A DNA stretch of 64,000 bases from Fusobacterium ulcerans ATCC 49185 (GTDB lineage: Bacteria > Fusobacteriota > Fusobacteriia > Fusobacteriales > Fusobacteriaceae): NCBI RefSeq assembly GCF_900683735.1, contig NZ_LR215979.1, positions 3,224,001-3,288,000 on the forward strand, read 5' to 3'. Of the stretch, positions 1 through 64,000 are shown one piece after another (the stretch's first letter is position 1; every line of letters starts with the position of its first letter). The notes beneath the pieces are model-generated. The model ran no database searches. It was not told the origin of the DNA and saw only the letters and a program-made list of their open reading frames with translations. Made by a program: the position numbers and the translations under genes.

Positions 1-659
1 GGAATATCCTTAGTTGGATTTTTTGCTTCTATTGCTAAAGCTGAAATTCCATCAGCTCCACTGCAAGCAAAAGTTAATATCCCTGCCGCTGTAAGGACTC
101 CCATTGGCCCATTTGTCATAAATTCCTTAGGATTAAAAAAATTGCTATCTATATGAAAAAAGCCAAAGAAACAAAATAATGACATAGATATTCCTAAAGT
201 TAGTACCAATAAATTTTGAACTTTTGAAGCTTCTTTAATTCCTATTAGATTTGTAATTGTAAATATTGTCAAACATGCACCAGCAACTACTTTTAAATTT
301 ATTCCTGGTATTAAAGAACTAAAATATTGAGCAAATGATAATGCATACCAACTAATCGAAATATTTGCTATTATGCTTATTATTATAAAAGTTCCCGCTA
401 GTTTTTTATATCCAAACATGCCTAAATGAGCATATGTGCCGCCATTTAATCTTACACTTCCATTAACTAAAATTTTTGGAACCAAAGATATTATTATTAT
501 TGCTGCTGCTAGAATAAATGCTAAGGCTGCTGATCTTCCTGTCATTCCTATTGCTATAGGCAAAGTTGAAAAAATTCCAGCTCCTGTTACTGTTCCTATT
601 GCATGACATAATAAATCTGTTCTTGTTAATACCCTCTTAAGATTTCCCTCACTTTTCAT
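1..659 (-). CDS. APC-family amino-acid permease, N-terminal part (runs off the window)
   Basis: The N-terminal ~219 residues of an inner-membrane amino-acid/polyamine/organocation permease; the 3' part lies beyond base 1. The ATG at 657-659 has a GGAG-type ribosome site at 667-672. The reading frame starts with a short polar stretch, then the family's first helix with the glycine-rich substrate loop GAGIFSTLP, then several hydrophobic helices. Over the shared length it is strikingly similar, at both DNA and protein level, to the complete permease at 2699-4036, so this is a recent paralogue. It lies 36 bp downstream of the GntR gene at 696-1319 and is probably co-transcribed with it. The substrate is unknown; the M20 hydrolase nearby suggests an amino-acid derivative or small peptide. 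Confidence 0.85.
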   Translation of the reverse strand, partial: MKSEGNLKRVLTRTDLLCHAIGTVTGAGIFSTLPIAIGMTGRSAALAFILAAAIIIISLVPKILVNGSVRLNGGTYAHLGMFGYKKLAGTFIIISIIANISISWYALSFAQYFSSLIPGINLKVVAGACLTIFTITNLIGIKEASKVQNLLVLTLGISMSLFCFFGFFHIDSNFFNPKEFMTNGPMGVLTAAGILTFACSGADGISALAIEAKNPTKDI

Positions 660-695
660 AATTACTTTCTCCTTTAATACCACCATTAAAACATT

Positions 696-1319
696 TTATA
701 ATTCTTCTAAATAATGTTGTAGTATTGCTTTTTTGATCAGGTTCTCTTTTCCTGTTCTTAATTTTTCAAGTAATTTTTTATGAGTTAATACATTTCGCTT
801 TAAAGAATCAATATCAGAATTATAAATATTTAAAAAAATAGAATAATTATATCCGCCAAAATTTTTCCAAGTTTTATAAATTATATTCTTCCCACATTCT
901 TGAACTATAAGCTCATGAAATTTTAATCCTAATATAAACATGTTATCAAAATTTTTACTTTTCTTTATATTACTTAATTCTGCTATTATACTCTCTAACT
1001 TTTTTATAGTTTCATCAGCTATTTTAAAATTACAATACTCTAAAGAAATTATTTCTAAATTTGCTCTTAATCTAAAAATTTCCTCTAATTCTTCTAAATT
1101 TATTTCACGTAGAAAACATCCTTTTTGTGGAATATATTCCACTATTCCTTCTTGCTCCAATTGTCTTAGAGCTTCTCTAACAGGATTTCTGCTGACATTT
1201 AATTCTTGAGCAATAGTAGTTTCTAACATTTTCTTTCCTGGTTTAAATTTTCCCATTAAAATTAAGTGACGAATTTCTTTAGCTACTCTTTCTCTTATAG
1301 TATCTATTTTGGGTTCCAT
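696..1319 (-). CDS. GntR-family (FCD/FadR-type) transcriptional regulator
   Basis: A 207-aa DNA-binding regulator. Residues ~5-72 form the GntR winged helix (recognition region SRNPVREALRQLEQEGIVEY, the family's most conserved stretch); residues ~75-205 are an all-helical FCD-type ligand domain. The start is preceded by AGGAGATG. It precedes the truncated permease in the same direction and lies downstream of the M20 hydrolase/permease pair, so it probably controls uptake and hydrolysis of one substrate. Two copies of the palindrome AAATGTATACATTT, of the GTATAC type common for FCD-GntR proteins, sit at the start of the 4036 operon (4061-4097). Binding is inferred, not shown. The effector is unknown. 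Confidence 0.88.
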   Translation of the reverse strand: MEPKIDTIRERVAKEIRHLILMGKFKPGKKMLETTIAQELNVSRNPVREALRQLEQEGIVEYIPQKGCFLREINLEELEEIFRLRANLEIISLEYCNFKIADETIKKLESIIAELSNIKKSKNFDNMFILGLKFHELIVQECGKNIIYKTWKNFGGYNYSIFLNIYNSDIDSLKRNVLTHKKLLEKLRTGKENLIKKAILQHYLEEL

Positions 1320-1428
1320 TTTTACATCTCCTTCTAAAAAGGTTTATATAGTATAAATTATAATCTAGCATCTAGAAATAATCAACAGGATTATTTGAAG
1401 TTAAAATCAATTTTTATATTTCAAAAGA

Positions 1429-1456
1429 TCAGTTAGAAAAAATATTTTCTAACTGA
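1429..1456. terminator. Hairpin terminator downstream of M20 hydrolase
   Basis: A perfect 12-bp stem (TCAGTTAGAAAA / TTTTCTAACTGA) with a 4-nt loop. It lies 28 bp past the stop of the minus-strand hydrolase. T-rich stretches flank it on both strands, so it can work in either direction. Confidence 0.75.
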
Positions 1457-1483
1457 CCTCTTTTTATTTATAAATCAATTATA

Positions 1484-2665
1484 CTATTTATTATTTTTTA
1501 ACCATTTTAAAGCACAATTAGTAAAAATAGCACTTCCTAAATAAAAAACTTTTTCATTAAATTGAACTTTAGGATTATGTCCTCCATATAAATATCCTTC
1601 TTCTTTAGACCCTGCTCCTAATCCAAAATATGTACTTGGAATTTCATCAGCATATACTGAAAAATCTTCTGACCCCATCGATTGATGAGTTTCCCTTGTA
1701 TTTTCTCTTCCTACTATTTCTGAAGCATAAGTTAACATTTCTTCTGTAATCTCACTGTCAGTAACTAATGGAGGAATACCTGGGAGAAACTCAACAATAC
1801 ATTTTCCCCCATACTTTTCTGCAGTTTTAGTTGCAATTTCATTTATTCTTAATTTTACAAATTCTCTTAATTTATTTGAATATGTTCTGAATGTTCCTTC
1901 CATTCTAGCAGTATCTGGTATAACATTTCTCACTGTTCCACCATGAAAAGATCCTATGCTCAAAACAAATGGCTGCATTGGAGATATTTCTCTAGTTGTT
2001 ATACTTTGCAAAGACAAATAAATATTTGTCAAAATATTAATTGGATCTATTCCTTCATTAGGATAAGCTCCATGACATCCTTTTCCTTCAACCTGAATAT
2101 TAAAATTGTCTGAAGAAGCATACAGATTACCTTTTTTATAAATCAAGTGTCCAGTTTGAACATCAACAGTTTCAATATGCATAGCTATAGCAGCATCTAT
2201 TTTATATTTTTTTAATAATCCCCCCTTAATTACTGCTTGAGCTCCCTCTAAAGTTTCTTCTCCTGGCTGAAATAACAACAATACAGTTCCTTCTAATTCA
2301 TTTTCATATTGTTTTAATAATTTAGCTGCTCCCAATAACATAGCGATATGAGTATCATGTCCACAAGTATGTCCATAGTCATTTTTAGATTTAAAAGATA
2401 AATCATTAATTTCTCCCATTGGAAGTGCATCCATATCTGCTCTTATTAATAAAGTTTTTCCTGCCTTTCCTATTTTAGCAAGAATTCCACATTTACAAAT
2501 CTCTTCTATTTCATACCCCATTTCAAAAAGTTTTTGTTTAACAAATGCAGATGTTCTAGGTAATTCAAGACCTATTTCAGGATATTCATGAATATATCTT
2601 CTATTTTCAATTATTTCATCTTCAATAGCCTTTGCAGCCCTTTTAATTTCATCAAATTTTTCCAT
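1484..2665 (-). CDS. M20-family amidohydrolase (hippurate/aminoacylase type)
   Basis: A zinc-dependent cytoplasmic amidohydrolase of the M20D group (IAA-amino-acid hydrolase, hippuricase, N-acyl-amino-acid amidohydrolase). Visible metal and catalytic motifs are MDALPMGE, GHDTHIAMLLGAA, QPGEE and, near the C-terminus, GSEDFSVY; the insert domain carries the family's GGTVRNVIPD. I place the start at 2665, giving 393 aa. The ATG four codons upstream overlaps the ribosome site GGGAGGAAAT and is unlikely to be used. It follows the permease at 2699-4036 with a gap of ~33 bp, so the pair probably imports and deacylates an N-acylated or conjugated amino acid. The exact substrate cannot be read from the sequence. 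Confidence 0.88.
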   Translation of the reverse strand: MEKFDEIKRAAKAIEDEIIENRRYIHEYPEIGLELPRTSAFVKQKLFEMGYEIEEICKCGILAKIGKAGKTLLIRADMDALPMGEINDLSFKSKNDYGHTCGHDTHIAMLLGAAKLLKQYENELEGTVLLLFQPGEETLEGAQAVIKGGLLKKYKIDAAIAMHIETVDVQTGHLIYKKGNLYASSDNFNIQVEGKGCHGAYPNEGIDPINILTNIYLSLQSITTREISPMQPFVLSIGSFHGGTVRNVIPDTARMEGTFRTYSNKLREFVKLRINEIATKTAEKYGGKCIVEFLPGIPPLVTDSEITEEMLTYASEIVGRENTRETHQSMGSEDFSVYADEIPSTYFGLGAGSKEEGYLYGGHNPKVQFNEKVFYLGSAIFTNCALKWLKNNK

Positions 2666-2698
2666 ATTTCCTCCCATGACTTAATAAGCATCAATTAT

Positions 2699-4036
2699 TT
2701 ATTCAGCTTTTTCATATAAAATATCCATATGTATCTTTCCACTTTTCATTCTTAAAACTCCAAATAACAGCGCACACGCAAGCATTCCCAAATTTATTAT
2801 TACTGCGTTTCTTGATAAACCTCTCAATGTTAAATATGATGCAAATAATGATGTTATAATTGCTAAAACTGCAAAAGCTTTTAGCTTTAAATCTGATATA
2901 TGATATCTACTTATTTTCCATTCTTCTGGTATTACTTTTGGAATTGAAACTATTGTTGTTGCTATCATGAAATCTGTAAATCTATTTGTAAACACACTTG
3001 TTCCTGCTATAAAATCAAGATCTACCCCAGTTACTATTGGAAGCATTCCCAAAATATACAAAGCTATTATTAGATTATGAGGTGTTTTAAATTTTTCATT
3101 AACATGACCAAAAAATTTAGGAAACCATCCATCATTACATGCTTTTAGTATTGGTTTAGTAACCCATGCTATCTGAGAATTTAAACTCGTTACCAAAGCA
3201 AAACATGCTCCTCCTACAATAAAGAATATGTATAAAGGACCTGGTAGAATTTTAGATGCAACTAAACTTAATGGTTGATTTATTACTTCTGCTAAAGGAA
3301 ATACACCTGAAGCAACTACAGCCATAATTGCATATAAAATAGCTACTGCCAAAGTTGAAACAATAATACACCATGGAATGTCCTTAGTTGGATTTTTTGC
3401 TTCTGGTGATAGTGGAATTATCCCATCAGCTCCACTGCAAGCAAAAGTTAACATTCCAGCTGCTGTAAGAACTCCCATTGGTCCATTTGTTATAAAAGAT
3501 TGAGGTTCAAAAAAACCAGGTTGAATGTGAAAAATACCAAAAAAGCAAAACATAGACAAAGAAATTGCTAATATAAGAACCATTAAATTTTGAACCCTTG
3601 AAGCTTCTTTAATCCCTACTATATTGGTAATTGTAAATAATGTTAAACATGCTCCAGCAATAAATTTAATACTCATCCCAGGGACTAATGAGCTAAAATA
3701 TTGAGCAAAAGTAATTGCATACCAACTAATTGAAATATTTGCTATTATACTTATTATTATAAAAGACCCTGCTAATCTTTTATAGCCAAATAATCCTAAA
3801 TGAGCGTAAGTACCTCCATTTAATCTTACACTTCCATTAACAAGAATTCTTGGAACTAAAGATATTATTATTATCACTGCTGCTAAAATAAATGCTAAAG
3901 CAGCTGATCTTCCAGTCATTCCTATTGCGATAGGTAAAGTTGAAAAAATTCCAGCTCCTATAACAGAACCAATTGCATGAGACATTAAATCTGTTCTTGT
4001 CAAAACTTTTTTTAAATTCACTGCTTCTTGTGCCAT
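2699..4036 (-). CDS. APC-family amino-acid permease
   Basis: A 445-aa inner-membrane transporter with about 12 hydrophobic helices. The GAGIFSTLP loop in helix 1 and the SGADG/EAKNPTKDIP region in the middle are typical of the APC superfamily. The start has a good ribosome site (GGAGGGG). It is transcribed from a strong promoter at 4108-4136 that carries two GntR-type palindromes, and is followed by the M20 hydrolase in one operon. It is a close paralogue of the truncated permease at 1-659. The substrate is unknown. Confidence 0.9.
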   Translation of the reverse strand: MAQEAVNLKKVLTRTDLMSHAIGSVIGAGIFSTLPIAIGMTGRSAALAFILAAVIIIISLVPRILVNGSVRLNGGTYAHLGLFGYKRLAGSFIIISIIANISISWYAITFAQYFSSLVPGMSIKFIAGACLTLFTITNIVGIKEASRVQNLMVLILAISLSMFCFFGIFHIQPGFFEPQSFITNGPMGVLTAAGMLTFACSGADGIIPLSPEAKNPTKDIPWCIIVSTLAVAILYAIMAVVASGVFPLAEVINQPLSLVASKILPGPLYIFFIVGGACFALVTSLNSQIAWVTKPILKACNDGWFPKFFGHVNEKFKTPHNLIIALYILGMLPIVTGVDLDFIAGTSVFTNRFTDFMIATTIVSIPKVIPEEWKISRYHISDLKLKAFAVLAIITSLFASYLTLRGLSRNAVIINLGMLACALLFGVLRMKSGKIHMDILYEKAE

Positions 4037-4060
4037 TCAAACCCCTCCACATGTTTTTTA

Positions 4061-4136
4061 AAATGTATACATTTAACGCTATAAAATGTATACATTTTTT
4101 TAATGTGATTATATGACTTTTTTCTTTTAAAGTCAA
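4061..4136 (-). promoter_or_regulatory. Promoter with two GntR-type operators for the permease/hydrolase operon
   Basis: Read on the minus strand there is a -35 TTGACT (4136-4131), a 17-bp spacer and a -10 TATAAT (4113-4108). Two identical 14-bp palindromes AAATGTATACATTT follow at 4097-4084 and 4074-4061, centres 23 bp apart. They lie just downstream of the expected transcription start, where a bound repressor would block elongation or promoter escape. The GTATAC core is of the FCD-GntR type and such a regulator is encoded at 696-1319. Confidence 0.8.
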
Positions 4137-4239
4137 GATTTTATTTTTATTAAATTAGTTTTTTTACTTTTTTCTTTAAAAAAAATGATAAAATTAAGTA
4201 TTTTTTTTATTAAAAAAATGTATTTATTAAATAAAAAAA

Positions 4240-4268
4240 TCCCTTACAGCAAAATCGGCTATAAGGGA
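4240..4268 (-). terminator. Rho-independent terminator of the hutX-like gene
   Basis: The stem TCCCTTA-c-AGC / GCT-a-TAAGGGA has a 7-nt loop. It is followed on the minus strand by a run of seven T residues, 13 bp beyond the stop of the gene at 4281-4751. Confidence 0.85.
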
Positions 4269-4280
4269 AATAATTTTTTA

Positions 4281-4751
4281 TTATAAGTTATTGAAACTTT
4301 CTAAACATTCTTTTATAAGTTCTTTCTTTTCATCTCTTGGAACATAAACAGCAAATATTTCTTTTTCATCTTCTCCAAAGAATTTTATAGAACAGCTTTT
4401 TCTTCCATACATTACATCTTCCACAATAAATATTTCCTTTATTTTAGAAGCTGATAAATGCCCTCCTATTGAAGATGCCTCATCATGAAAATTTAAAAAT
4501 CCATGTGAATAGAATCCTTTTGGAAATTTATCTTTTATCTCTAAAACAAAACTAGGTGTAACAACAAGTAAAAATACTTTTTCCCAACTTCTCAATATAT
4601 CAAAAAGTTCATCTAATTTTGCTATGTCATATTTTCTTACTGTAGGTGCATGTCTTAATACCTCTATAAATGATAGATTCAAGTCTTTAGACACTTTTGA
4701 TAAAGATACTCCCTCTTCATTTTTCAATATTTCTTCAATTTTTTCTTTCAT
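4281..4751 (-). CDS. hutX: HutX/HuvX-type haem utilization carrier protein
   Basis: A 156-aa cytoplasmic protein matching the HutX/ChuX family. It has a short N-terminal helical part (EGVSLSKVSKDLNLS, helix-turn-helix-like) and the family core with FLNFHDEASSIGGHL and, near the end, the FFGEDEKEIFAVYVPRD region. Proteins of this family bind haem inside the cell and hand it to degrading enzymes. No haem transporter or TonB gene is visible nearby; the gene stands alone with its own terminator at 4240-4268. The start is preceded by GGAGG. The family is recognised from motifs; haem binding here is inferred. Confidence 0.8.
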   Translation of the reverse strand: MKEKIEEILKNEEGVSLSKVSKDLNLSFIEVLRHAPTVRKYDIAKLDELFDILRSWEKVFLLVVTPSFVLEIKDKFPKGFYSHGFLNFHDEASSIGGHLSASKIKEIFIVEDVMYGRKSCSIKFFGEDEKEIFAVYVPRDEKKELIKECLESFNNL

Positions 4752-4835
4752 AAATTCCTCCTAGTATAATTTGAATATAGAAATATATTATAATACAAAT
4801 ATTTTTATAATCCAACATTTTTTTGAAATTTATGA

Positions 4836-5633
4836 TTAATTATTTTTTATATTAAAAAGCTGCATCTGTTCATCTTCAGTTATTTCTTTAAGTATTATTG
4901 AAGCTTTCTTTCCTTTATAATTTAATCCAGATTTTTCTGCCTGTTCCCTTTGTAATTTTTTAGGAATATGGTATTTCTTTCCATCTTTTATGAAATGCTC
5001 TCCTGTTTCAAAAAAATTAAAAGTTGTATCATATTTCTTGCACTGTTCATAAAGATTTTTTATCCAGTCATAATCACAAGGTCTGGCTCCAACATAATTT
5101 TCTCCACTGGCACTTACATCAGTTATTATTCCAGTTTCCAAATATTTTTCGATATTTATATTTCCTAAAATAGGAGCTACTACTACTCCTTTATATTTAA
5201 ATGGCAATTCTAAAAGAATAGGTATTCTTTCATCTGCTCTCTTTTGATTTTCTGCTGTAATATTGATACATACATTGTCCCATCCCTCTTCCCAATCAAA
5301 TGGAAGTACTTCTTTTATTCGTTCAGGTCTTTTTGTCAGTATCCAGAAAATAATATCAGTTCTGATTCGTATTATATCCCATATTTCTTCTCTCCATTCA
5401 TCTGCTTCTTCCAGAAAGAAATCTGAAGTCATACAAGTATAAAGAAGAGTCCCTTTTTTTATTTTATAATTCCCTTTTCTATCTTTTTTCAAAGGAAGGT
5501 TAAAATTATTTTTTACTTTGTATACTACATCACTTCTTTGTCCTCTTTGAGCATCCAAATAATACATATAGCAGTTTAAGCACCCTTCACTTTTCTTATA
5601 ACAACCATGCCATGGATTCCATATTTCACTCAT
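4836..5633 (-). CDS. DUF5131 (phage Gp37/Gp68-type) protein with cysteine cluster
   Basis: A 265-aa protein of the DUF5131/Gp37-Gp68 family. Its N-terminus is characteristic: WNPWHGCYKKSEGCLNCY, with three cysteines suited to an iron-sulfur cluster of radical-SAM-like type. Other family marks are the MTSDFFLEEADEWR segment, ILTKRPERI and the terminal acidic stretch. The family is widespread in phages and bacterial chromosomes; its biochemical role is not established. The ribosome site is GGAGAAAA. Neighbours give no clue: hutX downstream and an IS3 remnant upstream. Confidence 0.85.
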   Translation of the reverse strand: MSEIWNPWHGCYKKSEGCLNCYMYYLDAQRGQRSDVVYKVKNNFNLPLKKDRKGNYKIKKGTLLYTCMTSDFFLEEADEWREEIWDIIRIRTDIIFWILTKRPERIKEVLPFDWEEGWDNVCINITAENQKRADERIPILLELPFKYKGVVVAPILGNINIEKYLETGIITDVSASGENYVGARPCDYDWIKNLYEQCKKYDTTFNFFETGEHFIKDGKKYHIPKKLQREQAEKSGLNYKGKKASIILKEITEDEQMQLFNIKNN

Positions 5634-5886
5634 TTTTTCTCCTATATGAAGCTTTTCTATTCTTTATCTGCATAATAACATTTTTATTCTTTGATTTCAA
5701 ATTTTATATCTCATAACTTTCATATTTTATTTATAATGATTTGCCAGCCACATAATTCTTCATTTAGCAGCTTAAATAGCTAGTGTACTCTAGTTAGTTT
5801 TTTCTTCAAAATCAATTGATTATTTACTATATCTTCTTACAACTATTTTCTTATATATTGTGCAATCTTTTCTTTATTTCCTCATA

Positions 5887-6170
5887 CTATATCAACATAA
5901 CTTTTACATAAAAAATTTAGAAGAAAGAAAGGTGCTTTAAAGTATGTCAAGGAAAAGAAGTAGTCTAGACAATGGAGTAATGGAAAGTTTTTTTGACATA
6001 ATGAAATCAGAAATGTTCTATGAGCAAGAAAATAATTATAGGACAATAGAAGATTTAAAATCAACAATATCTGAATATATAGATTATTATAATACTAAAA
6101 AATAAAGGTAAAATTAAAAGGATTAACTCCTATACAATACAGGAATCAATCCTTATTAATCAATGTTTAA
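5887..6170 (+). pseudogene. IS3-family (IS150-like) transposase OrfB, C-terminal remnant
   Basis: Reading the plus strand gives YQHNFYIKNLEERKVL, then a stop at 5938-5940 in place of Gln, then SMSRKRSSLDNGVMESFF, IMKSEMFY and YIDYYNTKK. After a frame change in the A-run near 6100 it continues KIKVKLKGLTPIQYRNQ to a stop at 6168-6170. These are the conserved last ~90 residues of an IS3-type DDE integrase, including the motif (VMESFF) with the last catalytic Glu. With one nonsense and one frameshift and no N-terminal part, it is a dead fragment. Its last 37 bp form the hairpin at 6118-6154. Confidence 0.85.
6118..6154. terminator. IS3-tail hairpin, candidate terminator of the racemase operon
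   Basis: The inverted repeat AAGGATT-aac-TCCT / AGGA-atc-AATCCTT closes a 9-nt loop. It lies at the 3' end of the IS3 remnant and 82 bp past the stop of the minus-strand racemase gene, with T-rich sequence following on that strand. A related hairpin is at 25374-25410. Confidence 0.5.
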
Positions 6171-6236
6171 AATAACTTGTCTAAAAAAGGGTTCATTAGA
6201 AATCTTTTACTTTCTTTTTTCATTATAATTCATTGT

Positions 6237-6875
6237 TTAATTTTGATAATTAACCATTCCTTCTGCTATCATCAAAGCACAAACTATTCCATCCAATACC
6301 TTCACTTTAACTATTTTTTCTATAGTTTTATCTATTCCTGCAAATCCAGCACAGCCTAGTACCAAAATTTCTGCCTTATCTTCTTCTATTGCTTTTTTAG
6401 CTGCAAAGATTAATTTTTCTTCCAAAGTAGAATTTTCCAGCCCTTCATCTGGAGTCCTTACAGACTTCAAATATTTCTTTAAGCCATATTTAGCTACCAA
6501 TTCCTTTTTCAAATGAGTAGTTTTATTACTAGAACCTATTACAGAAAAATTTTTTCCTAAAAGTGAAGCTATTTTCATAGAAGCTTCACCAATTCCAATG
6601 ACTAATTTATTGGATACTTCCTTGGCTGCATCTAGATTAGGATCAAGATGGCAAGCTATTATAAAGGCATCATATTTATCTTGATTTTTTTTTATACATT
6701 CTATCAATCCCTTTCCTACCATTGCAATATCTTCATAACTTCCTACAAAGGCAGGAGAATCTTCCAAAGAAATGCTCTCCAGTATAAATCTATCCTTTAC
6801 AAAATTTCTAGCGCTTTCATCTATTGCCTTGGTCATTTTTACATCACTATTGGGATTTATTATAAGTACTTTCAT
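6237..6875 (-). CDS. Asp/Glu/hydantoin racemase family protein
   Basis: A 212-aa cytoplasmic enzyme of the aspartate/glutamate/hydantoin racemase family (PF01177). The two catalytic-cysteine regions are ACHLDPNLDAAKEV, equivalent to the first Cys loop, and VLGCAGFAGI, the second Cys loop. The N-terminus MKVLIINPNS is typical of hydantoin and allantoin racemases (HyuE/HpxA). It overlaps the upstream amidohydrolase by 4 bp (ATGA), so translation is coupled. In an operon with a cyclic amidase and an N-carbamoyl-type hydrolase, racemisation of a hydantoin or of allantoin is the best guess. The operon does not distinguish the two. Confidence 0.85.
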   Translation of the reverse strand: MKVLIINPNSDVKMTKAIDESARNFVKDRFILESISLEDSPAFVGSYEDIAMVGKGLIECIKKNQDKYDAFIIACHLDPNLDAAKEVSNKLVIGIGEASMKIASLLGKNFSVIGSSNKTTHLKKELVAKYGLKKYLKSVRTPDEGLENSTLEEKLIFAAKKAIEEDKAEILVLGCAGFAGIDKTIEKIVKVKVLDGIVCALMIAEGMVNYQN

Positions 6876-8092
6876 AGAATCACCTCTCCTAAAATCTCTT
6901 CTTTATCCAATTCTAAAACTGTGTCCAACAATATCTGTGTTCCTTTGGCTATTTGTTTCTCTGTCGAATATTCCAATGGTGAATGACTTATTCCCCCAAC
7001 ACTGGGTATAAATATCATTCCTGTAGGAACCTTATAGGTGAATTCTTTTGCATCATGTCCTGCACCACTTGACATTTCAACTCCTCTATAATTATTTTTT
7101 TCCGTTACTATTTTTATTTTTTCTATGATATTTTTATCCAATAATCTAGAAGGTTTATTAATTGTTTCTTGAAAATCAAACTTAAAGTTATAAAATTGTT
7201 GAGAATATTCTTTTAATTTTAATATAAAATCATCTATATTTTTTTGTTCCAAATCTCTTAATTCCAATAGTAAAGTGACTTCTCTAGGGATTACATTATA
7301 CATACCAGGTTTTACTTCCAAATCTCCAATTGTAACTACAAAAGGATGTTTATATTCCAAAGTCAAATCATTAATTTTCCCTATAACTTTTCCCAATACT
7401 TTTATTGGGTCCTTTCTTAAGTTCATTGGAGTAGTTCCTGCATGATTGGATTCTCCCTTTATGGTTATCTTATATCTTGTAATTCCTACTATTCCATCTA
7501 CTATTCCAATATCATATTTGTTTTCTTCTAAAAATCCTCCTTGCTCAATATGTAATTCCAAAAACACACCTACTTTGTTCATATTTTTAGTTGAATTTTT
7601 AATATTTTCTAAGTTTAAGCCATAATGAGACAACTTTTCTTCTAAATCTTTTTCTTTGAGATTTTGTCTACCAGTCATTACACGACTTCCAAAGGTTCCT
7701 CCCATTTCACTACCTTCTTCTGCATTAAAAGCAACTATCTCTATAGGATGTTTCATAGATATATTATTTTCATTCAGGCATTTTACAACTTCCAAAGCTG
7801 CTATTATACCTAAATTACCATCATATAGCCCTCCATTTTTTACTGTATCCAAATGAGAACCTATCATTATAGATTTTTTATTAACATCTTTCCCCTCTCT
7901 TCTTCCCAAAATATTACCAACTTCATCTTTGATTACTTTTAAATTACTTTCTAAAAATAATCTTTCCAAAATATTCAAAGCTTGATAATATTCTTGACTA
8001 AAACCTTCTCTTGTAATTCCATCTTTTTCCTTATAACCAATATCTCCAGTTTTATGTAAATTTTCCATTAATCTTTTTATATTAATTTTCAT
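6872..8092 (-). CDS. M20 hydrolase: N-carbamoyl-L-amino-acid hydrolase / allantoate amidohydrolase type
   Basis: A 406-aa zinc or manganese enzyme of the HyuC/AllC group. Diagnostic motifs are GSHLDTVKNGGLYDG (first metal ligands), FNAEEGSEMGGTFGSR (catalytic Glu), HIEQG, and a late SGAGHDAKEF with the last metal histidine. Family members open the carbamoyl or ureido product formed by hydantoinases or allantoinase. It lies between the symporter (11 bp upstream) and the racemase (4-bp overlap). The ribosome site is AGGTGAT. The substrate, N-carbamoyl amino acid or allantoate, is undecided. Confidence 0.88.
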   Translation of the reverse strand: MKINIKRLMENLHKTGDIGYKEKDGITREGFSQEYYQALNILERLFLESNLKVIKDEVGNILGRREGKDVNKKSIMIGSHLDTVKNGGLYDGNLGIIAALEVVKCLNENNISMKHPIEIVAFNAEEGSEMGGTFGSRVMTGRQNLKEKDLEEKLSHYGLNLENIKNSTKNMNKVGVFLELHIEQGGFLEENKYDIGIVDGIVGITRYKITIKGESNHAGTTPMNLRKDPIKVLGKVIGKINDLTLEYKHPFVVTIGDLEVKPGMYNVIPREVTLLLELRDLEQKNIDDFILKLKEYSQQFYNFKFDFQETINKPSRLLDKNIIEKIKIVTEKNNYRGVEMSSGAGHDAKEFTYKVPTGMIFIPSVGGISHSPLEYSTEKQIAKGTQILLDTVLELDKEEILGEVIL

Positions 8093-8103
8093 TTTATCAC
8101 CTT

Positions 8104-9516
8104 TTATTTAAAGAATCTTTCCATTACTCGCTCTGGAGGTGGTGGAGTCATATAACTTACTAATAAATTTGCTATACTTGATGTCAAGATGGCTGGTAAT
8201 ATAGGCATCCAACCAAAGGGATTTCCCAATATATACCAAATTATAGCTGTTGCCACTCCTACTATCATTCCTGCTAATCCTCCTTGAGAATTAGATCTCT
8301 TGGAAGTAAACCCAATGATTATTGTCATTGCCAGCATAGAACCTAGTATTCCAACCATATTTGCCTGTATCATCAAAACAGTAGAAGAATTATAAAGGGC
8401 AGATACTATGGTTATTACCCCAACTACCAAGGTAGTTACCTTAGATATTTTCAATATTTTATTTGAAGAAGCATCTTTATTTATAAATTTTTGATAAATA
8501 TCCCTTGTGGCTACAGTCCCAGCTTGCAACAATACTGAAGATGCTGTGGAAATTGCAGCCCCTAAGATAGCAGCCAATACCAAGCCTCCAACCACTGGAT
8601 TCACCATTTTTACCATAGCAGTACTTGCTACCAAATCAATATTCTCTATATTTGGCATTAAAATCCTCATTCCTAGACCGATCAGCATTAAAGGTAAGTA
8701 AAATAATATAAATAATATTCCTGATACTCCTTGACTCATTCTAGCTACACTGGCATCCTTACAAGCATTAAATCTTGTTATCAATTGTGGTAACCCAAAG
8801 TTCCCTATTCCCCAAGTGATACACCATGATATTGCTAATCCTACACTTATTTTCCCTCCTGCAAAAGGGTCCAAAAGTGTCTTATCCATATTATATAATG
8901 ATACATGAAGATTAACAATTCCTCCAGTGGCCTTTAATATAGAAAAAAGTAAAGAATATGTTCCAAATAATATAAGAACAGTGGTCAGAACACTTGTCCA
9001 AGCAACAGAAACCATTCCCCCCATGATAGTATACAATATAAATACACAACCTACTATTATTGCTGACCATTGAGTAGAAATTCCTGTTATAGTCTTTATA
9101 ATTGATGCTGATGCAATCAATTGAGTCATTGTAAATACCACTGTGGAGAATAATATCAATACTGCTGCTAATCCACCATGTACTTTACCATACCTTTCAT
9201 CTAAAAAATCTGATATTGTCACTCCACCAAATTTTCTTAATTTAGCTGCAAAACTTGCTGCCAAAAGCACAGTAAATATCAATGTACCTGCCCAATTCCA
9301 CCAGCCACCCCAGCCAAACTTATAATAATATCCCATATAACCAATAAAAGATACTGCACTCAATACTGTTGTAAAATATGCTGCTGCACTGGGTATCACC
9401 CCCAAAGTCCTGCCAGCTACAGACCAATCTTCACTATTTTTTATAGATTTTGAAGCTCGATAACCAATGAAAACCAACAAAGCAAGGTAAGTTATTAAAA
9501 TTCCTATATATATCAT
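8104..9516 (-). CDS. Sodium:solute symporter (SSS family)
   Basis: A 470-aa inner-membrane transporter with about 13 hydrophobic segments. The N-terminus lacks a cleavable signal, and the helix with SVAGRTLGVIPSAAAYF is typical of SSS proteins. Other family signs are GQ/NFGLPQLITRF and AGTVATRDIYQKF, the cytoplasmic loop seen in PutP/PanF-like carriers. It lies in the hydantoin/allantoin-type operon and so probably imports the cyclic ureide. The start follows GGAGGTAAAG. The small membrane peptide encoded just upstream (9534-9653) may be its partner. Confidence 0.88.
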   Translation of the reverse strand: MIYIGILITYLALLVFIGYRASKSIKNSEDWSVAGRTLGVIPSAAAYFTTVLSAVSFIGYMGYYYKFGWGGWWNWAGTLIFTVLLAASFAAKLRKFGGVTISDFLDERYGKVHGGLAAVLILFSTVVFTMTQLIASASIIKTITGISTQWSAIIVGCVFILYTIMGGMVSVAWTSVLTTVLILFGTYSLLFSILKATGGIVNLHVSLYNMDKTLLDPFAGGKISVGLAISWCITWGIGNFGLPQLITRFNACKDASVARMSQGVSGILFILFYLPLMLIGLGMRILMPNIENIDLVASTAMVKMVNPVVGGLVLAAILGAAISTASSVLLQAGTVATRDIYQKFINKDASSNKILKISKVTTLVVGVITIVSALYNSSTVLMIQANMVGILGSMLAMTIIIGFTSKRSNSQGGLAGMIVGVATAIIWYILGNPFGWMPILPAILTSSIANLLVSYMTPPPPERVMERFFK

Positions 9517-9533
9517 CTTTACCTCCTTAAAAA

Positions 9534-9653
9534 TTATTTTTTATTATCTTTATCCGTTTTATCTGTTACTATTGCTGCTATCAATGGTAAAAAACTCAAT
9601 ACTAAAAAGAATAACCAAAATAATTTTAATGAATTAGGTATAATATTGCCCAT
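9534..9653 (-). CDS. 39-aa single-helix membrane peptide next to the symporter
   Basis: A short gene with an excellent ribosome site (GGAGGTAATT then ATG at 9653) and a stop at 9534, 17 bp before the symporter start. The product has a polar N-terminus (MGNIIPNSLK), one ~20-residue hydrophobic helix (from LFWLFFLVLS to AAIV) and a charged tail (TDKTDKDNKK). Small single- or double-helix proteins are commonly encoded beside SSS and NSS carriers as accessory subunits; I do not recognise this one as any named family. Position and ribosome site argue for a real gene; function as a symporter partner is inference. Confidence 0.7.
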   Translation of the reverse strand: MGNIIPNSLKLFWLFFLVLSFLPLIAAIVTDKTDKDNKK

Positions 9654-9777
9654 AATTACCTCCTTTTTCTAAGCTTTATTTAGAATATTATCTTTGTAGC
9701 AATGATTTATTTGTTCTCTAAAGCTTCCATTATTTACAAAATAACATAACTCCTAACCTAACAAAGCTATTTTCAAA

Positions 9778-11166
9778 TTATTTATTATAAGTTTCTATTA
9801 ATTTCCCCCAACCTTTAGCCTTTTCATCAACAACACCATCTTTCATTACTACCTTTCCTCTGACAATGGTATAAATGGGAGTTCCTTTCAATTGTTTACC
9901 TTCAAAAACTCTAGAAATTTCTTTTGCCTTTGAGTAATTTTTACTTTTATCCACAGTAATAGTTTTGTCCATATCTACTATTACAAAATCTGCATCTGAT
10001 CCAACATTTATTACTCCTTTTTGTGGAAATATTTTGAAAGCCTTGGCTATATTAGTAGACAGTAAATCTATACATTTTTCAAAGGAAAGTTTCCCCTCAT
10101 TTACTGCATTGAGCATTAGAGGTAATCTCAAATCTACTCCTAAAAATCCTGATGGAGCTTTGAATATATCATCCCTTCCCTTTTCCTTTTCTTCCACAGT
10201 ATATGTAGCGTGATCACTGCCAATAAAATCCACTGTTCCATCAGTAACATATTTCCACAATCCATCTACATCTTCTTGTTTTCTCAAAGGTGGATTACAT
10301 TTTGCATAAACTCCATGCTTTATTACATCTTCCTCTGTCAAAAATAAATATTGTGGGCAAGTTTCCAAGTATAATTCCATTCCTTCACCTTTGGCTTTTT
10401 TGATCATTTCCATGGCCTCTGGAACTGTTGTATGACAGAAGATTAGCTTTACTCCAGTATCTTTTGCCAACAACAATAATTTAGATACAGTTTCAATTTC
10501 AGCAAATTTTGGTCTTGACAAACAATGATAAATAGGATCAGTTTTACCCTCTGCCCTAAATTTAGCTATCATACTGGTAATTATATCGTTATTTTCTGAA
10601 TGGACTGCACATAATTTACCAGTTTTAGCAACAGCTCTAAACCCATGATACATTTCCCCATCATTGGCCATTGTTAACCCTATAAATTCTGTATCTCTTC
10701 CCTCTGGAGCTTCATGTAAAAAAGTTTTAAAAGCTACTATTCCTGTTTCTCCCATTTCTTTTATTTTATCAGGAAATTTTGCTCCTGCTGCCCCATAAAA
10801 AGCAAAGTCCACCACACATTTATCGCTGGCATCTTCTATTCTTTTATCTAAAATTTCTTTAGAATATTGAGGTGGGTTAGCTATAGGATGCTCTAAAATA
10901 GTGGTAACTCCCCCTGCTGCTGCTGCCATGGTTTCAGTAAAAAAAGTTCCTCTATCTGGTCTTCCAGGTTCCCTTATGTGCATATGAGATTCTATCATTC
11001 CTGGCAACAAGTATTTTCCAGCTGCATCTATAGTTTTTTCAGCTTGAATCCCCTCAATATTATCAGTTATTTCTGAGATCTTTCCAGCCTTTACCAAAAC
11101 ATTTCCACAACAAAAGGTACCATTTAAATAAATTTTTGCATTTTTAATCAACAAATCAAATTTCAT
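9778..11166 (-). CDS. Cyclic amidohydrolase (allantoinase / dihydropyrimidinase-like)
   Basis: A 462-aa metal-dependent enzyme of the amidohydrolase superfamily (dihydroorotase/allantoinase/hydantoinase branch). The metal site HMHIREPG is at ~61-68; the glycine loop AAAAGGVTT follows; GIVAFKTFLHE carries the Lys expected to be carboxylated; HSEN, CHTT and FIGSDHATYT supply the remaining His and Asp ligands. It opens a cyclic ureide ring (hydantoin, allantoin or dihydropyrimidine). It is first in an operon with a small membrane peptide, a Na+ symporter, a carbamoyl-type hydrolase and a racemase, and is divergent from a LysR gene. Precise substrate undecided; allantoin and 5-substituted hydantoins are the main options. 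Confidence 0.88.
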   Translation of the reverse strand: MKFDLLIKNAKIYLNGTFCCGNVLVKAGKISEITDNIEGIQAEKTIDAAGKYLLPGMIESHMHIREPGRPDRGTFFTETMAAAAGGVTTILEHPIANPPQYSKEILDKRIEDASDKCVVDFAFYGAAGAKFPDKIKEMGETGIVAFKTFLHEAPEGRDTEFIGLTMANDGEMYHGFRAVAKTGKLCAVHSENNDIITSMIAKFRAEGKTDPIYHCLSRPKFAEIETVSKLLLLAKDTGVKLIFCHTTVPEAMEMIKKAKGEGMELYLETCPQYLFLTEEDVIKHGVYAKCNPPLRKQEDVDGLWKYVTDGTVDFIGSDHATYTVEEKEKGRDDIFKAPSGFLGVDLRLPLMLNAVNEGKLSFEKCIDLLSTNIAKAFKIFPQKGVINVGSDADFVIVDMDKTITVDKSKNYSKAKEISRVFEGKQLKGTPIYTIVRGKVVMKDGVVDEKAKGWGKLIETYNK

Positions 11167-11285
11167 AATATTTACCTCCTTAATATTTTATTGAGTTTTT
11201 ACTTTTTTTGTGTTAATATCAATCTATATGTCTTATTAAAAAATATATCATAAGATTTTATAAAAAAATAATATTAGTATCACAT

Positions 11286-11314
11286 ATTAAATATTATAAA
11301 ACCTAATATTTAAT
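11286..11314. promoter_or_regulatory. 11-bp inverted repeat upstream of the LysR gene
   Basis: A perfect inverted repeat ATTAAATATTA / TAATATTTAAT around a 7-bp centre, ending 18 bp before the LysR start codon. It lies between divergent genes, where LysR-type proteins usually bind. A binding role is inferred; the site is AT-only, which lowers its weight. Confidence 0.5.
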
Positions 11315-11332
11315 AAAAAGAGGTGATTTATT

Positions 11333-12229
11333 ATGAATAATTTAGAAATAGAAGCATTTACTATGATTATAGAAACTGGAAGTCTTTCCATGGCAGCTAA
11401 TAAACTATTTGTATCTCAATCTACCATTACCAATAGACTAATTGCACTAGAAAATGAAATAGGAGAACCCCTTATCTTAAGAAAAAAAGGGCTCAAGAAA
11501 ATAGAGCTCACACACAAAGGTATTGAATTTATAGAGTTTGCCAATAGATATATTTCTGTTCTGAAAGATATTGATCTATGGAAAAATAATCTTTCTCCCA
11601 ATATCATTAAAATATCTATGCCCCATAGTATTAATTCATACCTTTTGAAAGAATTTATAAAAGATTATTCTTGTCAACATAACACTAAATTTTCTATAAG
11701 TTCCCATTGGAATCACATCATATATAATATGCTAGATAGCCACCAATTGGATCTAGGTCTTGTTTCTAGACCATTTGCATCAAAAAACTTAATTACAAAA
11801 TATTTATTTTCTGAATCTATGGTATTAATCTATGATAAGCGATTTTCTGATTTTAATGAAAAAACTACCTTAAATGATTTAAAATTAGAAAATGAAATAT
11901 TTCTAGACTGGGGACCTGATTTTGATCTATGGCACAATGAAAATTTTCCCAGTATCATTTTTCCAAAAATTAAAGTGGACTCTGCAAATCTCATAGAGTT
12001 TTTTCTCCAATCAAATAATGCTTGGTCCATTGTACCAAAATGTGTAGCTTATGAATTAAGAGATTTATCTCAAAATAATATTTCCATTTTAAATTTAGAA
12101 CATTTACCTACAAGGAAAATTTTTTTAGTAAGACAGCTTAATTCCATTTCATTAAGTAAAAAAGTTATGGAGAATTTCATTGAAAAACTTACTAATTTTC
12201 TCCAAAAATCTCCCTATATTATTTTTTAA
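11333..12229 (+). CDS. LysR-family transcriptional regulator
   Basis: A 298-aa regulator. The N-terminal winged helix-turn-helix reads GSLSMAANKLFVSQSTITNR in residues ~17-36, the LysR hallmark; residues ~90-295 form the periplasmic-binding-protein-like effector domain. The ribosome site is AGAGGTGAT. It is divergent from the cyclic amidohydrolase operon (167-bp gap) and so is its likely activator, with the ureide substrate or product as effector. The effector is inference. Confidence 0.88.
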   Translation: MNNLEIEAFTMIIETGSLSMAANKLFVSQSTITNRLIALENEIGEPLILRKKGLKKIELTHKGIEFIEFANRYISVLKDIDLWKNNLSPNIIKISMPHSINSYLLKEFIKDYSCQHNTKFSISSHWNHIIYNMLDSHQLDLGLVSRPFASKNLITKYLFSESMVLIYDKRFSDFNEKTTLNDLKLENEIFLDWGPDFDLWHNENFPSIIFPKIKVDSANLIEFFLQSNNAWSIVPKCVAYELRDLSQNNISILNLEHLPTRKIFLVRQLNSISLSKKVMENFIEKLTNFLQKSPYIIF

Positions 12230-12380
12230 TTTTTTATATTTTTGGAAAAATACTCAAAAGTAGCTTGGTAAAATTTATTTTTCCAAATTATTTTTTTATT
12301 AGTTTATAATTATGCTAATATATTTCATATTTTTATTGAAAATGTTATGATGGTGATTTTAGGTGTGATTTTGGAATAAG

Positions 12381-12791
12381 ATGAATGATATGAGTCTAGA
12401 TATAATAAAAGATGATATTGCCAAAATGTCTGTAAATGCCATTATCAATGCTGCCAATTCATCTCCTTTGGATGGATGTGAGATATGTAACATTCATTAC
12501 AAAAGTGACCTTATTATTCTCAATGAATATAAGAAAGCTGTAATTACCACTGCTGGTCTACTTGATCCCAAATATGTGCTCCATATTGTGGAAGTTGTTT
12601 TGAATGGAGAAGAGCTTTCAACCAATTGTTATATTAATTCCTTTCAATTGGCTGTAGAAAATAATTGTAAATCTATAACTTTTCCTTTTATTTCTTTTGA
12701 ATCCTATAGATATCTCAGAGATAAAGCTCTATAAGCAGTTTTATTTGATGATGGAACTTTTAATCTTGGTAAAAATATAACGAAAATTTAA
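12381..12791 (+). pseudogene. Degenerate macro-domain protein
   Basis: The frame from 12381 encodes ITKM-like IAKMSVNAIINAANSS, then skips the usual glycine-rich GGGGVDGAIH loop, resumes with AVITTAGLLDPKYVLHIVEV and CYINSFQLAVENNCKSITFPFIS, and stops at 12732-12734. Reading through that stop in frame gives another 18 codons to a stop at 12789-12791. The order and spacing match macro (ADP-ribose-binding) proteins, but both ligand-binding loops are lost or altered and the C-terminal helix is cut. It is probably a decaying gene; a short but functional variant is less likely. Confidence 0.65.
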
Positions 12792-12883
12792 AACCTAAAA
12801 ATTAAGAAGATAAGGATTTAAGGTTTACTAAAAATAAAATTTTTATTTCTTAGATTTAAATTTTTATATTTATTTTCAAAATA

Positions 12884-12919
12884 TAAAAGAGCTATCACAA
12901 ATTTGTAATAGCTCTTTTA
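12884..12919. terminator. Terminator of the PTS/dipeptidase operon
   Basis: The 12-bp stem TAAAAGAGCTAT / ATAGCTCTTTTA has a second small palindrome in the loop and U-rich tails in both directions. It lies 9 bp past the stop of the minus-strand dipeptidase and also faces the macro-domain remnant. Confidence 0.85.
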
Positions 12920-12927
12920 TTTATTAA

Positions 12928-14325
12928 TTATTTAATCAATACTCCAAGCTTCAATATAGCCCTTGCATATATTTCCATTCCCTGTTTCAACATATCAAGA
13001 TCCATACATTCATCAAAGCTATGAGGTTTACCATTATATTCTTTAAAATTAGGACCAAATGCTACTGTATTAGGCATTAGTTTCGCATATGTTCCCCCAC
13101 CTAATGCAGCAGGTTCCTCATTTCTTCCTGTCACACTTGTATATACATCTTGTAGTTCTTTTACTAGAGGATGAGCCTTCTCAAAATAAAGAGGTGCATT
13201 ATGATTTTCTTTAAAGAATACAACTCCTCCTTTTTCTCCTGCTATTTTCAAACTTGAATCAAGAGTTTTCTCATCTATAGAAGCAGGATATCTTATATTA
13301 AATTTTACAAATATCTCATCATCTTTAATATTTGTTATCCCTGCACTTATTGTCAGATTTCCTACTTCTTCATTGACAGTTTTTATACCCAGTTTCTCTC
13401 CATCTGAACTTTCACCAATATAACCTGAAATAAATGATATAAATCCTTTTGCTGCATCTTCTTTCCCAATAATCAGATCAAGGAATCTATACATTCCTAA
13501 AAGTGCATTCACTCCCTTATGAGGTGAACTTGCATGAGCTGATATTCCAGTACAGATTATTTCTGCTGTATCTTCTTCATAACTTACTGTATATCCTGCT
13601 TTAGTTGATATTTTTATTTCACTGAGAACTTTCTTTATATTCTCTTTAGGTATATTTCTCACTTTAGCTATACATTTTTCAGGTACTATATTTGATCTTG
13701 TTCCTGCTTTTATCTCTATCAGTTTTGAATTTTTCCAGTCTATCTTTTTTCTAAATGAAAATGTATATATCCCCTTTTCAGAAAATATTACTGGAAATCT
13801 TCCATCTGGAGTAAAAGCATATTTTGGTTCTTTTTCTCTTGCCAGATAATATTTGATATCTTCATCTCCGCTCTCTTCATTAGTTCCAAATATTACCCTC
13901 ACTCTTTTATTAAATTCTGGATGTGTATCCACTACAGCTTTCAGAGAATACAGAGCTGATATGATAGGAGCTTTATTGTCAATAGCTCCTCTTGCTATAA
14001 GCTGATTATTTACTATACACCCTTCATAAGGGGGTACACTCCAGCTAGCTTCATCCCCTTCGGGCACTACATCTATATGCCCTAAAATAGCTATATATTC
14101 TTCTCCCTCTCCATACTCAGCATATCCAATATAATTATCTAGATTTTTCACTTTAAATCCAAGGCTTTGAGCTATTTCCAGTACTTTGTTCAAACCTCTT
14201 TTAAGCTCTGCTCCATAAGGAGCATCCCCTATTTTCTCTGCTTTTACAGTTTTTATTCTTATAATTTCAAGGATACTTTTTAAAGCATCATCAAAATGTA
14301 TATCGATATATTTTTTTATATCCAT
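12928..14325 (-). CDS. pepV: M20 dipeptidase, PepV/Sapep type
   Basis: A 465-aa cytoplasmic metallopeptidase that cleaves dipeptides. Motifs are ILGHIDVVPEGD (first zinc ligand), RGAIDNKAP (bridging Asp), NEESGDEDI (catalytic Glu), the large insert lid domain, and AALGGGTYAK with PHSFDE at the C-terminus (last His ligand), all in the order and spacing of PepV. It is last in an operon with a complete lactose/cellobiose-type PTS and a glycosylasparaginase, 20 bp after IIB. Its job may be to split an amino-acid or dipeptide product of the imported glycoconjugate. Confidence 0.87.
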   Translation of the reverse strand: MDIKKYIDIHFDDALKSILEIIRIKTVKAEKIGDAPYGAELKRGLNKVLEIAQSLGFKVKNLDNYIGYAEYGEGEEYIAILGHIDVVPEGDEASWSVPPYEGCIVNNQLIARGAIDNKAPIISALYSLKAVVDTHPEFNKRVRVIFGTNEESGDEDIKYYLAREKEPKYAFTPDGRFPVIFSEKGIYTFSFRKKIDWKNSKLIEIKAGTRSNIVPEKCIAKVRNIPKENIKKVLSEIKISTKAGYTVSYEEDTAEIICTGISAHASSPHKGVNALLGMYRFLDLIIGKEDAAKGFISFISGYIGESSDGEKLGIKTVNEEVGNLTISAGITNIKDDEIFVKFNIRYPASIDEKTLDSSLKIAGEKGGVVFFKENHNAPLYFEKAHPLVKELQDVYTSVTGRNEEPAALGGGTYAKLMPNTVAFGPNFKEYNGKPHSFDECMDLDMLKQGMEIYARAILKLGVLIK

Positions 14326-14345
14326 AGTTTTCTCCTGTGGTGCAA

Positions 14346-14651
14346 TTAGTCAATTAAAGAAAGAGCAAGTTCTAAAACTTTATCTCCTTTCATCATACCA
14401 TAATCCATAGTATTGATGATTTCTACTTTTTTCCCAACAGTTTCTGCTACTGCTGCTAGTTCGGCTTTTTTATATTTTACTTGTGGTCCTAATAGAAATA
14501 CATCATAGTTATTAAGGTTTTCTTGAAATTTTGCTATACTTAAAGCATTTATTTCAGTTTCTATTCCTTTTTTTACAGCAGCTTCCTTCATTTTTTTAAC
14601 CATAAGACTTGTTGACATTCCTGCATCACATAATAATAATATTTTCTTCAT
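14346..14651 (-). CDS. PTS lactose/cellobiose-family IIB component
   Basis: A 101-aa soluble phosphocarrier. The phospho-accepting cysteine is Cys8 in MKKILLLCDAGMSTSL, the P-loop signature of IIB-cellobiose. It takes phosphate from IIA (16976-17296) and passes it to the sugar bound by IIC (14687-16000). It lies between the IIC and dipeptidase genes. Length and motifs are normal. Confidence 0.92.
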   Translation of the reverse strand: MKKILLLCDAGMSTSLMVKKMKEAAVKKGIETEINALSIAKFQENLNNYDVFLLGPQVKYKKAELAAVAETVGKKVEIINTMDYGMMKGDKVLELALSLID

Positions 14652-14686
14652 AGTTTTCCTCCTAATTATTTATTTTAAATTTCTAA

Positions 14687-16000
14687 TTATTTTCCTTCAT
14701 TTTCCATTTGCTCTAATCTTTCCATTTCATCTTCCTCTTTTTTACTAGCCTTGTCTATTATTCTAAGGAATGGAAGATAAATCATTGCTCCAATGATAAG
14801 ATTTACTATTTGAATAAGAGATCCAGTAATATCTCCTACTGTTAAAAATCCACTGATTATTGCTGGTGTAGGCCAAGGAAAAGCTACTCCCAAAGGTTTT
14901 GATACAATTCCAAGATTCATTGTTATATACTGTGTAGTTACCATTACCATAGCAACTAAATTAAATGGTATGAGCATAATAGGGTTAAGGATTATTGGAA
15001 GTCCAAATAGAATTGGCTCATTTATATTAAATATTCCTGGAATAGTTCCAATAGCTCCAACACTTCTTATATGTTTACTTTTTGCAAAGATTAATATAGC
15101 TATAAGAAGAGAAAGAGTAACTCCTGCTCCTCCCATCCATACCATATCAAAAAACTGCTCTGTTATTACATGAGGAAGAGGCTGTCCAGCTTGCAGTGCT
15201 GCTATATTTTCTACTTGATTTTCCAACCAGAAAGGTCTTACAAATCCATTTACCATTGAACCACTGTTTATTCCAACAGACCAAAGAATTGATATAGCAA
15301 AAACTGTAAATATAGAACCTATATATGAAGTTCCAAGAGATTTTAATGGTAAAGCCAACATTCTATATACAAAGTCATGTATTGTTCCATAATCTGTCTG
15401 CATCATAAGAAGTCTTAAAATAAGAGCTGCTCCAAGGATAACTGTTCCAGGAATAAGAGCTTCAAATGATTTTATAACTTCAGGTGGTACACCATCAGGC
15501 ATTTTTACAAGAATATTTCTATTAACGAAAAATTGAAATATTTTTACTGTTAATACTCCAATAACCATAGCCACAAACATCCCTTTACTTCCAAGCCAGT
15601 CAAATGTAATAACTGCTCCATGTTCAGTGGAATATCCCAATGGAGTAAGTATTAAGAATGAAGCTAAAGACAGAAGCCCTACTGCAATGCTGTCCAGCTC
15701 AAATTGTTTAGCAAGCTGTTGAGCTACTAAGAAAGCTACATATAGAGCTATAAGTGAAAATGTAGCACTTACAGGGATATCAAGAACATCCTTCCATCCT
15801 TCACCAAATAAACTAGTCATACCTCTTTGATATGCTGGTAATGGGAAAGCTGAAATCATCAAAAATATAGATCCAATCATTAAAAGAGGCATCATCATTA
15901 TAAATGCTCTTCTTATTCCATTGATATATTTGTTCTGTGCTATCCATGCAGCTACAGGAACAAGTTTGTCTTCCAGTATAGTTATAACTTTACTCATCAT
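14687..16000 (-). CDS. PTS lactose/cellobiose-family IIC permease
   Basis: A 437-aa inner-membrane sugar channel with about ten hydrophobic helices. Family signs are GIFNINEPILFGLPIILNP (sugar-binding loop, residues ~320-340) and the N-terminal YINGIRRAFIMMMPL. Two adjacent ATG codons (16000 and 15997) compete; the second has the better distance from GGAG. It is flanked by glycosylasparaginase and IIB, which suggests that the sugar is part of a glycosyl-amino acid rather than a plain disaccharide. Confidence 0.92.
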   Translation of the reverse strand: MMSKVITILEDKLVPVAAWIAQNKYINGIRRAFIMMMPLLMIGSIFLMISAFPLPAYQRGMTSLFGEGWKDVLDIPVSATFSLIALYVAFLVAQQLAKQFELDSIAVGLLSLASFLILTPLGYSTEHGAVITFDWLGSKGMFVAMVIGVLTVKIFQFFVNRNILVKMPDGVPPEVIKSFEALIPGTVILGAALILRLLMMQTDYGTIHDFVYRMLALPLKSLGTSYIGSIFTVFAISILWSVGINSGSMVNGFVRPFWLENQVENIAALQAGQPLPHVITEQFFDMVWMGGAGVTLSLLIAILIFAKSKHIRSVGAIGTIPGIFNINEPILFGLPIILNPIMLIPFNLVAMVMVTTQYITMNLGIVSKPLGVAFPWPTPAIISGFLTVGDITGSLIQIVNLIIGAMIYLPFLRIIDKASKKEEDEMERLEQMENEGK

Positions 16001-16010
16001 CGTCTCCTTT

Positions 16011-16976
16011 TTATATTTCTTCTAATGGTTTTTGTATGTTTTTTTTGTAAGCTTCCATGTATTCTTTTGAAGCTATTTCAATTTTTACTTCATTGTTTCC
16101 TTCTATAGGATATGCAAGATATACTTTAGGTTCATTATCTGGATCAGCTGCAACAAATGAAAACTCTACATTAGTTCCAATTCCCCATTCACCTTTATTA
16201 TTCATTGCTATAACTGATATAGCCCCTGCATGACCTCTTCTTTTTTTCAATTGATCAGAAAAGTCTGCAACTGCTGATTGAGCTGCTTCTGTAGGGGACA
16301 TCCCTCTTTTCATTCTTTGAACTGTTTCATAAGAAAGACATCCTTTCATTATATCTTCTCCAAGTCCAGTAGCTGCTGCTCCACCAGCTTCATTATCCAC
16401 ATAGAATCCTGAACCAGATACAGGTGAATCTCCTACTCTACCTCTTTTTTTCATAAACAGCCCACTTGTAGAAGTAGCCGCTGCCATATCTTTCTCTGAA
16501 TCTATACTTATCATACATACTGTATCATGTCCATCATAAGGGGAAAGATTTTTTTCAGTTATCTCTTTCATTCTTAATTCCCAAGTTTTTTTCGCTCTTT
16601 CAGTAAGCATATTCTGTCTTATGAAACCATTCTTATGAGCATAAGCCTCTGCTCCCTCTCCAACAAGGAATATATTGAATCTGTCTGCACTGAGTTTTCT
16701 TGCTATACACACAGGATTTTTATAGTCTTTTATTCCAGCTACTGCTCCAATAGAAAGTGTCTTTCCATCCATAAAAGCAGCATCCAGTTCAACTTCACAT
16801 ACTTCATTTGGAAGTCCTCCATACCCTACTGATTTATAGAATGGATAATCTTCAACTTCCATTATTGCTCTTTCTACAGCATCTTGACATTTTCCACCAT
16901 TTTTTAATATATCAGCTCCCAGAGTAACCCCTTCAACAGCCATTCTCCACGTAGCAATCATAGCCCATTTTTTCAT
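16011..16976 (-). CDS. Glycosylasparaginase-type Ntn hydrolase
   Basis: A 321-aa member of the asparaginase-2 family. The autoprocessing site HDTVCMISID puts the nucleophile at Thr152; downstream are the substrate motifs GRVGDSPVSGSG and GGAAATGLGEDI, which favour N4-(beta-N-acetylglucosaminyl)-L-asparaginase over plain L-asparaginase. No signal peptide, so it acts in the cytoplasm, unlike periplasmic or lysosomal relatives. Its start overlaps the stop of IIA by one base (TAATG), coupling translation. Inside a PTS operon it probably releases aspartate from an imported, possibly phosphorylated glycosyl-asparagine. The substrate is inference. Confidence 0.85.
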   Translation of the reverse strand: MKKWAMIATWRMAVEGVTLGADILKNGGKCQDAVERAIMEVEDYPFYKSVGYGGLPNEVCEVELDAAFMDGKTLSIGAVAGIKDYKNPVCIARKLSADRFNIFLVGEGAEAYAHKNGFIRQNMLTERAKKTWELRMKEITEKNLSPYDGHDTVCMISIDSEKDMAAATSTSGLFMKKRGRVGDSPVSGSGFYVDNEAGGAAATGLGEDIMKGCLSYETVQRMKRGMSPTEAAQSAVADFSDQLKKRRGHAGAISVIAMNNKGEWGIGTNVEFSFVAADPDNEPKVYLAYPIEGNNEVKIEIASKEYMEAYKKNIQKPLEEI

Positions 16977-17296
16977 TATTTTTCCACTCCTATTCTTCTA
17001 TATACATCTATCAGTTCTTCAACTAATTCTCTAGCAAGGATCGAGTTCATAAGGTGGTCTTGAGCATGAACCATAAGAAGATTCATAGCTATTCCATTCC
17101 CATCTGCTTCATTACATATAAGTTCTGTCTGCATCCCATGAGCTACAAGAGATTTTTCTCTTGATTCTTTTAAAAGTTCCTCTGCTTTATCAAAATTTCC
17201 AGTTTTTGCTTCTCTTAATGCTTCATAAGCTAAACTTCTTGCTTCACCAGCGTTACCTACTATTGTCATTGCCACTTCTTCTAAATCTAAATCCAT
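16976..17296 (-). CDS. PTS lactose/cellobiose-family IIA component
   Basis: A ~106-aa trimeric helical phosphocarrier. The motif LLMVHAQDHLMNS contains the active histidine (His77 from the start chosen here) of the LacF/CelC family. Two ATGs are possible (17302 and 17296); the upstream one is only two bases from AGGAGG, so I choose 17296. It is first in the operon IIA - glycosylasparaginase - IIC - IIB - dipeptidase. Its stop overlaps the next start. Confidence 0.92.
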   Translation of the reverse strand: MDLDLEEVAMTIVGNAGEARSLAYEALREAKTGNFDKAEELLKESREKSLVAHGMQTELICNEADGNGIAMNLLMVHAQDHLMNSILARELVEELIDVYRRIGVEK

Positions 17297-17331
17297 GTTC
17301 ATTACCTCCTTGATATTTTTGATTTTTTTAA

Positions 17332-17389
17332 GGTCATACTTATATTAGCACTAGTCAAATAAAATGTCAAAAATCACATTTTTATGACC
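17332..17389 (-). promoter_or_regulatory. Promoter of the PTS operon, flanked by inverted GGTCATA sites
   Basis: On the minus strand there is a -35 TTGACA (17370-17365), a 17-bp spacer and a -10 TAATAT (17347-17342). The half-sites GGTCATA (17332-17338) and TATGACC (17383-17389) flank the promoter as an inverted pair ~50 bp apart, a layout that would suit a looping or dimeric regulator. Nearer the divergent gene, an imperfect repeat ACGAAAATAA / TTATTTCGT lies at 17468-17494. Confidence 0.7.
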
Positions 17390-17552
17390 GTATATCGTTT
17401 TTAAAGTTCCAATTTAATTATTATTCTTGAAATAAAATATAGTATATGGTATGATTTAGTAGGTATAACGAAAATAAAATATTCTTATTTCGTTTAACTT
17501 TAAGAAAAAAAATATTCAAAAATATAAAAAAATTTTTAGGAAGGAGCTTTTT

Positions 17553-18653
17553 ATGAATTTTGATATACTTCAAAAAGATATCCAGATAGAATTTTCCAAA
17601 TATCTCAACAGAAAAGAAAGAACTCTTATCAAGTCTTTAACTATAAAAGATAAAAATGTAACTCTTCCTTTTAAAGAATTTTTAAAGTATCTAGATTTTG
17701 AAACTCAGGAAGAGGGAATAAAATTTCTTAATTCATTTATGAATAAATATATTATCCTTTCCTCAACTAATTCTAAATATCTTGCATATTTAAATATACT
17801 TCAATCTTTTTATATATCTGGTGATGATATAACACTGATATTCCCAGATGAAATAGCCAGTTCTTTTAAAAAAGGAACTAACTATGAAAAACTTGGAATC
17901 AATAGAATGCTTACATTCAGAGAAAAATTTTCATATCGTCTATATCAATATGTGAAAAGAGCTACTGAAAACAGTGTATATATTCCTATGGAAACTTTAA
18001 GAAATCTTCTTGAAATCAAAGAATCATATAAAAGATATTATGATATTGAAAAAAACCTGCTTATGCCAGTATTGAAAGATCTTGAAGATAATGGGCATCT
18101 TCCCCTTTTATATACTAAGAATAAAAATGGAGATTATAAAAGTGCAAAAATACTAGGAATCACTCTTGAAAAACAGATAGTAGAAAATAGTAATACCATT
18201 ATAATAAATGATATTATGACGAAAATAGGAAAAGAGGTTAAAAATTTTACTGAAATATACTCTATTGTATTAAAAGCTTTAGCAGAACATGGGGAAGAAT
18301 ATGTTAGAAACAACACAGATTATGCTTTAAAGAATTTCACTGGAAATTTTGATATCTATCTGGAGCAACTCCTGCTTAAGAATACTCCTGTAGAAAAAGC
18401 ATTTCTTACAGTTAAAAAGAAATTTAAAACTCTTTTTGAACTCCATATGGAAGTATTAAAGATAGCACAAAAAGAAAGCCATTATCCATCAAATTTAAAA
18501 TTTCTTATTAAAATTTATTCTTTAAAAGATGGTGAATCAACTGTTTGTGATGGAAAAGATATCTCAATGAAGATAACATATAACAAAAATGATTTTTCAT
18601 ATATAGAAGTGTTCAGACAAAAGATGAATGAAGATGATATAAAAATAGATTAA
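17553..18653 (+). CDS. Rep_3-type (RepB-like) replication initiator homologue
   Basis: A 366-aa protein resembling plasmid Rep_3 initiators. The second winged-helix region is clearest: FREKFSYRLYQYVKR (residues ~128-142), then LRNLLEIKESYKRYYDIEKN and VLKDLEDNG. The first ~120 residues look like the N-terminal winged helix; the C-terminal ~150 residues are helical and of unknown role. Nothing else here looks plasmid-like (no iteron array, partition or mobilization gene). It is divergent from the PTS operon, so it may be a chromosomal relic or a protein reused as regulator. The start has AAGGAG. Confidence 0.7.
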   Translation: MNFDILQKDIQIEFSKYLNRKERTLIKSLTIKDKNVTLPFKEFLKYLDFETQEEGIKFLNSFMNKYIILSSTNSKYLAYLNILQSFYISGDDITLIFPDEIASSFKKGTNYEKLGINRMLTFREKFSYRLYQYVKRATENSVYIPMETLRNLLEIKESYKRYYDIEKNLLMPVLKDLEDNGHLPLLYTKNKNGDYKSAKILGITLEKQIVENSNTIIINDIMTKIGKEVKNFTEIYSIVLKALAEHGEEYVRNNTDYALKNFTGNFDIYLEQLLLKNTPVEKAFLTVKKKFKTLFELHMEVLKIAQKESHYPSNLKFLIKIYSLKDGESTVCDGKDISMKITYNKNDFSYIEVFRQKMNEDDIKID

Positions 18654-18919
18654 CCTAACAGGAAGTTCTCCCTCTTCTTTACAATAAAAAACAGAAAGAA
18701 AATTTCCTAGTAAAACTATATTTCCTTATGAATCTAAGCTATATAATTGGAATTCTATAACTAAGACTATTAAAATTATCTTTTTTACTATATTCCATAT
18801 TTATTTTCCATATTATATTTTATCATTTACTTTATTTTTATAATGTAAATTTATACACTATAATTTTATCTGTAACAAAACATATTATTCTTCTCAAATA
18901 TTAATATATATAATTTATC

Positions 18920-18948
18920 TTGACAATATCCGATTTCGGATTTATAAT
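18920..18948 (+). promoter_or_regulatory. Consensus promoter with an operator palindrome in its spacer
   Basis: A perfect -35 TTGACA (18920-18925), a 17-bp spacer and a perfect -10 TATAAT (18943-18948), 38 bp upstream of the MarR gene. The spacer holds the palindrome ATCCGA-TT-TCGGAT (18928-18941), ideally placed for a repressor, most simply the MarR protein itself. Confidence 0.85.
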
Positions 18949-18986
18949 AAAATTAAAATTCCACATTAAACTTTGGAGGAACAGCT

Positions 18987-19481
18987 ATGTTGAAAATAGT
19001 CAAAGAACAAAATTTAGAATTAAATCGTATTTGGAGAATGCAAGACCAATTGTATCAAACTTATGCTACTCATTGTCATTTATCTTCAGTATCTTTTTGG
19101 ATATTATACACCTTGAATGAAGCAAATGAAGTCTATACACAAAATATTCTTGCTGAAATGTGGTATTTTCCAAGGCAAACAGTTAATTCAGCAATCATGA
19201 ATCTTGTAAAAATTGGATATATAAAACTTGAGCAAATACAAGGGGCAAGAAATAGTAAAGCTGTAATATTAACAGAGCAAGGGTTAAATATATGTAAAAA
19301 TATTGTTACCCCATTAGTTAATGCAGAACTACGTGCATTATTAAAAATGTCTGAAGAAGAACGTCAAATGTTCCTTGAGCTTTCCAATAAACAACAGCGT
19401 TTGTTACAAGCAGAACTTAATATGATTTATCAAAATGAAATAATAAATTTTGATTTAATAAATAAGGAGATACAGAAATGA
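18987..19481 (+). CDS. MarR-family transcriptional regulator
   Basis: A 164-aa winged-helix regulator. The DNA-binding part is residues ~55-105 (NILAEMWYFPRQTVNSAIMNLVKIGYIKLEQ..., with the wing QGARNSKAVILTEQG). The start follows GGAGGAACAGCT. It heads a cassette with a Cys-rich KTR peptide (4-bp overlap), a kinase-like protein, a MATE exporter and an acetyltransferase, so it probably represses an efflux or resistance function. The consensus promoter upstream has a palindrome in its spacer, consistent with autorepression. The effector is unknown. Confidence 0.88.
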   Translation: MLKIVKEQNLELNRIWRMQDQLYQTYATHCHLSSVSFWILYTLNEANEVYTQNILAEMWYFPRQTVNSAIMNLVKIGYIKLEQIQGARNSKAVILTEQGLNICKNIVTPLVNAELRALLKMSEEERQMFLELSNKQQRLLQAELNMIYQNEIINFDLINKEIQK

Positions 19482-19666
19482 GTTTAGAACAATGGATTCT
19501 ATGTCCTTTCTGTAAAAGCAAAACTCGAATAAAAATTCGAAATGATACAATATTAAAAAACTTTCCATTATTTTGTCCTAAGTGTAAATATGAAACACTT
19601 ATAGATGTAGAAAAAATGAATATATTGGAAAGTAAAGAGCCAGATGCAAAGACACAGAGCCGATAA
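19478..19666 (+). CDS. Cysteine-rich KTR zinc-ribbon peptide
   Basis: A 62-aa peptide with two CxxC knuckles, CPFC (with KSKTRIKIR following) and CPKC, forming a zinc ribbon; its C-terminus ends PDAKTQSR. This is the conserved 'cysteine-rich KTR' family, frequent in mobile and resistance regions of Gram-positive gut bacteria. It overlaps the MarR stop by 4 bp (ATGA). Its own stop lies inside the left arm of the hairpin at 19658-19693. The function is unknown. Its presence is a good hint that the cassette arrived from a Firmicute. Confidence 0.85.
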   Translation: MSLEQWILCPFCKSKTRIKIRNDTILKNFPLFCPKCKYETLIDVEKMNILESKEPDAKTQSR

Positions 19667-19698
19667 TCAGTATTTTAGATATGATTATCGGCTTTTTA
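19658..19698 (+). terminator. Terminator/attenuator overlapping the end of the KTR gene
   Basis: A 12-bp stem AGCCGATAATCA / TGATTATCGGCT followed by TTTTTA. The stop codon of the KTR gene (19664-19666) is within the left arm, so a ribosome finishing that gene would cover the stem and could let transcription pass into the kinase/MATE genes. Confidence 0.85.
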
Positions 19699-19728
19699 TA
19701 TATAAAACAAAAATGGAGGAACTATACA

Positions 19729-20352
19729 ATGAAAATTATTACCATAAGTCGAGAATTTGGAAGTGGTGGCAGAGAAATAGGAAAACAACTTGCTGATCAA
19801 CTTGGTTTTGATTATTATGACAAAGAAATTATTACTGCTATTGCAGATAAACATGATATGGATAAAAACTATGTGTCTGAAATATTAGATAATAAAAGAT
19901 GGCAAACTATTCCCTTAACTTTTTGTTGTTCCTTTACAATGGTGAATATAATGCAATCTATCAAAGTTGATCTATTAGTAGAGCAAACACAAGTAATCAA
20001 AGAAATTGCAAAAGCTGGAAAAAATTGTGTTATTGTTGGGCGAAATGCGGATGAATTACTTAAGGATTATCACCCTTTTAATATTTTTATCTGTGCTGAT
20101 ATGAAATCAAAAATTCGCCGTTGTATAGAACGAGCTACAAAGAATGAAAATTTATCTAGAAAAGAAATGGAAGAAAAAATTCGTAGCATTGATAAAAACC
20201 GTGCTGAAGTTCGTGAAATTATTACCCACAAAAGTTGGGGACTCCATACTTCCTATCACCTTATTGTAAATGCTTCCAATTGGAACTTAAAAGAATTAAC
20301 ATCAGCAATTGCAGTATTTATAGAAAGCTGGTTTAGGAGGTTAAAACAATGA
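19729..20352 (+). CDS. Cytidylate kinase-like protein
   Basis: A 207-aa P-loop nucleotide kinase of the 'cytidylate kinase-like' family (PF13189). The N-terminus MKIITISREFGSGGREIGK holds the phosphate loop; VGRNADELL and the arginine-rich lid IRRCIERATK follow. I choose the ATG at 19729, 8 bp after GGAGG; an in-frame ATG at 19681 lies within the terminator hairpin. It overlaps the MATE gene by 4 bp. The substrate of this family is not established. It is separate from the housekeeping CMP kinase, as the cassette shows. Confidence 0.85.
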   Translation: MKIITISREFGSGGREIGKQLADQLGFDYYDKEIITAIADKHDMDKNYVSEILDNKRWQTIPLTFCCSFTMVNIMQSIKVDLLVEQTQVIKEIAKAGKNCVIVGRNADELLKDYHPFNIFICADMKSKIRRCIERATKNENLSRKEMEEKIRSIDKNRAEVREIITHKSWGLHTSYHLIVNASNWNLKELTSAIAVFIESWFRRLKQ

Positions 20353-21674
20353 TTCAGCTCTCAGATCATTTTAATTATAAAAGACTTTTACATTTTACCT
20401 TTCCTACCATCATCATGTTAATTATCAGCTCTATCTATGGTGTGGTTGATGGTTACTTTGTATCAAACTTTATAGGTAAAATACCCTTTACTGCAATTAA
20501 CTTTGTTATGCCTTTTCTTTTGATATTAGGATGTACAGGATTTCTATTTGGAACAGGTGGTGGAGCATTGATTGCTAAAACAATGGGTGAAGGCAAACGA
20601 GAAAAAGCCAGTAAACAGTTTTCTTTATTAATCTATACATCTGCAATATTTGGTATTATTCTAGCTGTATTTGGTATTATAGTACTACGCTGGATCATAT
20701 CTGTATTAGGTGCAGAGGGCCAGCTATTAGAAGATAGTATCACCTATGGACAAGTGGTTTTACTTGCTATCCCTGCATATATTCTACAATGTGAGTTTCA
20801 ATGTCTGTTTGCTACAGCAGAAAAACCAAAACTTGGTTTATATGTTGCAATTGGAGCAGGAATAACAAACATTATACTTGATTTCCTATTTATTGTTGTA
20901 TTTAAATGGGGACTAGTAGGTGCAGCTGCAGCTACTGCAATTGGCCAATTTATTGGTGGTATTGTTCCTGTAATTTATTTTGTTCGTCCCAATGGTAGTC
21001 TACTCCGACTTACTAAAACAAATTTTGATGGTATAGCTTTATTGAAAACTATTTCAAATGGGTCTTCTGAATTATTGACCAATATTTCTACCTCTGTTGT
21101 TAGTATGCTTTATAATGTACAATTATTAAAATATGCAGGAGAAGATGGCATTGCAGCTTATGGGGTTTTATTATATGTTGCGTTACTGTTTCAAGCAGTG
21201 TTTATTGGTTATTCTGTGGGAACAGCTCCTATTATAAGTTATCATTATGGGGCAAAAGATTATGGTGAATTAAAAAATTTACGTAAAAAAAGCCTTATCA
21301 TTATAATGGGATTTGCTATCTCTATGTTTGTAATAGGAGAACTGCTTTCAAAACCTATTGTAATGATATTTGTAGGTTATGACCATGGACTGATGCATAT
21401 GACACAGTATGCTTTTATGATTTATTCTTTTTCATTCCTATTTTCTGGATTTGGAATTTGGGGTTCCAGTTTTTTCACTGCACTAAATAATGGATTAGTC
21501 TCTGCTCTCATTGCTTTTATACGTATTTTGGTATTTCAGGTTGTAGCTGTGCTTGTCTTTCCATTAATTTGGCAGTTAGATGGTATTTGGTTTTCTATTG
21601 TTGGGGCAGAAATTATGGCGACAATTGTTACAGTCTTGTTTCTAATTTATAAACAGAAAAAATATCATTATTAA
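20349..21674 (+). CDS. MATE-family efflux transporter
   Basis: A 441-aa inner-membrane antiporter with twelve predicted helices in two homologous halves. The N-terminal helix pair contains YGVVDGYFVSNFIG and the glycine-rich GFLFGTGGGALIAKTMGEG, the DinF/NorM-like pattern; the second half repeats it at VGTAPIISYHYGAKDYGEL. It is probably an exporter of cationic drugs or toxins in exchange for Na+ or H+. It overlaps the kinase-like gene by 4 bp and is followed by a GNAT gene, all under the MarR promoter. Confidence 0.9.
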   Translation: MIQLSDHFNYKRLLHFTFPTIIMLIISSIYGVVDGYFVSNFIGKIPFTAINFVMPFLLILGCTGFLFGTGGGALIAKTMGEGKREKASKQFSLLIYTSAIFGIILAVFGIIVLRWIISVLGAEGQLLEDSITYGQVVLLAIPAYILQCEFQCLFATAEKPKLGLYVAIGAGITNIILDFLFIVVFKWGLVGAAAATAIGQFIGGIVPVIYFVRPNGSLLRLTKTNFDGIALLKTISNGSSELLTNISTSVVSMLYNVQLLKYAGEDGIAAYGVLLYVALLFQAVFIGYSVGTAPIISYHYGAKDYGELKNLRKKSLIIIMGFAISMFVIGELLSKPIVMIFVGYDHGLMHMTQYAFMIYSFSFLFSGFGIWGSSFFTALNNGLVSALIAFIRILVFQVVAVLVFPLIWQLDGIWFSIVGAEIMATIVTVLFLIYKQKKYHY

Positions 21675-21690
21675 AAATTGAGGTGTAAAT

Positions 21691-22239
21691 ATGAATTTAT
21701 TAATTAAAAATGTTGCTTCTGATTTTAAAGATATGAAAATACTTGAAAGTTTAAATAATGAGGCATTCCCAAAAGAAGAACGTATGGAACTTCATGAAAT
21801 GATACAGTTAATTTCCCAAAATACAATTGAAGTAACTGCTGTTTATGATAATGATACTTTTATTGGTTTTTATGTTCTATCTATTCAAAGATCTACTGCT
21901 TATATACTTTTTTTTGCAATAGAGGGTTCTAAACGCAGATTGGGCTATGGAAGTAAGGTATTGGCATTGATGAAAAAACAGTATGTCAATTGTCAGATTG
22001 TTTTAGATATGGAGATTATTGATAAAGAAGCAGAAAATATTGAACAAAGGAAATCTCGTAAAAAATTTTATCTTCATAATGGTTATTATGAAACAGGCTT
22101 CTTTCTAAACTATAACAATTTAATAATGGAAGTATTGTGTACTGATGTAAAGTTAGATATAAATAACTTTCAGGCACTATTAAATAACCTGAAATTAAAA
22201 AAAATATCATTTGTATTAACTAAAATGGATTTAAAATAA
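21691..22239 (+). CDS. GNAT-family N-acetyltransferase (cassette end)
   Basis: A 182-aa acetyl-CoA-dependent transferase. The fold is seen as beta-rich N-terminal half with FIGFYVLSIQ, then the pyrophosphate loop region GSKRRLGYGSKVLALMKKQ (residues ~72-90; R-x-x-G-x-G-like). The C-terminal ~50 residues are diverged. It follows MATE by 16 bp in the same operon with ribosome site GAGGTG. The substrate is unknown. Confidence 0.8.
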   Translation: MNLLIKNVASDFKDMKILESLNNEAFPKEERMELHEMIQLISQNTIEVTAVYDNDTFIGFYVLSIQRSTAYILFFAIEGSKRRLGYGSKVLALMKKQYVNCQIVLDMEIIDKEAENIEQRKSRKKFYLHNGYYETGFFLNYNNLIMEVLCTDVKLDINNFQALLNNLKLKKISFVLTKMDLK

Positions 22240-22800
22240 AAAGAAATGATATTAAAGTTAAAAAAACTAATAGTAAAATAAATTAGTCAAAAAAGTTATG
22301 ATTCCCTCCATTACCTATGTCAATCAGCTACCTTAAATAAAAAAATGGTATATGTTTGGATATAAAGATAAGACAATATCCAATAGAAAAATCTAAATTA
22401 CAGTAAAATAAACTAGGAATATAAGAACTGATTGAAATATGAAAAAATATATACTAACAAATATGATTTTGGAAGAAAAGTGTGCTTTATAAATCTTTAA
22501 GAAGAAACTATTTATAAAATATTAGATATTTTTCTATTAATATCATTAGGTGAAGAAATTTTGAAATTACATTATTAAAAAATAAAGATATTTGGATGAA
22601 TTGACCTCCCACTTAAAATACTAAATGACAGAAAATTTTTTCAGAAATTTAAGATAAAAATCTACCAATACAATAAATTACTCTATATAAAATAGAAGGT
22701 TATTTAGAGAATAAAAAACAATTTCAGAAGTATTTCCAAAAGATATTTATAAAATATATATTAAATAAATTATTTAAAATTATTGATTAGGAGGTCTAAT
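22240..22800. other. Gene-free AT-rich stretch, probably decayed sequence
   Basis: About 560 bp without a credible gene. All frames are broken by many stops. One plus-strand frame shows faint protein-like stretches between stops (near 22600-22740), suggesting an old gene remnant, but I cannot name it. The final bases carry the ribosome site AGGAGG for the next gene. No repeats or hairpins of note. Confidence 0.5.
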
Positions 22801-23889
22801 ATGCTACAAAAAATTATACAGCGTAAATGCTTTATCATAAATATTGCTTATATTATTGTTATTGTCATACTCATATTACTGACAATTTTTACAGCAAAAT
22901 TATTTATGCCTTTTTGGATTGCTCTATTTATTTCTACTATATTGCAACCAATTATACATTTATTAAAAGAAAAATTAGGACTAAAAAAGAAAGGATTATC
23001 CACAATCATACTATTTCTTTTTTATTTATCACTAGGGAGTGGTTTCATATTTGGTATGATAGAAATTACAAATTTACTAGAAGATATTTTTCAAAGTTTC
23101 CCTCATTATTATAAAAATACTATTGCACCAGTACTTAACTCTTTAGGTAATTATATTATCCAGATATGTTCTTTCATACCAAATGAATTTCATCCAAATA
23201 TGGCAGAGTTACAAATGAGTATAGTATCATGGGTAGAAAACTTAGTATTTTCAATTTCACAATATGGTCTTATTTTTTTAGGTAGTATGGCTAACCAGTT
23301 AACTTCTAGCTTTTTATCTATTTTAATGACTATACTACTTTCATATTTTATAGTGATTCAGTATGACATTGTAGTTTCTTTTTTGAAATACCAATTACCT
23401 AATAAGGTTCATACATTTTACATAGAGATAAGTCCCTTATTAAAAAACTCTGTAATAAAATACCTTAAGGCATCTTTAATCTTAATTTTTATTACATTCA
23501 TTGAACTGGCAATAGGACTTAGTATTATAAAAGTAAATAATCCAATTGGAATTGCTTTAGGAATTGCTTTATTTGATGCTCTACCTGTTTTGGGAACTGG
23601 TGGTATTATGATACCATGGGCAGTTATTGAACTACTAAACAAAAACTATTTTTTAGCTAGTGGACTTTTCATCCTTTATATTGTAATTACTATCATACGT
23701 AGGGTATTAGAAGCAAAAATTTTAAGTATACAGCTTAATATTAATCCTATTGTTGTATTACTTGCTGTTTTAATTGGGTATGAGCTGTTAGGAGTTTTAG
23801 GAATGATTTCATTTCCAATTATTAGCTATATTTTAACAATACTCCATGATACCAAAAAAATTAAATTATATAATAATCTTCCTAAATAA
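22801..23889 (+). CDS. AI-2E-family transporter (YtvI/TqsA-like)
   Basis: A 362-aa inner-membrane protein of the AI-2E family (PF01594). Features are two N-terminal helices, the long amphipathic middle region, and a C-terminal helix cluster containing IGLSIIKVNNPIGIALGIALFDALPVLGTGG, the family signature zone. The ATG at 22801 follows AGGAGG by 6 bp; an upstream in-frame TTG at 22783 overlaps that site. The family includes quorum-signal exporters and Na+/H+ antiporters, so the substrate is open. It stands alone between the MarR cassette and two GNAT genes and has its own terminator. Confidence 0.85.
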   Translation: MLQKIIQRKCFIINIAYIIVIVILILLTIFTAKLFMPFWIALFISTILQPIIHLLKEKLGLKKKGLSTIILFLFYLSLGSGFIFGMIEITNLLEDIFQSFPHYYKNTIAPVLNSLGNYIIQICSFIPNEFHPNMAELQMSIVSWVENLVFSISQYGLIFLGSMANQLTSSFLSILMTILLSYFIVIQYDIVVSFLKYQLPNKVHTFYIEISPLLKNSVIKYLKASLILIFITFIELAIGLSIIKVNNPIGIALGIALFDALPVLGTGGIMIPWAVIELLNKNYFLASGLFILYIVITIIRRVLEAKILSIQLNINPIVVLLAVLIGYELLGVLGMISFPIISYILTILHDTKKIKLYNNLPK

Positions 23890-23899
23890 ACATATGAGC

Positions 23900-23930
23900 C
23901 TGATAGTTAAAACTTATTTATGACTATCAG
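23900..23930 (+). terminator. Hairpin after the AI-2E gene
   Basis: The stem CTGATAGT / ACTATCAG with a 15-nt loop begins 10 bp after the stop and is followed by a T-rich tail (TTATTATTTTTTA). From here to 24214 the ~285 bp hold only AT-rich sequence and the next gene's upstream region. Confidence 0.65.
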
Positions 23931-24214
23931 CTTATTATTTTTTATAAGTGAATATTGAAAAAATATTATTTTCCTTTTTAAAGGATAATTTTTCATTCCC
24001 TAGATTTTTACTAGACATTGTCAAACAGATTATTTCCAAAATATGGTATCTAAAAAATATTAACATAAAAACCTATTTATTAAATTTATATATTTTAAAC
24101 TATATTCCATAATTTTTTCTCCACTACTCTTTAAAGTTAAAATTAAAATTTATATATTTTATTTTGTTGTTTTCTTTTAACTTTAGCTATATAATATTCT
24201 AAAGAGGTGAGCCT

Positions 24215-24691
24215 ATGATATTAAGAAAATATAAGTCTGATGACTGCCTTAATTTACTTAAACTTTTCTATGATACAGTCAGAACTGTAAACAAAAAGGA
24301 CTACAATGATAAACAGCTTTCTGTATGGGCTCCTGATAATTATATTGAAGAAAAATATGATATCTGGCAAAAATCTCTTTCTGAAAATTTTACTGTTGTA
24401 GCTGAAATAAATGGAGAAATTGTAGGTTTTGGAGATATAGAAAAAACTGGTTATCTTAATAGATTATTTATACACAAAGACTATCTGCACAAGGGAATCG
24501 CCTCAGCTATAGTTAAAAAACTGGAAGAATATGCAGATAAAATATGTATATGCACAATAATAACAGAAGCTTCAATCACAGCAAAGCCCTTTTTTGAAAG
24601 GCTGGGATATACTTTAATAAAAGAACAGCAAGTAGAAAGAAAAGGAATTTTTCTTACTAACTATGTCATGGAAAAATATATATTAAGATAA
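24215..24691 (+). CDS. GNAT-family N-acetyltransferase
   Basis: A 158-aa acetyltransferase. The core GEIVGFGDIEKTGYLNRLFIHKDYLHKGIASAIVKKLEEYA shows strands 4-5 and the acetyl-CoA loop (H-x-G-I-A). AKPFFERLGY near the C-terminus is typical of YafP-like GNATs. The ribosome site is AGAGGTGAG. Substrate unknown; monocistronic by spacing. Confidence 0.85.
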   Translation: MILRKYKSDDCLNLLKLFYDTVRTVNKKDYNDKQLSVWAPDNYIEEKYDIWQKSLSENFTVVAEINGEIVGFGDIEKTGYLNRLFIHKDYLHKGIASAIVKKLEEYADKICICTIITEASITAKPFFERLGYTLIKEQQVERKGIFLTNYVMEKYILR

Positions 24692-24808
24692 AATTTTATA
24701 TAAGAAATTAAACTTAAGTATATCATTTCTATTTTAAATTATATCATAAAATAATATGTATATAGTCAATAATAATTTTTGCTGAGGGATATCACACAAG
24801 GAGTTGAT

Positions 24809-25330
24809 ATGATTAGAAAAGCTAAGAATAATGATATAGAAATCATTTCTAAAATCTATATAGACAGCCGAAGAAGAACTTACAAAAATATTCTTCCAGA
24901 TGATTATCTCAATTCACTAACTTATAGTCAGGCAGAAAAAAAATGGGAAGAGTATTTAAAAAATGACAATAATGTCATTTTTGTTCATTTAGATGATGCA
25001 GGAGCTATTACATCTCTTGCAGCAAGCAAACCTTACAGACATCTTAAAAATTGTCTTTATTTAGATTCGCTTCACGTATCTCCTGAATTTCAAAGTAAAG
25101 GAGTTGGAAAATCTCTGATCTTAAAAACTGCTGCTTTTGCTTTGGAAAATAATTATGACAGTATGACTATCTCTATTCTTAGAGGAAATAACAGAGCTGA
25201 AAAGATTTATCAATATTTAGGAGCTGTATATCTCAATGATTTTATTAATTATTTTGACAATACTTCTGCTATGTCCACAATATTTATTTGGAAAGATTTA
25301 CAAAAGTTAATAAGCAAGCACAGCAAATAA
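24809..25330 (+). CDS. GNAT-family N-acetyltransferase
   Basis: A 173-aa acetyltransferase of the PaiA/RimI-like type. The acetyl-CoA motif is SPEFQSKGVGKSLILKTAAF; the C-terminal strand has RGNNRAEKIYQYLGAVY, the usual N-x-x-A-x-x-x-Y-x-x-x-G pattern. I set the start at the ATG at 24809 after AAGGAG; an upstream in-frame TTG is less likely. It is convergent with the AspT-like gene and ends before a hairpin (25374-25410). Confidence 0.85.
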   Translation: MIRKAKNNDIEIISKIYIDSRRRTYKNILPDDYLNSLTYSQAEKKWEEYLKNDNNVIFVHLDDAGAITSLAASKPYRHLKNCLYLDSLHVSPEFQSKGVGKSLILKTAAFALENNYDSMTISILRGNNRAEKIYQYLGAVYLNDFINYFDNTSAMSTIFIWKDLQKLISKHSK

Positions 25331-25368
25331 TATAAAGTAAAGTTTTTAATAAATTTTTATCCATAAAA

Positions 25369-25420
25369 GTTAAAAGGATTGATTTCTGCATTGTACAGAA
25401 GTCAATCCTTATTAATTTAT
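25369..25420. repeat. IS3-tail-like hairpin between convergent genes
   Basis: The inverted repeat AAGGATTGA-t-TTCTG / CAGAA-g-TCAATCCTT closes a 7-nt loop (25374-25410). The segment resembles the end of the IS3 remnant at 6110-6160 and in one frame reads KLKGLISALYRSQSLLI, the usual end of IS3 transposases. It sits between the stops of convergent genes and is probably the shared terminator. No other part of the element remains. Confidence 0.6.
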
Positions 25421-25456
25421 ATAGCGCTTTATTCACTATACCTTTTGCTCATCTTA

Positions 25457-26611
25457 TTACTTACCTAGAATAGAAACCATAATTTGTGGTAATATAACAA
25501 GTCCTACAGTTGCAACTGGTTGACAAGCTGCATAAAAAGCTGCTACTCTGTCATCATTAGAAACTGAAATAAGAGCATTCAATGCTGGTGCTGAAGTCAT
25601 TGCTCCAGTTGTTGCTCCAAGAGCAGCAAACAATGGCATTTTAAATATAACTTTAGCAACTATATAAGCTGCAATAATTGCAACTAAACTCATAATTACA
25701 CCAACTATAAATAGTTTTACACCATATTTAGATAAAGTTGCTATAAATCCTGCTCCTGCCTGTGCACCATTTTGCAATAGGAAAAGAGAAATTCCTAAAT
25801 CTCTTATAGGCATAAGTGTAGTTTTTACAGGTTGTAAACTGATTTTTCCTATTCTTCCAATAGCAGATACTATAATTCCTGCAATAATTGTTCCTCCTGC
25901 ATTTCCAAGAGAGAAAAATGTTCCAGAACCTAAAGGAATTTTTATAGAACCAATTATAACTCCTATAACTATTGCAAATGCGACAATAAATACTCCTGGT
26001 CCATCAACTACTATAAGTTTTAAGTCTTTTAAATTAGATAATCTTTGAGATAAAGGTGGATCTACCATCTTATCATTTTCTTCTTTAATGTTAACCTTTA
26101 AAAATTTAGGAACTATTTGTACAAACATTACTATGCTTATTATTCCAAAAACATATGCCAATCCATAACCTACACTTGCAACAGTTGATGATGTGATCTC
26201 AACAGTAGCTGCAAGAGAAGCTGTACAAGTTAAAGCTCCTGCTGCAATTCCTAATGCCAAATCAACAGGAATATCAAAAAACTTAACAGCCATTGCTATA
26301 GTTAAAGCTGCTGACAGCAAAATTGCAAAAGATGTACCTAAGAATCCCCAAAAGTTAGCTTTAAGATTACTAACAAAAGATGGTCCTGCTGATAGTCCAA
26401 CACTTCCTAAGAACAAAACAAGTCCAACTGAACCAATTATACCAGGAACTTTCATCCCAAAATGTCCAAATATAAGTGCTACTATTAAAACCCCTGATGT
26501 TCCAAATTTTAATCCTCCAAAAGATATTCTTCCAAATAGATATCCCAACATTAATGCTAGAAAAATCATAAGAACTCCATTAGAAAAAAACATTTTAACA
26601 ATACTTTCCAT
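25457..26611 (-). CDS. AspT/YidE-type membrane transporter without TrkA domains
   Basis: A 384-aa inner-membrane protein of the aspartate:alanine exchanger family (PF06826). Two related membrane halves are visible: residues ~1-165 with GSVGLSAGPSF, and ~205-384 with LFLLQNGAQAGAGF; the signature ALTCTASLAATVE pairs with GAMTSAPALNAL in the second half. The two soluble TrkA-C domains found between the halves in AspT are absent, leaving only a short linker (residues ~175-200). An amino-acid or dicarboxylate exchange is likely, substrate unproven. The start has GGAGGTACGA. The ~230-bp repeat element lies 130 bp upstream. Confidence 0.82.
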   Translation of the reverse strand: MESIVKMFFSNGVLMIFLALMLGYLFGRISFGGLKFGTSGVLIVALIFGHFGMKVPGIIGSVGLVLFLGSVGLSAGPSFVSNLKANFWGFLGTSFAILLSAALTIAMAVKFFDIPVDLALGIAAGALTCTASLAATVEITSSTVASVGYGLAYVFGIISIVMFVQIVPKFLKVNIKEENDKMVDPPLSQRLSNLKDLKLIVVDGPGVFIVAFAIVIGVIIGSIKIPLGSGTFFSLGNAGGTIIAGIIVSAIGRIGKISLQPVKTTLMPIRDLGISLFLLQNGAQAGAGFIATLSKYGVKLFIVGVIMSLVAIIAAYIVAKVIFKMPLFAALGATTGAMTSAPALNALISVSNDDRVAAFYAACQPVATVGLVILPQIMVSILGK

Positions 26612-26740
26612 TCGTACCTCCTAAATAATATAATGTAATTTATATAAGATTTTTAAAACTATATTACTATTATTTTTGTAATATATTATTAAAAATAATA
26701 CAATAAAGTAATAGAAAATGATCTTATTTTATTTTTTAAA

Positions 26741-26970
26741 TTCTATAGAATATAGAGTTCTCTTTTATGTATAAACACGAACAATACCCTTATAATATAG
26801 GCTATTTTAAAGGGTTTAATACTTTTTTTGAATTTTATTTTTAAAAAAATTAAACTTGAAATTTCAAAGTTTAAAGAGTATAATTACATAACATAAAAGT
26901 TCGTGTTTATACATATATGCGAACTATTTTTAATAATTGATTTAAAGAGCATTTTCAAGCAAATTCTTTT
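26741..26970. repeat. Divergent-promoter hairpin element, copy 1
   Basis: A ~230-bp segment similar along its length to 62094-62325. On the plus strand: -35 TTGAAA (26856-26861), 17-bp spacer, -10 TATAAT (26879-26884), then 15 bp later a hairpin with arms GTTCGTGT (26899-26906) and ATGCGAAC (26917-26924), loop 10 nt, then a U-rich stretch. Upstream of that promoter lies the inverted copy TATGTATAAACACGAAC (26766-26782), an exact 17-base mirror of 26899-26915, preceded by a possible minus-strand -10 (AATATA at 26794-26799). The element is 130 bp from the start of the AspT-like gene. Confidence 0.8.
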
Positions 26971-26990
26971 TCAAAGTTATGGCATAAAAA

Positions 26991-27011
26991 AGCTCCGTTG
27001 CCAGCGGAGCT
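26991..27011 (-). terminator. Terminator of the biotin operon
   Basis: GC-rich stem AGCTCCG / CGGAGCT with a 7-nt loop and, on the minus strand, six T residues. It lies ~95 bp past the stop of the EFR1 ferredoxin gene. It would also stop any plus-strand RNA coming from the repeat element at 26741-26970, though without a U-tail on that side. Confidence 0.85.
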
Positions 27012-27105
27012 GATTTTCAGAAAAATATGAATATTTTTCTATATTACCTCCTCTATTTTAGACAACTAAGATGGAGGATAGTTTTTTAATCCATTCTAAA
27101 AGTCT

Positions 27106-27921
27106 TTATACAAAATATTCTGGCTCTGCTCTTCTAGTATATTCTTCCTCTAATTCATGTTGATGATACAAATATCCTGCATCTTCATAATATTTTGCAT
27201 TTTCAGGACATTTCTTAATACAAGCACAACATTTGATACAAATTCCTGGAACTTCCCTTACATTTTCAAAGGAAATTGAACCCATAGGACAAACTTCTGC
27301 ACAAATTTTACAGTCTGTGCATTTATCATTTGTCAAAGGTTTTACCTTACGTATATCCACAGGATTTCCTTTTCTATCCCGTGGTTGATAATACCAGCGA
27401 TAAGGCTCTGGAGTTCCTTTTACTTCAATTAAAGTCTTATCTTCTGTTTCCACTTTCTTTACAATTTTTTCTGCAAATTCCATAAGAATCTGCATATCCT
27501 TTGTATCTGGTCTTCCTGCTCCTAAAATTCTGGAAAAAGAGTGTTCTCCAATAAAGGCTCCTGCTGCAATTGGATAAAATCCATCTTTTGCTAAAATATC
27601 TCGAAGCTCTATCAAACAATCATCATAGTTTCGATTTCCATAAAGAGAAATAGGAACTGCTAAAGCTCCTCTTCCTTCTATAGTTGCCAAATATTTTAAT
27701 AAAACATTTGGTACCCTTCCAGCAATTGTAGGTGTTCCAAAAACTACTAGATCTTCTTTTTGAAATGGACTCTTTTCTAGTCTTGCTTTGGGAAGAGTAA
27801 AATCAAAGCAACAGAATTCTGCTTCTAATTTTTCTGCTAAGAATTTTGCAAGTCCACATACTATTTTTTCTGTTGTTCCTGTTCCACTAAAATATGCAGC
27901 CCATACTTTTTTAACTTTCAT
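27106..27921 (-). CDS. EFR1-type flavodoxin-ferredoxin fusion
   Basis: A 271-aa redox protein. Residues ~1-160 form a flavodoxin-like domain (FMN phosphate loop SGTGTTEKIV at 12-21, GTPTIAGRVP). Residues ~205-250 hold two [4Fe-4S] motifs, CTDCKICAEVCP and CIKCCACIKKCP. This is the EFR1 family layout. It is the last gene of a run biotin ligase-bioB-bioD-bioA, 21 bp after bioA and before the terminator at 26991, so it is co-transcribed with a radical-SAM enzyme that needs low-potential electrons. A role as BioB reductant is inference. Confidence 0.85.
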   Translation of the reverse strand: MKVKKVWAAYFSGTGTTEKIVCGLAKFLAEKLEAEFCCFDFTLPKARLEKSPFQKEDLVVFGTPTIAGRVPNVLLKYLATIEGRGALAVPISLYGNRNYDDCLIELRDILAKDGFYPIAAGAFIGEHSFSRILGAGRPDTKDMQILMEFAEKIVKKVETEDKTLIEVKGTPEPYRWYYQPRDRKGNPVDIRKVKPLTNDKCTDCKICAEVCPMGSISFENVREVPGICIKCCACIKKCPENAKYYEDAGYLYHQHELEEEYTRRAEPEYFV

Positions 27922-27942
27922 TTTAACTCACCCTCCTTTCTT

Positions 27943-29280
27943 CTATATTGTTTGTAAAAATTCTTCGATTGATTCCTGACAAACCTGCAGCATTATTTCT
28001 ATTTCTTCCTCTGTAATGATATAAGGAGGCATAAAATAAACAATATTGCCAATTGGTCGTATTAATACTCCCTTTTCTAAAGCAAGAGCAGCAATATGAC
28101 GACCAACTCGTTCGATTCCTTTGATTTCTTTTAATTCAATTGCTCCTATCATTCCTAGATTTCGATAGTTTTTTATATAATTTTTTTCATGAAAGTATTC
28201 CTTCATCTTCTCCTGTAGAAATTTTCCCTTTTTTTCTACCATATTCATAATATTTTCTTCTTTAAAAATTTTTAAAATTTCTACTGCAATTCTACATCCC
28301 AGTGGATTTCCAGAATAAGTATGAGAATGTAAAAAAGATTTTCCTTCTTTATAGTCTGCATAAAATGCATTGAAGATATCACTTGTAATACATACAAGAG
28401 CAATTGGATAATATCCACTGGATAATCCTTTTGCTAAACACATAATATCTGGAGTAATCCCTGCATGTTCACAAGCAAACATTTTTCCTGTTCTTCCAAA
28501 TCCCATTGCAATTTCATCATCAATTAAATGAATATTATATTTTTTTGTCAATTCTCTTACTTTCTGCAAATAATAGCTGGAATACATCTTCATTCCTGCT
28601 GCCCCTTGTACCATAGGCTCTATAATCATACATGCTATTTCCTGATGATTATTTTCAATTAAACTTTCCAGCTTTGAAATACATTCCTGCTCATATTTTG
28701 AATATTCTTCTTCTGTCATTGTAGAATCTAAATATGGAACTGGAACTTTTCTTCCTTCTTGAATCAAAGGTCTATAGGTCTTTGTGAAAATATCTACATC
28801 TCCCACACCAAGAGCTCCTATAGTTTCTCCATGATAGGCATTTTCTAGTGAAATAAATTTTGTTTTTTGTGGATTTCCTGTTTGTAAATGATATTGAAAA
28901 CTTAATTTCAGAGCCATCTCAATACAAGAAGAACCATTATCTGCAAATAAAAATTTATTGATTCCTTCAGGTAAAACCTCTACTAAATTTTCACATAGCT
29001 CAATTGCTGGTTCATGTCCAAAATTTGCAAAAATAACATGTTCTAAAGTGTTAATTTGATTGTAAATTACTTTATTAATTCTAGGATTAGCATGTCCAAA
29101 TAAATTAACCCACCAACTAGAAATACAATCCATATATTTTTTTCCTGTTTCATCAAATAAATATAATCCCTCTCCCTTAGTAATAATTAAAGGTGGTGTT
29201 TCTTCAAAATCTTTCATTTGAGCACAAGGATGAAATATATATTTTAAATCTTTCTCTTGTAATTGACTTCTTTTAGCCAT
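27943..29280 (-). CDS. bioA: Adenosylmethionine-8-amino-7-oxononanoate aminotransferase
   Basis: A 445-aa PLP enzyme that converts KAPA to DAPA using S-adenosylmethionine. Motifs: SSWWVNLFGHANP (substrate region, W-W pair), NGSSCIEMALKLSF, IDDEIAMGFGRTGKMF, and CLAKGLSSGYYPIA with the PLP-binding Lys. Length is normal. It overlaps bioD by 8 bp. It lies upstream of the EFR1 gene and downstream of bioD in the biotin operon. Confidence 0.95.
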   Translation of the reverse strand: MAKRSQLQEKDLKYIFHPCAQMKDFEETPPLIITKGEGLYLFDETGKKYMDCISSWWVNLFGHANPRINKVIYNQINTLEHVIFANFGHEPAIELCENLVEVLPEGINKFLFADNGSSCIEMALKLSFQYHLQTGNPQKTKFISLENAYHGETIGALGVGDVDIFTKTYRPLIQEGRKVPVPYLDSTMTEEEYSKYEQECISKLESLIENNHQEIACMIIEPMVQGAAGMKMYSSYYLQKVRELTKKYNIHLIDDEIAMGFGRTGKMFACEHAGITPDIMCLAKGLSSGYYPIALVCITSDIFNAFYADYKEGKSFLHSHTYSGNPLGCRIAVEILKIFKEENIMNMVEKKGKFLQEKMKEYFHEKNYIKNYRNLGMIGAIELKEIKGIERVGRHIAALALEKGVLIRPIGNIVYFMPPYIITEEEIEIMLQVCQESIEEFLQTI

Positions 29281-29959
29281 TTGCTTCTCCTTTTAAAAAT
29301 AAATTTAACTTCTTCTCCTGAATTTCTCTTGTATTTTCCAATATAATTAAATGATTCTTTGTAGGAGAATGTTTTAAAATAATCTCAATATTGTCTTTCT
29401 CATAGATTTTACTTTCCTCTGTATCCTTTACTCTATTAAAGAGAATCCCATGAAGAGAAATCCCTAATTTTTCTAAAGATTCTATTGTTAATATAGCATG
29501 ATTAATAGAGCCAACTTTTGCACTACTTACTAAGATCACAGGAAAGCCAAAGTCTTTAATCAAATCATAAATATGATATTGATCACGAATCAAAGGTACT
29601 TGTAACCCTCCTGCTCCTTCAACAATTAAATAATCATACTGTTCACAAAGTTTTGTAAAATGCTTTTTGATTTTTTCAATCTCAATTATTGTTCCTTCTA
29701 ATTCACTTGCTAAATGAGGAGAAACTTCTGCTTCTAAAACATAAGTAACCATTTCTTCCTGATAATCCATTCTCTCAATTTGACATAGAGATAAGACATC
29801 AGGGGCATATAGTTTTCCATTTTTAGAAATTCCTCCACTTTGGATTGGCTTGTAATACATGCCTTTTTTCTTTCGCACTCCATGATATAACAAAGTACTA
29901 CAAAAAGTTTTTCCAATATCTGTATCTGTTCCTATGACAAAATACCCTTTAGTATTCAT
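29273..29959 (-). CDS. bioD: Dethiobiotin synthetase
   Basis: A ~228-aa ATP-dependent carboxylase closing the ureido ring of dethiobiotin. P-loop GTDTDIGKTF near the N-terminus and VEGAGGLQVPL (residues ~115-125) are diagnostic. I choose the ATG at 29959; a TTG two codons upstream is possible but sits too close to the ribosome site. The gene overlaps bioB upstream and bioA downstream. Confidence 0.93.
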   Translation of the reverse strand: MNTKGYFVIGTDTDIGKTFCSTLLYHGVRKKKGMYYKPIQSGGISKNGKLYAPDVLSLCQIERMDYQEEMVTYVLEAEVSPHLASELEGTIIEIEKIKKHFTKLCEQYDYLIVEGAGGLQVPLIRDQYHIYDLIKDFGFPVILVSSAKVGSINHAILTIESLEKLGISLHGILFNRVKDTEESKIYEKDNIEIILKHSPTKNHLIILENTREIQEKKLNLFLKGEANG

Positions 29960-30932
29960 ATCCAAGTTCCTTAATCATTTTTTTGTCACTTTCTATTGTA
30001 TTTCCTGTTGTAGTTAGGAAATTTCCAGTTAAAGCAGAGTTAATTCCTCCTTCTAGTCCTAACTTTGCATATTCTCCCAATTTCACTCTTCCACCTGCAT
30101 ATCGAATTGATACTTTTGGTAAAATAAATCTAAAAATGGCAATATCTTTTAATAATTCTCTTGGATCTACAGCTTCATTCTTTTCTAAAGGTGTTCCAGG
30201 AATTGGAGTTAAAATATTAATTGGAATAGAATGAACTCCTAATTCTCGTAAATCAAAAGCCATATCTATTCTGTCTTCCTCTGTTTCTCCTAATCCAAAA
30301 ATACCTCCACTGCATACTTGCATTCCAACTTCATGTGCATATTTAATTGTATTTACTCTATCATCAAAAGTATGAGAAGTACAAATTGTCCCATAAAATC
30401 TTCTTGAACTTTCCAAATTATGATGATAAGTTTTCACTCCTGCATCTTTTAATTTTTGAAGAGCTTCTTTAGTGCATATTCCATGTGAAGCACACAAATC
30501 TAACTTTGTATTCTTCTGTAAATATTGATAAATTTCTGCTAGTTGATCTAATTCCTTTTCTCCTCCATTTAATCCTCTTCCACTTGTTACCAGGGAAAAT
30601 CTATGGGCTCCTTCTGCTTCCACTTCTTTCGCTGCTTCCAAAGCTTTTTCTTTCACTACTAAAGGATAAATTTCTGCTGCTGTTTTAAAATGAGCTGACT
30701 GAGCACAATATTTGCAGTTTTCTGAGCATCTCCCAGACTTTGCATTTAGAATAGTACATAGATTAAAAAAGTTTCCACAAAATTTTTCTCTAATTTCATT
30801 GGCTGCTTTTAATAATTCATGTAAATCTTCCTCTTTTTCTATTGATAAACTTAATAATTTTTCTGCATCTTCTCTCGTTATTGAATATCCATTTAATACC
30901 TGTTCTTTCAATTGATGTACAAACTCTCTCAT
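29949..30932 (-). CDS. bioB: Biotin synthase
   Basis: A 327-aa radical-SAM enzyme inserting sulfur into dethiobiotin. The SAM cluster motif CSENCKYCAQS (residues ~69-79), CASHGIC, and YHHNLES are the BioB signatures; the Arg ligand of the second cluster lies in VSIRYAGGR. It needs reduced flavodoxin or ferredoxin; an EFR1 protein is encoded at the end of the same operon. It lies 54 bp after the ligase gene and overlaps bioD. Confidence 0.95.
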   Translation of the reverse strand: MREFVHQLKEQVLNGYSITREDAEKLLSLSIEKEEDLHELLKAANEIREKFCGNFFNLCTILNAKSGRCSENCKYCAQSAHFKTAAEIYPLVVKEKALEAAKEVEAEGAHRFSLVTSGRGLNGGEKELDQLAEIYQYLQKNTKLDLCASHGICTKEALQKLKDAGVKTYHHNLESSRRFYGTICTSHTFDDRVNTIKYAHEVGMQVCSGGIFGLGETEEDRIDMAFDLRELGVHSIPINILTPIPGTPLEKNEAVDPRELLKDIAIFRFILPKVSIRYAGGRVKLGEYAKLGLEGGINSALTGNFLTTTGNTIESDKKMIKELGYEY

Positions 30933-30986
30933 GCTTCCTCCCTAAATTTTAATTCCCTGTTTCTATGCTACCATATTTGTACCTTC

Positions 30987-31967
30987 TCAAACAAACATTT
31001 TTGCAATTTTCTTAATTCTTTCCTCTGAATAGTTCTCTAACGGAAAGATATTTGGAAAATCTAAGAAAGACTTTGCCTGATATTTTTTCATTGCTTCTTC
31101 TAAACTTATATTCTTTTCTACTTTCAAATGTAAAGTTTCCAGTTTTTCCATCCAATTTTCATTAAATTCTCCAACTAGACATATAATAACATCATAGCTA
31201 GCTTCCTTTAAAATATAAGCTTTTGCAAAGCTTTCTATATTTGCTTCTAAAGGAAAGATAAGACGTTCTCTGATTACTTCTCCCATTGCAAAACTTTTTA
31301 TCTTTCCATCAGACATAATCTCAATTTCACCCTCATTATTAATCTGCTGTACAATTCCTTCTATAAAAAGATTTCCTGCTCTTAAAGCAACTCTTTTTCC
31401 ATATAAATAATTGATTTTATTAATTTCTGTCAAAATCTCTTTCCAATTCCCTGAGGTATATTCTTTCCAAAGAGTTCGAAACTGTTCTACTACTTCCAAA
31501 ACAATATCAGGAATAGAATACTCCTGTTCTCCTAATTCTTGTAAAGAAATTGCTATATGTTTAATTTCTAAAGGAATCTGATTATTAATATTTAATCCTA
31601 TTCCAATTAAAAAGTCATTTTCTCGCCTTTCTACTAAAATTCCTCCTAATTTCTTACCTTGTAAATAAATATCATTGGTCCATTTAAATTGATATTCTGC
31701 TTTTTTTATTTTTTGAAATGCCCGAATAGCTGCAAGCCCTACTAACAAAGGTAGTTTCATATAGTTAATATTTTCTTCTTTTTCCTGTTTCCTAACAAGA
31801 AAAGTAAATAAACCCATTCCCTCAGTAGAAATCCAAATATTTCCACGTCTTCCTTTTCCAGCTGTTTGGTTTTTAGCAAGGACAATATCATAGTCTTGAA
31901 ATTTTTTTCGATTTTCCTTCATATACTCATTTGTAGAATCCAGAACATCAAATTGATATAAAGCCAT
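30987..31967 (-). CDS. Biotin-[carboxylase] ligase with a C-terminal extension
   Basis: A 326-aa enzyme that attaches biotin to carrier lysines. Residues ~1-235 are the catalytic and C-terminal cap domains: STNEYMKE, TAGKGRRGNIW (biotinyl-AMP loop) and KWTNDIYLQGKKLGGILVE. There is no N-terminal helix-turn-helix, so it is a ligase only, not a BirA repressor. About 90 extra residues follow (from ~237), with no recognised motif, ending IKKIAKMFV. The obvious target is the GcdC biotin carrier encoded 10 kb upstream. It is first in the biotin operon with no clear own promoter. Confidence 0.88.
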   Translation of the reverse strand: MALYQFDVLDSTNEYMKENRKKFQDYDIVLAKNQTAGKGRRGNIWISTEGMGLFTFLVRKQEKEENINYMKLPLLVGLAAIRAFQKIKKAEYQFKWTNDIYLQGKKLGGILVERRENDFLIGIGLNINNQIPLEIKHIAISLQELGEQEYSIPDIVLEVVEQFRTLWKEYTSGNWKEILTEINKINYLYGKRVALRAGNLFIEGIVQQINNEGEIEIMSDGKIKSFAMGEVIRERLIFPLEANIESFAKAYILKEASYDVIICLVGEFNENWMEKLETLHLKVEKNISLEEAMKKYQAKSFLDFPNIFPLENYSEERIKKIAKMFV

Positions 31968-31990
31968 AAGTCCCTCCTATCTTCTATTAA

Positions 31991-32030
31991 AAAAGAGGTT
32001 GTCCATTTTAATAATAAGTCAGCCTCTTTT
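31991..32030 (-). terminator. Terminator between the glutamate pathway operon and the biotin operon
   Basis: The stem AAAAGAGG / CCTCTTTT has a long loop and a T-run on the minus strand. It lies between the LRR gene stop (32044) and the ligase start (31967). There is too little room after it for a normal promoter, so some read-through may feed the biotin genes. Confidence 0.7.
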
Positions 32031-32043
32031 TCATTTTAATTTC

Positions 32044-32634
32044 CTATTTTAATTCTGTATTTTCCTCGAAAGCTTTTGCATGTAAAAATTCTATAGATTT
32101 AGGAATCTCTATTTCTGTGATATTATTTTTACAAAATGCGTACATATTTATTTTTTTGATAGTTGCTGGAAGACTTAATGCTGTTAATTCATTTTTATAA
32201 AAAGCTGAAGTGTCAATAACCTCTAATGATTCTGGAAAAGAAATTTCTTCTAATTCATTCAAAGCAAAAGCACTTGGTTCAATAATTTTTACTGCTTTTC
32301 CAAATTCTACTTTCTTCAATTTATTTCTATAAAAAGCAAATCCTTCAATTGTAACTAAAGAGCTTGGTAATTTTACTTCTATTAACTTACATACTCCAAA
32401 AGCGTCATATCCAATACTTTCTACAGTATCAGGAATAACAACAGAAGTTAATCCTCTTCTATAAAAAGCATTATCTCCAATTCTTTTAATTGCTACACCT
32501 TCAGGAGTTATTGGAGGAATTACCATATCAGTGAAGCCTTGTGTCTTGACTTTGTCTTTTCCTTTATCTGTCATTCCTTTCAGCTCATCACCTTTAAAAA
32601 TAAAATCATCATTTTCCCATATATTTTGACTCAT
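32044..32634 (-). CDS. BspA-type leucine-rich repeat protein (LRR_5)
   Basis: A 196-aa protein made mainly of about six ~23-residue BspA-like repeats; each reads roughly A-F-x-x-x-x-L-x-x-[IV]-x-[IL]-P-x-[ST]-[IV]-x-x-I (e.g. DNAFYRRGLTSVVIPDTV, TSAFYKNELTALSLPATI). No signal peptide or anchor is visible, unlike surface-exposed BspA proteins, so it is probably cytoplasmic. It is 14 bp after hgdB, last in the 2-hydroxyglutaryl-CoA dehydratase operon. Its function is unknown; a scaffold or partner role for the pathway enzymes is only a guess. Confidence 0.85.
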   Translation of the reverse strand: MSQNIWENDDFIFKGDELKGMTDKGKDKVKTQGFTDMVIPPITPEGVAIKRIGDNAFYRRGLTSVVIPDTVESIGYDAFGVCKLIEVKLPSSLVTIEGFAFYRNKLKKVEFGKAVKIIEPSAFALNELEEISFPESLEVIDTSAFYKNELTALSLPATIKKINMYAFCKNNITEIEIPKSIEFLHAKAFEENTELK

Positions 32635-32648
32635 TTCCTCTACCTCCC

Positions 32649-33797
32649 CTACATTCTATTTAATTGTACAATTTCATTGAAAGTTTCTAATTGTGTTTTT
32701 ACTTGTCCAAAATCTATCATTTGCTGGTCATATCCCATTTTGATAAGCGGAAGGTTTTCTGCATCAAAAATTTGTTTTAATGAAGGATATTCCATTTCTT
32801 CTGTATCGTTGAAGTTCATCATAAATAACAGACATCCATCTGCATTGTTTTCTTTTACTAAGTTAACAACATATTTTGGTCTTTTGTAAATATCTGGATC
32901 ATATAGAAGAGGATCTTCATCCATTCTTGCAAATTGATCTGCCAGAGCTAACATAGGATCTTCTATTGATAAATCAATATCTACCTTTAAAGCTCTTGAT
33001 TCATGAGCTACATCATCTGCAACAATACATATTTTATAAGCATCAAATACTTCTAATAATCCTGGAGTATCTGTAATAATTCCACTTGTTACTACACGAA
33101 CTCCATCCCATGATTCTTCTGGAAGGGCCTCTAATTTTGCATTTAATTGTTTTAATAAAGCTGTGTGTTCATCTTTTAACATAAAGTATGAACTTTTTAA
33201 TACATAACATCTGTCAGATGCTTTAACTGTTTGTGGATGTTTTGCTGCTAACTTGATAAACCTTCTTTTTTCACTTCTATTTTCATTATAAACTTCAAAA
33301 GCTTTTTTCAAGTTTTCATCTGTAACTGTTACTCCACAAATTCTTTCTAATTCTTCTTTTGCTTTATTGAAAATTCTTGCATTGTAAGTCTTCCCAAATT
33401 CTTCTTTTCTATGTTGTCCATGGTTTAAGAAAATCATAGGAATTTTTTGTCCTACACCCACTTTATAGTTTTGTGAAAATGGTCTTAAAGTATCATCTAA
33501 AGTTGTTACAATAGAAGCTGATAGTCCATCTAAAGTTCCATCTAAAGCCATTTCTAAACAACGTAATGCCAAAGAGTAGTAGAATGTTGGGAAATATGCT
33601 TTTGCTCTTTCAATAGAACCTTGTCCTCCCCATACACCAAAAGGTACAATCCCTGCTGCATACACAATTTCTTCTGGAGCATAATATGGGAAAACTCCTA
33701 CTGCTTTTTTTCCTTCAGCAAGATATTTATCTAATTGCTTTCTAGGATTATTTGCATAATATTTAAATTGTTCTAACAATTCTTTAATTTCGTCCAT
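32649..33797 (-). CDS. hgdB: (R)-2-hydroxyglutaryl-CoA dehydratase, beta subunit
   Basis: A 382-aa subunit of the Fe-S dehydratase (component D) converting (R)-2-hydroxyglutaryl-CoA to glutaconyl-CoA. The family signs are VGVFPYYAPEEIVYAAGIVPFGVWGG split here as AVGVFPYYAPEE and AAGIVPFGVWGG, and conserved cysteines including that in ALRCLEMALDG. It pairs with HgdA (11 bp upstream). Placement hgdC-hgdA-hgdB is as in Acidaminococcus fermentans. Cytoplasmic, oxygen-sensitive. Confidence 0.93.
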   Translation of the reverse strand: MDEIKELLEQFKYYANNPRKQLDKYLAEGKKAVGVFPYYAPEEIVYAAGIVPFGVWGGQGSIERAKAYFPTFYYSLALRCLEMALDGTLDGLSASIVTTLDDTLRPFSQNYKVGVGQKIPMIFLNHGQHRKEEFGKTYNARIFNKAKEELERICGVTVTDENLKKAFEVYNENRSEKRRFIKLAAKHPQTVKASDRCYVLKSSYFMLKDEHTALLKQLNAKLEALPEESWDGVRVVTSGIITDTPGLLEVFDAYKICIVADDVAHESRALKVDIDLSIEDPMLALADQFARMDEDPLLYDPDIYKRPKYVVNLVKENNADGCLLFMMNFNDTEEMEYPSLKQIFDAENLPLIKMGYDQQMIDFGQVKTQLETFNEIVQLNRM

Positions 33798-33807
33798 TTT
33801 TATCCTC

Positions 33808-35133
33808 CTATTTTAAAGTTGGTTTTGTCCAATCTGTTTCTTTTGTATTTTCGAAGTTTGTATATACATCTTCACCTTTTTCTATTTTTTCTTTTTTTCT
33901 TTCTTCCATGATTTCTACTAGACCTTGCACTCTTGTTTTATATTGCTCAGTTGAGAAGTTTCTTTCATCTGCCTGATCACCATCAAAATTTACTACTGGA
34001 ATTCCTAAATCTTCTCTCCATCTTCTTTCAATTTCTGGCATAGCTCCACTCCATGGCTTACAACTACGATTATAGTTTACTAAAGCTCCGCTGATACCAT
34101 TTTCTTTTGCCATAGTTTCTCTCCATTCTACCCCTGTTTCAATACATACAGAGCAAGGAGCTTTACAATAAGCTGCTGCCATTTCTCTTACATTATTATA
34201 TCTAAATCCAAATGCTGGAGCATATACAACTGCTGTTACATTTACTCCATTGTCTTTCAATGGTTCATATAGATGTCTAAGTCCTGGCCAACAAGGGATT
34301 CCTTCAAATAAAATTCTATGTTCTTCTGGATATTCCCAAGTTGAAGTTCCTTCTTTTATAGATTGTTCAAATTCTTGTGCCAGCAATTCAAATCCTATAG
34401 CTGCCTCTTCTTCACATCTTGCTGCTACAATGTCTGCCATATGGTTAAACAGATCAAATCCACTCAAAGGAGATGGTTTATAACTCATGTAAGAACATGA
34501 TTTTAGCCATGCTGCTGCAGTTCTGTTAGCTCTTGTACAAGCAGCTTCAAATTTCTCTTCATTAAATTTCTTTCCAGTTAATTCTTCCAATTGTTTGATT
34601 GCATAATTAAATTGTCCAATCAAATAATCCACTTTTTCTTCTGGTACATCTACTGTATTTGAAAATGGAATATCAATCATAATTAAAGGAATATTATGCA
34701 TTCTTGCAATATTTTCATACCATTTTGTCATCATATTACAAATATTATTGCAGCAAAGCAAAAAATCAGGTTGTGGCATTCTTCTTGCATCTGTTGGTTC
34801 TCCAGCTGCATAAGCTAAACTTATTCTTGCATAACCACAAATATCATTATCATATCCCATATCTTCTGCTGCCTGACATAATCTTAATCCATCTTTTTTT
34901 GCTGCTGTAGATGCTGCATGATTTTCAGGATAAACAACATTTAAATCAAATGCTTTTGCTAATTCAATTGGAAATTTAGAAGAGCTCCACCCTACTAATT
35001 CCCCTCTTCTCTTAGCTTCCCAAGCTTCTGCATATACTTTATCTACTACTTTTCTTAAAATAGCAGCAGCAGGTTTATGTCCATCAATTGCTCTTGGTTT
35101 TTTATTAGGTAATTTTTCCATTTTTCCAGCCAT
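33808..35133 (-). CDS. hgdA: (R)-2-hydroxyglutaryl-CoA dehydratase, alpha subunit
   Basis: A 441-aa subunit of the same dehydratase. It begins with PAAAILRKVVDKVYAEAWEA and has VGWSSSKFPIELAKAF; cysteine-bearing stretches such as LCCNNICNMM, SVCIETGVEW and NYNRSCKPWSGA can hold the [4Fe-4S] cluster. Length is close to the known A. fermentans subunit. It lies 74 bp after hgdC, with a hairpin in the gap (35173-35197). Confidence 0.93.
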   Translation of the reverse strand: MAGKMEKLPNKKPRAIDGHKPAAAILRKVVDKVYAEAWEAKRRGELVGWSSSKFPIELAKAFDLNVVYPENHAASTAAKKDGLRLCQAAEDMGYDNDICGYARISLAYAAGEPTDARRMPQPDFLLCCNNICNMMTKWYENIARMHNIPLIMIDIPFSNTVDVPEEKVDYLIGQFNYAIKQLEELTGKKFNEEKFEAACTRANRTAAAWLKSCSYMSYKPSPLSGFDLFNHMADIVAARCEEEAAIGFELLAQEFEQSIKEGTSTWEYPEEHRILFEGIPCWPGLRHLYEPLKDNGVNVTAVVYAPAFGFRYNNVREMAAAYCKAPCSVCIETGVEWRETMAKENGISGALVNYNRSCKPWSGAMPEIERRWREDLGIPVVNFDGDQADERNFSTEQYKTRVQGLVEIMEERKKEKIEKGEDVYTNFENTKETDWTKPTLK

Positions 35134-35172
35134 TTCAGTTTCCTCCTACTTCTTTTTTTATAAATGAAAGAA

Positions 35173-35197
35173 CCTGCTCGTGAAATACGAGCAAGGT
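35173..35197 (-). other. Intra-operon hairpin between hgdC and hgdA
   Basis: A stem TGCTCGT / ACGAGCA with a 5-nt loop, extended by partly paired flanks (ACCT/AGGT), followed on the minus strand by TTCTTTCATTT. It may be a partial terminator or an RNA-processing site that sets different amounts of activator and dehydratase; only the structure is seen. Confidence 0.55.
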
Positions 35198-35207
35198 CCA
35201 CCTCATA

Positions 35208-36008
35208 TTATTTATTTTTTTCTGCATTTAAACATTTTTGATAAGCAAAAAGTGCTGCTCCTATTGCTCCATTTAATTGGCAGTATTCACTTGTATAGAT
35301 TTTAAAGCCAATATTCTTTTCAAGAGCTCTTATCATTCCATGATTCAATGCTACTCCACCAGTCATAACAACTTGATCTTTGATTCCTACACGTTTTGCT
35401 AAACTTCCTACTCTGCTTGCAATAGATGTATGGATTCCTTTTACTATATCTTCAAATTTTGTTCCTTTTGCTAATTGAGAAATGACTTCTGATTCTGCAA
35501 ATACAGTACAAGTAGAACTAATTATAACATCCTCTTTAGACTTTTCATCAAGAGTTTCTAAATCAGATAAACTGACTTCTAAAACTTTAGCAATGACATC
35601 TAAAAACCTTCCTGTTCCTGCTGCACATTTATCATTCATAACAAAATTTTCCAGTATTCCATTACTTCCAACACTTAATGCTTTTGAGTCTTGTCCTCCA
35701 ATATCAATAATTGTCCTTACCTTAGGGAAAAGAAAGTAGGCACCCTTTGCATGACAAGATAATTCTGACATTTGCAATGGCACTTCTTCCAATGAGTTTC
35801 TTCCATAACCAGTAGCTACAGCACAATCTAACTCATCAATTGAAGAAAATCCTGCCATTTCTAATACCTCTTTAATAGCCCGAGCAGGTCCACTTGTCCC
35901 TGTTCCAACTGCAATTACAGATTGCGAAATAATTTCTTTTCCATCTTTTAAAATAATAGCCTTTGATGTAGTTGATCCCACATCAACTCCCATTGTAAAT
36001 TTACTCAT
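35208..36008 (-). CDS. hgdC: 2-hydroxyglutaryl-CoA dehydratase activator (archerase, component A)
   Basis: A 266-aa ASKHA-fold ATPase that injects an electron into the dehydratase. Nucleotide motifs are [13 protein letters not shown] and [24 protein letters not shown] is the adenosine motif. Cys128 (NDKCAAGTG) and Cys167 ([12 protein letters not shown]) match the cysteines that hold the intersubunit [4Fe-4S] cluster in the known activator. The gene lies between gltS and hgdA. Confidence 0.94.
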
Positions 36009-36036
36009 TTTATGCTCCCTTTTTTCTTTGTAACTA

Positions 36037-37266
36037 CTATCCTATTCCAAGCATAGCCTTTGCAATATTTAAGAATTTAGTAATAATAATTGCATTGGAA
36101 ATATTACTTATAAATCCTCCAATTACTGGAACAACAAAGAAGGCTAGTTTAGAGTATCGATACTTTTTACAAACAGTCTGCATTGTAGTCATAGAAACAG
36201 GAACAGCTCCTAATCCGAATCCTGTATGTCCTACTGCCATAACTGCTGCATCATAGTTTCTTCCTAACAAGTTGAAAGTTAGGAAATAACAGAAGAATAT
36301 AATAAAGATTACTTGAACAAATAATAGTATAATTAGAGCAAATCCTAATCCAGATAATTGCCATAATTTCATTGAAATAATAGACATTGAAACAAATAAT
36401 CCCAATGAGAATTCTCCAACTGTATCAATTGCCTCATACAACACTTCATGGTTTCCAGCTTTTTTATCATAAAATAATCTAATTAAAATTCCACCTAACA
36501 TACAGCTTACATGAATTGGAAAACTGATTCCAAATTTTTTCAAAACCAGAGTTGATACTTGCCCAATTCCTAAAGCAATACACATTAAAAACATTGCATT
36601 AACAACACTGTTTTTATCAATTGGCTGTGTAGGAGCTGCTTCTCCTAATTCTGAAGTATCATCCTTCCCATCTAAAGCTGGATCTTCCAGCTTATGTCTT
36701 TTAATTATAAAGTTTCCAAAAGGTCCTCCTAAAATACATCCTGAAATCAAGCCAAATGTTGCAGCCGCAATAGCTACTTCCATTGCTGCACTTGCTCCAG
36801 CTTCCACTGCAATTGGAGCAAAAGCTGCTGCATTTCCATGACCTCCTGTCATAGGAATACTTCCTGTCATCATTGAAATTAATGGATTTACTCCCAATAA
36901 ATTACCAACAAACAGTGCTAAAGCATTCTGACATGCTGCTAAAACTGCTGCTAAAATAGCAAAAATGACAACTAGTTTTCCACCTTTCTTCAATAAAGAT
37001 AAACTGGCTGCTGCCCCACTTGCAGCAAAGAAAATACAATAGAATAATGAATTTACTGCTTTAAATTCAAAAGTTAACTCTGCTACATTAGAATAATATA
37101 AAATCAAGGAAATTGCTGCAAATATTGTTCCTCCAACTACAGACGCTGGTAGACAATACTTCTTTAAGACAGGAAACACTTTTCTAAGAAAATTTCCTAA
37201 GTAAATTGCTAAAACTGCTAAAGCCAATGTTTCAAACATGCCTAGTTGTAACGCCATTCTTTCCAT
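36037..37266 (-). CDS. gltS: Sodium/glutamate symporter
   Basis: A 409-aa inner-membrane carrier with 10-12 helices in two inverted repeats. The glycine-rich re-entrant loops are [17 protein letters not shown] (first half) and [12 protein letters not shown] (second half), the GltS signature. The operon context fits import of the fermented substrate, driven by the Na+ gradient that the decarboxylase pump makes. It lies 18 bp after gcdA and 28 bp before hgdC. The start has GGGGGAATC. Confidence 0.93.
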
Positions 37267-37284
37267 ATGATTCCCCCATTTATT

Positions 37285-39042
37285 TTATTTTTTTGTAAAT
37301 GTATTGTATTCTCTAATGGCCCTTGGTAAAAGCATTTGATGAAAAGCACAAATTGCTTTTGGATTTTGATAAACAGAATTTACAAATGCTATCATATAAG
37401 CTCTAATATCGTATAGATTTACGATTTCATCCACCATTCCAGTTTCTGCTGAATACCTTGGAGTTGATTTTTCTTTATATTCATTAATTAGTTTGTTCAT
37501 TTTTTCAATAGTTGCAGTTAAATCTTTTCCCTCTTTTTTATCTTTTACTAATCTTCTTGAATACATTGCAGTTGCTGCTGTTTCTCCATTCATTACATTA
37601 ATTTCAGTTGCTGCAGTTCCTAATGAGAAAGCATTAGTCGAATTTCCTTGAGGTCCTCCTAATACATAGTGAGCTGCTGCAGTTCCTTTTCTCAATGTAA
37701 CTTCCATTTGAGGAACTTTCGAATTTTGGATTGAATAAATCAAAGATTGTCCTAATCCTAGTAATTCAGCTTTTTCTGCTTCATTTCCTACATCTATTCC
37801 TGTAGTATCCTGTACCCAAATAATTGGTAATTTATCTCTTGAACAAAGAGTTACAAACTCATTCATTTTTATAAGACCTTGTCTGTATAATTTCCCACCA
37901 ATTCCAATTCCATTTTCTTTATATTCAGGATATTTCATCAACAATCCTTGGAAATTTGCAACAATCCCTACTAAAAGTCCATCTATTTTAGCAAGTCCAG
38001 TTACAATTTCAGGTCCATATCCTTTTTTATATTCACTAAATTCACTATTATCCACTAGTCTTCCAATAACATCATAAATGTTGTATATTTTCTTTTGATT
38101 CATTGGAATAATAGAATATAAATCATTTGGATCTAATGCAGGTTCTGCTGGTTCGTCTACTCTAAAGAATTCTAAATCATATGCTGGTAAGCAATCAATA
38201 TAATTTTTGATTCCTTCTAATACACCAACTTCATCACAATATACTTCTCTGAAAAATCCAGTTTCATCATAATGAATAGATACTGTTCCTGGAACCTCTG
38301 CTCCTTTTGCTTTTTCAGTTGCTTCTATGATTTGTTCTGCTCCCTCTTGATCAATATATCCTTTAGGATTCATTCCCCCAACAATTCCAGCTCCTCCTAC
38401 TGCCATATTTGCATCTTCGTGAGCAATCAAGATAGTTGGACTGATACTATGGTATCCCCCACCAGCTGGATTTGTTCCATAAATTCCTACAATAACTGGA
38501 ATTCCTAATTGCTGTAATTCTGCATTTCTATAGAAAGGAGTTCCTCCCCCTCTTCTGTTTGCATATACTTTTTCCTGCTCGTCTAATTTTACTCCACTGC
38601 AGTTTAAAATATATACTAAAGGAATTCCTAAACATTTTGCAGTATCAGAAGCTCTTAATAAATTTTCTGCTTGCCCTGGAACCCAAGCTCCAACAATTTT
38701 TTTATTATCAGAGGCAACTACTACTACCCATTTTCCATTTATTCTTGCCAATCCTTTTACAATTCCTGTTCCAGTTGCAAATTCTTGTGGATTGTAAAGG
38801 CTGTTTAATGGACACCAAGTTCCCTCATCAATTAATTCTGCTATTCTTTCTAAAGCCGTCATTTGTCCTTTTTCAGCAATTTTTTCATCAGGAGTTCCTG
38901 CATCATGCATCTCATCTATCAATTTACTTATTTCTTCTTCTACATCTTTTACTAACTTTTCATTTTCTTCATCAATTTTTGTTAATTCTTTTCCAATTTG
39001 TTCCATATTCTGGAAATAATTAGGCATTGAGTAATTTCCCAT
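37285..39042 (-). CDS. gcdA: Glutaconyl-CoA decarboxylase, alpha subunit (carboxyltransferase)
   Basis: A 585-aa biotin-dependent carboxyltransferase that moves CO2 from glutaconyl-CoA to biotin on GcdC. Two crotonase-like halves: the N-terminal half with GGGGTPFYRNAELQQLGIP and GGYHSISPT, the C-terminal half with WVQDTTGIDVGNEAE and GTAAAHYVLGGPQG. Length matches the A. fermentans enzyme closely. Here it lies between gctB and gltS. Cytoplasmic, membrane-associated through the GcdB/GcdD parts. Confidence 0.94.
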   Translation of the reverse strand: MGNYSMPNYFQNMEQIGKELTKIDEENEKLVKDVEEEISKLIDEMHDAGTPDEKIAEKGQMTALERIAELIDEGTWCPLNSLYNPQEFATGTGIVKGLARINGKWVVVVASDNKKIVGAWVPGQAENLLRASDTAKCLGIPLVYILNCSGVKLDEQEKVYANRRGGGTPFYRNAELQQLGIPVIVGIYGTNPAGGGYHSISPTILIAHEDANMAVGGAGIVGGMNPKGYIDQEGAEQIIEATEKAKGAEVPGTVSIHYDETGFFREVYCDEVGVLEGIKNYIDCLPAYDLEFFRVDEPAEPALDPNDLYSIIPMNQKKIYNIYDVIGRLVDNSEFSEYKKGYGPEIVTGLAKIDGLLVGIVANFQGLLMKYPEYKENGIGIGGKLYRQGLIKMNEFVTLCSRDKLPIIWVQDTTGIDVGNEAEKAELLGLGQSLIYSIQNSKVPQMEVTLRKGTAAAHYVLGGPQGNSTNAFSLGTAATEINVMNGETAATAMYSRRLVKDKKEGKDLTATIEKMNKLINEYKEKSTPRYSAETGMVDEIVNLYDIRAYMIAFVNSVYQNPKAICAFHQMLLPRAIREYNTFTKK

Positions 39043-39066
39043 ATATTATTCTCCTTTCATCTCTTT

Positions 39067-39864
39067 TTATTCTGCTACTGGCACTTTAATAAATGCTTGC
39101 CCTGGATCAATTTCTTCTCTAATCATTTTAATAACTTCTTCACTTGGTGCTTCTAATAAAACAGCTCTTGAAGTATCAATTTCAAATCCAGTATTTTCAA
39201 TAATCTCCTCAATAGATGAAGTTGGATAGTATCCAGCTAGATACATTCTTTTAGTTTCCTCGTCAAACCTCAATACTCCTCTGTCAGTTACAACAGCAAC
39301 TGGACCTCTATTTCCAGTAAGTCCTAACTTCTCTCTTCCTCCTGGTCCATCTCCCCATCCTACACTTGTTATATAATCAACTTTATCCATAAATCTTCTT
39401 TTTTCATGCTGCATCATAATTACAGTGTTAGAATATGTTGCAATTGCATTTGCTCCTCCTGATCCTGTAAATCTTGTTTTTGGACGATAATAATCTCCAA
39501 TGCAAGTTGAATTTACATTTCCATAAGGATCAATTTGTGCTCCTCCAATGAAAGCAATCATTCTGTCATTTCCATTTAATAATTCATTTGCTTCAAATCC
39601 AATAAAACGAATATTTGGCCATTGAACTCCACAGTGAGCCATTAATCTATTATCCCCAACGCTTCTAGGTACTTCAATTGGACTGCAGTCCATAAGTCCA
39701 CTTTCCACAATTAGTTTACAATTTGGAGCAAAGATTCTTTTTGCTAAAGAGGCTCCAATCAATGGAAGTCCTGTTCCTACAATTACAATCTGTCCATCTG
39801 TGATTTCTTTTGCAATAGTAATTGCTTGCATTTCTTTATTGGTATAATTTTTATAATTTACCAT
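39067..39864 (-). CDS. gctB: Glutaconate CoA-transferase, subunit B
   Basis: A 265-aa class I CoA-transferase subunit. The catalytic glutamate is Glu54 in LIVESGLMDCSP, the same position as in A. fermentans GctB. Other motifs: GTGLPLIGASLAKR and GGAQIDPYGNVN. The enzyme moves CoA from acetyl-CoA or glutaconyl-CoA to (R)-2-hydroxyglutarate. It starts one base after the gctA stop, so the subunits are translated together. Confidence 0.94.
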   Translation of the reverse strand: MVNYKNYTNKEMQAITIAKEITDGQIVIVGTGLPLIGASLAKRIFAPNCKLIVESGLMDCSPIEVPRSVGDNRLMAHCGVQWPNIRFIGFEANELLNGNDRMIAFIGGAQIDPYGNVNSTCIGDYYRPKTRFTGSGGANAIATYSNTVIMMQHEKRRFMDKVDYITSVGWGDGPGGREKLGLTGNRGPVAVVTDRGVLRFDEETKRMYLAGYYPTSSIEEIIENTGFEIDTSRAVLLEAPSEEVIKMIREEIDPGQAFIKVPVAE

Positions 39865-39865
39865 C

Positions 39866-40831
39866 TTATTTTGCCTCCTTTACTAGTTTTGCAGCATATC
39901 CGAATCCTGGTACTACTCTCAATTTTGTTAATCTGCTCGCTCCTAGTTTATCAATATATTCATCATTATTCTTGATGTCATATACCCATTCTTGTAAAAA
40001 GGCTTTAAAGTCTTCTTCTGTTTTTGTTACTGTGTCATACATCTTGAAAAAATTAGCATCATAGTCATAGTAATTATAACATTGAGAAGGATGTGCCCCA
40101 AATGGTACATGAACTACTGCGTCTACACAGAATTGAGGAATAGAGTTTTTACTTGGCTCTTTTCTAATCTCCTCTTCTGTTACTAATTCTTCACAAGTTA
40201 CAATACATCTTTTTGCTGCAATTGCAATATCAATATCATGGAATTCATCTCCTTCAATAGAACAAGTTCCATTTATTGAAGCTTTTTGCACATGAATAAC
40301 TGCTACATCCAACCTAGGTACTGGTACTGCTATTACCTTTTCTCCTGGAACCAAAGGATTTTCTATTTCTACTAATTTATCATTTGGCAGTTTTGGATCT
40401 TTTTCTCTTACTTCTTTACTAATTCCCCATTTGTTTACTATATCTGATCCTTGCATTAATTTTACTGGTAAAAATGGTAACCCTAATGATGAAGCATGAA
40501 GCATATACATAACAACATCTTGAGAATAGTCTTCTAAATTCATTTTCCCAACTTTTTCTACTTCATGTCTAAATCTTCTGCATACATTTGTGTATCCTGA
40601 GTTTGCGATATAACAGTTGATAAAGTTTTTTACTCTACCTTCTCCAATCAACATATCCCAATCTCCACCTGCTGGTCCAGAATATCCTGTAAAATCTCCT
40701 AATCCTTGTCTTAAAATTTCATACACTGCTGCATATGGTTTTCTATTAGTTGTAAAACCACCAATACAAATACTGTCCCCTGATTTTACATAAGTTTTGA
40801 CTGCATCATGCAATGACATTACTTTACTCAC
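39866..40831 (-). CDS. gctA: Glutaconate CoA-transferase, subunit A
   Basis: A 321-aa subunit with the family's N-terminal KSGDSICIGGFTTNRKPYA and the glycine-rich YSGPAGGDWDMLIGEG. The start is GTG at 40831, with GGAGGAG six bases upstream; an ATG five codons in has no site. It lies after gcdB with a 71-bp gap that may hold a secondary promoter. Together with GctB it forms the heterooctameric CoA-transferase of glutamate fermentation. Confidence 0.94.
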   Translation of the reverse strand: MSKVMSLHDAVKTYVKSGDSICIGGFTTNRKPYAAVYEILRQGLGDFTGYSGPAGGDWDMLIGEGRVKNFINCYIANSGYTNVCRRFRHEVEKVGKMNLEDYSQDVVMYMLHASSLGLPFLPVKLMQGSDIVNKWGISKEVREKDPKLPNDKLVEIENPLVPGEKVIAVPVPRLDVAVIHVQKASINGTCSIEGDEFHDIDIAIAAKRCIVTCEELVTEEEIRKEPSKNSIPQFCVDAVVHVPFGAHPSQCYNYYDYDANFFKMYDTVTKTEEDFKAFLQEWVYDIKNNDEYIDKLGASRLTKLRVVPGFGYAAKLVKEAK

Positions 40832-40902
40832 AGTAATCTCCTCCTAAATTTTTTTATCAATAATTTTCACTGTGTTATATATAGACTAAAATTTTTTTAA
40901 TA

Positions 40903-42045
40903 TTATTTTCCAAAAATCAGCATAAAATATCCTGCTGCTACTGCAGAACCGATAACTCCTGCAACATTTGGTCCCATAGCATGCATCAATAAGAAGTTTG
41001 TTGGATTTTCAGAAGATCCAACTGTTTGAGACACTCTGGCAGCCATTGGTACTGCAGATACTCCTGCTGAACCAATTAATGGATTGATTTTTCCACCTGT
41101 TATCAGATAAAGAACTTTTCCAAGTAAAACTCCTCCAACTGTTGACATACAGAAAGCAAATAATCCCATACAGATAATTGCAATTGTTTCCAAACGTAAG
41201 AATAATTCTCCATTTGCTGTTGCTCCTACTGTAACTCCCAACATAATTGTTACTATATTAATTAATGCATTTTGAGCAGTATCTGAAAGTCTTTGAACAA
41301 CTCCAGATTCTTTAAAAATATTCCCTAACATTAGCATACCTAGTAAAGGAGCTACAGAAGGTAATAATAAAGATGTAAATAAAACTGTTCCAATTGGGAA
41401 AACAATTTTTTCTATCTTACTGATTTTTCTTAATTGTTTCATTTTTACAGCTCTTTCTTTTTTTGTTGTCAAAAGCTTCATAATAGGCGGCTGTATTAAA
41501 GGAATAAGCGCCATATAAGAATATGCTGCCACTGCAATTGGCGCTAACAATTCTGGTGCCAAGTTATTTGCCAAATAGATAGAAGTTGGTCCATCGGCTC
41601 CTCCAATGATTGCAATTGCTGCTGATTGCTTTGCAGAAAAGAAAGGCAGAGCATTTGCAGCCATAAAAGTTATATAAATTCCAAATTGTGCTGCTGCTCC
41701 CAGCAAGAGACTAATTGGATTTGCAATCAATGGTCCAAAATCTGTCATTGCTCCGATTCCCATGAAAATCAAACAAGGGAATAGATTACTCTTAATTCCA
41801 TTATAAATAATTCGTAAAACCCCAGATGCATACCAAGGATCTGCTTCATTCATCAAACCAGCTAAAGGCAGGTTAGTCAAGAAAACTCCAAAGGCAATTG
41901 GCAACAATAGCAGAGGTTCAAATTGTTTTACAATGGCTAAATAAATTAAAACAAATGATATGAGAAACATTACTAGATTTTGCCATGTTAATGCAACAAA
42001 TCCAGATTTTGCCATCATAATTTCTAAAATTTTAACAAACTCCAT
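40903..42045 (-). CDS. gcdB: Glutaconyl-CoA decarboxylase, beta subunit (Na+ pump)
   Basis: A 380-aa integral membrane protein of the OadB/MmdB/GcdB family. It decarboxylates carboxybiotin and exports Na+. Key motif: [19 protein letters not shown], with the conserved Asp that binds Na+; further family stretches are [14 protein letters not shown] and [14 protein letters not shown]. It lies 14 bp after gcdC. Na+ pumped here can drive GltS uptake. Confidence 0.94.
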
Positions 42046-42059
42046 TATAGCCTCCTCCG

Positions 42060-42467
42060 TTATTTAATTTCTACCAATACTGCATCAGTATCAACAGTAT
42101 CCCCTTTTTTTACTCTAATTGCAGATACTGTTCCTGTAAACTCTGATACAATTTCATTTTCCATTTTCATTGCTTCTAAAATAACAACAACTTGTCCTTC
42201 AGATATGCTGTCTCCTTCTTTTACTTTTATATCTAGGATAACTCCTGGCATAGGACTTATAACTGCACTTCCCCCTCCTGCATTTGATGCTGCTGGAGCT
42301 GCCGCTGATGGGGCTGATACTGGTGCTGCTGATACTGCTGGTTCTGTTTCTACTCTTGTTTTTACTCCTCTTTCCATTTGTTTTCTAGATAAAGATGATG
42401 ATTTTCCATCTACTCTTTCTACCTCAACTTCATATCTTTCTCCATTTACTGTCACTACATACTTCAT
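42060..42467 (-). CDS. gcdC: Glutaconyl-CoA decarboxylase, gamma subunit (biotin carrier)
   Basis: A ~135-aa biotin carrier. An N-terminal ~40 residues, an Ala/Pro-rich flexible linker ([15 protein letters not shown]), then the biotinyl domain with EAMKMENE; Lys101 from the chosen start is the biotinylation site. I choose the ATG at 42467, as the ATG six codons upstream contains the ribosome site (AAAGGAGAAGAG) itself. It is much shorter in its linker than some relatives. The biotin ligase gene is nearby (30987-31967). Confidence 0.93.
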
Positions 42468-42498
42468 AATCTCTTCTCCTTTCATGTTTTAAGTTTTT

Positions 42499-42813
42499 TT
42501 AAATCTTTTGAATGCTTGTAATAATAAATTTATCTACTGGCTGTTTCATTTCTTCACTGATTGCAGCTGTAATTACAGCAATTTTTACATCTTCTTTATT
42601 ATCTTTCTTAGGACTTGCTGCTGGAGCTGATACTGCTGCTGTATTTTTTGTTGTATCTGCTGGTTTGATTAAATTCTTTTCCAACACTGAAATTATTCTT
42701 GATACTACCATAACGAAAATGGCTAAAAAAATCAAAGCTATAAATACAATAACCATTCCTATCAATGAGCTGAATAAGCTTTCTAGAAAACCAATGTACT
42801 CTGTTGTAATCAT
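42499..42813 (-). CDS. gcdD: Decarboxylase delta subunit (OadG/GcdD-like)
   Basis: A 104-aa protein with one N-terminal membrane helix (SLIGMVIVFIALIFLAIFVM), a charged Ala/Pro linker and a C-terminal conserved patch (EDVKIAVITAAISEE). This is the OadG-type small subunit that holds the decarboxylase together on the membrane. First of the structural genes, 37 bp after the regulator gene. The start follows GGAGGAAAGA. Confidence 0.88.
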   Translation of the reverse strand: MITTEYIGFLESLFSSLIGMVIVFIALIFLAIFVMVVSRIISVLEKNLIKPADTTKNTAAVSAPAASPKKDNKEDVKIAVITAAISEEMKQPVDKFIITSIQKI

Positions 42814-42850
42814 TTCTTTCCTCCTTATTTGTTATTTACTTAAATATTTT

Positions 42851-44842
42851 TTACTTAAGTATTTTTTCCTGTTTTTTTAACTTTTGTTCAATTCTTTCTT
42901 CTTCAAAATAATCATTTAACTGAAACAGTAAACTCTGATCCTCTGAATCTCCTTTTGGAGCAAAACATACAAAATACTTTATCTTTTTCTGCCTTACCAA
43001 TAAAGGATGTTTTACTTCTACTAGAGAAAAACCTGTTTTAATAACATTTTCTTTTGGTTCTGTATAAAAAAGAGCTGTTTTTTCATTTAAGAAAAATATC
43101 AAACTATCTTCTTCCTTCTTATTTACACTATCCTCCATGTATGATTTTTTGATATACTTTTGCTTCCATAGAATTTCCATTCCAGCCCTGACAGCTTCTC
43201 TCCACTCAACAGCATTAATAGAAGTTCTTATATTTTTAGAAATCTTCAATTCCTCTTGAGGCTCCTGTTCTCTCTCATCTAGTATGTTATTAGGAAATGT
43301 ATGGAGTAATTCTTCACGCAATTTATTTCCATTCCAATTTTCACTATCTATATTTTTTTCAATTAATCCCATCAATTTTTCCAGAGGAATCTTTTTATCT
43401 TGAGGCAGAAGTTCAAATTCTTCCAAATGAGCTTTATCTACATCTGTCAAAATAGGATTGACTTGACATACTGGATATGGCAAATTCATCTGTGTTAAAT
43501 CTAATGTTGTAACCAGCAAATCAATTTCTTCTCCTTGAATTTTATCCAGTTGTTTAACAGAAACTACTTCTATTATTTCTACTAAAAACTCTTCCTCTAA
43601 ACGGGCCAATAGGAAATTGGTTAAATTTCTTTTGTAGGAAGAAACCACTACTATTTTTTTTGCCTGCTTAATACGATTTCGCAAAGCAACTTCAAATATT
43701 GGTACTAAAAATCCAATCTCATTATCAGATACTTCTAGATTTAATAAAGCTTCAAAACTATGAAAAGCTTTTTTCAAATAGTGGAAAGTATCTTCATATA
43801 CCAACTTTACTTCTTTTAAAACACTATTTTTCAATTCAATTTTTTTGGAACTTCTATAAATAAGCGGCTTGATATAATATAAAATATCATCCAGTAATCT
43901 TCTGTTTCTTACAAGCTGAACTTGCTTTAAATGCTCAAACTCTTTAATTAAACGATAAACTCCAAGTTCTATTTCCAGCCAGTTACGATGTCGTGAAAAA
44001 ATTTCTTTTTCATCACAAGAAATACGCAGTAAATAGTCTGTTAGGAAATAAAGCTGTGTTTCTGAAAACTCTTCAAAAGTTTTCTGTAAAATTTTAAATT
44101 CCCTTGTTTCTCTTAATACTTTTCTATTTAAAACACCTAGTTCTTCTGTATTTAAACTTCGCAACTTTAAAACAGAAATCAATAATATTAATAAGTTTAA
44201 TGTTTCATCAATATAAGGCAGATCTATACTTTTAATTTTTTGATAACTATCTTCCAAAACTTCCAAATACTGTTTTGTCAATTTTTCAGAAACTCTTTTT
44301 TCAAAATAGCTAGTATTTTTAAAACTTACCTTGCCATCTCCTTCATCAAAGATAACATATTCATATAGAAAAATTGATAAGTAGTAAATCAAATCACTGT
44401 TTTTATAACTTAAATGGTATTTTTTATTATTATATTGCTCCAAATGAATCCCCATTTTAGATAGCTTTGGACTTAATATTTTAATATCTGCTCTCAATGT
44501 AGATTTACTTATCTGTAGTAAATCTGCAAGTTCTTCAATTTGAAATTCATCTTGTTGAAGAATACTTTCTAAAATCAATAAATCTATTCTTTCTTTTTGT
44601 TCATAAATATAGTTATATTCATTCAATCCTTTAATCAGTGAAGAAATATCTTTTTCATCCAGAAGGCAGAATATTTTTCTTTTTTTTATAAAAATTTTTT
44701 CCTGACCTAGATTCTCATTTAACTCTTCAATTTTATATCTAATGCTTCTTTCTGTTTGATTAAATATATTTGCGATTCGCTTTAAATCGTCCTCTTTCTT
44801 TAACTCTTTTAAAATTTCAAAGTGTTTTTTATTTAGTGCCAA
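42851..44842 (-). CDS. PTS-derived (BglG/MtlR-like) regulator lacking phospho-acceptor residues
   Basis: A ~663-aa protein with the layout of PRD-containing activators: two N-terminal helix-turn-helix regions (~1-130), two PRD-like helical domains (~160-395), an EIIB-like domain (~400-490) and an EIIA-like end (~540-650). The usual phospho-histidines are missing: the second PRD has LYYIKPLIYR and NEIGFLVPIFEVAL, where His is expected; the EIIB loop reads VSSYKRN with no Cys; the EIIA-like region has no His at its site. The start is TTG at 44842 after GGAGGG. It lies directly before gcdD and so probably controls the glutamate operon. Confidence 0.8.
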   Translation of the reverse strand: MALNKKHFEILKELKKEDDLKRIANIFNQTERSIRYKIEELNENLGQEKIFIKKRKIFCLLDEKDISSLIKGLNEYNYIYEQKERIDLLILESILQQDEFQIEELADLLQISKSTLRADIKILSPKLSKMGIHLEQYNNKKYHLSYKNSDLIYYLSIFLYEYVIFDEGDGKVSFKNTSYFEKRVSEKLTKQYLEVLEDSYQKIKSIDLPYIDETLNLLILLISVLKLRSLNTEELGVLNRKVLRETREFKILQKTFEEFSETQLYFLTDYLLRISCDEKEIFSRHRNWLEIELGVYRLIKEFEHLKQVQLVRNRRLLDDILYYIKPLIYRSSKKIELKNSVLKEVKLVYEDTFHYLKKAFHSFEALLNLEVSDNEIGFLVPIFEVALRNRIKQAKKIVVVSSYKRNLTNFLLARLEEEFLVEIIEVVSVKQLDKIQGEEIDLLVTTLDLTQMNLPYPVCQVNPILTDVDKAHLEEFELLPQDKKIPLEKLMGLIEKNIDSENWNGNKLREELLHTFPNNILDEREQEPQEELKISKNIRTSINAVEWREAVRAGMEILWKQKYIKKSYMEDSVNKKEEDSLIFFLNEKTALFYTEPKENVIKTGFSLVEVKHPLLVRQKKIKYFVCFAPKGDSEDQSLLFQLNDYFEEERIEQKLKKQEKILK

Positions 44843-44908
44843 AGAAATTCCCTCCAAAAATAAAACATTATTTTTACTTATGAAACTATTATTTCATTTT
44901 TCCCTTTC

Positions 44909-44964
44909 ATTATACAACCTATTTTCTAAAAAATGTAGTTTTAATTTCTTCACTTTTTTGTGAA
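44909..44964 (-). promoter_or_regulatory. Promoter region of the regulator/gcd operon with inverted repeats
   Basis: On the minus strand a -10 TATAAT (44914-44909) with a weak -35 (TACATT) 17 bp upstream. Upstream of it is the inverted repeat TTCAC-TTTTTT-GTGAA (44949-44964), and downstream another, TGAAA-ctatta-TTTCA (44881-44896). These are candidate operators for the operon's regulator. Confidence 0.5.
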
Positions 44965-44996
44965 ATTTCAAATTCAAAAAATCTTTTTTCACTTTT

Positions 44997-46481
44997 TTAT
45001 TTTTGAAAAATAAAGCAATACGAAAGTCCTCTATCTTTCACTTTATATTTATCTCTCCTCCATCTCTTCGAAAAAATAATTTCTATTTCTCCCTCTTCTT
45101 CCTCCATAGGAATTTCATATTTTTTCAAATTGTTAAGTCTGTCATACTTTCCAAAAAGATTATTTTCTTCATATTTTTTTCCATTTTTTTCAAAACTTAA
45201 ATCAATATCACAAAGAACATAATCTTCTTCCTGATAATAGTCTAAAATGATATCAGATGCCAGAGTACATAGAATTTTTCCATTTCTATAAGCTAGTGTT
45301 ATCCTCTCTTCTTCTAATAAATACCCTTCTAAAACATATGAGTTTTCATATTCTTTCTTAATACCATCAGTATCTTTAGGACATCCATAACCTAAAAAAT
45401 ATTTTTCACCATGACTTGCAGTTTGTATTACCATTGCTTTCAGAAAAAGAGCTGAAGCATTTTCTTTCCAAAAAAGAATATTTCCCAACAGAGAAGTCAT
45501 ACGAGCTGTGGCAAAACTTGTTCCAAAAGAGCTTACAATTTCACCCTTTGGTGAAAAAGAATATACTCCTGCTACTTTTCTTTTTCCATTTGCATCCCAG
45601 AAAACGTCTCCTCCATACATTGCAATATCTGGTTTTTCTAAAATTTTATGCCCCTTTCCACTTAAACTGAAACTAGAAACCTCCCCTTCTTGATTACATG
45701 AAGCAATCACTAAGGAACGGATTGTGTCAGAACCTTGTAAAATACTCCCTTTTTCCTCTTTATCCTTTATAAATTCTCCATTTCCACAAGATTTGCAAAT
45801 AATAATATCATATTTTTCCTGCAAATAATCCAATAGCAATCCAAACTCAGAGATTCTTTCTAAATCAACAGCAACTCGAATACTAATTGCCAAATTCCAT
45901 ATTTTAATCCAAGGATGATCCTCAACTGCTTTTCTCAGTCTAAACAAAAGTTCATCTTCTTCCAATTGACAAAGACTAAAATCTGGTATAATAGCTGCAT
46001 CATAAATTTTAATTTTCTCTCCTGCAATCCATTTTTTATCGCTTAATTCATCACCATACAAGATTACTCCTGCCACAAAATTTCCATGAGTAGGATGCTG
46101 TCTTTCAGGGCAATATTGTTTTTCATCTCGATATATCCAAGAAGACAGCATTTCAATATTTGCAATTCCATTATCCAAAACTCCAACTACAGGATACTTT
46201 TTATTAACAGAAGCTTTTTCAAAAGGTGGCATTTGTGCCTCTATAGAATGAGTTTGAAAATTTAAAAAATAATGATGCATTACTTCAATTTTAGAAATTT
46301 CTCTTCTTTGAGAAATTTCTTTTAAAATATCCTCACTAGGTTTTTCAATTTTATAAATAATATATTCAGGAAAATATTCTTTTTTTTCAAAGAAGATTCC
46401 TTTTTCTTTTAACTCTTCTTCCCAAGAGCAGCTATCTGCTCCTTCTCTTAATTTTATTTTATAGTGTTGTTTTGATCCCAT
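44997..46481 (-). CDS. Cytoplasmic S8 (subtilisin-like) serine protease
   Basis: A 494-aa protease. Catalytic residues are all present: Asp103 (VVGVLDNGI), His132 (HPTHGNFVAGV), Ser322 (SFGTSFATARMTS), and the oxyanion Asn234 (SCGNGEF). Residues 1-80 resemble a small propeptide/inhibitor-like fold; residues ~350-494 form a beta-rich C-terminal part. No signal peptide, so it is likely intracellular. It lies between hgdH and the regulator gene in the glutamate island, all on the minus strand. Its target is unknown; related intracellular S8 proteins occur alone or with ATPases. Confidence 0.85.
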   Translation of the reverse strand: MGSKQHYKIKLREGADSCSWEEELKEKGIFFEKKEYFPEYIIYKIEKPSEDILKEISQRREISKIEVMHHYFLNFQTHSIEAQMPPFEKASVNKKYPVVGVLDNGIANIEMLSSWIYRDEKQYCPERQHPTHGNFVAGVILYGDELSDKKWIAGEKIKIYDAAIIPDFSLCQLEEDELLFRLRKAVEDHPWIKIWNLAISIRVAVDLERISEFGLLLDYLQEKYDIIICKSCGNGEFIKDKEEKGSILQGSDTIRSLVIASCNQEGEVSSFSLSGKGHKILEKPDIAMYGGDVFWDANGKRKVAGVYSFSPKGEIVSSFGTSFATARMTSLLGNILFWKENASALFLKAMVIQTASHGEKYFLGYGCPKDTDGIKKEYENSYVLEGYLLEEERITLAYRNGKILCTLASDIILDYYQEEDYVLCDIDLSFEKNGKKYEENNLFGKYDRLNNLKKYEIPMEEEEGEIEIIFSKRWRRDKYKVKDRGLSYCFIFQK

Positions 46482-46523
46482 TTTATTCCCTTTCTTTCAA
46501 TTTCAACTTTTTTATTTTAAATG

Positions 46524-46555
46524 AAAGGGAGCTTTGCCTCTACAAACCTCCCTTT
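46524..46555 (-). terminator. Terminator of hgdH
   Basis: The stem AAAGGGAG / CTCCCTTT with a 16-nt loop lies just past the hgdH stop, followed by T-rich sequence on the minus strand. It separates hgdH from the protease gene. Confidence 0.75.
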
Positions 46556-46564
46556 TTATAAAAT

Positions 46565-47560
46565 TTATTTTATTTTATTCTTACAATCTCCAGTTTCCAG
46601 GTATTCTTTTATATTATCAAATGTTGTTTCTATCATATTTAAAGCAGCTTCGTCAGTATAAGATCCTACATGTGGAGTAATCAACACTTTTGGATACATT
46701 TGTACTAATTTTTCAAAGTCTGGATTTTCTAATTCATTATTTCCAAAATCTTTGAAGAAAATAGATACTTCATTATCCAAAGTATCAATTCCAGCTCCAG
46801 ATACTTTTCCACTTTCTAAAGCTTCTACTAAAGCAGCAGTATCTACTAATTCTCCTCTTCCTGTATTGATTAAGATAACTCCATCTTTCATTTTTGCTAA
46901 AGTTTCTTTTGTAATTACTTTTCCATTTTCCTTGATATAAGGAGCATGTAAAGTAATAATATCAGATTTTTCTAATAATTCATCCATAGAAACTTGTGTT
47001 ACAATATCTTCTACCCCTGTTTTAGGAAATAAGTCATATCCAATCACATTTGCTCCTAATCCTTTGAAAAGTTTTGCAGCTGTCATTCCAATTCTTCCTA
47101 ATCCAACAACACCTACAGTGCAGTTTCTTACTTCTTTTGAGAACATTTGTTTATCTACAGTAAAGTTTCTATCCTTTGTTTTATTTACAGTATAACTTAT
47201 ATTTCTTAATAGATTCATCGCTAAGCTCAGTGCTAGTTCTGCAATTGCATTTGGAGAATAGAAAGGAACATAGGCAGTTTTCATTCCTAATTCTTTTGCA
47301 TAAGGAACATCAATATGATTTACTCCAACAGTTCTTGTCAAAACATACTGTACTCCCATTTCTTTATAGATATCCAGTCTTTCCTTTGTAGCAAAACAGT
47401 TCCCTCTCAATACTACAGCATCATTTCCAAGAGCTTTTCTTGTTGTAGCTTCATCAGTCAGATATTCTGGAATTAAAGTCATATCATAGCCAAATTTCTT
47501 ATTTACAGCTTCAAAAATAGGTACCTCTACATCACGAACTCCATAAAAAATCACTTTCAT
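46565..47560 (-). CDS. hgdH: (R)-2-hydroxyglutarate dehydrogenase
   Basis: A 331-aa D-2-hydroxyacid dehydrogenase reducing 2-oxoglutarate to (R)-2-hydroxyglutarate with NADH. It opens [20 protein letters not shown], nearly as in the A. fermentans enzyme. The NAD fold has [14 protein letters not shown]; the catalytic Arg lies in [10 protein letters not shown] and the His in [12 protein letters not shown]. It is divergent from glutamate dehydrogenase, the step before it. Its own promoter is at 47621-47649. Confidence 0.94.
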
Positions 47561-47620
47561 TATAATTCCTCCTTCAATTTTTAAAACACTATTGTTTTTA
47601 TTTACAATTTTATTTAATCA

Positions 47621-47649
47621 CTTATATCATTTTTATTTCATTTCGTCAA
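47621..47649 (-). promoter_or_regulatory. hgdH promoter
   Basis: On the minus strand a -35 TTGACG (47649-47644), 17-bp spacer and -10 TATAAG (47626-47621), 61 bp before the start codon. The rest of the ~460-bp gap to gdhA is AT-rich without a gene. Confidence 0.7.
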
Positions 47650-47915
47650 GATAGCATACACTTAAATTTCTTTGCTTCATTCCCCTTAATATTTGAAGTT
47701 TACTTATCATATTTTTCTATTTTTTTATTATTTATATTTTTTAATGAGAAAAATTATATGGTCTTTCAAAATTTTATTTCAATCTTAATATACTAAATAT
47801 ATTTAATAAATTTAAAATATACTCATAAAAAAGCGAACTTTTTAACAAAATAATATATTTTATATATTTATATCATATATTTCTTTTCTTAATTTTTAAA
47901 ATTCATTTATTGAAA

Positions 47916-47943
47916 TTGACTATTTTTCTTTTATCGCTATAAT
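47916..47943 (+). promoter_or_regulatory. gdhA promoter
   Basis: A -35 TTGACT (47916-47921), 16-bp spacer, -10 TATAAT (47938-47943), giving a ~70-nt leader before the gdhA start. A second TATAAT overlaps just downstream. Confidence 0.7.
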
Positions 47944-48019
47944 TATAATACAATGTAAAGGGCAATGACACAATAAATTTGGAATCTATATTTTATTTAA
48001 TTATTTTAAGGAGGATTTT

Positions 48020-49282
48020 ATGGTAAAAGAAACTTTAAACCCACTATTGAGCGCTCAGGCACAAGTTAAAAAAGCATGTGATGCTTTAGGTGCTGATCCA
48101 GCTGTATATGAATTGTTAAAAGAACCTCAAAGAATTATTGAGATTTCTATTCCAGTAAAAATGGATGATGGTTCTCTCAAAACATTTAAGGGATACAGAT
48201 CAGCTCACAATGATGCAGTAGGACCTTTCAAAGGAGGAATCCGTTTTCATCAAAATGTAAATGCTGATGAGGTAAAAGCTCTTTCTATGTGGATGAGTAT
48301 TAAATGCCAAGTAACTGGAATCCCTTATGGTGGAGGTAAAGGAGGAATTACTGTTGATCCTTCTGAATTATCTCAGAGAGAATTAGAACAGCTTTCTAGA
48401 GGATGGGTACGTGGAATGTTCCGCTATTTAGGGGAAAAAATGGATATTCCTGCTCCAGATGTTAATACAAATGGACAAATCATAGCATGGATGCAAGATG
48501 AATACAACAGATTAGCTGGGGAACAGACAATTGGAGTATTTACTGGTAAACCTCTAAGTTATGGGGGATCTGCCGGGAGAAATGAAGCTACTGGATTTGG
48601 TGTTGCAGTAACCATGAGAGAAACTTTCAAAGCATTAGGAAAAGATCTGTCTAAAGCAACTGTAGCTGTTCAAGGATTTGGAAATGTTGGAAAATTCAGT
48701 GTAAAAAATATTATGAAATTAGGTGGAAAAGTTGTATCAGTTGCTGAGTTTGAAAAAGGAAAAGGAGCTTTTGCAATATATAAAGCTGAAGGTTTTACTT
48801 TTGAAGAACTAGAAGCTGCCAAAGCTGAAGGAAGTTTGACAAAAGTTCCTGATTCTAAAGAAATTACTATGGATGAATTCTGGGCATTAGATGTTGATGC
48901 TATTGCTCCATGTGCTCTGGAAAATGCAATCACTGCTAAAGAAGCTGAATTAATTAAAGCTCTCCTAATCTGTGAAGGAGCTAATGGACCAGTTACTCCA
49001 GAAGCTGATGAAATTCTTTATAAAAAAGGTATCATAGTTACTCCAGATATTCTAACAAATGCTGGAGGAGTTACAGTATCTTATTTTGAATGGGTACAAA
49101 ACCTATATGGATATTATTGGACAGAAGCAGAAGTAGAGGAAAAAGAAGAAAGAGCTATGGTAGATGCTTTCAAACCAATTTGGGAATTAAAAGTGGAAAA
49201 GAATGTTTCTTTCAGACAAGCTACATATATGAAATCTATTAAAAAAATTGCTGAAGTTATGAAAATTAGAGGATGGTATTAA
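48020..49282 (+). CDS. gdhA: NAD-type glutamate dehydrogenase
   Basis: A 420-aa Glu/Leu/Phe/Val dehydrogenase that deaminates glutamate to 2-oxoglutarate, the entry step of the pathway. Motifs: GPFKGGIRFHQNVNADEV, PYGGGKGGITVDP with the catalytic Lys, APDVNTNGQIIAWMQDEY, and the NAD fold VAVQGFGNVGKFS. Length is that of catabolic Gram-positive-type GDHs. The ribosome site is AAGGAGG. The gene is monocistronic with a clear terminator, divergent from hgdH. Confidence 0.95.
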   Translation: MVKETLNPLLSAQAQVKKACDALGADPAVYELLKEPQRIIEISIPVKMDDGSLKTFKGYRSAHNDAVGPFKGGIRFHQNVNADEVKALSMWMSIKCQVTGIPYGGGKGGITVDPSELSQRELEQLSRGWVRGMFRYLGEKMDIPAPDVNTNGQIIAWMQDEYNRLAGEQTIGVFTGKPLSYGGSAGRNEATGFGVAVTMRETFKALGKDLSKATVAVQGFGNVGKFSVKNIMKLGGKVVSVAEFEKGKGAFAIYKAEGFTFEELEAAKAEGSLTKVPDSKEITMDEFWALDVDAIAPCALENAITAKEAELIKALLICEGANGPVTPEADEILYKKGIIVTPDILTNAGGVTVSYFEWVQNLYGYYWTEAEVEEKEERAMVDAFKPIWELKVEKNVSFRQATYMKSIKKIAEVMKIRGWY

Positions 49283-49328
49283 TTAAAGTATTAAAAAATA
49301 AAATATCTAAATAATTACAATATCTGAA

Positions 49329-49352
49329 GGAGAGAGTTATGCAACTCTCTCT
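49329..49352 (+). terminator. Terminator of gdhA
   Basis: The stem GGAGAGAGTT / AACTCTCTCT with a 4-nt loop, followed by TTTCCTTTATTT, about 45 bp after the stop. Confidence 0.85.
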
Positions 49353-49421
49353 TTCCTTTATTTCTCTGTAATCAATATTTTTTCTTCCTCTTAATATTAA
49401 TTAAATAATTTTTATTCCAGT

Positions 49422-49880
49422 CTATTTAATTTTCATTTCCATTATAATCTCCCTATCTTCATCCATTTCTCCTGTTTCCTTAAATCCACAAGTAGAATAT
49501 AATCTCATAGCAAGTATATTTTCTGGTTCAAAAGATAGATTTATTTTTTTGACTTTTTCTTTCCTAAAAAACTCAATTATCTCTTTCATAGCTTTCTTTC
49601 CATAACCTCTTTTTTGATAGTTTCTATCTATCATAAAACGGCATATCCAATACTCATCTTTATCTTTTTCCATATTAAGCATAACAAAACCTATGAGCAT
49701 CTCTTCAGCATATATTCCAAAAAGTTTAACTGTTTCCCTGTAGATATATGCCTGTGCTATGGAATAGATATTTGAAGCAACAAAAGCGCTCTGTTCCTCA
49801 TTGACTTCCAACTTAATACATTCATCATAATTATCTTCATTGATTTCTCTTAAAGTAATTACTTGATTTGATTCACTCAT
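49422..49880 (-). CDS. GNAT-family N-acetyltransferase
   Basis: A 152-aa acetyltransferase resembling spermidine acetyltransferases. The middle strand pair reads EMLIGFVMLN; the CoA loop is YQKRGYGKKAMKEIIEFF; the C-terminal PENILAMRLYSTCGFKETGE is typical of the GNAT fold. It stands alone between gdhA and the NhaC operon. Substrate not proven; polyamine or amino-sugar is possible. Confidence 0.87.
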   Translation of the reverse strand: MSESNQVITLREINEDNYDECIKLEVNEEQSAFVASNIYSIAQAYIYRETVKLFGIYAEEMLIGFVMLNMEKDKDEYWICRFMIDRNYQKRGYGKKAMKEIIEFFRKEKVKKINLSFEPENILAMRLYSTCGFKETGEMDEDREIIMEMKIK

Positions 49881-50137
49881 TTAATTCCTCCTGATTTAAT
49901 CTAATTTTTTCCAAAAATATATATGATTTTCTATCTATTTTTTTTATTTTCATAATAATCCCCCCTTTTTCTTACAACTTTTATCTTATTAAATTGTAGC
50001 AGATCAATCAAATATTTACAATTTTTTATATATTATCTAAAATTTTTATTTATATTGTTAATATTCTTTCATTCTATTTTTTTTATATAATTACCCTAAA
50101 AAAAAGTTTTTATTACAAACTTTTAAAAAAATTTATC

Positions 50138-50174
50138 TTGACTTTACTACATTTATAAATTATAAATATAGTAA
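50138..50174 (+). promoter_or_regulatory. NhaC operon promoter covered by a 31-bp palindrome
   Basis: A -35 TTGACT (50138-50143), 17-bp spacer and -10 TATAAA (50161-50166). The segment 50144-50174 is an inverted repeat, TTACTACATTTATAA and its mirror around one central base, with a single mismatch; it overlaps the spacer, -10 and start region. A repressor there would block the promoter; the RpiR-type protein at the operon's end is the natural candidate. The rest of 49881-50137 is AT-rich without a gene. Confidence 0.75.
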
Positions 50175-50230
50175 TGACTACATTGGTTAAATTTAATAAC
50201 TTAATATCTAAAATCAAGGAGGGCAAAATT

Positions 50231-51778
50231 ATGGAGTACGGAATTTTATCTGTCATCCCACCGCTAGTAGCTATTATACTGGCACTGGTGACAAAACAAA
50301 CAGTTTTTTCACTTTTTTTAGGTCTGTGGATTGGTACTACAATCATCTCTGATTGGAATCCTATAGTTGGATTTCCAAAAATGATTTCTGATTTTTTTAT
50401 TCCACTGATTGGAAACAGCTGGAATGCAGGTATGATAATGCTTATTGTATCTTGTGGGGGATTTGTATATTTGATAAAGGTTTCTGGTGCTGCAAAAGCA
50501 TTTGGAGATTATGCTTCTAAGAGAGTAAAAACAAGAAAGGGCGCTCAGCTTACAGCTTACTTTGCAGCATTTGCCTTCATTTTTACAGAACCTACTCTTA
50601 CACTTGGGGCTATTATGAGACCAATAACTGAAAGACTTAGAATATCTAGAGTTAAACTTGCTTATATTTGTGATGTTATGGGGTGTCCTTTTGCGACTCT
50701 TTCTCCTATCACAAGTTACAGTACTTATGCAATTGGGCTGATAGCTACTCAGTTTGCTATGTTAGGGATAACAGATAATCCTTGGACTACATATCTGAAA
50801 GCTATTCCATACAATTTTTATGCTATGTTTGGTATGCTTGCTCTATTCTTTGTTATTATATTCAATCTGGATATAGGACCTATGTACAAAGCTGAAAAGA
50901 GAGCTATTGAAACTGGAGAACTTATAGGAGAAAATGACAACCCAATGGGAAAATACGATTTGGATGAAGAAACTTTATTTAAAGATTCAAACATAACACT
51001 GGCTAGTTTTGTTATTCCACTTCTTGCATTATTTGCTACATTGATAGCTATGATATTATGGACTGGAAAAGCTGGTGAAAATGGTATAGGAGGAGCTTTT
51101 GTTAATTCAAATATATCTCTTTCTATCACTACTGGGTTTTTAGTTGCTTCAATAGCTGCTGGAATAATGGGTGCAAAGGCTAAAATATTTAAATATGCTG
51201 ACATTGTTCCTATGTTCTGTAAAGGAGTAGCTTTAAATTCTGACATTCCAATCATATTGGTATTAGCATGGTCTATTGGTTCATTGACAGGGGTTATGGA
51301 CCTTAAAGGATATTTAATAAATATAGTTGCACATTACAATATAGCTGCTGGTCTTATGCCTGCATTCCTGTTTGTAGTTGGTGCTTTTGTTGGTTTCTCT
51401 ACTGGAAGTTCTTGGGGTGTATGGGCTATAATCATGCCGATATCTCTGCCAATAGCTCACACATTTGGAGTACCAATGGAACTTATGATAGGGGCTTCTT
51501 TAAGTGGGGGAGTATTTGGAGATCACTGTTCTCCTATATCAGATACAACTATACTTGCATCTACAGCAGCTGGTTCTGACCATGTGGAACATGTAAAAAC
51601 ACAGCTTCCTTACAGTATGACTGTCGGAATATCTTCAATTGTAGGTTTCCTTGTAGGTGGACTTATTTCTCCAATACTAGGACTTATAGTTACAGCAATA
51701 TTAATAGTAGCAGCTCTTTTCATATTTTCTAAAATAGCTGAAAAAAGAAATGGTAAAATTTTAGGAGGAGTACAATGA
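50231..51778 (+). CDS. NhaC-family Na+/H+ (or organic-acid) antiporter
   Basis: A 515-aa inner-membrane protein of the NhaC family (PF03553), about 11-12 helices. The central conserved part is AYICDVMGCPFATLSPITSYS and, later, SGGVFGDHCSPISDTTI, where D/H/C residues mark the ion site. The ATG at 50231 has AAGGAGGG upstream; an in-frame ATG at 50174 falls at the expected transcription start and is rejected. It overlaps the amidohydrolase by 4 bp. Such carriers may also exchange malate/lactate or amino acids. Confidence 0.87.
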   Translation: MEYGILSVIPPLVAIILALVTKQTVFSLFLGLWIGTTIISDWNPIVGFPKMISDFFIPLIGNSWNAGMIMLIVSCGGFVYLIKVSGAAKAFGDYASKRVKTRKGAQLTAYFAAFAFIFTEPTLTLGAIMRPITERLRISRVKLAYICDVMGCPFATLSPITSYSTYAIGLIATQFAMLGITDNPWTTYLKAIPYNFYAMFGMLALFFVIIFNLDIGPMYKAEKRAIETGELIGENDNPMGKYDLDEETLFKDSNITLASFVIPLLALFATLIAMILWTGKAGENGIGGAFVNSNISLSITTGFLVASIAAGIMGAKAKIFKYADIVPMFCKGVALNSDIPIILVLAWSIGSLTGVMDLKGYLINIVAHYNIAAGLMPAFLFVVGAFVGFSTGSSWGVWAIIMPISLPIAHTFGVPMELMIGASLSGGVFGDHCSPISDTTILASTAAGSDHVEHVKTQLPYSMTVGISSIVGFLVGGLISPILGLIVTAILIVAALFIFSKIAEKRNGKILGGVQ

Positions 51779-53445
51779 TGAATAAATCAAAAATATATTT
51801 TCCAGATTATATCTTCTATAATGGGAGTGTTCATACAGTAGATGAAAAAGACAGTGTTTATGAGGCTGCAGCTGTATCAGGTAATAAAATAGCAGCAGTT
51901 GGAAGCAATGATGAAATACTGTCAATGAAAACTGAAAATACTGTACTGATAGACTTAAAAGGAAGAAGCCTTATCCCTGGTATCAATGATGCTCATAATC
52001 ATGCTTGGGAAACTGGTTTAATGCTTGAGGGAATTGTCCTTTTTGGTATTGACAGTATGAAAATGCTCCAAGAAAAGATTATAGAAAGAATAAAAGAAGT
52101 TCCTGAGGGAACATGGATACAAGGAGGCAGCTGGATAGAATCTCAATTTGAGGAGAACAGAGCTCCTAATCGTTATGATTTGGATGTTGCATCTCCTGAT
52201 AATGCTGTTGTATTGGAAAGAATATTTGGAGCTTGTTCTGTAAATTCTAAAGCATTAAAATTAGCTGGAATCACTAAAGATACTGTTGATCCTCCAAAAG
52301 GGCATATAGAAAAAGATGAAAATGGAGAACCTACTGGTGTCCTTCATGGAAATGCTGTTCTTTTAGTTAGAAAAGTTATGCCTGGTCCTTTTGGAAGTGA
52401 TGATTTTGGAGCAGGAGAAGGAGAGCCTTCTATTCCTGTATTAGAAAAATCTATATCTCTTGCAATAAATGAATATAATAAATATGGAATTACAAGTATT
52501 ACAGAACCAGGAGTAAGTTCTGGAGTATGTAAAGCCTACCATGATTTATTAAAGAAAAATGAACTTAAATGCAGAATAAATCTTATGCCTAATTGGCATG
52601 GATTTACATTGCAGCAAAATGAAAAAGAACTTGATCAGCTTCTTAATGATTATAATTTCTCTTCTGGTTATGGAAATAACTGGATACGTTACTCTTCATT
52701 AAAAATGGCTATAGATGGAGGCCTTACATCTATGACAGCTCTAAAATCTTGGAATTATAAAGGGGAAGATTCATTGAGAGAATTTCCATTAAGATTGGAT
52801 ATCACTAAACTTGATGAATATATAAAGTCAGCTCATGATTCTGGGTGGGATATAGGTATCCATGTAATGGGAGATATTGCCATAGATAAAGCTGTAGATG
52901 CTATCTACAAAGCTGTGAAAGCTAATCCTAGAAAACATCAGCACTCTATAATACATGCTTATTATCCAAGTGAGGAAACTCTTAGAAAAATGAGTGAAGT
53001 AGGAATAATGGTAGCTGCACAAGCCAGCTTCATCTATGTAGAAGCAGATGGATATGATTCTCTGCTCCCTAGAGATAAGCAAACATCATTTACTCCATTA
53101 AAGACTTACAAAGATAATGGAATAATAGTTTCTTTAACTACTGATATGCCTTGTTCAAATCTGAATCCATTTATAAATATGTATGCAGCTGTAACTAGAA
53201 AAGGTTCTAGGGGATATTCTCTTGGAGATGAAGAAAAAATAACTAAGGCAGAAGCTCTCAGAATGATGACATATAATGGTGCTGTACTTAATGGAGAAGA
53301 GAAATTCAAAGGAAGTATAGAAGCTGATAAATTAGCAGACCTTGTAATTATAGACAGAGATCTTTCTCAAGTACCAGATGAAGAGATAAAAAATATCAAA
53401 GTTGATTTCACTATGCTTGATGGAAAAATCATCTATCAAAGATAG
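51775..53445 (+). CDS. Amidohydrolase, YtcJ-like (PF07969)
   Basis: A 556-aa metal-dependent hydrolase. The first metal ligands are in GINDAHNHAWETG; the middle carries GIHVMGDIAIDKAVDAI and HSIIHAYYPSEE, and the last Asp is in TTDMPCSNLNP. The long form with ~120-residue insertion is that of YtcJ/N-substituted formamide deformylase-like enzymes. The substrate is unknown. It is second in an operon after NhaC and before a DMT exporter, suggesting uptake, hydrolysis and export of a product. Confidence 0.86.
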   Translation: MMNKSKIYFPDYIFYNGSVHTVDEKDSVYEAAAVSGNKIAAVGSNDEILSMKTENTVLIDLKGRSLIPGINDAHNHAWETGLMLEGIVLFGIDSMKMLQEKIIERIKEVPEGTWIQGGSWIESQFEENRAPNRYDLDVASPDNAVVLERIFGACSVNSKALKLAGITKDTVDPPKGHIEKDENGEPTGVLHGNAVLLVRKVMPGPFGSDDFGAGEGEPSIPVLEKSISLAINEYNKYGITSITEPGVSSGVCKAYHDLLKKNELKCRINLMPNWHGFTLQQNEKELDQLLNDYNFSSGYGNNWIRYSSLKMAIDGGLTSMTALKSWNYKGEDSLREFPLRLDITKLDEYIKSAHDSGWDIGIHVMGDIAIDKAVDAIYKAVKANPRKHQHSIIHAYYPSEETLRKMSEVGIMVAAQASFIYVEADGYDSLLPRDKQTSFTPLKTYKDNGIIVSLTTDMPCSNLNPFINMYAAVTRKGSRGYSLGDEEKITKAEALRMMTYNGAVLNGEEKFKGSIEADKLADLVIIDRDLSQVPDEEIKNIKVDFTMLDGKIIYQR

Positions 53446-53466
53446 AGAAGTTGAGGAAGTGAATGA

Positions 53467-54309
53467 ATGCTGTATTTAATCATAGCAGTTTTATCAAATA
53501 CATTTATGACTTTCATCATAAGATTGTCAGAAAAAGAAAAAAGCAACCGTTTCAATGTAAATACCTTTAATTATCTTTTTGGTGGTATATTGGCATACTT
53601 TGTCATTCGAAGGGAAAGCGTATTCTCTTTTAGTGGAGATTACATATATACACTTCTTCTCGCTGTGGTAAATGCTGTATTATATATTGCCTGCCTCTAT
53701 CTTATGCAGGTAAATATGAAAAAAAATGGAGCCCCCCTCACTACTACATATAATAGACTGGGGCTTCTTATCCCCATCCTTGTATCCGTTATCCTTTTTA
53801 AGGAATACCCTAATCAAATGCAGATAATAGGATGTATTCTGGCTATTTTTTCTATATACTACATCAACAAAAAGGATAAAACTGATGGAAATGCCAGTGT
53901 TTCTCCCTTTCTTCTTATAGCTTTATTTTTAGCTGGAGGTATGGTAGACACTTTGGCAAAAATATATGGTCACTTTGGCAGTTCATATCTGCAAGGACAT
54001 TTTATTTTTTATACATTTATTTTTTCTTTTATATTCAGTATTATATTAAGCATAAAAAGCATTAAAAATCTGAGTAAAAAAGAGATACTTATTGGATTTT
54101 TTATAGGAATACCCAATCAGATTACTACTCTGGCACAACTAAAAGCTGTAGCTGTACTTCCTGCTTATCTGGTATTCCCAGCATATAGTATTTCAGTCAT
54201 ACTTTTAGTTAATTTTGTGAATTTTCTTTTCTTTAAAGAAAAGCTCACAATGCGTCAATATATAGGAACAGGTATCATCATTTTAGCTCTTATATGCATG
54301 AATGTCTAG
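53467..54309 (+). CDS. EamA/DMT-superfamily transporter
   Basis: A 280-aa inner-membrane protein with ten helices in two EamA halves. Family marks are the loop TYNRLGLLIPILVSVILFKEYP at the end of half 1, and FPAYSISVILLVNFVNFLFFKEKLT in half 2 (each with the P-x-x-x-L-x-x-x-x-F-x-E-x pattern). It probably exports an amino acid or metabolite. It is third in the NhaC-amidohydrolase operon, 21 bp after the hydrolase. Confidence 0.82.
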   Translation: MLYLIIAVLSNTFMTFIIRLSEKEKSNRFNVNTFNYLFGGILAYFVIRRESVFSFSGDYIYTLLLAVVNAVLYIACLYLMQVNMKKNGAPLTTTYNRLGLLIPILVSVILFKEYPNQMQIIGCILAIFSIYYINKKDKTDGNASVSPFLLIALFLAGGMVDTLAKIYGHFGSSYLQGHFIFYTFIFSFIFSIILSIKSIKNLSKKEILIGFFIGIPNQITTLAQLKAVAVLPAYLVFPAYSISVILLVNFVNFLFFKEKLTMRQYIGTGIIILALICMNV

Positions 54310-54375
54310 AAATATTCCTTGCTTTTATCTTTAAATTATTTTATGATAAAAGAAAAGAAATGCGAGGTATTATCT

Positions 54376-55242
54376 ATGACCGGAATTGCAAAGCTATATA
54401 GGAAGAATTATAATAATCTTACTAAAGCTGAAAAACAGATAGCAGAATACATATGTGAAAACTCTAAAAAAGTTATTATGATGACTTCACTGGAACTAGG
54501 AAAAGAACTTAATGTCAGTGATGCAACTGTATTGAGATTTTCTAAGAAAATAGGATTTTCTAAATATAATGAACTTAAAGAATATCTTGCAGAAGAATTA
54601 GAGGCAAGAAAGAGTGTCATTGATAAAATGCTGGATAACTGGAACAATGACAGAGAGGATAATAATAGTGTTAAAAAAATGATAAATGCTGATATAAAGA
54701 ATATGCAGAAACTTTATATGGATCTTGATTTAGAAGAAATAGATAATGTAGTAAAACTTATGCAGACATCAAAAAAAATATTTGTCATAGGTGTAGGAAG
54801 CAGCAGAGCTGTTGCTGAAATGCTTGGGTGGCATTGCATGGTTCTCGGACTTGAAGCTGTAACTATATCTGAAGGGGGATATGGCCTATTTGAAAAAATA
54901 GCCCATGTAACAAAAGATGACTGTGTAATATTCTTCAGTGTACCAAAATATCTAAAAGATGAAGTGCAGATGATGGAGCTTCTTCATGCTAAAAAAGTTC
55001 CTTCTGTGGTTATTACAAATAATCTTTTTACTAAAATTGCATCTTATGCTTCAATATTTATCCCAGTTGAAACAGATAATACAAGTTTCTTCAACTCTTT
55101 CATACTTCATGCTGAAGTATGTAATGTTATTCTTTTAAAACTTTTTGAAGGGGATAGAAATAGATATTTTCAATATTTCAAACAAAATGAAAAGGATCAA
55201 AGTTTTCTTTATGAAGATGAGGAGCCTTCTTCTACATATTAA
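54376..55242 (+). CDS. MurR/RpiR-family regulator with SIS domain
   Basis: A 288-aa regulator. Residues ~1-75 are the RpiR helix-turn-helix (SLELGKELNVSDATVLRFSKKIGFSKYNELK); residues ~115-245 are a SIS sugar-isomerase-like domain (KKIFVIGVGSSRAVAEMLGWH; VIFFSVPKYLKDEV). I choose the ATG at 54376 after GCGAGGT; an ATG 19 codons upstream lacks a good site. It ends the NhaC operon and probably binds the palindrome at 50144-50174. SIS domains bind phosphosugars, but neighbouring genes do not look like sugar genes. Confidence 0.87.
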   Translation: MTGIAKLYRKNYNNLTKAEKQIAEYICENSKKVIMMTSLELGKELNVSDATVLRFSKKIGFSKYNELKEYLAEELEARKSVIDKMLDNWNNDREDNNSVKKMINADIKNMQKLYMDLDLEEIDNVVKLMQTSKKIFVIGVGSSRAVAEMLGWHCMVLGLEAVTISEGGYGLFEKIAHVTKDDCVIFFSVPKYLKDEVQMMELLHAKKVPSVVITNNLFTKIASYASIFIPVETDNTSFFNSFILHAEVCNVILLKLFEGDRNRYFQYFKQNEKDQSFLYEDEEPSSTY

Positions 55243-55280
55243 AATAACCCAGTTCCAAAATTATGGAGCTGGGTTATTTT
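55241..55280. terminator. Bidirectional terminator between rpiR-type and MFS genes
   Basis: A strong 12-bp stem AAAATAACCCAG / CTGGGTTATTTT with an inner TCC/GGA pair. It overlaps the end of the plus-strand regulator and abuts the stop of the minus-strand MFS gene. Confidence 0.9.
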
Positions 55281-56477
55281 TTAGTTTTTATAATTTCTAT
55301 TCAGTAATTCTATTGCAATACCACTAATAGTAAATAAAAATATTCCAATTATAAAAATTATTTTGTAAGATATATAATCAATTATTATTCCTGAAATAAA
55401 TATACTCATCAAAAAAAACATTTTACTTATACTTATAAAAATTCCTAAATATTTTCCAATAATATCCTCTGATATTTTTTTTTGCACAAATGTCATTAAA
55501 TAAATATCAAAGCAAGATGTCTCTACTCCAAATAAAATCATTGCTATTGCATAAATAATCACATTTATACTCGAATTAAAATTAATAAATAAAGGTAATA
55601 GAAATAATATAAAGATTATTCCTAATCTATAAAATATTCCATAAAATTGTCTTACCCTAACTTCCTTTATCTGAACAGCGAACAAAGTAGCTCCCACTAT
55701 CATTCCCATATAAAAAAAACTTTGAATAGTTCCATATAATCTGCTATTTAATTGAAAAATTTTATTTATTATATATGGAATTGTAACTGAAAATGACAAT
55801 CCATATCCTATATTAAATATTATTCCTATAATTACAATCAATTTTAAAATATCTATATTTTCAATTTTATGTTCTTTAACTGTGTAATTTTCATTAAGTG
55901 TCTTTTTCTCAAAAACTAATAGTGTATTAATTAAAATAGCTATTATTATGCATATTATATTTAACCCTAAAATAGAATGTATTTTTAGAATAGAATATAA
56001 AAATCCTCCTATTATTGGTGATAATACTCCACAAATTGAATCAATTGCTGAAGAAATAGAATTAGCTTTTATCAACCATTCTCTAGGAAATAACTGTGGT
56101 TTTGAAGCTTTAAATGTTAAATATATTAAAAAAGAAAAAAAATTATTTAATAATATTCCTATATATATCATATAAACTGTGTTTATTTTATCCCATAAAA
56201 TAAACATAGTAGTCATCAACAATAAATTACTGAAATTACTAAAAAGTATTACTTTTTTCTTTTCTTGAATCTTGTCAATAATTTTTCCCATAATTGGAGC
56301 TGATATTATTAAAGGTAAAATTGAAAAAGATATATTTGTTGCTAAAACTATTCCTTTTTCTGTTTTTTCCAAGAGGTATAGATTGGTGGAAAAATTAAAA
56401 GTTATGTTCCCTAATACTGTAATAATTAATCCTATAGAAAAAAAAATCTTATTTCTAAATATAATATTTTTCTCCAT
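55281..56477 (-). CDS. MFS permease (macrolide-efflux-like)
   Basis: A 398-aa major facilitator with 12 helices. The loop between helices 2-3 reads APIMGKIIDKIQEKKKV, the MFS motif A form (G-x-x-x-D-x-x-x-x-K); later LFPREWLIKANSISSAID is typical of the MefA/BtlA-like DHA3 group. Export of a drug or metabolite is likely, substrate unknown. Single gene, ribosome site GGGAGGTAG. The gene is more AT-rich than its neighbours (long poly-Ile/Phe helices). Confidence 0.85.
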   Translation of the reverse strand: MEKNIIFRNKIFFSIGLIITVLGNITFNFSTNLYLLEKTEKGIVLATNISFSILPLIISAPIMGKIIDKIQEKKKVILFSNFSNLLLMTTMFILWDKINTVYMIYIGILLNNFFSFLIYLTFKASKPQLFPREWLIKANSISSAIDSICGVLSPIIGGFLYSILKIHSILGLNIICIIIAILINTLLVFEKKTLNENYTVKEHKIENIDILKLIVIIGIIFNIGYGLSFSVTIPYIINKIFQLNSRLYGTIQSFFYMGMIVGATLFAVQIKEVRVRQFYGIFYRLGIIFILFLLPLFINFNSSINVIIYAIAMILFGVETSCFDIYLMTFVQKKISEDIIGKYLGIFISISKMFFLMSIFISGIIIDYISYKIIFIIGIFLFTISGIAIELLNRNYKN

Positions 56478-56650
56478 TCTACCTCCCAGATTATGTGAAG
56501 AAAATAATTTTTAGTTATATTAAAAAATATTCTTTAAATGTCATTTTTTAATATAGAATATATATTAATTAAGATATATCATTTTTTATTCTAATTGTCA
56601 ATTTATTAAATAAGCAATGTTAAAAGGTAGATTTTTAACATTGGAAAAAC

Positions 56651-56676
56651 AAAGGGCAGAAATTAATCTGCCCTTT
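56651..56676 (-). terminator. Terminator of the autotransporter gene
   Basis: The perfect 10-bp stem AAAGGGCAGA / TCTGCCCTTT has a 6-nt loop and is followed by TGTTTTT on the minus strand, ~55 bp after the stop at 56730. Confidence 0.88.
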
Positions 56677-56729
56677 GCTATTTTTAATTAGCTCTTTAAA
56701 ATTCTTGCTTCTGCTTCATCAAATACCAA

Positions 56730-59700
56730 TTAGAAATTATATTTAAATGACAAAGTTCCTCTATTTTCTGTTTCATGTTTTGATGAATAAAGACTGTATC
56801 CTACTTCGAAAGTTTTGTTATCTTTTTTAAACTCTACTCCTAAACTTCCAGAAAATGCTGAGCTGTCTGCCATATTTACTTTAATTTCATCTATTGCAGA
56901 GTATCCAGCTACCCCTACTTTTGTTTCTGATTTTTTATCTCCTAAAGCTCCTATGTATGCTAGATCTAATTTAGGTTTTACTGTCCATCCATTTTGATTT
57001 ACTGCTTGTGTACTGATATTTACTCCCACTGGTACTAAGAATAGATCTGCATCTTCTTTTTCTGTATGGAACATTTTTCCATTTCCATTTTTAGTATCAA
57101 AACTATCTACATTTAATCTTACATAACGAAGTCCTGCATATGGCATAATATTAAAGTTATCCTTTTGAATCAGATATTCTCCTCTTACTCCTGCTGTTGC
57201 TACTTCTGTATCTACATCAGCTTTTATTCTTCCTACTATTGATGTATCTTGTTTTATTTCATTATCTCCCATTGAATATCCCAAATCTCCTATGATGTTA
57301 AAGTTTCCTTTTCTCCAGTTGCTGTATAGAGATAATCCAAAGTATTCATATTCATTCTTTGTTCTGCTTACTCCTTCATCAGATTTATTCTCTCCTAATA
57401 CATAATGGAATGCTCCTCCTAAAGCTCCGTTTTCCCAAGTTTTAAAGTTGCTTCCTACGCTTATACCTTCATATCTTCCATTATATTCTGTATCTGTATT
57501 TCCTATTTTTACTCCGCTTACATCAGTGCTTCCATAAGACATCTCTGCCCATAGTCCTTCTTTTACATTAGATTCATTCTTTAATGACAAATTATTTATT
57601 GCTGTATCAGAAGTTCTTCTTACTGTATCTATTGCAGTTCTATTTACTACTCCTGCTGCTGATATTTGTACTGCACTGTTAATGGTTCTCACTGCTTCTG
57701 CTGTATCAGCTATCACTTCTTTATCCGCCGCTAATGACAGGAATCTTATTCCTTCATTTGAAGTATTAGTATTTCCCTTTGTTTCCCAAATATTATTAAT
57801 CATATTTGGTACAACTACTCCTAGAAGTACATCTTGAGCTTTTTGAGCTGTTGCATTAACTATAAAATCATTTCCTTCTGTAGTTCCACTTACATTAAGC
57901 ATTCTGTCACTGCTTATGATATTGTCATTAGACCATACAGAAGATGAATTCTCAGCAATATTTGTTCCAACTTCTGCTTTTGCTGTTGATACAATAGTAT
58001 GAGTTCCCACTGTTGCATTTTCAAGATATAGTTTTGAAGTATCTGCTACACTTAATTTAGTGACACCAGATATTGCAGCTCCTCCATCCAAACTTCCTAC
58101 ATCAACTATTAATAGAGATTTATCAGCAAAATTCAATTCTCCTGCTCCTTTATAATTTCCATCATTATGACCAATTAAACTTCCATCTACATTGATACTT
58201 CCTGCATTTGTCCCACTTCCATCATTTATTGCAACAGTTCCAAGTGTTCTTAAAGTTTGATTTCCTCTAATTGCCAATGCAGCTGTAATATCATCTTTCC
58301 ATTTTAGCCCTGAATTTTCAAAAGCTTTTTCTGCCCAGTCAGTATCTTTATCTCCTACTACTAATACAGAGTTTTGTCCCACTGCTATTTGACCATCTAT
58401 TTCATCTTTATCAAATATTACTGCTCCTTTTGAAGCGTTCTCTATAGGGTTATTTTCTCCTTCTACCCAAGCTGGGTCAAGGAACATTTTTCCACCATCT
58501 AGTTTTAAAGTTTCAACTACTAATTTTCCTGCTGAACTGCTGTCTCCTACTGTTATTGTTGAATTTTCTCCACCTGTAAGAGTTTTAATTTCAGCATTCC
58601 CTGCTACACTTAAAGTTCCTTTATTTAAAACTTCTTTTGCTGTTAAAACAGCATCTTTATTAACTGCTACAGTTCCTGTTGTATCACTAGTTATCGTTCC
58701 AGTTACATTTTGATTTCCTGCATTTACTTCTAATGTTCCAGAACCTATTTTAACCCCAGCACTTAGTGTCTGATTAGCTCCACTGCTTAAAGCACTTCCT
58801 AAAACCAATGTTCCAGCTTCTACATTAATACTTACTTTTTCTGCTGCTGCTGCTCCATTAACTGTTACTAATTCTCCATCACCTGATCCTCCAAGTACTA
58901 GTTTTGAATCTTCCTTAATAGCTATCGACTTTTCCCCATCTTCTTTGCTCTCAAAATTTAATGTTGAAGCATTTAAATTGCTGTTTGTACTTGCAGTATC
59001 TTCTATTTCTCCTTCACTTTTATCCCCAATTACTAAAGAGCTCTTTCCTTCATCTATTTTTACAATTACATTATCTAAAAATGCACTATCTCCCAATCCA
59101 GCAGCTGTATCAATACCTATACTTCCTTGTATTTCTCCAGCAGTATTTACTAAAGTTCCAAGCATTAAAATAGACGTTTTACTTTCACTTTTAGTTTTCA
59201 TCGCTTCTATTGCTGAAGTCAAATAATCTAAATTATATTTACTGTCATTTAAAGCTACACTTCCACCTTCATATACAATTGAATTATCAGTTTTTACATT
59301 TCCGCTATCTTTAACTGTTGTAGCTTCAGTATCAAGAGCATTTGTAAAGATATTTTCTGATTTAGTTTCCAGTATTCCTTTACTTGATAAAGTAAGCTTT
59401 TTACCTCCAAGATTTATAGTATCAGTTGCTAATGTTCCACCTGAAAGTGCTATATCTCCACCTACATTATTAATTTTAGTTTCTATTCTTCCTGATCCTG
59501 TAATTTCTATATCTCTATTTATATTATCCTTATTCAATTCTCCTATAGTTACTTTAGAATCTTTTCCTGTACGAAGAACATCAAAATCAGAGAATGTTCC
59601 TTTAAATTCACCCTCAAATTTTTCTTTATCATTGCCAAATGCTAAAGTAGATTTTGATTCTATTTTAGCATCATCAGATATTCCATCTGTTACAATATTT

Positions 59701-62006
59701 TTAATTAATCCAGATACATGATTTGCAAAAGTTGAACCATTTAAGAATGTTACAACTGTATTACCTGTTACATCTGCTGTTCCGTCATTTGCTGTAAGTC
59801 CTCCTGCATATATATTTCCTTTAATATCTCCACCAGATATTGTTATATTTGTATCTCCTTCTACATTTGCTGTAGCTGATTTTCCATCAGCAAATCCTCC
59901 ACCATAGATATTTTTTTCTATAGTTCCACCAGATATATTTATGTTAGTTGTTCCAGTTACATTTGCTATACTTTTAACACTATCTTGATTACTGAATGCA
60001 TATCCTCCACCTATTATATTTTCTAATAGTTCTCCATTTGTTATATTTACATTAGTTGTTCCTATTACATTACTTGTTGTTGGATAAACTTTAACACTAT
60101 CTTTAAGGGCATCAACATTATAATATAAAGCTTTTCCACCACCTACTACTAATCCAAGTTTTCCACCATTGACATCTATATTTGTTGTTCCATAAACTAC
60201 TGCATCATGTATAACATTATCTTCAGATTCATAATACCATCCATAATCAGTAAGACTTCCTCCTATAATTTCTGCTGTAGACATATCTCCACCATTTATA
60301 GTAATCTTTGTACTTCCATCATTATATTTTTTATTATTAACATATTTATGGTTTCCATTTTTATCTTCAATTCCTACTACAGAATATCCATTCCAGTTTG
60401 TGTTATTTCCTCCAACCACATAGTCTACAATTTTTCCATCATTAATTGTAACATCTGTTTTTCCTGTTACTGCTGTTCCTTTATTTCCTGTTCCAGAAAT
60501 TATACTTCCTCCATATACTTCAGCAAGAGCAGTGTCTTTTCCATTTATAGTAACTTTAGTAGACTCTACTTTTAATTGTGAATCCACAGCCTTTTTATAA
60601 TTCTGTCCACCACCATATACACGAGCTCCTATTGTATTTCCGATTTCTCCTTCTGCATCAATATTATATGTTTTTCCTGTTACATTATTTATTACAACAT
60701 TTGTAGATTTTTGCTCAAGTGAAGCCCCTCCTTCAATTTTTCCCGCTCCAAAAATACGCCCAGTCCATGTATTATTTTTATTATCTTCATATCCACTAAC
60801 ACTTGTATTTGATACTGTGATTTTAGAATCTCCTGCTTTTAAAGTACTTCCTGCTCCAAAAGAACCTCCCCCAGCAGATATATCAGCATAAAGATCAGAA
60901 TCTAAAACTTCAACTATAGTATCTCCATCAACAAGATGAGTATTTGCAGATCCTGCTTTAGAACCACCATATATCCCTATTTTACTACTTTTATTAGCTC
61001 CAGTAGGTGAAATATTTGTTACCTTATTTATAATTAATTTTATAACATTAGAAACTCCAGAATCCAATCCTCCTGCATAAATTGCTCCATTTAATTTTGG
61101 ATTTCCACTACTTCCACCTATAGTTAAATTTGAATTAGTTACATTAGCCGTTCCTAATCCTCCATTTCCAGTTACTGTTTCTAAAGCTGCTCCTCCTGCA
61201 TATATATTGGCATTGAAAGTTCCTCCTGTTATTTCTAAGTTAGAAGTTCCTACTGTACTTGTATTCCCAGTTCCAGCTGCCGCTCCTCCACCTATTACCA
61301 AACTATCAAAAGTTCCACCTGATATTTTAAGGTTAGTTTCTTTATCTTCAACTGATAGTCCGCTTACTGGTGTTCCATAAGTTTCTGCAAAACTTCCACC
61401 AATAACTTTATTCTTAAATGTTCCCCCAGTTATTTCTACATCTGTTCCATCTGTTTTTGCTGTTATTAGCGTCCCTTGTCCTGAGGTAGATTTTATATAG
61501 TTTCCACCAATAAGGGCTATATTAGCACTAGCTTCTCCTATTGTTCCACCATTTACAATTACTTTTGTCTTTCCATTTGTTATGTCAGCTTTAGTTCCAT
61601 TAGATTTACTTCCACCTATTAAATATTGAACTTTCCCATCATTCATAATTACACTTGTATTTCCTATACTATATAAATATGCTCCTCCTTTATAATCAAC
61701 TTTCTTTAGATGGTTTCCACCTATAAGTTCATCTATTGTTCCACTTTCTAAAGTAATACTTGTTTCATCAGTTGAATGATCTTCATTTTTAGTTGGATCT
61801 GTTATATAATTCCAACCACCTATAATTTTAGGGTTTCCACTAATATCATCTTCTTTATAAGATTTTTTTTGTCCTTGTGCTGCTATATCATCTGCCCCAT
61901 ATCCTACAGCTCCTGTAATTAAAAATGCTACTACCATCCCCAGAGTTATTTTTACCTTTCTTTTCAAAAATCTTTTCAATGATGATTCAATACTGCTTCT
62001 CTTCAT
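56730..62006 (-). CDS. Giant type V autotransporter adhesin-like protein
   Basis: A 1758-aa outer-membrane autotransporter. Residues 1-38 are the extended Fusobacterium-type signal (basic ESSLKRFLKRKVKITLG, then a hydrophobic core to GYGA). Residues ~50-840 are a beta-helix-like passenger with repeated units of the kind TNINISGGTIEKNIYGGG; a second, Ser/Gly-rich part follows. The last ~270 residues (from about EGLWAEMSYGS) are the beta-barrel, ending in Phe (SFKYNF). Only the N-terminal signal domain and barrel are conserved in such proteins; the passenger function (adhesion, interspecies contact) is inferred. The frame is intact. The second ~230-bp repeat is 88 bp upstream. Confidence 0.9.
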   Translation of the reverse strand: MKRSSIESSLKRFLKRKVKITLGMVVAFLITGAVGYGADDIAAQGQKKSYKEDDISGNPKIIGGWNYITDPTKNEDHSTDETSITLESGTIDELIGGNHLKKVDYKGGAYLYSIGNTSVIMNDGKVQYLIGGSKSNGTKADITNGKTKVIVNGGTIGEASANIALIGGNYIKSTSGQGTLITAKTDGTDVEITGGTFKNKVIGGSFAETYGTPVSGLSVEDKETNLKISGGTFDSLVIGGGAAAGTGNTSTVGTSNLEITGGTFNANIYAGGAALETVTGNGGLGTANVTNSNLTIGGSSGNPKLNGAIYAGGLDSGVSNVIKLIINKVTNISPTGANKSSKIGIYGGSKAGSANTHLVDGDTIVEVLDSDLYADISAGGGSFGAGSTLKAGDSKITVSNTSVSGYEDNKNNTWTGRIFGAGKIEGGASLEQKSTNVVINNVTGKTYNIDAEGEIGNTIGARVYGGGQNYKKAVDSQLKVESTKVTINGKDTALAEVYGGSIISGTGNKGTAVTGKTDVTINDGKIVDYVVGGNNTNWNGYSVVGIEDKNGNHKYVNNKKYNDGSTKITINGGDMSTAEIIGGSLTDYGWYYESEDNVIHDAVVYGTTNIDVNGGKLGLVVGGGKALYYNVDALKDSVKVYPTTSNVIGTTNVNITNGELLENIIGGGYAFSNQDSVKSIANVTGTTNINISGGTIEKNIYGGGFADGKSATANVEGDTNITISGGDIKGNIYAGGLTANDGTADVTGNTVVTFLNGSTFANHVSGLIKNIVTDGISDDAKIESKSTLAFGNDKEKFEGEFKGTFSDFDVLRTGKDSKVTIGELNKDNINRDIEITGSGRIETKINNVGGDIALSGGTLATDTINLGGKKLTLSSKGILETKSENIFTNALDTEATTVKDSGNVKTDNSIVYEGGSVALNDSKYNLDYLTSAIEAMKTKSESKTSILMLGTLVNTAGEIQGSIGIDTAAGLGDSAFLDNVIVKIDEGKSSLVIGDKSEGEIEDTASTNSNLNASTLNFESKEDGEKSIAIKEDSKLVLGGSGDGELVTVNGAAAAEKVSINVEAGTLVLGSALSSGANQTLSAGVKIGSGTLEVNAGNQNVTGTITSDTTGTVAVNKDAVLTAKEVLNKGTLSVAGNAEIKTLTGGENSTITVGDSSSAGKLVVETLKLDGGKMFLDPAWVEGENNPIENASKGAVIFDKDEIDGQIAVGQNSVLVVGDKDTDWAEKAFENSGLKWKDDITAALAIRGNQTLRTLGTVAINDGSGTNAGSINVDGSLIGHNDGNYKGAGELNFADKSLLIVDVGSLDGGAAISGVTKLSVADTSKLYLENATVGTHTIVSTAKAEVGTNIAENSSSVWSNDNIISSDRMLNVSGTTEGNDFIVNATAQKAQDVLLGVVVPNMINNIWETKGNTNTSNEGIRFLSLAADKEVIADTAEAVRTINSAVQISAAGVVNRTAIDTVRRTSDTAINNLSLKNESNVKEGLWAEMSYGSTDVSGVKIGNTDTEYNGRYEGISVGSNFKTWENGALGGAFHYVLGENKSDEGVSRTKNEYEYFGLSLYSNWRKGNFNIIGDLGYSMGDNEIKQDTSIVGRIKADVDTEVATAGVRGEYLIQKDNFNIMPYAGLRYVRLNVDSFDTKNGNGKMFHTEKEDADLFLVPVGVNISTQAVNQNGWTVKPKLDLAYIGALGDKKSETKVGVAGYSAIDEIKVNMADSSAFSGSLGVEFKKDNKTFEVGYSLYSSKHETENRGTLSFKYNF

Positions 62007-62093
62007 ATTATTTCCTCCCAGTTAAAATAACATATTTTACTCTTTCTTCAAATTTTGTGGATACTTTGAAAAGTCCCCTATAATAATTTCACA

Positions 62094-62325
62094 TTCTATA
62101 GAATATAGGGTTCTCTTTTATGTATAAAGGCGAACAATAATCTCGTAATATAGACTATTTTAAATAAGTTTATTTTTTCAAGCTATTTATTTTTTTAAAA
62201 AATTAAACTTGAAATTATATAATTTAAAGAGTATAATTGTATAATAAAAAAGTTCGTGTTTATACATTTACACGAACAATAATTAAAATTCCGATTTAAA
62301 GATCGTTTTAAAGCAAGTAATTTTG
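62094..62325. repeat. Divergent-promoter hairpin element, copy 2
   Basis: Similar along its length to 26741-26970 and in the same orientation. Plus-strand promoter: TTGAAA (62209-62214), 17 bp, TATAAT (62232-62237). The hairpin has arms GTTCGTGT (62252-62259) and ACACGAAC (62270-62277) with a 10-nt loop. Compared with copy 1 the right arm differs at two positions, turning two G-U pairs into normal pairs and keeping the stem. The mirrored upstream arm is TATGTATAAAGGCGAAC (62119-62135), with AATATA at 62147-62152. It fills the gap between the autotransporter gene and the HTH gene. Confidence 0.8.
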
Positions 62326-62360
62326 TAATTCATTTTCACTTCCCTATAATATAATTTTTT

Positions 62361-62630
62361 TTACATTCTATCTCCATTAGCAAATATTAAACTTCTGCTG
62401 AATATTGAGATTCTATTACCATATTTTCTTGTTATCAGCATATTATTTTTTGCCATATAGTATATAGTGTTAGTATGCCTTCTTGTAGCTTTTGCAGCTT
62501 TTTTTACATCTGTCCATTCTCCTAACTCATTCACATAAACTTGTTGAATATGCAGTTCAAAATTATTTCCTTCTTCTAGTTTTTTGAACATATACTCTTC
62601 CATTGTTTCACTGTAACTTTTTTCTTTCAT
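62361..62630 (-). CDS. Small excisionase/MerR-like HTH protein
   Basis: An ~89-aa protein. Residues ~40-85 read WTDVKKAAKATRRHTNTIYY followed by MAKNNMLITRKYGNRISIFSRSLI, the pattern of excisionase-type winged helices (V-K-x-A-A ... T-I-Y ... K-x-G-N-R ... I). I choose the ATG at 62630, with GGAGG seven bases upstream; the ATG six codons earlier overlaps it. It could regulate the autotransporter or belong to a mobile element; the IS91-type gene is next to it. No recombinase is paired with it here. Confidence 0.6.
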   Translation of the reverse strand: MKEKSYSETMEEYMFKKLEEGNNFELHIQQVYVNELGEWTDVKKAAKATRRHTNTIYYMAKNNMLITRKYGNRISIFSRSLIFANGDRM

Positions 62631-62802
62631 CAAATCCTCCAAAATCATTTTTCATATATTTATAAAAGTCATTTAATAAATATATTCAACCGATATTATA
62701 GTTATTTAATTCTAAAAGTCAAGTATAAAAAAGAATTTATTTGCTTAATTTAATACCATTTAACAAGGTTTCACAATTTAAATTTATCTCATATATAAAA
62801 AA

Positions 62803-62838
62803 AGCTGAGTAACATTTAAAAAAATGTTTTACTCAGCT
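62803..62838. other. Imperfect long hairpin upstream of the IS91-type transposase
   Basis: The arms AGCTGAGTAACATTT and AAATGTTTTACTCAGCT pair with a 2-base bulge and are followed by T-rich sequence. It lies ~50 bp before the transposase gene. It may be the element's end structure (IS91-type elements have hairpin ends) or a terminator that shields it from outside transcription. Confidence 0.6.
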
Positions 62839-62889
62839 CTCTTTTTTGTATAATATAGTTACCACCCTAATTATACAAAGGAGACATAC

Positions 62890-64000
62890 ATGCAAATCAA
62901 ACATATTATCTCTAAAATCAATATAACAAATCTTTTAGGTAAAATCAAGAAATATTTTAAAAATGAGCATTTTGAGGATGTTAAACAGACTATTCAAAAA
63001 TTCTTAGCTTGTTCTATTGATAAATCTTTTCTCTCTCTTCAATGCCCTAATTGTCATGATGCGCATAAAATTAAAGTTACTTGTAAATCTAGATTTTGTC
63101 CTTCCTGCGGTAAACGTTATTCTGCTGTTTGAACTGAAAAAACTTCCACTTCTCTTATTGATGTTAAACATAGAAGTGTCCTTTTTACTATTCCTGAAGA
63201 ACTTAGAATGTTTTTCTTCTATGATAGAGATCTTTTAACTAAGCTTGCTTATGCTGTTAATGATGTTTTTAAATATCAATTTCATAACATTAAAGCAAAA
63301 AATCAAAGAATTCATAAAATTTCAAAATATTCTTCTAAATACTTTACTAACTCAGATATCATTCATTATGGATTGATTACTGTTATTCACACCTTTGGAC
63401 GCGATCTTAAATGGAACCCTCATATTCATGCTATTGTTACTTTAGGTGGTTTCAATAAAAACTACCAATTTCTTGAAAAAAAATATTTTCATGTCAATTC
63501 CATTGCTGGACAATGGAAAAAAATGGTTATTGATATTGTTAAATCTGGAAATTATGACAAGCCTGAAATTAAAGCTAAAGCTTATGCTGCTGCTAACTAC
63601 CTTTATCGCAAAAATACAAGATTCTTTTTCAATGTTGCAAAAAATGATTTAAATAATAATATTTATGCAATTAAATATATTGGCAGATATCTAGCAAGAG
63701 CTCCTATCGCAGAATATAAAATTATTGATTTTTATGATAATAAGGTTACTTTCTATTATGAAAGTCTTGCTGATGATAAACAAAGAATTGAGCTTACTTT
63801 AGATGCAGAAACATTTCTTTCCAAATTAATTATTCACATTCCCCCTAAACATTTCAAAATGATTAGGCGCTTTGGAATCTATTCTAGAAATATTAAATCA
63901 GAACTTAAAAACATCATGAAATTCATGAGAAAATATGTCTCTAAATATTCCAATTTTACTTTTTATCAACTTGAAATATGGAAAGCTTTTGGAGTAAATC
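62890..64000 (+). pseudogene. IS91-family (Y2/HUH) transposase interrupted by in-frame TGA, cut by window end
   Basis: Residues ~1-80 carry the zinc-binding domain (LQCPNCHDAHKIKVTCKSRF up to FCPSCGKRY). A TGA at 63130-63132 follows SAV where relatives have Trp; the same frame then continues without further stops to the window end: TEKTSTSLIDVKHRSVLFTI, the HUH motif NPHIHAIVTLGG, and the tyrosine-bearing AAANYLYRK and KYIGRYLARAPI. Only the TGA spoils the frame, so it is a recent nonsense mutation, or read-through/assembly error. It mobilises by rolling circle when intact. The start has AAAGGAGA upstream. Confidence 0.85.

Follow-up and report, generated by a model that had tools for sequence, protein, structure and literature searches.

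What do the five genes at positions 12928 to 17296 of this Fusobacterium ulcerans ATCC 49185 DNA import and degrade, and what controls them? The window (the whole stretch of 64,000 nucleotides that was analysed) carries at these positions a PTS together with a glycosylasparaginase (GA), and on the other strand a gene resembling plasmid replication initiators. We regard as likely an account in which an ega-type pathway for GlcNAc-Asn is controlled by this RepE-like protein acting at ACGA sites. The elements of the locus are:

12880 to 12922, minus strand: stem-loop with a T-rich tail 3' of the operon, likely terminator (sequence; RNAfold -21.6 kcal/mol)
12928 to 14325, minus strand: M20 dipeptidase, PepV type (PepV equivalog NF005591, 446 bits against a cut-off of 435)
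14346 to 14651, minus strand: PTS IIB, lactose/cellobiose family (PF02302, E 1e-23)
14687 to 16000, minus strand: PTS IIC, lactose/cellobiose family (PF02378, E 9e-59; TIGR00410 above cut-off)
16011 to 16976, minus strand: cytoplasmic GA, Thr152 nucleophile (PF01112, E 2e-64)
16976 to 17296, minus strand: PTS IIA, lactose/cellobiose family (start at 17302 also possible; PF02255, E 4.5e-35)
17342 to 17370, minus strand: predicted operon promoter, TTGACA (17370-17365), 17 nt, TAATAT (17347-17342) (sequence; scan 10 of 12)
17395 to 17398, minus strand: promoter-proximal ACGA half-site, 28 nt ahead of the operon -35 (25 of the 34 non-redundant intergenic regions of the family share this class of spacing)
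17427 to 17455, plus strand: candidate promoter of the RepE-like gene (10 of 12 in the consensus scan, weak evidence alone)
17468 to 17493, no strand assigned: inverted repeat ACGA-N18-TCGT, putative operator for the RepE-like protein (present in 12 of 12 close relatives, among which the window is counted)
17553 to 18653, plus strand: RepE-like double winged-helix protein, extended at the C-terminus by about 150 aa without a match; proposed operon regulator (Rep3_C, E 6e-7)

The five genes lie in the order IIA, GA, IIC, IIB and dipeptidase in one minus-strand operon, in which base 16976 is common to the IIA stop and the GA start and the remaining gaps are 10 (GA-IIC), 35 (IIC-IIB) and 20 nt (IIB-dipeptidase). 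The IIA start at 17296 is better spaced from the AGGAGG at 17310-17305 than that at 17302. The stem-loop behind the operon is absent from the output of a consensus terminator scan. A domain search of the cluster ORFs found no glycosidase, and an ORF and domain search of the operon found no SIS deglycase. Coordinates and family matches confirm the operon of the original prediction, a complete IIA-IIC-IIB set joined by a 1-base overlap to a GA and a dipeptidase and lacking a glycosidase; retention of the gene set in relatives indicates that the grouping is not due to chance.

The best solved-structure matches of the GA are to the glycosylasparaginase of Elizabethkingia (E 2e-53), and those to isoaspartyl peptidase/L-asparaginase entries reach E 2e-37 or weaker. 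The catalytic Thr and the substrate-binding Arg and Asp are kept, and all 53 PTS-linked relatives have the same residues at W10, T152, R180, D183, T203 and G204. Thr152, already proposed as the nucleophile, aligns with the nucleophile position. The comparison supports the assignment of the enzyme to the glycosylasparaginase rather than the isoaspartyl-peptidase type. In the alignment of relatives no residue separates PTS-linked from kinase-linked enzymes as a phosphate-pocket signature might, so that activity on a 6-phosphate cannot be read from the sequence.

In the pathway that we propose, GlcNAc-Asn or a close glycosyl-asparagine, possibly within a short peptide, would enter through the lactose/cellobiose-type PTS, which would phosphorylate the sugar on entry. 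The intracellular GA would then cut the amide to give aspartate and a 1-amino-sugar phosphate, the latter would break down to GlcNAc-6-P and ammonia, and NagA and NagB, both encoded in the genome, would route GlcNAc-6-P into glycolysis. The dipeptidase would serve to shorten Asn-X peptides. No GH18 enzyme was found in the genome, which implies that other organisms must release the substrate.

A kit of this kind is already in print. Excerpts of PMC11160706 describe the ega locus of Enterococcus faecalis, which comprises the glycosylasparaginase EgaG, a lactose/cellobiose EIIB/EIIC and a dipeptidase and serves in the use of GlcNAc-Asn; the work is that of Combret et al. (2024, Res Microbiol 175:104169), cited in PMC12502629. 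The F. ulcerans locus shares with ega, as these excerpts present it, the GA, the PTS family (EIIB, EIIC) and the adjacent dipeptidase, but differs in its order, IIA-GA-IIC-IIB-PepV in a single run, and in having neither the GntR regulator nor the oxidoreductase-like gene, the RepE-like divergent gene being present instead. By its gene content the locus is a putative regulatory variant that would work like ega. In the passages of PMC6960285 on the alf-2 cluster of Lactobacillus casei, a cytoplasmic GA and PepV are likewise neighbours, and the cluster employs the ROK kinase SugK, a fucosidase and an MFS permease. The F. ulcerans operon lacks a fucosidase and has a PTS where alf-2 has its permease and kinase. 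As pepV of alf-2 was not required according to the same passages, the dipeptidase may be dispensable here as well. The earlier guess that the operon takes up and splits a glycosyl-asparagine such as GlcNAc-Asn is probably right, given the homology of the GA, the coupling to a PTS and the presence of NagA and NagB; its suggestion of novelty for a PTS version is not supported, the ega locus being in print. What appears to be new is the predicted control by a RepE-like protein. GlcNAc-Asn is the stub left by the degradation of host N-glycoproteins, and its scavenging, reported in Enterococcus in these excerpts, now has the same kit in another phylum.

The distribution of the kit was followed in 80 of 580 confirmed GA relatives, with a GA ORF called in 77 of the 80. 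PTS genes (IIC or IIB) lie near GA in 56 loci and a ROK-type kinase in five, and the two never occur together (0/80; Fisher p 0.0018, with loci taken as independent of ancestry). This exclusion fits import of GlcNAc-Asn as the 6-phosphate and lends support to the idea, raised only as a possibility before, that the sugar is phosphorylated before cleavage. MupG/GH170 genes are added in 14 loci and GH4 genes in four, which suggests that larger glycans may be used there. Beyond Fusobacteriota, the kit turned up among the 80 sampled loci in many Bacillota and in a single spirochaete MAG. The cluster labels BglG, GntR, ROK, LevR-type, CutC and SFCGS were assigned from sequence; Pfam was checked for one member each of YitT, GRDB, RDD, MupG, GHL6, fucosidase, DUF7916, EIIA-man, amidohydrolase, solute-binding protein and two EIIC types, and for two members of SIS. 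A literature search, the coverage of which took in few subscription journals, gave nothing on point for CutC with glycosylasparaginase or Fusobacter with glycosylasparaginase.

Two other substrates have to be weighed against GlcNAc-Asn. The PTS might carry an ordinary beta-glucoside or chitobiose-type sugar while the GA acts on isoaspartyl peptides or asparagine, as the IIC score near the cellobiose equivalog (426.5 against a cut-off of 434.5) and the MupG/GH170 or GH4 genes of some relatives would suggest; the operon has no phospho-glycosidase, however, the enzyme is much closer to glycosylasparaginase, PTS genes accompany GA in most sampled loci and the function reported for ega, as far as the excerpts go, points the other way, so that we consider this unlikely. 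Fructose-asparagine or another Amadori compound is far less plausible still. A sister RepE-like gene in the same genome does adjoin a mannose-type PTS and two SIS proteins, an arrangement presumably gfr-like, but the GA operon itself lacks a SIS deglycase. Moreover, enzymes of the GA family cleave N4-glycosyl amides, whereas Amadori compounds are joined through the alpha-amino group.

The divergent gene at 17553-18653 had not been mentioned in the original prediction. The profile of its family matches F-plasmid RepE over both winged-helix domains (E 4e-10); Rep3_C (WH2) was found in 29 of 29 members and WH1 by Pfam in only one of 29. A domain search recognised no PRD or effector domain in the protein, and a single-sequence AlphaFold model was unusable (mean pLDDT 35). 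The protein resembles the F-plasmid RepE/Rep_3 initiators (PDB 1rep, 2z9o) in its two winged-helix domains by profile, but unlike them it is chromosomal, lies beside a sugar operon, shows no clear iteron array and carries the additional C-terminal region. No direct-repeat family was found in 17290-17560 or 18600-19000, and the tandem repeats by the gene are short and AT-rich (2.2 to 2.8 copies), with no clear iteron array. Its role and kind of locus would be those of the GntR, BglG/LicR and LevR-type PTS regulators of Bacillota (so labelled from sequence), from which it differs by an unrelated DNA-binding family and candidate operator. Within the same literature coverage, nothing on point was found for RepE-like PTS regulators.

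The family is present in 55 of 98 Fusobacteriota genomes, with up to 10 copies each, and a member lies by the GA operon in 18 of 20 GA-bearing genomes. From 60 family ORFs, a sample which leaves out matches such as G017:C92, G017:C125, G055:C5, C8, C17 and C36, G058:C1:443376, G020:C21 and G001:C1:255469, we dropped L128 and L154 (no upstream sequence) and L150 (two pieces of one broken gene). Of the 56 assessable members 54 are divergent from an operon, the exceptions L137 and L163 having a same-strand neighbour upstream, and 47 of the 54 operons contain PTS genes. Paralogs diverge in this same way from numerous unrelated sugar operons.

The inverted repeat ACGA-N18-20-TCGT occurs in 19 of 34 non-redundant family intergenic regions against 0.02 expected in shuffles, and in five of 680 random windows, a rate which amounts to about 100 chance copies per genome. 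In the window it lies directly downstream of the candidate regulator promoter. ACGA 26-29 nt before a TTGAC/T -35 was found in 21 of the 34 regions (0.26 in shuffles), and 18 nt before it in four more (25 in total), with the fixed spacing confined to the operon strand. Fifteen regions lack the inverted repeat, nine the promoter-proximal site and three both. The motifs were absent from the control intergenic regions (0/15 divergent, 0/70 same-strand) and from the genome's other PTS IIC loci (0/9). A GGTCATA/TATGACC inverted repeat noticed by eye around the window promoter was dropped, being conserved only in the nearest relatives.

The conserved divergent neighbour and the operator-like sites shared across the family are features of a regulator. 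We propose that the RepE-like protein binds the ACGA half-sites of the shared intergenic region, where it would act from 17468-17493 as a repressor of its own gene. From the ACGA at about -64 relative to the operon promoter it would probably switch the operon on in the presence of the sugar. Autorepression through an inverted repeat is a property of RepE dimers. More broadly, we think it quite likely, from the comparison of loci, that a large Fusobacteriota-wide family of local PTS/amino-sugar operon regulators derives from a RepE-type initiator, with ACGA inverted repeats near its own gene, a further ACGA at about -64 or -54 that keeps helical register with the operon promoter, and a new C-terminal region that probably senses sugar. 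The sites might instead belong to another regulator of the same promoter class, the RepE-like protein acting otherwise; ACGA binding is a prediction and the promoter-proximal site is missing in nine regions, but the sites track RepE-like genes and are lacking at the other PTS IIC loci and controls, which makes this improbable. The alternative that the gene stems from an integrated plasmid, as a relic or as a still active initiator, and is linked to the operon by inherited synteny alone seems less probable again: the gene does belong to the Rep_3 family, but the divergence of paralogs from unrelated sugar operons, the strand-specific spacing to the operon -35 and the lack of a direct-repeat family or clear iteron array next to the gene argue against it, as does an annotated Cetobacterium plasmid copy, which likewise diverges from a mannose-type PTS operon. 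Genes of the family carry the annotation 'replication initiation protein', which favours the plasmid origin; if the family does exert local control over many sugar operons, as it seems to, this annotation would be misleading, the operators could be read directly from sequence, and the initiator fold would offer a clear case of a shift from replication to gene control.

No relatives were found in the viral contig set searched. Among 34 genomes of GA-bearing organisms outside the phylum there were four matches, all partial and covering approximately the winged-helix part only, one of them full of stops; within the sample examined the full-length family is confined to Fusobacteriota.

The minus-strand cluster of PTS, glycosylasparaginase (GA) and dipeptidase genes described in the original prediction was borne out by gene coordinates and family matches, including the 1-base overlap, as the IIA and GA genes share the single base 16976. 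A RepE-like gene (17553-18653, plus strand) lies divergent from the operon, and the following features were placed in the operon and the intergenic region.

12928-14325 (-), PepV-type dipeptidase
14346-14651 (-), PTS IIB
14687-16000 (-), PTS IIC
16011-16976 (-), GA
16976 to 17296 or 17302 (-), PTS IIA
17370-17342 (-), operon promoter TTGACA-N17-TAATAT, upstream of the operon
17427-17455, candidate promoter of the RepE-like gene, from a promoter scan in which such matches are frequent by chance
17468-17493, inverted repeat and candidate operator, adjoining the downstream side of the RepE-like gene's candidate promoter

A stem-loop with a T-rich tail is found 3' of the operon, absent from the terminator scan's own listing. 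The solved structures nearest to GA are glycosylasparaginases (E 2e-53) from Elizabethkingia, with isoaspartyl peptidase/L-asparaginase entries ranking behind (E 2e-37 or weaker). Residues W10, T152, R180, D183, T203 and G204 showed no variation in 53/53 PTS-linked relatives; besides T152, the residues W10, R180, D183, T203 and G204 have functional roles in this enzyme family.

The same set of parts as in our operon makes up the Enterococcus faecalis ega locus, which comprises the glycosylasparaginase EgaG, a dipeptidase, and EIIB and EIIC of the lactose/cellobiose type (Combret et al., 2024, as described in PMC11160706). The title of that paper, cited in PMC12502629, states the use of N-acetylglucosamine-L-asparagine. 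The expectation that a PTS version would be new is thus not supported, and the operon is a version, in Fusobacteriota, of a pathway that has already been reported. In the related Lactobacillus casei alf-2 cluster, an MFS permease and the kinase SugK take the place of a PTS; there GA releases aspartate and 1-amino-GlcNAc, and PepV is dispensable (PMC6960285). The substrate is probably GlcNAc-Asn or a near relative, and there is a good likelihood that the sugar is phosphorylated prior to cleavage. NagA and NagB are both encoded in the genome, and as the genome is without GH18 the release of the stub falls to others.

GA partners were counted in the best 80 of 580 confirmed relatives (genome contigs), anywhere in the fetched stretch of up to 8 kb on each side of GA. 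PepV was close to GA in 67/80 loci and IIC or IIB in 56/80, with GH4 in four and a ROK gene in five. None of these five ROK loci among the 80 has a PTS (Fisher p 0.0018, a value inflated by relatedness of the organisms), one of the ROK genes (locus L049) being about 6 kb away from GA; the exclusion agrees with the PTS performing the phosphorylation that a kinase would perform elsewhere. In the same best 80 of 580, a short stand-alone GrdB-like gene is a regular operon partner (45/80; e.g., L029:7423-7944 and L146:6128-6649); its product aligns with glycine-reductase selenoprotein B (PF07355) over the first half alone. A CutC-type gene is likewise close to GA in 45/80, frequently directly after PepV, and may have a role in amino-sugar metabolism, not copper; the single CutC (PF03932) of our genome is away from the operon (L108; L202:4037-4645). 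In 14/80 loci (L040:11629-12822 and 13 others) the GA-PTS operon comes with MupG/GH170 phospho-glycosidase genes, a hint that these operons import GlcNAc2-Asn.

GA is present in 20/61 related genomes. The IIA-GA-IIC-IIB order is conserved at 66-100% identity within the operon's own family, and a more distant family has the order DUF7916-IIB-IIC-GrdB-like-M42-M42-GA-PepV, the DUF7916 gene being first in the operon (L146-L151). In the close relative G001 (L014, L022) GA is split over two frames, either a broken gene or a sequencing error. The RepE-like gene is divergent from the GA operon in 18 of the 20 genomes, being broken in one of them (G043); for the remaining two, G004 and G054, the loci suggest that the contig ends before the gene is reached.

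The RepE-like protein matches Pfam Rep3_C (E 6e-7), as do 29/29 relatives, and a profile built from these 29 matches F-plasmid RepE across both winged helices (E 4e-10); the last ~150 residues match nothing. Of two paralogs in the genome, one is divergent from an amidohydrolase/PRD/SFCGS-type operon and the other from genes for a mannose-type PTS and two SIS proteins. A copy on a Cetobacterium plasmid, which bears the annotation "replication initiation protein", is likewise divergent from a mannose-type PTS operon. Profile search detected the family in 55/98 genomes of this phylum, with as many as 10 copies per genome; outside it, winged-helix matches occurred in 4/34 genomes, all partial. Sixty family ORFs were found in the fetched loci, and 54 of the 56 assessable have a divergent operon upstream, with PTS genes among its first six genes in 47/54; the other seven comprise five copies of the amidohydrolase-type operon, plus single cases of a solute-binding protein and a GH1 gene. 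An amidohydrolase-type operon at L106:7025-11751 (same type in L155, L156 and L158, partly in L171), divergent from a RepE-like gene, carries amidohydrolase/PRD/SFCGS/DUF4312/DUF4311/DUF4310/selA-like genes. No family of direct repeats flanks the RepE-like gene. As far as a literature search on RepE-like PTS regulators shows, this family of putative regulators is undescribed.

Across our locus and 11 relatives, two elements are conserved while the remaining intergenic sequence drifts: ACGA-N-TCGT, and a further ACGA on the upstream side of the promoter. In 34 intergenics whose RepE-like proteins are <60% identical to each other, an unbiased scan of all inverted 4-mers ranked ACGA-N18-20-TCGT first (19/34 versus 0.02 in 60 shuffles); it occurred in 5/680 random windows from the same loci. 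On the operon strand, ACGA stands 26-29 nt ahead of TTGAC/TTGAT in 21/34 (200 shuffles: 0.26, maximum 3) and at 18 nt, about one helical turn nearer, in four more, the opposite strand of the 34 having no comparable spacing peak. With a spacer of 17-21 permitted, 13 regions have both sites, 12 the promoter site only, six the inverted repeat only and three neither. Either motif was found in 0/15 divergent intergenics without a RepE-like gene, and the promoter site in 0/70 same-strand intergenics. None of the nine further PTS IIC loci in the genome scored (0/9), our own locus scoring as expected.

RepE dimers autorepress, and the inverted repeat at 17468-17493 would be the place for a comparable autorepression of the RepE-like gene, by analogy with the F plasmid. 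ACGA at 17398-17395, near -64 relative to the operon promoter, could seat an activator in contact with RNA polymerase, and the C-terminal region may sense sugar or PTS state.

Elsewhere in the window, 12381-12734 encodes a 117-aa macro-domain protein, shorter than the matched ADP-ribose hydrolase models and possibly truncated. Amidase-type, sodium-solute symporter and allantoinase/dihydropyrimidinase-like genes at 6872-11166, adjoined by a LysR gene (11333-12229), likely form a purine or hydantoin operon.
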